Virus record (IMG/VR): IMGVR_UViG_3300032265_001415 | Span: 1-20,754 of that record | DNA from: a virus | Direction: 5' to 3' (one strand) | Length of the DNA stretch: 20,754 nucleotides | Part shown: one piece after another, positions 1-20,754 of the stretch | Layout of the letters: each line of letters starts with the position of its first letter | How positions within the stretch are numbered: the stretch's first letter is position 1 | Notes under the pieces: generated by a model | Told to the model about the DNA's origin: nothing | The model's input: only the letters and a program-made list of their open reading frames with translations | Databases searched by the model: none | Position numbers and translations under genes: made by a program

Positions 1-11
1 AAGGTAAACTA

Positions 12-542
12 ATGGAAGAATTTACAAGTCAAATCCACTACGTTCCAGGATTTATGCCAAAAGATATTGCACAGGCAATATCAAATTATTCAAAAAATCA
101 CACTTTATTGTTTGATGAATATGGAAATGGTGAAAAGGAATTTACTGTTCATACATATCATGGAATTGAAAAAAATGATCCACAACTTCTTGCACTAATG
201 CAAGAATGGGCACTCAATGTTTATAATTTTGTTGTTGAAAATTATGATACTGATTTTGAAGAGTTCAATCCTCACAAAACCCATATTGCAAAATTTCTTC
301 CAGGGAATGGAATGCATGAACATTATGATTCTAGTAGGCCAAAGGATATTGCTACAATTTTATACTTAAATGATGACTATATTGGTGGAGATATCTATTT
401 CCCAAAATATAAAATATCTTTTAAGCCAGAACCTGGAGATCTTTTAACATTTCCAGACAATCCTGATTTTGTACATGGTGTAAAAGCAATTGAAGATGGA
501 ACAAGATACACAACTCCTCGCTGGTTTACCCGCATTGTATGA
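12..542 (+). CDS. 2-oxoglutarate/Fe(II)-dependent oxygenase (prolyl 4-hydroxylase-like)
   Basis: A 176-residue protein with the iron- and cosubstrate-binding residues of the 2OG-Fe(II) oxygenase double-stranded beta-helix. H104-Y105-D106 form the HxD motif, H155 (in VHGV) is the distal histidine, and R165, ten residues later, is the expected 2-oxoglutarate carboxylate ligand. The stretch ATILYLNDDYIGGDIYFP between them is typical of the prolyl-hydroxylase-like (P4Hc/YbiX-type) subgroup. Members hydroxylate protein side chains or other substrates using O2 and 2-oxoglutarate; the substrate here is unknown. AAGG at 1-4 lies seven bases before the ATG and is a plausible ribosome-binding site. The next gene begins 21 bases downstream, so the two are probably cotranscribed. 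The protein may modify a virion protein or a host protein; that is inference. The family call is strong and the substrate is open. Confidence 0.85.
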   Translation: MEEFTSQIHYVPGFMPKDIAQAISNYSKNHTLLFDEYGNGEKEFTVHTYHGIEKNDPQLLALMQEWALNVYNFVVENYDTDFEEFNPHKTHIAKFLPGNGMHEHYDSSRPKDIATILYLNDDYIGGDIYFPKYKISFKPEPGDLLTFPDNPDFVHGVKAIEDGTRYTTPRWFTRIV

Positions 543-563
543 TAAAATAGACTAGGAGACAAT

Positions 564-3500
564 ATGCCTAGTTCATCAAATATTTATGCTGAAAAGATTT
601 ATTCAGAACACCCAAGTGTTTTGTGGGCTTTGGACGACCAAGCAGACTACATTTCTCTTTTATCTTCTGATACAAAAAATTTAGTAAATTGGACCAAGGT
701 CAATGGTTCTTTATCAAAAACCAATTCATCAACCACTCAGCCTTTTGTCTCAGATGATTTATTTTTAGTTACTGGAACACCATCAACTACAGATATTGCT
801 TATACAACAATAACTAGTACTGATATTGCTAATTTTACAGATCTTAATCAAATGTTAAACTCTTTCTGTATAGGATCTTATTTTTATTCTAATAGTATTC
901 ATATTGCATCAATTGCTATTGGATATGAGTATTATGATATTATTAGTGGAACAAATGTTCAAAATTTAAAAGAAATCCCAATTACTCTTTATAACAATTG
1001 GATGTTCTTATCTGAAACATTTTCTTTACCTAAACAAAATACAACCATGAGAATAGTAATTAAAATAGGTTATTATCCAAGTGCTGAAGATAGTTCTCAT
1101 TATACATTTTTAATTAATGGTGTTTCTATTGGTCAATGGTCAGAAGAGTTTAATTCATTTTCTTCTGGATCTCTGACCGTAGATTTACCATCATCAATCC
1201 CATTAGAGTCATGTAAAGCAGTTTCGGCATATGCATATGGTTTAAATACTAATCAAGGATATTATTTAATTAATAATAATGCATTAACCTCTAGAAATTC
1301 TGGAGTACCGCTTGTTTATGGTGCATCTAATACAACAATTTTATCTCCAAATCTAAATTCTGACTCAACACCAAAACCATCTCTTATTGTTCCTGGTTTA
1401 GGATTTTTAAATGAAATTGGAAGGTATAAAGATTTAACTGTTGAAATGTGGCTAAGAATTACTGCTCAATCTTCTACACCTAAAAGAATTTTTGGACCAA
1501 TTTCTTCAACTGATGGACTTTACATTGATGGATCCTTTTTAACATTAGTTATTGATGGTAATTTTAAATCTAAATATATTGGTGAATGGTGTAGGCCAAT
1601 GTTATTAGATATTTCTTTAATTGAAAATAAAGCAATTGTTATTTTGAATGGTGAAAAAATTATTGAACTTAGTATTGATAGAACAAGTTTAAATTTACCA
1701 CAGCAATTTTTAAATGGTAAAAATTTAGATTGGCTTGGTTTTTATGCATATCAAGATATAACCCCTATTGAGTTAGACTGTGTAGCAATTTATCCTTATG
1801 CAGTTCCTGAAGTGGTTGCTAAAAAAAGATGGGTTTATGGTCAAGCGGTAAAATCATTAGAATCTGTCGACTCTTCTTATAATGGTACAACTTCTCAAAT
1901 TGATTATACTTTTTCGCAATATGCAAATAATTACTCATATCCTAATCATGGTTCCTGGAAACAGGGCAAATTTGACGGACTTATTTCTGATAATACATCA
2001 CTAATGTCACCTCAATATGAACTTCCAGCATTTATAAGTGACACAACTACACTAGATAATATTTTTAATTTAAACTCAAGTATACAAACAGAAAGCAATA
2101 TATTTTTTACTTTATCCAACAATAACGGATATTTATTTTTAAATTCACTTGCTTTTTTAACTAATAAAACTAAATCTTTTTATGGTTTATTTAAAGTAGA
2201 TTCAAATATTGCTAATGAACAAACTTTGTTTTTTATACAAAATAAATTGACTTTAGAATATTTTAAAATTACATTATTAAACAATACAATTTACTATAAG
2301 TTTTATTCAAAAAACTCTGGCCTGCTTACAATTTCTTCTAAAAACTATATTAATGGATCAATATTTTCTGCGGGAATTGATATAGATCAAATATGCTCTT
2401 ATTATGGTAAAGACATGATTTCATTTTGGTCTAATCTAAATAATCTCAATGTCTTTATTTTAAATGATCAGAATAAAACTTCTCATTACTCTCATAAACT
2501 TTATAAGATAGGATTTTCCACATTCCGTAACTCATCTTCAATAGAAACTAATTTTGACTCATTTGGAATCATAGATCCTAATTCTGATATTTTAGATTTT
2601 GTAGCAAGTTATACAATGGTTCCAGAATTAGAATATGGAACATACTATTTAGACTTAGACATTGCTGGATACTGGGAAGATTATATTCCTTTAACATATT
2701 TTGCTAAAAACATAACAGATTCTTTTGGTAATCAAAAATACGATCTTGACTTTATTCAATTTAATATTGATGCACCCTCACCACCAAACTTTATTAGTTC
2801 TTCACAAAAGGCAAGTTGGACATATGGAGAATTGAATGCAAAATTTGCTTCGCCAACTCAGCAACCGTATGATATTTTAGATAATAAACTTTATACTGGT
2901 TATGAGACATATAATGATTTGGCCTACGATAAATCTTCATTCCTATATGAGTATAATACTCAAAATAGTAATATTAGATCTTATATTACTTTTCAATATG
3001 TTTCAGATGGATTAAATCAACTTCCAGAATATTTTACTACTACTGCACCAGCATTAAAAAGTGGAATTGTTAATTTAGAAAATGATTTAAACTGGATGAC
3101 CACAAAGTATGAAGTAGTTAATGACACAATAATCTACCCACCACAAAATGTTGATTTTGCTGATTTGGCAATTGTTGTTCATCTAGAAGTCAAGACTTCT
3201 GGAAGTACAAATAAAGTTATTCAATTAAAGTCTTTAGAGTTTGCATCTCAGTCTAATAATGAAAGTTCGGCAACAGCAATTGGAACACGATTTGGTAATA
3301 AATTGTATCCATATAAAAAATCTGGTGCATATTTTGATTATAAATCTAAAAATCCAATTAGCATATATAAAAAGAGTAGTCCCTATTTACATTTAACTAG
3401 ATATAGTGGCATTCAGGTTAAGGGTCCATTTGATCCAACAGTTAATAGGGGTGTTGCTTTAATCATTAATAAAAATAAAGTTAGCGAATATCAAGTTGGA

Positions 3501-4160
3501 GCAGTTCAGGTTGCAATGAGATATGATGATGACTTTTTCCCAGCAACACCCTATCCAGTTTTTGAAATTCAAAACGCAGATACATCTATTAAGTTTTACA
3601 TGCAAGCAAATAGCAGTTCTGGAGATAGAGCAAAAATATTTGCAATTGATTCTAAAACTGGAAAATTAAAAAATGGTATATCTTATTATCTAAATGGCAT
3701 TCTTGTTGCTGAGCCAACTATAACGGTAAAGCAGTGGGCATTTTTAGGAATATCTTTTGCAGATCCAGTATCGTTTGAATCTACGTCTGGATACTTTAAC
3801 TTAAACGGACCTTTGCTATTTAATAATATTTCTTATTATAAAATTTCCAATTTACAAAAACAACAAAGTGCTTCTACTAGAGTATGGGATGAAATTAAAC
3901 AAGCATATATTGTTGGAAATCCAACTCCTCAATATTTTATGTGGAATTATTGGTATCCAGCATATACATGGTTTGGGGTTATGGTAAAGTCTACCTCTTA
4001 TTCCTATGGAATTACCCCTTCAGATATTTATAAAACATATATGGGAACAAATAAGATTATTGTTGGAAATGATGGAGAAAAGCAATTAAAGGTTTATGAT
4101 GATCCAATTAGCGTGTATTCTAACACTGTTCAGCAATCATATGTGCTTGATCCAGTATAA
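564..4160 (+). CDS. large multi-domain LamG/jelly-roll virion protein, candidate tail fibre or receptor-binding protein
   Basis: A 1198-residue protein with AGGAGA at 553-558 as ribosome-binding site. The N-terminus (YAEKIYSEHPSVLWALDD) resembles the start of minor tail or lectin-like proteins I associate with actinobacterial phages; this is recalled, not searched. Four beta-rich stretches look like concanavalin/LamG-type jelly rolls, at roughly residues 45-225, 255-415, 505-665 and 945-1095. The second has the typical strand pattern DLTVEMWLRI at about residue 290, followed by VILNGEKIIEL. The fourth has SYYLNGILVAEPTITVKQW. The protein is rich in Asn, Ser, Tyr and Ile and has no signal peptide or membrane helix. 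Such domains commonly bind glycans, so adsorption to the host surface is a reasonable role. It lies before the portal gene, away from the usual post-tape-measure tail-fibre position, so a head fibre is also possible. Third-position bases are strongly A/T, unlike the capsid gene. Confidence 0.6.
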   Translation: MPSSSNIYAEKIYSEHPSVLWALDDQADYISLLSSDTKNLVNWTKVNGSLSKTNSSTTQPFVSDDLFLVTGTPSTTDIAYTTITSTDIANFTDLNQMLNSFCIGSYFYSNSIHIASIAIGYEYYDIISGTNVQNLKEIPITLYNNWMFLSETFSLPKQNTTMRIVIKIGYYPSAEDSSHYTFLINGVSIGQWSEEFNSFSSGSLTVDLPSSIPLESCKAVSAYAYGLNTNQGYYLINNNALTSRNSGVPLVYGASNTTILSPNLNSDSTPKPSLIVPGLGFLNEIGRYKDLTVEMWLRITAQSSTPKRIFGPISSTDGLYIDGSFLTLVIDGNFKSKYIGEWCRPMLLDISLIENKAIVILNGEKIIELSIDRTSLNLPQQFLNGKNLDWLGFYAYQDITPIELDCVAIYPYAVPEVVAKKRWVYGQAVKSLESVDSSYNGTTSQIDYTFSQYANNYSYPNHGSWKQGKFDGLISDNTSLMSPQYELPAFISDTTTLDNIFNLNSSIQTESNIFFTLSNNNGYLFLNSLAFLTNKTKSFYGLFKVDSNIANEQTLFFIQNKLTLEYFKITLLNNTIYYKFYSKNSGLLTISSKNYINGSIFSAGIDIDQICSYYGKDMISFWSNLNNLNVFILNDQNKTSHYSHKLYKIGFSTFRNSSSIETNFDSFGIIDPNSDILDFVASYTMVPELEYGTYYLDLDIAGYWEDYIPLTYFAKNITDSFGNQKYDLDFIQFNIDAPSPPNFISSSQKASWTYGELNAKFASPTQQPYDILDNKLYTGYETYNDLAYDKSSFLYEYNTQNSNIRSYITFQYVSDGLNQLPEYFTTTAPALKSGIVNLENDLNWMTTKYEVVNDTIIYPPQNVDFADLAIVVHLEVKTSGSTNKVIQLKSLEFASQSNNESSATAIGTRFGNKLYPYKKSGAYFDYKSKNPISIYKKSSPYLHLTRYSGIQVKGPFDPTVNRGVALIINKNKVSEYQVGAVQVAMRYDDDFFPATPYPVFEIQNADTSIKFYMQANSSSGDRAKIFAIDSKTGKLKNGISYYLNGILVAEPTITVKQWAFLGISFADPVSFESTSGYFNLNGPLLFNNISYYKISNLQKQQSASTRVWDEIKQAYIVGNPTPQYFMWNYWYPAYTWFGVMVKSTSYSYGITPSDIYKTYMGTNKIIVGNDGEKQLKVYDDPISVYSNTVQQSYVLDPV

Positions 4161-4162
4161 TA

Positions 4163-4171
4163 TGGTATACT
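4163..4171 (+). promoter_or_regulatory. extended -10 promoter (TGGTATACT), likely leaderless start
   Basis: TG at 4163-4164 and TATACT at 4166-4171 form an extended -10 box directly after the stop of the large jelly-roll gene. The same TGGTATACTT string recurs before the gene at 12700. The distance from the box to ATG 4179 is seven bases, the usual distance to a transcription start. This suggests a leaderless mRNA. No Shine-Dalgarno sequence is visible, which fits. No clear -35 is seen. Confidence 0.5.
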
Positions 4172-4178
4172 TATGGTT

Positions 4179-4583
4179 ATGAATCTAGAAAATCCAAAGA
4201 AAAACCGTAAACCATTGCCAAAAATGAAAGGGCAAGTGGGCGAATCCCGTGCAAAAATTATCGAAAAGCATTATGACTGGGGTCTTTATGTGTATAAAAA
4301 GTCTAATGGAAAATGGTTTACTGATGGAACTGGATCTGTATTAAATATAGAATCAATGAAGGGTGACATTACTCAGATTGCAAAACTGCGTGATGCTGCA
4401 AAATATTATGGAGATGAAGGCGATGGAGAATGTATTTTTGTTCCAGGTCTTACTAGAATTTCAGAAGAAGAATATTCTGAGCAAAAGCAAAGATTGGCAG
4501 AAGGTTTAATTCCTTCAATGAATGACTTAGGTGCTGTGCAAGCAGCAAAAGACACTATTGCTATGTATGGAAATGAGGACTAA
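4179..4583 (+). CDS. hypothetical protein preceding the portal
   Basis: A 134-residue protein of unknown function, soluble and without membrane segments. The first 25 residues are basic (ENPKKNRKPLPKMKG). A compact middle follows with aromatic residues (HYDWGLYVYKKSNGKWFTDG), then an acidic C-terminal part. An in-frame ATG lies six bases upstream at 4173, but it sits one base after a TATACT box, so I prefer 4179, where a leaderless start would fall. No ribosome-binding site precedes either ATG. The stop codon overlaps the portal start by one base (TAATG), implying translational coupling to the portal. Its position suggests a head-assembly or packaging role, but I do not recognise the family. 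Confidence 0.7.
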   Translation: MNLENPKKNRKPLPKMKGQVGESRAKIIEKHYDWGLYVYKKSNGKWFTDGTGSVLNIESMKGDITQIAKLRDAAKYYGDEGDGECIFVPGLTRISEEEYSEQKQRLAEGLIPSMNDLGAVQAAKDTIAMYGNED

Positions 4584-6172
4584 TGTCAGAAGATAGAGAA
4601 TACCGCATTGGTGCAAGAATTGATGAACTGCCAAAAGCAGACGACACTTTTATTAAGCAAGATCCATTTAATAAAGATTGGGATGATTTAAAATCTTTAG
4701 GTGGTTTAGATAATAATTTTAAACGCAGAGCAAGCAGGGTAGCAAAAGCAGATGCAACACCAGCATATATGGATAGTGCTAACGCAATTAGTACAGGCTT
4801 AAATGGTGCAACCTCAAAAGAAATTAATCCAGGTTTAGTTTATAGAAATGGCTACGGCCTTTTTGATGTTATTACCCCACCTTGGAATTTATATGAACTT
4901 GCAAACTACTATGATACATCTTTTGCAAACCACGCAGCGATTGATGCAAAAGTAGAGAATATTGTCGGACTTGGATATGAGTTTGAAGTATCTCCAAGAA
5001 CTATGTTAAAACTAGAGTCTTCAACTAATACAGATGCTACGGACAGAGCACGTAAAAGAATTGATAGAGCAAAAATTGAAATGCGTGATTGGTTGGAAAG
5101 TTTAAATTCTGATGATTCATTCACTTCAACTATGGAGAAGGTCTACACTGATTTAGAAGCAACTGGAAATGGTTACCTAGAAATTGGTAGAACTGTTCGT
5201 GGAGAAATTGGATATGTTGGACATATTCCTGCTACAACAATTCGTGTGCGTCGCCTACGTGATGGTTTTGTTCAGGTGATTGCAAATAAGGTTGTTTATT
5301 TTCGTAATTTTGGAGCAACAAATCCTAATCCTCTTGGTACAGATAATAGACCAAATGAAATTATTCACTTTAAACAGTATTCACCATTAAATACTTTTTA
5401 TGGTGTTCCAGATATTATTTCTGCTATTAATTCTTTGTATGGTGACACTTTAGCCTCACAATATAATATTGATTACTTTAGCAATAAAGCAGTTCCTAGA
5501 TATGTAGTAACTCTTAAGGGTGCAAAACTTTCTGCAGAGGCAGAGGATAAAATGTTTAGATTTTTGCAAACAGGGCTTAAGGGGCAAAATCATAGAACTC
5601 TTTATATTCCGCTTCCACCAGATTCAGATACTAATAAAGTCGAATTTAAAATGGAACCTATTGAATCAGGAGTACAAGAAGGTTCGTTCAAAGAATATCG
5701 TAAACAAAACCGTGATGATATTTTAGTTGCTCACCAAGTGCCTTTGTCAAAGTTAGGCGGAGGAGATTCTGGTTCAATTGCAGCAGCATTAGCACAAGAT
5801 CGTACATTTAAAGAACAAGTTGCTCGTCCTTCTCAACGTCAACTAGAAAAAATGATCAATAAAATTATACGTGAAAAAACAGATATTCTTGAGTTCAAGT
5901 TCAACGAACTTACATTGACTGATGAAATTGCACAATCTCAAATTCTTGAACGCTATGTTAAGAATCAGATTATTCTTCCTAATGAGGCTCGTACACAATT
6001 GGGAATGCCTCAACGACCAGGGGGAGATGAACCATTAGATCTTAAACCACAGCAGGCTGCAGATGCAACAGCAAATAGAGCAAGAGATGGAGAAAGAACA
6101 AATAATAATTCAGATAGTTCTTCAACTGTTGCTGGCAGAAATCCTAAGGGCGAAGGAAGAAAAACTCCTTAA
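4583..6172 (+). CDS. phage portal protein (HK97/PBSX-like)
   Basis: A 529-residue protein, the usual length for an HK97-like portal. Portals form the dodecameric ring at one capsid vertex through which terminase pumps DNA and to which the tail connector docks. The core begins near residue 85. Recognisable family features are SPLNTFYGVPDIISAINSLY, then a wing/stem-like region with NIDYFSNKAVPRYVVTLKG, and EYRKQNRDDILVAHQVPLSKLG followed by GGDSGSIAAALAQDRTFKEQ (about residues 391-412). The last 45 residues are polar and low-complexity (N/S/D/G/R-rich) and probably disordered. The start overlaps the previous stop by one base. The protease gene follows after a 51-base gap that carries its own promoter-like box. 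Confidence 0.9.
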   Translation: MSEDREYRIGARIDELPKADDTFIKQDPFNKDWDDLKSLGGLDNNFKRRASRVAKADATPAYMDSANAISTGLNGATSKEINPGLVYRNGYGLFDVITPPWNLYELANYYDTSFANHAAIDAKVENIVGLGYEFEVSPRTMLKLESSTNTDATDRARKRIDRAKIEMRDWLESLNSDDSFTSTMEKVYTDLEATGNGYLEIGRTVRGEIGYVGHIPATTIRVRRLRDGFVQVIANKVVYFRNFGATNPNPLGTDNRPNEIIHFKQYSPLNTFYGVPDIISAINSLYGDTLASQYNIDYFSNKAVPRYVVTLKGAKLSAEAEDKMFRFLQTGLKGQNHRTLYIPLPPDSDTNKVEFKMEPIESGVQEGSFKEYRKQNRDDILVAHQVPLSKLGGGDSGSIAAALAQDRTFKEQVARPSQRQLEKMINKIIREKTDILEFKFNELTLTDEIAQSQILERYVKNQIILPNEARTQLGMPQRPGGDEPLDLKPQQAADATANRARDGERTNNNSDSSSTVAGRNPKGEGRKTP

Positions 6173-6191
6173 GTCCATTATGTCCATATTG

Positions 6192-6200
6192 TGATATAAT
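6192..6200 (+). promoter_or_regulatory. extended -10 promoter before the protease/scaffold gene (TGATATAAT)
   Basis: TG at 6192-6193 and a perfect TATAAT at 6195-6200 lie in the 51-base gap between portal and protease. The bases after the box (TAGAA) match those after the box at 13396. A start near 6207 would give a leader of about 17 bases containing AAAAAGGGG (6204-6212). A second TATAAT at 6215-6220 is too close to ATG 6224 to be useful. No convincing -35 is seen. Confidence 0.6.
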
Positions 6201-6223
6201 TAGAAAAAGGGGTTTATAATATA

Positions 6224-7657
6224 ATGGTGAGCAATATAACTAAAGCCCATTGGAATTCAGATGGGGACAATTTGCGTCTTTCAATGCCGTTCAACAAAGT
6301 TGACGAGCAACGTCGCACAGTTTCAGGATTTGCCTCACTAGATAATTTAGATAAACAGATGGATATTGTAACATCCGAAGCCTCAATGGCAGCATTTGCT
6401 AAATTCCGTGGGAACATTAGAGAAATGCATCAACCATCAGCAGTAGGAAAAATGATTTCCTTTAAAGAAGATAAGTATTTTGATCCAGAAACTAAAAAGT
6501 TTTATAAGGGTGTTTTTGTATCTGCATATATTTCAAAGGGTGCAAATGATGCTTGGGAAAAGGTTCTTGATGGAACTTATACTGGATTTTCAATTGGTGG
6601 AAGAATGAATACATGGGACGACGCATATGATGAAAAGTCAGACTCACAAATTAGAATTATTAAGGACTATGATTTAGTTGAACTCTCACTTGTTGATAGC
6701 CCAGCAAACCAGTTTGCAAATATTGTTTCTGTAGAAAAGGTAGACGGTGTTGATGTGATTAAAGCAGATAATACAGTTTTAGAAAATGTTTTTTGGGATA
6801 AAGAATCTGGCCTCATTATGTTGTCAGAAAATGAAAACGAAGTAAGCCCAACTTCTGGTGAGCCAATGGCTAATATAGGGTTCGTTGAAAAAACGGATGT
6901 TGAAAAAACACAAATGATAAAATTCTTAGTTGATAGTGCTAAAGGCATTAATACTTCTAAGATGAACAAGGAGGAAAACCTTATGGCAAAAGCAACAAAA
7001 AATACAGTTGAAGAAATCGTTGAGAAGTCTGACGCTGTTGTTGAAACATTAGAGGTCGCTCCAGAGGCAGATGCGAAAGCAGATGTAGCAGTAGCAGAGA
7101 CACAGGAAGTCACAAAGGCTTCAACATGTCCAGATTGTGGAAAGGCTATGGACGCATGCAAGTGCGACATGAAGTCTGATACAACTGAGGAAGATTCAAC
7201 AGAAAAGGCTGCAAAGCCAGCAACTGATGAACCAGAGTCCGCTGCAGAGGCTGCTTCAGAAACTCCAGCAGATGAAGAGGCAGAGGCAAAGAAGCCTATG
7301 GCTCCTAAGTCAGACGAAGTACTTGCACAAGCAGTTACAGAAATCAATGACGGTCTTACAAAAGCCTTTAGCGATCTAGTAGAAACAGTCAAGTCCTTGC
7401 AGGCAGAAGTAGAACTTCTAAAGTCTTCAAAGGTAGATCTTGATGTAGCACGGAGTTCATTTGAATCAGTAGCAAAAGATATTGCTTCTCTTTCATCTGA
7501 GTACAATGAGTTTGGAAAGAGAGTAGACGCTGTAGAGGCTGACACCGCTTTTCGAAAGTCTGGCGATCTCGGCGAGATAGTTCAGAATCAGCCTGTAATG
7601 GTTGAAAAATCCCTATGGGGCGGTAGTTTCCTCAAAACAGCCGATCTATTCAATTAG
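6224..7657 (+). CDS. prohead serine protease with C-terminal scaffold domain
   Basis: A 477-residue protein in two parts. Residues 1 to about 175 form an HK97-type prohead (U35/S78-like) protease. H69 (REMHQPSAVGK), S123 (YTGFSIGG) and E153 in DLVELSLVDSPAN fit the expected catalytic His, Ser and acidic residue with the usual following PAN motif. Residues from about 255 to 477 are acidic, Ala/Glu/Lys-rich and low-complexity. They include a cysteine cluster (C302, C305, C312, C314) and a predicted coiled coil at about 370-450, as in scaffolding proteins. The protease matures the capsid by removing scaffold and itself. AAAAAGGGG 12-20 bases upstream is the likely ribosome site. An internal start at 6983 probably produces the scaffold alone. 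Codon use becomes more C-ending in the scaffold half. Confidence 0.88.
   Translation: MVSNITKAHWNSDGDNLRLSMPFNKVDEQRRTVSGFASLDNLDKQMDIVTSEASMAAFAKFRGNIREMHQPSAVGKMISFKEDKYFDPETKKFYKGVFVSAYISKGANDAWEKVLDGTYTGFSIGGRMNTWDDAYDEKSDSQIRIIKDYDLVELSLVDSPANQFANIVSVEKVDGVDVIKADNTVLENVFWDKESGLIMLSENENEVSPTSGEPMANIGFVEKTDVEKTQMIKFLVDSAKGINTSKMNKEENLMAKATKNTVEEIVEKSDAVVETLEVAPEADAKADVAVAETQEVTKASTCPDCGKAMDACKCDMKSDTTEEDSTEKAAKPATDEPESAAEAASETPADEEAEAKKPMAPKSDEVLAQAVTEINDGLTKAFSDLVETVKSLQAEVELLKSSKVDLDVARSSFESVAKDIASLSSEYNEFGKRVDAVEADTAFRKSGDLGEIVQNQPVMVEKSLWGGSFLKTADLFN
6968..6974 (+). promoter_or_regulatory. internal Shine-Dalgarno AAGGAGG inside the protease gene
   Basis: A perfect AAGGAGG at 6968-6974 is followed after eight bases by ATG 6983, in frame with the protease gene (759 bases, 253 codons, from its start). 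It is as strong as the best ribosome site in the window (13416-13422). That makes a functional internal start likely rather than accidental. Confidence 0.75.
6983..7657 (+). CDS. nested capsid scaffolding protein from internal in-frame start
   Basis: Predicted 224-residue product identical to residues 254-477 of the protease fusion, beginning MAKATKNTVEEIVEK. The evidence is the perfect AAGGAGG with optimal spacing, plus a switch at this point from folded protease to acidic, coiled-coil scaffold-like sequence. Phage lambda uses the same arrangement: scaffold Nu3 starts inside protease gene C in the same frame. A high ratio of free scaffold to protease-scaffold fusion is needed for prohead assembly, and the internal start would supply it. 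The protein carries CPDC and CKC cysteine pairs near its residues 49-61, which could bind zinc. The major capsid gene follows 23 bases later. Independent translation is inferred, not shown. Confidence 0.7.
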   Translation: MAKATKNTVEEIVEKSDAVVETLEVAPEADAKADVAVAETQEVTKASTCPDCGKAMDACKCDMKSDTTEEDSTEKAAKPATDEPESAAEAASETPADEEAEAKKPMAPKSDEVLAQAVTEINDGLTKAFSDLVETVKSLQAEVELLKSSKVDLDVARSSFESVAKDIASLSSEYNEFGKRVDAVEADTAFRKSGDLGEIVQNQPVMVEKSLWGGSFLKTADLFN

Positions 7658-7680
7658 AAAATCACTTGGAGGTGAAATAT

Positions 7681-8829
7681 ATGTCGGAAGAAATTAAGAA
7701 GAATCAGCCAGGTACCACAGGTACAGGGCATGTAGGCGGAACTGAGCCAGGACTCTATCAGGGTCAAGGTGCATTCGCTTCAGGTTCAGATGCAGGCGTT
7801 AACGTACCAGGCAATTATCTTAACGGAGCGGTGCTTGGGAATATCCCAGCAGCAAACCTTGGGTTAACTGATGGACCAAACGCAGTCAATCCCTCAGGTG
7901 ATGCTGGAAGCGGTATTCTACGCCCTGAACAAGCACGTCGTTTTATTGATTACGTGTGGGATGCAACTATCCTCGCTCAAGATGGTCGTCGTGTGACCAT
8001 GAGAGCAAACACCATGGAACTTGAAAAAGTTAACGTTGGTGAGCGTGTAATTCGTGCAGCAGCACAGGCTCTTGGCGATTACACAAATGCTGGTGCGACA
8101 TTCTCAAAGGTGGAACTTACAACTAAGAAGATCCGTCTTGACTGGGAAGTCTCAGCAGAAGCACTCGAAGATAATATTGAAGGTGCAGCACTTGAAGATC
8201 ACATCGTACGTTTGATGACAAATGCTTTCGGTAATGATATCGAAGATCTTGCTATTAACGGAGATGGAGCAACAGGTAACTTCTTGTCTATCATGAATGG
8301 TTTCGTAAACCATGTTAAGACTGATGGACATGCTCACGAAGCAGTAGTTACAATTACAAATAATAATTGGACAACTGATGCAATGCAAAAGGTTATTCTT
8401 GCAATGCCACGTAAGTACCGTGCACTTAAGTCAAACCTTAAGTTCTACGCAGGTACTGATGCATTCCAGGGAATCATTAAGAACAATGGTACTCTTGCAG
8501 ATGCAATCGCAGAAGCCTTTGCTGGTACTCCAGCAGGTACACCTGCAAACCGTCAAGCATACCTTGATGGAACAGCACAGACATTCGGTGGAGCACGTAC
8601 AACTCGTGTCCTCGGTGTCGATGTTCAAGAAGTTCCTTACTACCCTGCAGGATATGTCGACTTGACATTCCCACAGAACCGTGTATGGGGCTTCCAGCGT
8701 GACATCACTGTCAACCGTGAATACAAGCCAAAGAAGGATACTGTAGAATATACAGTCTTCGTTCGCTTCGGTATTCAATGGGAAGAACAGGATGCTATCG
8801 CATGGGCAGACGCTGCAGCAGATTCATAA
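7681..8829 (+). CDS. major capsid protein (HK97 fold)
   Basis: A 382-residue protein whose position after protease/scaffold, length and sequence fit an HK97-fold major capsid protein. After a Gly/Pro/Ala-rich N-terminal arm (residues 1-80) comes RPEQARRFIDYVWDATILAQ. This is followed by an E-loop-like stretch, then KIRLDWEVSAEALEDNIEG and DIEDLAINGDGATGN, typical of the long spine helix and following turn in this family. The start is ATG 7681, because GGAGGTG at 7668-7674 is ideally spaced. A TTG at 7666 reads through this ribosome site and is rejected. There is no long N-terminal delta domain, which agrees with a separate scaffold. Codon use is clearly shifted to C-ending and CGT codons relative to neighbours, as expected for the most abundant virion protein. 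A long hairpin follows the stop. Confidence 0.9.
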   Translation: MSEEIKKNQPGTTGTGHVGGTEPGLYQGQGAFASGSDAGVNVPGNYLNGAVLGNIPAANLGLTDGPNAVNPSGDAGSGILRPEQARRFIDYVWDATILAQDGRRVTMRANTMELEKVNVGERVIRAAAQALGDYTNAGATFSKVELTTKKIRLDWEVSAEALEDNIEGAALEDHIVRLMTNAFGNDIEDLAINGDGATGNFLSIMNGFVNHVKTDGHAHEAVVTITNNNWTTDAMQKVILAMPRKYRALKSNLKFYAGTDAFQGIIKNNGTLADAIAEAFAGTPAGTPANRQAYLDGTAQTFGGARTTRVLGVDVQEVPYYPAGYVDLTFPQNRVWGFQRDITVNREYKPKKDTVEYTVFVRFGIQWEEQDAIAWADAAADS

Positions 8830-8843
8830 TCTGTAAACAGTAA

Positions 8844-8890
8844 AAATTAGGGGGAGTAGGAGTTAACGCTCCTGCTCCCCTTACTAATTT
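8844..8890 (+). terminator. long hairpin after the capsid gene, probable terminator or mRNA-stabilising structure
   Basis: The inner stem pairs GGGGAGTAGGAG (8851-8862) with CTCCTGCTCCCC (8869-8880) with one G-U pair around a six-base loop. An outer stem pairs AAATTAG (8844-8850) with CTAATTT (8884-8890), leaving a three-base bulge (8881-8883). The uridine tract is weak, so termination may be partial; protection of capsid mRNA from 3' decay is an alternative. It is followed at once by a promoter-like box. Confidence 0.7.
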
Positions 8891-8894
8891 ATAA

Positions 8895-8903
8895 TGATAT
8901 AAT
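8895..8903 (+). promoter_or_regulatory. extended -10 promoter after the capsid hairpin (TGATATAAT)
   Basis: TG at 8895-8896 and a perfect TATAAT at 8898-8903 lie directly downstream of the capsid hairpin. A start near 8910 would give a short leader beginning at AGGAGG (8911-8916) before ATG 8923. The -35 position falls inside the hairpin arm and does not resemble TTGACA. Confidence 0.6.
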
Positions 8904-8922
8904 ACTATTTAGGAGGAATAAA

Positions 8923-9360
8923 ATGGAAAATGTTAATCCAATCGAAGAAACAAAGATTGATGCTCCTGTAGAAGTTCCAGCAGTTGAAGAGGTAAAGCCA
9001 GAACCAGCAAAGGTCGAGGATGCACCAAAGGCAGCAGAAGAGTCTAAGGCTCCAGATGCCATTACAACAAATTCATTTGCAAGATCTACAGCAACAAATC
9101 CAGCAGTTGGATCAGTTGCAAACGGAGCAATTGGTGTTACAGAATCGACACCAGCACCAGCAAAGGCTCCAAAGCCAAAGGCTGAAAAGAAAGAAGAAAC
9201 CGTAGCAATTCACTCTACAAGAAATGTTGTTTGGGGAGAAGTTGGTAAGGTCCTTAAGGGAATTAATATTGTTACTAAAGAAGAAGCAGAGCAATGGCTT
9301 ACTCGTGACCATGTTACCCTTGTTAAGCCAGAAGACGTTGCTAAGGAATTTGGTTTATAA
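8923..9360 (+). CDS. Pro/Ala/Lys/Glu-rich small virion-associated protein (hypothetical)
   Basis: A 145-residue protein with an excellent AGGAGG at 8911-8916. Residues 1-93 are low-complexity, rich in Pro, Ala, Lys, Glu and Val, and probably disordered. Residues 94-145 form a small folded-looking domain (VAIHSTRNVVWGEVGKVLKG, then KEEAEQWLTRDHV). I have seen similar C-terminal motifs in unassigned proteins encoded just after actinophage capsid genes, but cannot name a function. Its position and strong translation signals suggest a decoration, head-fibre or connector-associated virion protein. It has its own promoter and is separated from the capsid gene by a hairpin, so its dose is set independently. 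The next gene follows four bases after the stop codon. Confidence 0.7.
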   Translation: MENVNPIEETKIDAPVEVPAVEEVKPEPAKVEDAPKAAEESKAPDAITTNSFARSTATNPAVGSVANGAIGVTESTPAPAKAPKPKAEKKEETVAIHSTRNVVWGEVGKVLKGINIVTKEEAEQWLTRDHVTLVKPEDVAKEFGL

Positions 9361-9363
9361 GCA

Positions 9364-10269
9364 ATGGAAGTATTGAGAGTTCCACCTTATCCTATTGTAA
9401 CCGTTTGGGATGTTTCACAACCTAACGCAGATTACACTATTTATATAGAGGATTTGGTGGACCACTCAGTAGAAAATATATCGACTACTTCAACATCTAA
9501 TTCAACAATTGAGTATACTTTGCCACGAGGTAAATTACTTTTTGATCGTAACTTTTTATTTAGGGTTTATGATTCAACTGGTGAAATTGAAGTAGATGAT
9601 AATCTTACAATTGAAAGACCTTATGTCGATCCCAATACATTGGGTACTACTGCAAGCGAAGTTTTAGAGTATAAGCAATTAGAACTTCTTGCAAGATCCG
9701 TTATTGACACAATTATTCAAGAAGGATTTTATAATAGAAAACATATTATTCAAACAGTTGGTTTGGGTACTGACTATTTCCCCGTATGGAAATATGTTAA
9801 TAAAATTTTAAAAGTTTATGAAAACAATGTTCTAGTTTATGATGTTGATACTCCAGAAACAAACATGTATAACTATGTTATTACTTTAGATAACTCATCA
9901 ATTCAAAGAGTAATTAATGATACTTATAACAGAGCAGAATCAACTCCACCAAACATTATTCAAGCACGAGGTGATCTTGGCTATTATGGTTTTGGAACAG
10001 TTGCATTTCCAGCAGGATATGATTATACATTTATTGTAGATGCTGGATATAAGGCAGTACCTGCAGATGTTGAATATGGTATAAAGATGTTTATTGATGA
10101 TATTAAGAGTGGAAGATTAGATTACTACAATCGATATATTAAAAATTATCAAACAGATCAGTTCCAAATTGAGTTTATGGATAAACTTGTTGATGGAACA
10201 GGTAACGTAATGTTAGATATTATTTTAGATAAATATTCTAATAACATCATGAGGCCAGGAATCATCTAA
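9364..10269 (+). CDS. head-tail connector / adaptor-like protein
   Basis: A 301-residue protein of two parts. Residues 1-90 form a beta-rich domain (TIYIEDLVDHSVENIS, YTLPRGKLLFDRNFLFRVYD) resembling an Ig/fibronectin-like module. Residues 95-301 carry a mostly helical C-terminal section with AVPADVEYGIKMFIDDIKSG, then YYNRYIKNYQ and a terminal helix DIILDKYSNN. That pattern is reminiscent of gp6-type adaptors that dock beneath the portal. No strong Shine-Dalgarno is seen before ATG 9364, which lies only four bases after the previous stop; translation is probably coupled. It is the first of four short head-tail genes in the standard order adaptor, stopper, neck, tail terminator. The assignment rests mostly on order and general pattern. 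Confidence 0.55.
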   Translation: MEVLRVPPYPIVTVWDVSQPNADYTIYIEDLVDHSVENISTTSTSNSTIEYTLPRGKLLFDRNFLFRVYDSTGEIEVDDNLTIERPYVDPNTLGTTASEVLEYKQLELLARSVIDTIIQEGFYNRKHIIQTVGLGTDYFPVWKYVNKILKVYENNVLVYDVDTPETNMYNYVITLDNSSIQRVINDTYNRAESTPPNIIQARGDLGYYGFGTVAFPAGYDYTFIVDAGYKAVPADVEYGIKMFIDDIKSGRLDYYNRYIKNYQTDQFQIEFMDKLVDGTGNVMLDIILDKYSNNIMRPGII

Positions 10270-10718
10270 TGTCATGGCAAAACTCAAACTTGCTTTATCC
10301 TATGAAAGCAGATATTTTTTATCCAAATATTGGTCAGGGTACATACGGTAATATTGAAAAGCAATGGATGCTTGATCAAACCATTGATTGTTATTTTGCA
10401 GCAGCAGGTTTAAAAAATAAAGATGAACAACAAAATAATAGGGTTGCTATTATTCAAAGCACTTTACTATTAGGCAGAACAAAAACTGATATTAGATTAC
10501 CATCCTCTGGTGGCTCAACTGCTGCAACAAATGTTTTAATTACAAACATTTTAGATTCAAATGGTAATCCTGTATATATAGAAACATCTGGTATTCGTGC
10601 TGGAAAATCTACACTTTTTGAAATTGGAACTATTTCTCCATTTACTGGCTTATTTGGAAAAGTTGAGTATTATAAACTAATTATTAAAAGATCAGATAAT
10701 CAAGGAATTGATATATGA
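10269..10718 (+). CDS. head closure / stopper-like protein
   Basis: A 149-residue, beta-rich soluble protein (MKADIFYPNIGQGTYGNIEK, DCYFAAAG, STLLLGRTKTDIRLP, YYKLIIKRSD). The length and the position second after the capsid-adjacent adaptor fit the small barrel stopper that closes the connector after packaging. The start overlaps the preceding stop by one base (TAATG), and the end overlaps the next gene by four bases (ATGA). This indicates translational coupling in a tight cassette. No family-defining motif is visible, so the name is positional. Confidence 0.5.
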   Translation: MSWQNSNLLYPMKADIFYPNIGQGTYGNIEKQWMLDQTIDCYFAAAGLKNKDEQQNNRVAIIQSTLLLGRTKTDIRLPSSGGSTAATNVLITNILDSNGNPVYIETSGIRAGKSTLFEIGTISPFTGLFGKVEYYKLIIKRSDNQGIDI

Positions 10719-11386
10719 TTACTAAATTTGAATCTAGTCAATTTATGAAAGATATGAATAATATTGTTGAATATTCTATGGGCTTTTTAGAAGGTATTCA
10801 GGGTGGTAAAAAAATATTTTTAGATAATCTTGGTAAAGAGACTGTAGATTTAATTAAACAATTTATTGACTCAAATGCAAAGGTAGATCCAGCAATGCTG
10901 TCTCACGTATATGAATGGTATCAATCAGGAAGTCCAGATGCTAGACTTTATGATATCGAATATACAGTAAGCAATCTTGGACTATCTTTTAAATCATCAT
11001 TTAAACAATCTACAACAATTAAAAATGGATCAAAGGTTCCATTCTATAACAAAGCACGTATTATGGAAGATGGCATTCCTGTTGTCATTACCCCTAAATT
11101 TTCTCAAGTTTTAGTATTTGATGATAATGGAGAAATTGTATTTACTAAAAAACCAGTTATAGTAGAACATCCTGGAGGAACTCAGGCACAGGGAGGATTT
11201 GAAAAAACAATGGATATTATTTTTAAACAATATTTTTCTCAAGCATTTTTAAGAACAACAGGTTTAGATGTTTATTTAAAAAATCCTAAAGTATATAAAA
11301 CCTCAATGGCAGCAGGCAAACGATCTGGAAAAACTGCGGGGTATGAAACTGGATTTAAATGGATTACAAATGCGGTGGTTAAATAA
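10715..11386 (+). CDS. neck / tail-completion protein (HK97 gp10-like position)
   Basis: A 223-residue protein with a helical N-terminus (residues 1-55; ESSQFMKDMNNIVEYSMGFL). A central beta-rich region follows (DIEYTVSNLGLSFKSSFKQS, VVITPKFSQVLVFDDNGEIV), then a basic C-terminus (KTSMAAGKRSGKTAGYETGF). It sits where HK97 gp10-like minor tail or neck proteins are found, between stopper and tail terminator. The start overlaps the preceding gene by four bases and the stop overlaps the next start by one. The call is based on order and general composition. Confidence 0.5.
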   Translation: MITKFESSQFMKDMNNIVEYSMGFLEGIQGGKKIFLDNLGKETVDLIKQFIDSNAKVDPAMLSHVYEWYQSGSPDARLYDIEYTVSNLGLSFKSSFKQSTTIKNGSKVPFYNKARIMEDGIPVVITPKFSQVLVFDDNGEIVFTKKPVIVEHPGGTQAQGGFEKTMDIIFKQYFSQAFLRTTGLDVYLKNPKVYKTSMAAGKRSGKTAGYETGFKWITNAVVK

Positions 11387-11883
11387 TGGCAAACATATAT
11401 CATCCGCCATCACTAATTAATGCTTACCTAGCAGCAAAAATTGATGCAAGATTTAATGATGGATCAAGTTTAAAATTTTTGCCAACAAGTCCAACAGATA
11501 TTAACTCACTTACAGAGTCTTTCCCAGATGGCAATGGCAAGTTTGCAGTATATGACAGAATGATTAAAATGAACAGATATGCATTTCCTCATATTCAATC
11601 AGAACAGATTATGTATTATTTTTACCATTTTGGAACGCAAGCAATTCCAGAAATTGTTGAGATTACGGCATATGTTGAGGATTTATTAAATTCAGGGGAC
11701 GAATCAGCACAAGACCTTAATGACTGGGTAAGAGAAAATCCTCAGGATGCTTCATTACCATTATACTTTCATACAATAAAAATGTATCAACTACAGGAAA
11801 CAAGAGACATTATTGATTTCGGAACAGCCCGAACATATGCAGGAAATAAAATTATCGTTGATTTTGATTGGCATAAAGGCTAA
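11386..11883 (+). CDS. tail terminator-like protein
   Basis: A 165-residue protein, last of the overlapping head-tail cassette and immediately before the tail tube gene, the standard position of the tail terminator that caps the finished tube. Visible segments include HIQSEQIMYYFYHFGTQAIP, EIVEITAYVEDLLNSGDES and a C-terminal strand NKIIVDFDWHKG. Other tail terminators have a similar alpha/beta layout ending in a beta strand, but no signature motif is seen. It starts in a TAATG overlap with the neck gene. The stop is followed by a 91-base gap that holds the tail-tube promoter. Confidence 0.55.
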   Translation: MANIYHPPSLINAYLAAKIDARFNDGSSLKFLPTSPTDINSLTESFPDGNGKFAVYDRMIKMNRYAFPHIQSEQIMYYFYHFGTQAIPEIVEITAYVEDLLNSGDESAQDLNDWVRENPQDASLPLYFHTIKMYQLQETRDIIDFGTARTYAGNKIIVDFDWHKG

Positions 11884-11903
11884 AATTAGCAGTAATAAAA
11901 TAG

Positions 11904-11912
11904 TGATATAAT
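11904..11912 (+). promoter_or_regulatory. extended -10 promoter for the tail tube gene (TGATATAAT)
   Basis: TG at 11904-11905 and a perfect TATAAT at 11907-11912 lie in the 91-base gap before the tail tube gene. A start near 11919 would give a leader of about 56 bases, the longest in the window. A second box-like TGCTATACA at 11946-11954 is weaker and would start transcription almost at the ribosome site. No terminator precedes this promoter, so the upstream cassette can read through. Confidence 0.6.
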
Positions 11913-11974
11913 AGGAATTGAGGAAACACGCCACAATTTCATATATGCTATACAAAGGATAAGAGGTGAAATAA

Positions 11975-12628
11975 ATGGCTTATACAAGAGGTAGTTCCAA
12001 CAAGGTTATCGTTGGTGCAGCAGCATTGTTTACATACAATTCGTCACTAGACGGCACACCAGCAGCAACCCTAGGAAATAAACTCCCAGCGTTCGAAGCA
12101 TCAAAGTCTTACAGAGATACTCTCTCTTCAGATGAAGATTTTACAAACGTTGGATATACAAGCAACGGTCTAGAACTAGACTTCCAACCAACATTTGGTG
12201 AAGTTAAGGTAGACCAGGTACTTGACGTTGCCCGTCTTTTCAAGGACGGTATGCAAGTATCAATGAAGACATCATTCGCTGAGGCAACACTAGAAAATCT
12301 TCTAGTTGCAGTTGCAGCAAATGATGCAGACCTAGCCACCCTAACGGGTACAGGTGTGGGTACAACCAGCCAAAGTTTCGATATCAAGTCTGGCGAATTG
12401 GGCGACGTTCCTCTAGAGCGTGGTTTGGTTGCCGTTGGTCCAGGAACTGGCGATCCATCAGTACACAAGGAGCGTATCTATATTGGATACCGTGCTTTGT
12501 CAATCCAGAACGTAATAGTATCCGCTAAGCGTGATGCTGCAACAATGTTCGACGTAACTTTCCGTATGCTTCCATTGGATAATGGTTCATATGGTAAGAT
12601 TCTTGATCGTGTTATTGCTGGTGCATAA
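11975..12628 (+). CDS. major tail tube protein
   Basis: A 217-residue protein in the tail-tube position, between the head-tail cassette and the tail chaperones. It begins MAYTRGSSNKVIVGAAALFT and continues with beta-rich sequence (TNVGYTSNGLELDFQPTFGE, QNVIVSAKRDAATMFDVTFR). This includes the short-range LDFQPTFGEVKVDQ region and the final MLPLDNGSYGKILDR that I associate with tube proteins of actinobacterial siphophages. AGAGGTG at 11962-11968 is the ribosome site. Codon use is strongly C-ending, like the capsid gene, which fits hundreds of copies per virion. A strong intrinsic terminator follows 24 bases after the stop. The lack of an adjacent sheath gene argues for a non-contractile tail. 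Confidence 0.8.
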   Translation: MAYTRGSSNKVIVGAAALFTYNSSLDGTPAATLGNKLPAFEASKSYRDTLSSDEDFTNVGYTSNGLELDFQPTFGEVKVDQVLDVARLFKDGMQVSMKTSFAEATLENLLVAVAANDADLATLTGTGVGTTSQSFDIKSGELGDVPLERGLVAVGPGTGDPSVHKERIYIGYRALSIQNVIVSAKRDAATMFDVTFRMLPLDNGSYGKILDRVIAGA

Positions 12629-12652
12629 GCACTAGTTTTACGATCTTTGATT

Positions 12653-12685
12653 GGCCCTATTCTTCGGAATGGGGCCTTTCTTTTT
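12653..12685 (+). terminator. strong intrinsic terminator with UUCG tetraloop
   Basis: A ten-pair stem joins GGCCCTATTC (12653-12662) to GAATGGGGCC (12667-12676), with one G-U pair. A C(UUCG)G tetraloop (12663-12666) closes it, and TTTCTTTTT (12677-12685) follows. It ends the tail-tube transcript. The last T of the tract is also the first base of the extended -10 box of the next promoter. Confidence 0.95.
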
Positions 12686-12693
12686 GGTATACT
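12685..12693 (+). promoter_or_regulatory. extended -10 promoter, leaderless start of the long chaperone (TGGTATACT)
   Basis: TG at 12685-12686 and TATACT at 12688-12693 abut the terminator. ATG 12700 lies six bases past the box, exactly where a transcription start is expected, and no Shine-Dalgarno is present. A leaderless mRNA is therefore likely. The same ten bases, TGGTATACTT, occur before the gene at 4179. Confidence 0.6.
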
Positions 12694-12699
12694 TAATTA

Positions 12700-13377
12700 A
12701 TGGCTACAAAAATATATGAAGAACATCCAGTATATTTAATTGATGGAACAAAACTTTTAATTTCACCATTAAAGATAAAATATTTACATCCTTTCATGGA
12801 AACATTTTTGGCTGTCAAAAATACTTCAGATGATTTTGAGGCAATTGCTTTAATGGTTGAGTGTGTTCGCATATCAATGGAGCAATACTATCCAGCACTT
12901 TCTTTATCAACTGATGCTGTTGAGGATAATTTAGATTTGCCAACTATTTATAAAATATTAGATTATGCTGCAGGAATTAAGATTAATGGTGAGAAAGAAG
13001 AATCAGTAAAATCTCAGGCAGAGGAAGGTGGATCAAGTTGGTCAGACTTGGACCTAACAAAACTTGAATCTGAAATATTTTTAATTGGGGCATGGAAAAG
13101 TTATGACGAATTAGAACGATCATTGTCTATGCCAGAACTATTGGGAACAATATCTATAAAAAGAGAATTAGATCATTTAGAGAAAAAGTTCCTTGCTGCT
13201 ATGCAGGGTGTAGATATTGATGAAGGTAAAAATGAAGATGCTTGGGAAGAAATGAAGAGAAGGGTTTTGTATAAAGGAAAAGATCCAGATGACATTACTA
13301 CTCTTACAGGTGCTAGAGCAATGGAAGCAGGATTTGGTGTTGGTATGGGTATTGATTATGAAGAAATTACTGCGTAA
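12700..13377 (+). CDS. long tail assembly chaperone (GT-like)
   Basis: A 225-residue protein just before the tape-measure region. Residues 1-97 are paralogous to the next gene (shared LIDGTK, PLKI, PFM, EC, EDN-DLPT-YKI), about 45% identical by eye. Residues 110-225 form a C-terminal domain absent from the short paralogue, including GAWKSYDELERSLSMPELLG, which resembles the downstream-frame part of tail chaperones. These chaperones bind the tape-measure protein and recruit tube subunits. In most long-tailed phages the long form is made by a programmed frameshift; here it is one continuous frame, with no slippery heptamer at the domain junction. The gene appears to start leaderless and follows a strong terminator, suggesting modest expression. 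Confidence 0.75.
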   Translation: MATKIYEEHPVYLIDGTKLLISPLKIKYLHPFMETFLAVKNTSDDFEAIALMVECVRISMEQYYPALSLSTDAVEDNLDLPTIYKILDYAAGIKINGEKEESVKSQAEEGGSSWSDLDLTKLESEIFLIGAWKSYDELERSLSMPELLGTISIKRELDHLEKKFLAAMQGVDIDEGKNEDAWEEMKRRVLYKGKDPDDITTLTGARAMEAGFGVGMGIDYEEITA

Positions 13378-13392
13378 AAATGACCTTTGCTA

Positions 13393-13401
13393 TGCTATAA
13401 T
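13393..13401 (+). promoter_or_regulatory. extended -10 promoter for the short chaperone (TGCTATAAT)
   Basis: TG at 13393-13394 and a perfect TATAAT at 13396-13401 lie in the 52-base gap between the two chaperone genes. A start near 13408 gives a leader of about 22 bases containing AAGGAGG (13416-13422), seven bases before ATG 13430. Both elements look stronger than those of the long paralogue. No clear -35 is seen. Confidence 0.6.
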
Positions 13402-13429
13402 TAGAATAACCTTACAAGGAGGAAAATAA

Positions 13430-13750
13430 ATGGCAACAACTGTCAATGAAGAAAAAACAGTAACATTAATCGATGGAACAAAGATTAAGGTTAGACCACT
13501 TAAGATTTCCTTGCTACGTCCTTTTATGAAAAAGTTTGAAGGAGTACAAGGAGTCGCTGAAGACAATGATAAGTCAATGAATATTCTTATGGAATGTATT
13601 CAAATCGCAATGAAGCAATATAAGCCAGAACTCGCTGAAGATTTGGCAGCCTTGGAAGACAATATGGATCTTCCAACGGTTTATAAAATTATTGAGGAAG
13701 CATCTGGAGTAAATCTTTCAGGTACATCTGTTCTCAGTAATCTTCCATAA
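13430..13750 (+). CDS. short tail assembly chaperone (G-like)
   Basis: A 106-residue protein paralogous over nearly its whole length to residues 1-97 of the long chaperone. Both begin MAT, then share EE, LIDGTK, PLKI, PFM, an EC...QY.P.L block and EDN.DLPT.YKI. It lacks the C-terminal extension and ends nine residues after the shared region. It has a perfect TATAAT box and a perfect AAGGAGG, so high expression is expected, matching the excess of short chaperone (lambda gpG) over long form (gpG-T) in other phages. The tape-measure gene starts 25 bases downstream with no reading frame in between that could serve as a frameshift extension. Confidence 0.75.
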   Translation: MATTVNEEKTVTLIDGTKIKVRPLKISLLRPFMKKFEGVQGVAEDNDKSMNILMECIQIAMKQYKPELAEDLAALEDNMDLPTVYKIIEEASGVNLSGTSVLSNLP

Positions 13751-13775
13751 ATAAAATATAAAGAGGTACTAATGA

Positions 13776-16700
13776 ATGGCTGATGTTGAGTCCAGTATAA
13801 AAGTCAGTATTGACACTACTGAGGCCTTAGCACAACTTAAGGCCCTCCAGCGTGAGATATCAGCCTTTCATACCTCCATGGCAAAAAATGGTGCAGCGGG
13901 TACCGCTGTATCTGCCAACATGCAACAAAATCTATTAAATCAAATTAATGCTGGTGGTAAATTCCAAGCACAATTAGTGCAAATTAATTCTACAAGTGAA
14001 GCATTCAATACAGCACTTGCAAAAAATCAATTTTCAATGAAAGAATACTTCCGCTATGCGGGAGCAGCAACTCAAACATTTGGTAAGTTATTTGCACAAG
14101 AACATGCAACAATTAATAAAGTTGCAAGAGAAAATGTAAAAACTTTACAGACACAATATATTAAACTTGGCAGAGATGCCAATGGTGCATTGCAAGGAAT
14201 GGCTGTTCGTCCACTAACTTTGGACATGCAAAATCTTCAAACACAAACTGCATTAGCAGCACAGAAGCAAGTTTTATTTAATCAACTTTTGCGTCAAGGA
14301 TCTACAAATCTTTTAAATTTTGGTAAAAACACGCAGTGGGCTGGTCGTCAGTTGATGGTTGGTTTTACTGTACCTTTAATGTATTTTGCATCTACTGCAA
14401 GTAAAGCATTTATGCAGATTGAGCAACAGGCTGTAGATTTTAAACGTGTTTATGGCGATATGTGGACAACAACCGCAGATACAAACAAAGCACTTGCAGA
14501 TGTTCAAAAACTAGCAAATGGATTTACACAGTATGGTGTTGCAGTCGCAGATACAATGAAGTTGGCTGCACAGGTTGCTGCTACTGGTAAAACTGGTGCA
14601 GACCTTATTCAGCAAGTAACTAGTGCAACAAAACTAGCAGTTCTCGGAGGAATTGATCAACAAAAATCATTAGACACAGTAATTTCTCTTACATCAACAT
14701 TTGGTGTTACTGCTGATAAACTTGCTGGAAGCATTGACTTCTTAAATGCTGTAGAAAACCAAACTATTCTTAATATTAATGATCTTACAACAGCAATTCC
14801 AAAGGCTGCTCCAGTAGTAAAACAATTGGGTGGAGATGTTAAAGATCTAGCATTCTTTATGACTGCAATGCGTGAGGGTGGAATCGATGCAGCACAAGGT
14901 GCGAACGCAATTAAATCAGCATTAGCAAACATGATTAATCCAACTAAATCAGCAACTAGTATGCTTCAGGGATTTGGAATTAATTTAACAGCAATTGTTA
15001 ATGGTGATAAAGGTAATGTTAAGCAAATGGTTATTGACCTTGCTAGAGCATTAGATACGTTAGATCCTTTGAATCGTGCACAGGCAATTGAAAAAATGTT
15101 TGGTAAATTCCAGTTTGCACGTATTTCTACTTTGTTCCAAAACGTTATTAAAAATGGAAGTCAGGCACAAACAGTATTGGAACTTTCAAGAGCAACAACA
15201 GAAGAACTTGCAATCCTATCTGAAAGAGAACTGAAAAAAGTTTCAGATTCTCCAATGTATAAATTTCAAAAACAAGTTCAAGATCTTAAAACTGCAATTG
15301 CCCCAATTGGTGGAGAATTTTTAAAAGCACTTACACCAGTTCTTAAATTCTTTAATGGAATATTTGATAAGTTTAATCATTTAGGTGACGGCACTAAGAA
15401 GTTTATTGTATTATTAACAACATTGCTTGCTGGAATTGGTCCATTAGTTTTGATGTCTTTTGGTCTTCTTGCTAACGGTGTGGCAAATATCATTAAATTA
15501 TTTGTTGGAATTAAATCTGTATTTAATAGGGCAGGAGATTCTTCTAAAGGATTAGGAGAACAAACTAACTTCTTAACACAGCAACAAATGCACAATGCTG
15601 CTGCTGCAGCATCTTTAGATCAAGCACATCAAAAGTTACAACAACGTTTTACCTCTGAAACAGAAGCAGTAAGAATGTTAACTGCAGCATACGAAGAATC
15701 AATTCTTGCACAAAGAGCATTTGGAATGTCAGCACTTCCAGGTGCAGTTGGAATGAAACCAGTGATGAAGTATGCTGAGGGTGTTGTTAGTGTTCCTGGT
15801 CCTAAAGGTGCTGGAGATGTTGTTCCAGCAATGCTTTCTCCTGGAGAAGCAATTATTCCAGTTGCACAAAATAAAAAATATGCTCCACTTGTTCAAGGTA
15901 TTATTGCAGGCAAACTTCCAGGTTTTGCAGGTGGCTCTGCAGGGGTTGGAACAAAAATTGGAAGTATTTCTGCAGGCAATCAAACTTTTACATTAACGAA
16001 TCTTTCAAATAAAAATACAGCAGGCCTTATTCAAAAATTGATTGATCAAACAGTTGGAACAATGGATGCGGTCATTATTTCTGCATTAGAAAAACTAGGA
16101 ACAGATACTAAGGTAACTGTTGAAAAGTTTAAAGAAGTGGTTAGAGTTGAGGGTGCTGCAATGAATGAAGCAGTTCCAGCATCATTTAGTCAATCAAGAT
16201 CAATGACAAGGGCAACAAGATATAATGCAGCATCAGCAGGAATCAGATCTGATATAAAAACACAGTTAACGGTAGAACGTGGTGCTACAGCAGCACAGGC
16301 AGAATTAGCAAGAGCAAATGCTGCAGCAAAAGCAATAGGTGCAAAACTAACAGAACTTGGTGCTACAACTGCACAGATTAATGCTGCAATGCAATTAGAC
16401 AGAGCACACATAGTTGCAATGGGCAATGATGCTAAAAAGATTAAAGAAGCCTGGAATTCAAGTTTATGGATAACACAAACAGGTGCAGAAAACAATATGA
16501 TTTCAAATGCTTTAAAATCATCTCCAAGAAATAGAATTGCATATCAAAAAGCATTAGAACAAGTTGGAGTAGATACAGAAGTTCAGAACGCACTGATGTC
16601 TAAAATTAATCAAAATATTGGTTTAACAGAAGCAGAACTACAAATTCAAGCCAAAGTATTAGATAAAATGGTTCAAGATTCAAAAGTTGCAGGCTATGAT

Positions 16701-19700
16701 GCAAAGGCTGTTTCTGGTCAATTTCTTATGTACGCAGAAGCAGTTTCATCAGGTGCAGCAGCACGTCTTGCCATGGCACAAAATCAAGGAATTCTTATTG
16801 AAGGTGCAATCACAAGAACTGCTGAAGAGGTTAGATCTGCAGTTGCTAAACTAGCAGCAGCATTGCCAGAAGGTGCAGCAGAAGAATTGATGGTTGCATC
16901 TCCATCAAAGAGAATGCGTAAAATTGGTCAGCAAGGCGGAGAAGGTTTTATTCTTGGAGCACAGGAAAGTGTAAAGGAAGCAAAAGTAGTTGGAGAAGAA
17001 GTTGGAACAACTTTAGTAAGTCAGGCTGGAAGAGCAAGAAGAGGTACCTCATGGTCTGGTGGTGCTCCAGGACAAGGAATGACTGTTCCTATTGTTGGAA
17101 ATACTATGGTTGCATCTCAAGCAGCAAGGCAACAAGGTGTTTCAGATGATATAGCAGCACGTGCAGCACAAAGAAGAGCACAAGCAGATAATAATGGAAC
17201 TGCAGCACAAAATGGATTAACTAAGGCTGAGATGAAATATCTTGGTGTTAAGAAAAATACAATTTTAAATGATGAAGAATATGCTTTAATAGGTAGACAA
17301 AGAATTGCTGCAGAAGAAGCAAGATTAGTAGCAGATAGAGAACTGCTTGGAATTACAGAACAACGTACTCTAACAGAAGAAGAATTACTACAAGTTGAAA
17401 AAATGAGGGCAGGTCAAGAAGGTGCTAAGGGTGGAATGTCTGCTGGTAAATTGGGTGGGGCATTTATGGCAGCATCTATGGTTGCAATGATTGGTTCACA
17501 AATGGGTGGATCAATTGGTGCTATTTCTCAAAAACTTATGATGCCTTTAATGACAATGGGAATGATTATGCCTTTGCTTAATAGTAAGATGGGTGCTCTT
17601 GCTGTTGGTGTTGGTTTGGTAATTGCAGCATTTATGTGGTTAAGAAAAACATATGATGATGCTCAAAATAAAGCACTTGCTTTAGGTGAGGCCATGGGGT
17701 CTGGAACAAAAAATATTATTGCACTATCTAAAGCAGCAGGAATGGTATCTGCAGGCGAAGCAATGGATAGACGTAGACAAAATCAATTTATGCCATTAAA
17801 TATTCAAACTGGAAAATCGACATTTGGACAAACATTTGTACAAAGTGAAATTGGAACACAAATGCTTAAAGACATTGGTGCTACAGTTGCAGCAAAGGGT
17901 ACAGCAGGTGCTCAAAAAGCAACAAGTGCACAACTAGCAACTGCAGTTGCATCAGGGGCAATGTCAATTGATCAGGCTAGATCTGTGGCTGCTAATTTAG
18001 GTCAGCAACTACATGACTATTCTTTTGGAATTAAAGTTAATGCTGAATTAATTAAAATTGTTGGAATGAATGGCGAAAATCTATTAACAGATCCTTTGGC
18101 TCTTCGTGTTAATTTAATAGAAAATACAAGAAAAGATTTAAATGCATATGGTAGCCAAAGCAAAAGGGCTTATGGTGGATATGCTGGTAAAGATCTTACA
18201 AATATTGGTGGATATGCAGCAGCAGGGGCAGGTGCAGGAGCAGCAGCAGGAGCATTAATAGGATCTGTTATTCCTGTCGTTGGCACTGCTGTTGGTGCTG
18301 TGGCAGGAACTCTCGTTGGAGCAATTGCTGGAGGTCTTTTTGGGGCAAGAGATAGAGCAAAAAGAATTGGACTTGCATCAGGTGCAAATGTTGCTGAAGA
18401 TAAAATGGCACTTGAGCAATCTTCACAATTAGTAGATTCACTAGACATGCAATATCAAAAGCGTATTGAAATTGCAAAAGCAGCAGGAGATGAAGCAACA
18501 GCAACTAAATTACAGTTACAGTATGAAAAAGATAAGGCTGAATTACTTAAAGAACAAGGAAAACTTCAGGGAGATATTCTTAAAAACTTTAAGGGTCAAG
18601 GCGAAGATATGCAAAAGGCTATGCTTGGCGGTACTGATAAGGCAATAACATCTAAGTATAAGGGAACGGCAATGGAAGATGTTGCCAAACTTGCTTCATC
18701 ACAAATTGGCGATGCTGGAATGTCTAGAGAAAAACAATACACATTAAAGATGGCTTTGGCTTCTGGAAATATTGACCCACAAACAATGGTACATCTTATG
18801 GAAACATTTGGAAAAGACTCAGCAAGCATGAATAAGGTAATGACTATTATTACTAAATTTGGTGGTAAGTTTGCTGGACAAGCCCAACAAGTTGTAGACA
18901 TGATGACGACACCAACAGAAAAGGCTCAGTTCCTTGTTGACATTGCTGCTAAAAATCCAAAAGAAGCAGAACGATATTTGGCATTTATGGGTAGCGTTGG
19001 TGCGATGGGAACTATTATTGATACAAAGATTGCTGTTGATCTTTATCAAAAAGATCCAAAAGTTGCAGATGCTACTATGGCGATCATTGACAAGATCAAT
19101 GCACAAAAAGGTAAAATTGATTTAAAGATTGCCACAGAAATTTTGGGAGCAAAGTCAGAAGCACTTGCTGCTTTAGCACAAGATATGGCATACTTTGGAA
19201 CACTTCCACCAGAACAACAAAAAACTTTCTTAACAGTTCTTCAAACAGAATTTGATATTAAGGGAGATCCTGATCAAATAAAGAAGTATAAGGCTTGGCT
19301 TGCTGAAAAAGGAAATAGTGCAAAGACCTATGCAGATTTTGCCAATTTCCAAGCAGAACAGGTTACAAAGGCTGGAGTCGACACTTCATCAGGATCATCT
19401 TTATCTCAAACTCCAACAGCATCTAATGCACCAACTGCATCACCTCTCGATGATGTAATTAAAAAATTGAGAGATCTACGTCAACTACAGATTGGCCTTA
19501 CAACAGGCTGGAGTGCTTCCTGGGCTGCTATGGACAAATACTTTACTGCTAACTCCAAGGGCGTAGTAAAGATGTCTGCTGGATTACTTACCAATAAAAA
19601 GGGTGAGTTTATGGGGCTTGGACAACAACTTCGTAAGCAAAATGTTAATGAACAAACAATTGATTTTATTACTGGATTAAGTGCAGATGACTTTAAAGCA

Positions 19701-20754
19701 CAAAATGGAAAATTATTTAAGTTGCAAAAAGATGGAAGCATTAAAATGCTTGTCGAAGGTAAAAAACTTAACATGGCACTTAATGCTATTGCAGTAGGTA
19801 ATTTTGAAAATGCACAAGAAAAAGTTCTTAAATCTGTTAAAAATCAATCAGTTGGATTTACCAAATTAACTGCACTTGGATATACAACTGCAGAAGCATA
19901 TAGTGCCTTATCTGATGCAGAATTTGCTGCAGCAGTTGCTTCTGGAGAAATGACAGCAGCAGACATAAAAGCAGCAATGGCAAAAGCAAGACTTGCAACA
20001 GCAACACAAAAACAAGCAGATCAACAAAAGGCTGCAAACGAATATTTAACCAAGGTAAAAGATGCATTAGATAATGAAGCAGCATATACTAAACTTGCTG
20101 GAGCATTAAATTCAATGGGATATGCAACAGATCAAATAGCAACAATTCTTGGCGATGATAATCTTGCACAAGGATTTATAGAAAAACTTAAAGCGGGTAA
20201 ATTGGATGCTCAGGAAATTGCAGACTCATTAAAACAATTACAACAAACTCAAATTCAACACACTTCTACTCAATTGGCTTCTGGAGATTTTACTGGTGCT
20301 TTCCAACCAGGATATGATGCAGCCAATAAGTTGTTTGATATTAAGTCTCGTATGCTTGACATGGAATATCGTGGCACACTTAAAAATGACCAAGCAGCAA
20401 TTGATGGAGCACAAGCACAAGTTGATGCAGAACAAACATTGATAGATGCAAAAAATCAACAAATCAATGTTCAACAAAAGGTCACTGATGCTGCTCAAGC
20501 AGAAGTCGATGCTGCAAATCAATTAATTCAAGTTCAAAATGATAGAAATGATAAATTGTCACATGATCTTAAACTCATGGATCACGCTGCTCAGGCAATC
20601 AATGATAAATATGATAAACAAAAAATAGCATTAGAGAATATTGCTAACCTCAATTCACAAATTGCTGCACAAGAACAAAAGAGGGTAACTCTTGCCGATG
20701 CATTAACTCAGGGAGATATTGGTGCTGCTGCAAAGGCTGCTCTAGATATGAAGG
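13776..20754 (+). CDS. tape-measure protein (TP901 family), partial at window end
   Basis: An open frame of at least 2326 codons with no stop before the window edge. AAGAGG at 13761-13766 precedes ATG 13776 (MADVESSIKVSID); an out-of-frame ATG at 13772 is ignored. Residues about 200-480 match the TP901 tape-measure core, including GGDVKDLAFFMTAMREGGID and the following Ala-rich helix. A GDVVPAMLSPGEAIIP motif at about 680-695 and a SPSKRMRKIG...GEGFILG motif at about 1042-1062 are both recurrent in tape measures. Hydrophobic segments lie at about 1227-1289, and a Gly/Ala zipper at about 1480-1525 could enter the host membrane during DNA injection. Residues about 2205-2290 look coiled-coil. 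The protein sets tail length; at about 0.15 nm per residue the tail would be at least about 350 nm. Confidence 0.92.
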   Translation, partial: MADVESSIKVSIDTTEALAQLKALQREISAFHTSMAKNGAAGTAVSANMQQNLLNQINAGGKFQAQLVQINSTSEAFNTALAKNQFSMKEYFRYAGAATQTFGKLFAQEHATINKVARENVKTLQTQYIKLGRDANGALQGMAVRPLTLDMQNLQTQTALAAQKQVLFNQLLRQGSTNLLNFGKNTQWAGRQLMVGFTVPLMYFASTASKAFMQIEQQAVDFKRVYGDMWTTTADTNKALADVQKLANGFTQYGVAVADTMKLAAQVAATGKTGADLIQQVTSATKLAVLGGIDQQKSLDTVISLTSTFGVTADKLAGSIDFLNAVENQTILNINDLTTAIPKAAPVVKQLGGDVKDLAFFMTAMREGGIDAAQGANAIKSALANMINPTKSATSMLQGFGINLTAIVNGDKGNVKQMVIDLARALDTLDPLNRAQAIEKMFGKFQFARISTLFQNVIKNGSQAQTVLELSRATTEELAILSERELKKVSDSPMYKFQKQVQDLKTAIAPIGGEFLKALTPVLKFFNGIFDKFNHLGDGTKKFIVLLTTLLAGIGPLVLMSFGLLANGVANIIKLFVGIKSVFNRAGDSSKGLGEQTNFLTQQQMHNAAAAASLDQAHQKLQQRFTSETEAVRMLTAAYEESILAQRAFGMSALPGAVGMKPVMKYAEGVVSVPGPKGAGDVVPAMLSPGEAIIPVAQNKKYAPLVQGIIAGKLPGFAGGSAGVGTKIGSISAGNQTFTLTNLSNKNTAGLIQKLIDQTVGTMDAVIISALEKLGTDTKVTVEKFKEVVRVEGAAMNEAVPASFSQSRSMTRATRYNAASAGIRSDIKTQLTVERGATAAQAELARANAAAKAIGAKLTELGATTAQINAAMQLDRAHIVAMGNDAKKIKEAWNSSLWITQTGAENNMISNALKSSPRNRIAYQKALEQVGVDTEVQNALMSKINQNIGLTEAELQIQAKVLDKMVQDSKVAGYDAKAVSGQFLMYAEAVSSGAAARLAMAQNQGILIEGAITRTAEEVRSAVAKLAAALPEGAAEELMVASPSKRMRKIGQQGGEGFILGAQESVKEAKVVGEEVGTTLVSQAGRARRGTSWSGGAPGQGMTVPIVGNTMVASQAARQQGVSDDIAARAAQRRAQADNNGTAAQNGLTKAEMKYLGVKKNTILNDEEYALIGRQRIAAEEARLVADRELLGITEQRTLTEEELLQVEKMRAGQEGAKGGMSAGKLGGAFMAASMVAMIGSQMGGSIGAISQKLMMPLMTMGMIMPLLNSKMGALAVGVGLVIAAFMWLRKTYDDAQNKALALGEAMGSGTKNIIALSKAAGMVSAGEAMDRRRQNQFMPLNIQTGKSTFGQTFVQSEIGTQMLKDIGATVAAKGTAGAQKATSAQLATAVASGAMSIDQARSVAANLGQQLHDYSFGIKVNAELIKIVGMNGENLLTDPLALRVNLIENTRKDLNAYGSQSKRAYGGYAGKDLTNIGGYAAAGAGAGAAAGALIGSVIPVVGTAVGAVAGTLVGAIAGGLFGARDRAKRIGLASGANVAEDKMALEQSSQLVDSLDMQYQKRIEIAKAAGDEATATKLQLQYEKDKAELLKEQGKLQGDILKNFKGQGEDMQKAMLGGTDKAITSKYKGTAMEDVAKLASSQIGDAGMSREKQYTLKMALASGNIDPQTMVHLMETFGKDSASMNKVMTIITKFGGKFAGQAQQVVDMMTTPTEKAQFLVDIAAKNPKEAERYLAFMGSVGAMGTIIDTKIAVDLYQKDPKVADATMAIIDKINAQKGKIDLKIATEILGAKSEALAALAQDMAYFGTLPPEQQKTFLTVLQTEFDIKGDPDQIKKYKAWLAEKGNSAKTYADFANFQAEQVTKAGVDTSSGSSLSQTPTASNAPTASPLDDVIKKLRDLRQLQIGLTTGWSASWAAMDKYFTANSKGVVKMSAGLLTNKKGEFMGLGQQLRKQNVNEQTIDFITGLSADDFKAQNGKLFKLQKDGSIKMLVEGKKLNMALNAIAVGNFENAQEKVLKSVKNQSVGFTKLTALGYTTAEAYSALSDAEFAAAVASGEMTAADIKAAMAKARLATATQKQADQQKAANEYLTKVKDALDNEAAYTKLAGALNSMGYATDQIATILGDDNLAQGFIEKLKAGKLDAQEIADSLKQLQQTQIQHTSTQLASGDFTGAFQPGYDAANKLFDIKSRMLDMEYRGTLKNDQAAIDGAQAQVDAEQTLIDAKNQQINVQQKVTDAAQAEVDAANQLIQVQNDRNDKLSHDLKLMDHAAQAINDKYDKQKIALENIANLNSQIAAQEQKRVTLADALTQGDIGAAAKAALDMK

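Follow-up and report, generated by a model that had tools for sequence, protein, structure and literature searches.

The Nu3 scaffold of phage lambda is made from an internal start in the C gene, the UL26.5 gene of herpesviruses has its own promoter, and in phage T4 the protease (gp21) and the scaffold (gp22) are separate genes. Protease and scaffold occupy a single gene in lambda and P2 (PMC8508860), and an in-frame scaffold start inside the protease gene is known in phage Mu and has been proposed in PaMx73 (PMC4378225). HK97-type phages differ in that the protease has about 200 aa and the capsid protein's own delta domain acts as scaffold (PMC8508860). Our literature search, with subscription papers mostly outside its reach, found no report of a nested scaffold in S78 phages.

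The stretch of DNA analyzed here (the window) is a 20.8-kb virus record with a portal gene, a protease ORF, an HK97-type capsid gene and tail genes. Very probably, the protease ORF is one gene for two same-frame proteins, a protease-scaffold fusion and a free 224-aa scaffold that starts at ATG 6983. The features on which this reading draws are the following:

6215..6220, + strand: TATAAT, a likely -10 box, found in 91/147 homologues no more than 25 nt from the protease start
6224..7657, + strand: protease-scaffold fusion ORF of 477 aa, with PF04586 and PF14550 above cut-off and phrog_9427 matched at full length
6227, + strand: GTG, alternative first codon of the fusion ORF
6296..6763, + strand: S78 protease fold, residues 25-180, from AlphaFold2 and structural alignment
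6925..6961, + strand: probable RNA hairpin immediately ahead of the internal Shine-Dalgarno; stems CUUAG/CUAAG and UAGUGCU/GGCAUUA
6968-6974, + strand: internal Shine-Dalgarno AAGGAGG, from duplex energy and conservation in homologues
6983..7657, + strand: putative nested scaffold reading frame of 224 aa, in frame with the protease, its start conserved in 153/153 non-redundant homologues
7601..7648, + strand: C-terminal motif VEKSLWGGSFLKTADL, from codon conservation, with WGG.F kept in Streptomyces phages and W465/G467/F469/L470 nearly invariant
7668..8829, + strand: Shine-Dalgarno (GGAGGTGA) and HK97-fold major capsid protein from ATG 7681 (TIGR01554), with no delta domain

The fusion ORF has an S78 prohead protease at its N-terminus and an acidic, partly coiled-coil region at its C-terminus. 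In a profile search, S78 families matched residues 25-171 (PF04586 at 29.2 bits against a cut-off of 21, PF14550 at 24.7 against 24), which places the protein in S78 by sequence profile, above the curated cut-off, and the PHROG family 'head maturation protease' (453 positions) covers the entire ORF. Among 55 homologues, PF04586 and PF14550 were matched by 54 and 51, respectively (E 0.001), and H69, S123, E153 and D158 are invariant, as conserved catalytic residues of S78 would be; these are conserved candidate catalytic residues, with either acidic one possible. The preliminary description had called the locus lambda C/Nu3-like. The layout bears this out, but the protease is S78 by Pfam and predicted fold and not S49/ClpP, so the likeness extends to layout only; a Pfam search of the fusion ORF gave no match to an S49/ClpP-type domain, and S78 was assigned instead. 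The AlphaFold2 model has a pLDDT near 90 across most of residues 30-160. Its protease domain is closest, among solved folds, to the T4 gp21 protease (5jbl, Z 11.9), followed by herpesvirus assemblins at Z 7-10, with varicella-zoster virus protease at Z 10.3 and 12-16% identity, an assemblin-like fold that does not by itself imply UL26 membership. A Foldseek search of the whole 477-aa model against the PDB returned nothing significant; the protease fold emerged in the second structural search.

Downstream of the protease, AlphaFold2 predicts a small folded piece to residue 240, a disordered and acidic stretch at 246-363, helices at 364-401 and 406-440, and then a short C-terminal helix (fusion numbering). 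The internal start had been placed exactly at the change from protease to scaffold. This holds to about 10 residues: predicted protease-side structure ends at 240, and the long helices begin at 364. The description of the distal half as acidic and coiled-coil agrees with its net charge of -24 and the two long predicted helices, the coiled coil being partial; the nested product, which has this same charge, is low-complexity and acidic over its N-terminal 110 residues. Inside its disordered part, CPDCGKAMDACKC at 7127-7163 forms a zinc-ribbon-like Cys motif, in place of which Streptomyces phages carry CxxC motifs in the linker upstream of the internal start. An antisense ORF at 6667-7545 is open in only 1/57 homologues and is therefore not a gene.

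As described earlier, AAGGAGG at 6968-6974 is followed, after a gap of 8 nt (6975-6982), by an in-frame ATG at 6983, which is codon 254 of the ORF from 6224. Among the 264 in-frame internal ATG/GTG/TTG codons of the window's genes it has the strongest site (-11.2 kcal/mol, next best -9.3), and this Shine-Dalgarno equals the best gene starts of the window in strength. In synonymous shuffles with protein and codon usage fixed, AAGGAGG occurred upstream of codon 254 in 18% and AGGAGG upstream of some ATG in 23%; the internal motif is within chance for this single sequence (P about 0.2). The earlier argument, made from one sequence, is therefore weak. That the Lys-Glu-Glu codons ahead of a Met form a Shine-Dalgarno by chance would thus be admissible here (P about 0.18), but this explanation is already refuted by conservation in 153 homologues and its probability is negligible. 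The earlier conclusion on the nested start appears to be right on other grounds, namely the comparison of homologues.

A first set of 80 IMG/VR homologues was retrieved with peptide seeds that do not span the internal site. AAGGAGG and ATG are kept in 78 of them, and the encoded peptide differs. Wider searches and annotated phages brought the sample, which is weighted to freshwater relatives of the window, to 153 proteins once redundancy was removed at 90% identity; at 50% they form 21 groups. All 153 have an in-frame ATG or GTG at the internal site, preceded by a Shine-Dalgarno match of at least 6 nt in 151 and at least 7 nt in 144; the two off-frames combined have matches of at least 6 nt in 22 and of 7 nt in none. 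Two homologues (L057 and L265) retain the ATG with a Shine-Dalgarno altered by one base (AAGGATG, AAGGGGG). Where the start codon encodes Val it is GTG in 43/43 cases, although GTG accounts for 4.5% of Val codons elsewhere in these genes, and at least 11 switches between ATG and GTG are seen on the tree. Protein sequence and linker length near the site differ among homologues: the distance from VDSPA to the internal start ranges from 48 to 419 codons, and the local peptide varies (KEENLM, KEVNPM, KEVQPM, KEANPM) around a constant Shine-Dalgarno and start. The Shine-Dalgarno is spelled by Lys249 and Glu250. The first codon is always AAG and the second is GAG wherever it encodes Glu, which is unusual for this gene: AAG is invariant in only 3 of the 31 conserved Lys columns, including the one inside the Shine-Dalgarno, and the only always-GAG column among 14 conserved Glu columns is the Shine-Dalgarno one. 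We also sought homologues that keep the protein and lose the signal, a pattern that the preliminary description had named as contrary evidence, and found the opposite. These patterns indicate that selection acts on the nucleotides of the internal site as an initiation site, and an in-frame start with a Shine-Dalgarno at the domain junction appears to have been kept by it.

The same patterns bear on how free scaffold could otherwise arise. Only the full-length fusion might be made, and the protease might release any free scaffold by cutting the linker, the route taken by O* of phage P2; a protease beside a disordered linker could do so, and residues 246-363 are predicted to be disordered. Cleavage leaves unexplained the codon-level conservation of the Shine-Dalgarno, the exclusive use of GTG for Val and the exchange of ATG and GTG with changing peptides, and we regard it as decidedly improbable next to internal initiation. 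One contig (3300008110_000966; L316, L232) has two cistrons, a 240-aa protease and a scaffold with an intact start, separated by an in-frame stop that falls after the protease and ahead of the internal site; this stop, in a single metagenomic contig, may be real or a sequencing error. A 754-aa homologue (L256) carries a large insertion between the protease and the internal start, with Shine-Dalgarno and GTG still directly before the scaffold.

The internal start is also found in Stanwilliamsviridae, Trina, Weasels2, Dorin and NiceHouse, and more loosely in MMB025 and THSA-485A. Alicyclobacillus phage MMB025 has two candidate sites, the better junction candidate having a long spacer, and is therefore weaker evidence. 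Met codons 68, 215 and 231 are conserved without a strong Shine-Dalgarno; codon 215 (GxxM) was considered as a further nested start and rejected, its Met being conserved but its Shine-Dalgarno variable and weak. The protease genes of related phages are annotated with a single product in 19/19 cases and the internal start is marked in none, nor is a separate scaffold gene listed in the 19 annotated phage records inspected.

Paired with the 16S tail, the protease start has a median duplex energy of about 0 (0.2), compared with -12.6 for the internal start and -13.6 for the capsid start; the internal start is stronger than the protease start in 149/150 homologues. A weak protease and a strong internal Shine-Dalgarno fit little protease and much scaffold, as far as sequence can indicate. 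Codon use had also been said to become more C-ending after 6983. This shift is real but small, the C share of C/T-ending codons rising from 0.23 to 0.31 (p = 0.28 in the window alone). With amino acids controlled for, the shift to capsid-like codons after 6983 has p = 0.0095 and it runs in the same direction in 120/152 homologues; it is small but supported.

Computed here are the domain layout, a start conserved as a start, the relative Shine-Dalgarno strengths, the absence of a delta domain and the absence of a gene between protease and capsid. For use of the internal start, amounts, scaffold function, co-assembly and cleavage, we infer the following course. With almost no Shine-Dalgarno, or none, at 6224/6227, initiation there would probably be rare and would yield the protease-scaffold fusion. 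Ribosomes at the strong 6968 site would begin at ATG 6983 and yield free scaffold, its amount probably close to that of the capsid protein. Through the scaffold domain common to both products, a small number of protease molecules would enter the procapsid. The capsid protein, without a delta domain, would assemble around the scaffold, and the protease would subsequently degrade the scaffold.

The capsid gene is relevant to whether the free product would act as a scaffold. The TIGR01554 match to the capsid protein begins at profile position 105 of 385, past the delta domain, and the protein lacks the helical N-terminus of about 100 residues that constitutes an HK97-type delta domain; no helix is predicted before residue 82 (low-confidence model, pLDDT 52). 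In Streptomyces phages only about 20-25 residues lie ahead of the conserved capsid N-arm. No gene lies in the gap from protease stop to capsid start, whose median length is 24 nt. Short S78 genes without the extension (L335, L337) encode about 200 aa; the adjoining capsid genes have 468 and 379 codons, compared with about 331 in the capsid genes of Streptomyces phages in this group. Of seven loci in an S78 survey of genomes near L178, only the short-protease L337 was informative. A capsid without a delta domain, no intervening gene and short-S78 relatives with longer capsids thus make the nested product the best scaffold candidate, and VEKSLWGGSFLKTADL is probably its capsid-binding tail.

The internal start could instead serve a product other than a scaffold, such as a decoration, ejected or chaperone protein. 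Profile, sequence and structure searches found no known scaffold family or fold for the nested product, a sequence search of solved structures with it gave coiled-coil look-alikes only, and the low-complexity, acidic N-terminal 110 residues would suit such a product. The location between protease and capsid genes, the fusion to the protease, the coiled coil, the conserved C-terminal motif, the capsid without a delta domain and the lack of any other gene between protease and capsid all argue against it, and we consider it very unlikely. A scaffold function is thus suggested by position, acidity, coiled coil, C-terminal motif and absent delta domain, and a protease-scaffold fusion plus free scaffold is supported by the fit of the weak protease start, strong internal start, absent delta domain and WGG.F.

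An internal transcript, as in herpesvirus UL26.5, might also be the source of free scaffold, in place of ribosomes initiating within the long message. The locus shares its nested layout and protease fold with herpesvirus UL26, yet a sigma-70-like scan of the + strand found no site just 5' of 6968 (the nearest promoter-like stretch, 6630-6657, is at chance level), and TATAAT occurs near the internal start in 0/152 homologues, with 6/124 at the capsid start. Such a transcript, which we hold to be extremely unlikely, would still start at the same codon. At the protease start, TATAAT is not above chance in the window alone; its conservation among homologues suggests a leaderless or nearly leaderless protease message. 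At 6215-6227 this TATAAT, which is conserved in most homologues, lies immediately ahead of the protease start, with AAAAAGGG before it.

Internal initiation may be accompanied by RNA structure. Of the gene's blocks of synonymous conservation, the two strongest stop at the internal Shine-Dalgarno and a short distance ahead of the capsid Shine-Dalgarno, and codons 234-250 score among the highest in the gene. The probable hairpin at 6925-6961 is kept across 42 distinct sequences, and its pairing survives most substitutions and 3-nt deletions; covariation consists mostly of one-sided changes and is therefore suggestive only. Simple shuffles served as the folding controls, and the window's clade dominates the sample. 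Unrelated hairpins occupy the same place in L178, L275 and, by eye, L265, though not in all clades. The second conserved block (7583-7642), immediately ahead of the capsid start, combines extreme synonymous conservation with a predicted consensus fold. The internal Shine-Dalgarno could be masked by a mini-hairpin at 6968-6985, formed by AAGG..CCUU in the window and by AGGA..UCCU in many relatives. The hairpin and TATAAT findings are leads and not conclusions. Tentatively, and with rather less than even confidence, one message with three types of start could set the stoichiometry: a leaderless, poorly used protease start under TATAAT, a strong internal site after a hairpin and a strong capsid site after a synonymously conserved block, with the hairpins as translation or RNA-processing elements.

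The nested product would supply the missing scaffold for Stanwilliamsviridae, several Rhodococcus phages and many freshwater viruses, and would extend the nested protease-scaffold plan to the S78 family. The Shine-Dalgarno and start signature offers annotators a rule for hidden scaffolds, and the prediction is open to testing in cultured Streptomyces phages.

Compared with known systems, the locus resembles lambda C/Nu3 in having protease and scaffold in one frame, an internal scaffold start and an adjoining capsid gene, but the lambda protease is S49/ClpP-type and the one here is S78 with a predicted T4 gp21/assemblin fold. Mu I/Z and the Mu-like PaMx73 gene 27, whose Val start was proposed from sequence, have the same nested layout with a different protease family. 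HK97 gp4/gp5 and its relatives, among them Vibrio phage D254 (L335), likewise have an S78-type protease adjoining an HK97-fold capsid gene, and T4 gp21 is the closest solved protease fold, although gp21 and gp22 are separate genes. In herpesvirus UL26/UL26.5 an assemblin-fold protease is fused to a scaffold, and the nested 3' part also yields the scaffold on its own, in excess; that part has its own promoter, whereas internal translation initiation fits better here. Since the predicted S78 fold matches T4 gp21 and herpesvirus assemblin, the UL26 layout has a counterpart in phages whose protease fold is similar.

Follow-up and report, generated by a model that had tools for sequence, protein, structure and literature searches.

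Two paralogous tail chaperone genes probably stand in place of a programmed frameshift in a clade of siphoviruses

Two adjacent genes of an environmental virus, here called A and B, are very likely the long (G-T, TAC-NC) and the short (G, TAC-N) tail assembly chaperones of a siphovirus, a paralogous pair that replaces an ancestral frameshift and whose doses would be set by expression. They lie in a viral record of 20,754 bases (IMGVR_UViG_3300032265_001415, positions 1 to 20,754), referred to below as the window. From a comparison with several hundred related loci, we also think it reasonably probable that the change took place in the ancestor of a clade of siphoviruses, probably of Actinobacteria. 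In that ancestor a frameshift would have given way to a fused gene and its partner, with stoichiometry then set by the strength of the promoters and by the mode of initiation, leaderless or Shine-Dalgarno, and with codon adaptation moved from the old G to the short paralogue.

Results

The window is a structural gene cluster of a tailed phage, with genes in the order portal, protease, capsid, connector-position genes, major tail protein, A, B and an open reading frame in the tape measure position. The major tail protein gene (11975-12628, + strand), directly upstream of A, was assigned by PHROG matches to phrog_2175, the Ig-domain or major tail protein in Streptomyces relatives; in phages MulchMansion and Dorin the gene in this position is annotated as major tail protein. 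A (12700-13377, + strand) encodes 225 residues in one frame, and B (13430-13750, + strand) encodes 106 residues. The next frame on the + strand starts at 13776 and stays open to the window end at 20754, giving at least 2326 residues. Tape measure genes are annotated at its equivalent in Streptomyces and Rhodococcus relatives, and its product would be the expected client of the chaperones. The position of A and B between the major tail protein gene and this frame is shared by relatives.

Other genes of the window also merit description. A 2OG-Fe(II) oxygenase (12-542; PF13640, E 1.8e-8) lies beside the structural genes. Upstream of the portal gene, 564-4160 encodes a protein of 1198 residues that matches nothing in Pfam and may be a large virion component or a receptor-binding protein. 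Between the capsid and connector-position genes, 8923-9360 encodes a 145-residue protein with no Pfam family, its own TGATATAAT and AGGAGG, and a codon adaptation of 0.725, nearly at the capsid level; it is probably plentiful in the virion, for instance as a decoration protein.

An earlier note on this DNA had claimed that A and B share an N-terminal domain and that A alone carries a C-terminal extension in the same continuous frame, and both claims are borne out. Residues 1-97 of A align with B at 45/98 identities (46%, E 6e-32 in a single comparison), and A is built of a G domain at about residues 1-98, a linker, and a T domain at about 110-225. In a PHROG search, both proteins match phrog_10504 and the C-terminal part of A matches phrog_10474, two families that PHROG lists under unknown function. 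A Pfam search of A and B returned no usable family, and a PDB sequence search for the two returned no matches.

The identity of the extension comes from relatives. A tblastn search of A against annotated phages matched 132 records (one place per record), all of them Streptomyces or Rhodococcus phages. Among the best records listed, A matches in two pieces that correspond to two adjacent genes, often annotated as tail assembly chaperone, and identity to the Streptomyces phage chaperones is 34-41% with E values down to 2e-28. For TunaTartare and Yaboi, depositors annotated a joined chaperone product beside the short one, from genes between the major tail protein and the tape measure. These two-piece matches to adjacent, joined chaperone genes identify the C-terminal part of A as a T domain. 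The same part also matches T reading frames in the −1 frame of IMG/VR contigs. Since it is homologous to the frameshift-encoded T domains of Streptomyces phages and viral contigs, it is not the unrelated extension that the earlier note had named as fatal to its proposal.

Structure models are compatible with this assignment. The AlphaFold model of A (pLDDT 73.6) has a helical C-terminal part preceded by a beta hairpin and helices, and that of B (pLDDT 64.3) repeats the N-terminal part of A. Both are middling-confidence models; in BFVD, the best match of B was tail assembly chaperone A0A6J5QVP5 (E 1e-5, probability 1.00), and N15 GT was among the matches of A (E 0.004, probability 0.99). In a PDB structure search the HK97 chaperone 2ob9 matched weakly (E 4.0, TMt 0.46), and T4 gp26 and gp51 were absent among the matches listed in the BFVD and PDB searches. 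We regard these model-based matches as supportive of the chaperone identity, not decisive.

We then compared locus architecture across 436 sequences (loci plus the window), classified with profile hidden Markov models of the G and T domains. Each collection scan contributed its 80 best matches, so that the sample leans to sequences close to the queries and rare intermediates may have escaped. Among the 418 classifiable loci there was no mixing of states. All 175 complete fused loci, in which G and T share one frame, also contain a second copy of G, and all 243 split loci, in which G and T lie in different frames, have a single G. B was downstream of A in all of the first 172 fused loci, so the two-gene arrangement is conserved in relatives. 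A published experiment on TP901-1 bears on this association: an engineered permanent fusion of G and T gave complete-looking but non-infectious particles (PMC4493119), which explains why the fused state always comes with a separate G. Counting identical DNA once leaves 137 fused and 169 split sequences.

The 18 other loci comprise contigs that stop close to the match, two loci whose G has internal deletions, one with a T match at the contig edge, and two fetched only for WhiB. Apparent exceptions were traced to their causes. Contigs with A and no B all end within 160 bases of the last match and were rejected as true exceptions. Two loci that seemed to hold T without G (L231 and L236) have G genes with internal deletions and a junction of the split type. 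Assembly error was rejected as the source of the fusion, given 137 distinct fused sequences from many data sets.

The duplicated members found are all environmental contigs, and none of the 132 matching records in the phage collection (one place per record) has the fused, duplicated form. A scan of genome contigs yielded one contig, L191, from a metagenome-assembled genome titled uncultured cyanobacterium; it is of the split type and thus gives no prophage context. WhiB was present in 14 of 20 large relatives, of both locus types, and among 14 control genomes it matched only Corynebacterium. This pattern fits actinobacterial hosts, where leaderless genes are common.

The start regions of A and B differ. 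Upstream of A, a terminator-like hairpin read in the sequence (12653-12676, + strand; 10-bp stem, UUCG loop, then a T-run) closes the major tail protein unit. It is followed by a predicted extended −10 promoter, TGG-TATACT (12685-12693, + strand), that ends 6 nt before the ATG with no Shine-Dalgarno sequence. The terminator and the TATACT box are as the earlier note described them; the leaderless start that it read from them stands as a prediction. Its description of B holds in full, with a predicted extended −10 promoter TGC-TATAAT (13393-13401, + strand), of the type found upstream of the single G in frameshift relatives, and a Shine-Dalgarno sequence AAGGAGG (13416-13422, + strand) 7 nt before the ATG at 13430.

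These signals recur throughout the clade. After dereplication at 85% (60 fused and 60 split loci), they were found in 60/60 A and 56/56 B genes, compared with 13-50% in shuffled sequence. All 60 A genes have a −10 box with at least 5/6 matches within 4-11 nt of the start (shuffled, 13%), at a spacing of 6-9 nt, or 11 nt in two of the 60, and none has a Shine-Dalgarno sequence. Exact TATAAT precedes 55/56 B genes, mostly 24-29 nt before the start, and B genes carry a Shine-Dalgarno sequence of at least 4 nt in 54/56 cases, frameshift-type G genes in 59/59. A TGn extension accompanies the −10 box in 57/60 A and 55/56 B genes; the hexamer itself is consensus in 13/60 A genes versus 55/56 B genes. 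Starts are ATG in 59/60 A and 55/56 B genes. A terminator-like site lies upstream of A in 60/60 loci (shuffled, 27%) and between A and B in 2/60; with such sites so rare, transcription initiated at A should reach B as well.

In split relatives, the lone G carries B-type signals (TATAAT in 58/59, Shine-Dalgarno in 59/59); B thus retains a start region of the ancestral type, and A, apparently leaderless, is the one that differs. Judged from its start region, the mRNA of gene A is probably leaderless, and the combined signals predict more B protein than A protein. In mycobacteria, where about 14% of genes are leaderless, such mRNAs can be translated well: one study found no systematic difference between leaderless and leadered translation, but estimated lower transcript production for leaderless constructs (PMC7148126). 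This evidence points both ways and counts against a firm reading of A as weakly expressed.

Two further observations concern starts. The single G of split relatives (for example L018, L020 and L021) begins with TTG in 44/59 loci, which makes the start codon a second expression feature altered at the switch. Within the window, a small gene before the portal gene has a likely second leaderless start (4156-4179), with TATACT at 4166-4171, a 7-nt gap and ATG at 4179, without a Shine-Dalgarno sequence.

Codon adaptation, scored against each genome's own major tail protein, follows the same division. In split phages, G exceeds T in 55/56 cases (means 0.576 and 0.471). In fused phages, the N-terminal and T parts of A are equal (0.511 and 0.513) and B reaches 0.622, exceeding the N-terminal part of A in 53/59 and its T part in 57/59. 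With the capsid gene as the reference, 50/52 and 51/52 comparisons hold; 58/59 hold with A- and T-ending codons only, and 18/19 after deeper dereplication (70%). We rejected mere base composition as the source of this bias, which persists with AT-ending codons only and with a second reference gene. Thus the frameshift lineage appears to carry the mark of high expression on G, and the duplicated lineage on B, in agreement with the proposed doses.

A and B may instead have diverged to serve different clients or stages, B acting for example on the tape measure only and A as a loader of the tube protein or on another tail part, so that the dose ratio would be beside the point. Fixed residue differences (K27, Y28 and A91 in A versus S27, L28 and S92 in B) speak for such divergence, as does the faster evolution of the N-terminal domain of A, whose mean pairwise identity across loci is 55% versus 65% for B. 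However, such a division of labour already exists between gpG and gpGT, and A and B show the codon bias and the start signals that one would expect from the doses of G-T and G, respectively, which makes divergent roles an unlikely account of the pair.

The direction of the change was read from trees. In an unrooted T-domain tree, the fused loci form one side of a single branch (SH-aLRT 96), and one change suffices. Trina and Dorin, two Rhodococcus phages with a split locus (a single G, T in the −1 frame), served to root the tree. So rooted, it supports the fused clade at 97/88, and the Streptomyces phages branch outside the group of fused and other split contigs. With split outgroups, the frameshift is most simply ancestral and was lost once. 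The reverse history, in which the fused state is ancestral and the frameshift arose with loss of one copy, would also need a single change on the T tree alone. We consider it very improbable, since Trina, Dorin and the Streptomyces phages all have the split form, with its one G and −1 frame, and many tailed phages have kept −1 frameshifting (PMC5009743, PMC4493119). On the sequences compared, then, one switch from frameshift to duplication and fusion is the simplest history. In a G-domain tree, A, B and split G form three mutually exclusive groups, with B as a single clade. The T-tree root and the higher identity between A and B favour the two as sisters, from a duplication within the clade; the G tree alone cannot tell.

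Slippery sites separate the two states. T is in the −1 relation in 169/169 distinct split loci, and all except 4 of the 169 have a slippery heptamer: CCCAAAC in 127, CCCAAAT in 20, AAATTTG in 15, AAATTTA in 1, and GGGAAAA in 2, the latter being the Rhodococcus outgroups. A conserved frameshift site within A or B was another finding that the earlier note held would count against it, and there is none at the A junction or the B end. No heptamer of the right form lies near the junction or end in 125/172 A genes and 140/172 B genes. The classified loci hold no second T domain after B. Since A is read in one frame, A and B do not show the −1 frameshift by which a G/GT locus is recognised. That A itself still makes the short form, by a cryptic frameshift, an internal stop or processing, with B an accessory extra copy, deserves hardly any credence: the remaining A and B genes do hold right-form heptamers near the junction or end, but by chance and with none conserved, and the fusion never occurs without B.

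Among the split loci, four Boydwoodruffvirinae phages of Streptomyces (L029, L349, L350 and L351) have CCCGGAA, which would be a non-standard slip site, in place of the CCCAAAC heptamer. Yaboi (L349) is one of these, yet its product is annotated as joined.

Discussion

We propose that one locus of the ancestor yielded both chaperone forms, as in lambda, with ribosomes slipping into the −1 frame at a slippery site. A single duplication of the G region would then have occurred in the common ancestor of a large, mostly environmental phage clade; one copy would have fused in frame to T to give A, the other would have stayed G-only as B, and the slippery site would have been lost. The excess of G over G-T would now be met by expression, with A made from a weaker extended −10 promoter on a predicted leaderless mRNA, and B from a consensus extended −10 and a strong Shine-Dalgarno sequence, probably also from read-through transcripts starting at A. 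Both proteins would then act like lambda gpG and gpGT on the tape measure and tail tube proteins.

Duplication in place of a frameshift, as the earlier note put it, gains support from the existence of frameshift relatives, from the invariable presence of a second G in fused loci, and from both the conserved signals and the shift in codon usage. Homology, gene arrangement, the single switch, start signals and codon bias are established at the level of sequence. From these we infer that promoter and ribosome-site strength set the G:G-T ratio, which is consistent with everything we found.

The pair resembles lambda gpG/gpGT and other frameshift chaperones (Xu, Hendrix, Duda 2004; reviewed in PMC5009743) in that the short form shares the N-terminal domain of a longer form with an extra C-terminal domain, the genes lie between the major tail protein and the tape measure, and an excess of the short form is expected. 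Unlike these, A and B do without frameshifting: a single uninterrupted gene encodes the long form, and a paralogue with a promoter and ribosome site of its own encodes the short one. The closest frameshift loci are those of Stanwilliamsviridae (Streptomyces) and of the Trina/Dorin type (Rhodococcus), which match phrog_10504 and phrog_10474 and share with A homologous T domains and the same gene order. In the Streptomyces phages, the G domains too are homologous by tblastn, and the promoter and Shine-Dalgarno type before G is that before B. Unlike A and B, both types of locus have one G, with T in the −1 frame.

In T4-like phages, which are myoviruses, the chaperone genes are 26 and 51, which are not known to share a protein family with A and B. 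Vladimirov, Gautam and Davidson (2022, Virology 566:9; cited in PMC12846349 and PMC12859696) reportedly proposed separate chaperone genes for T4-like phages. The strategy of making TAC-N and TAC-NC from separate genes without frameshifting is common to both systems. Unlike the T4-like case, the switch to A and B is placed on one branch with frameshift relatives opposite, and start signals and codon bias can be compared across it.

Some Microbacterium cluster EA phages are described as having no evident frameshift (PMC7302621). Compared by that description, their chaperones appear only as two open reading frames, and the passages concerned report neither a G duplication nor an in-frame fusion. 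Neither the fused, duplicated clade nor a switch assigned to a branch, together with its expression signals, was described in the open literature that we searched. Separate-gene chaperones are already known from T4-like phages; what appears to be new is the fused, duplicated clade and the placed switch.

The results make phrog_10504 nameable as TAC-N and phrog_10474 as TAC-C. For annotators, a single-frame G-T gene with a nearby copy of G is a complete chaperone set. Tail-chaperone frameshifting is often treated as nearly obligatory because the G:G-T ratio matters. With the same family in both states across hundreds of loci and one switch between them, one can ask what selection holds constant, the ratio and not the frameshift, and how it is rebuilt. 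If our reading is true, the clade would be a natural experiment on converting translational control of a ratio into transcriptional and initiation control.
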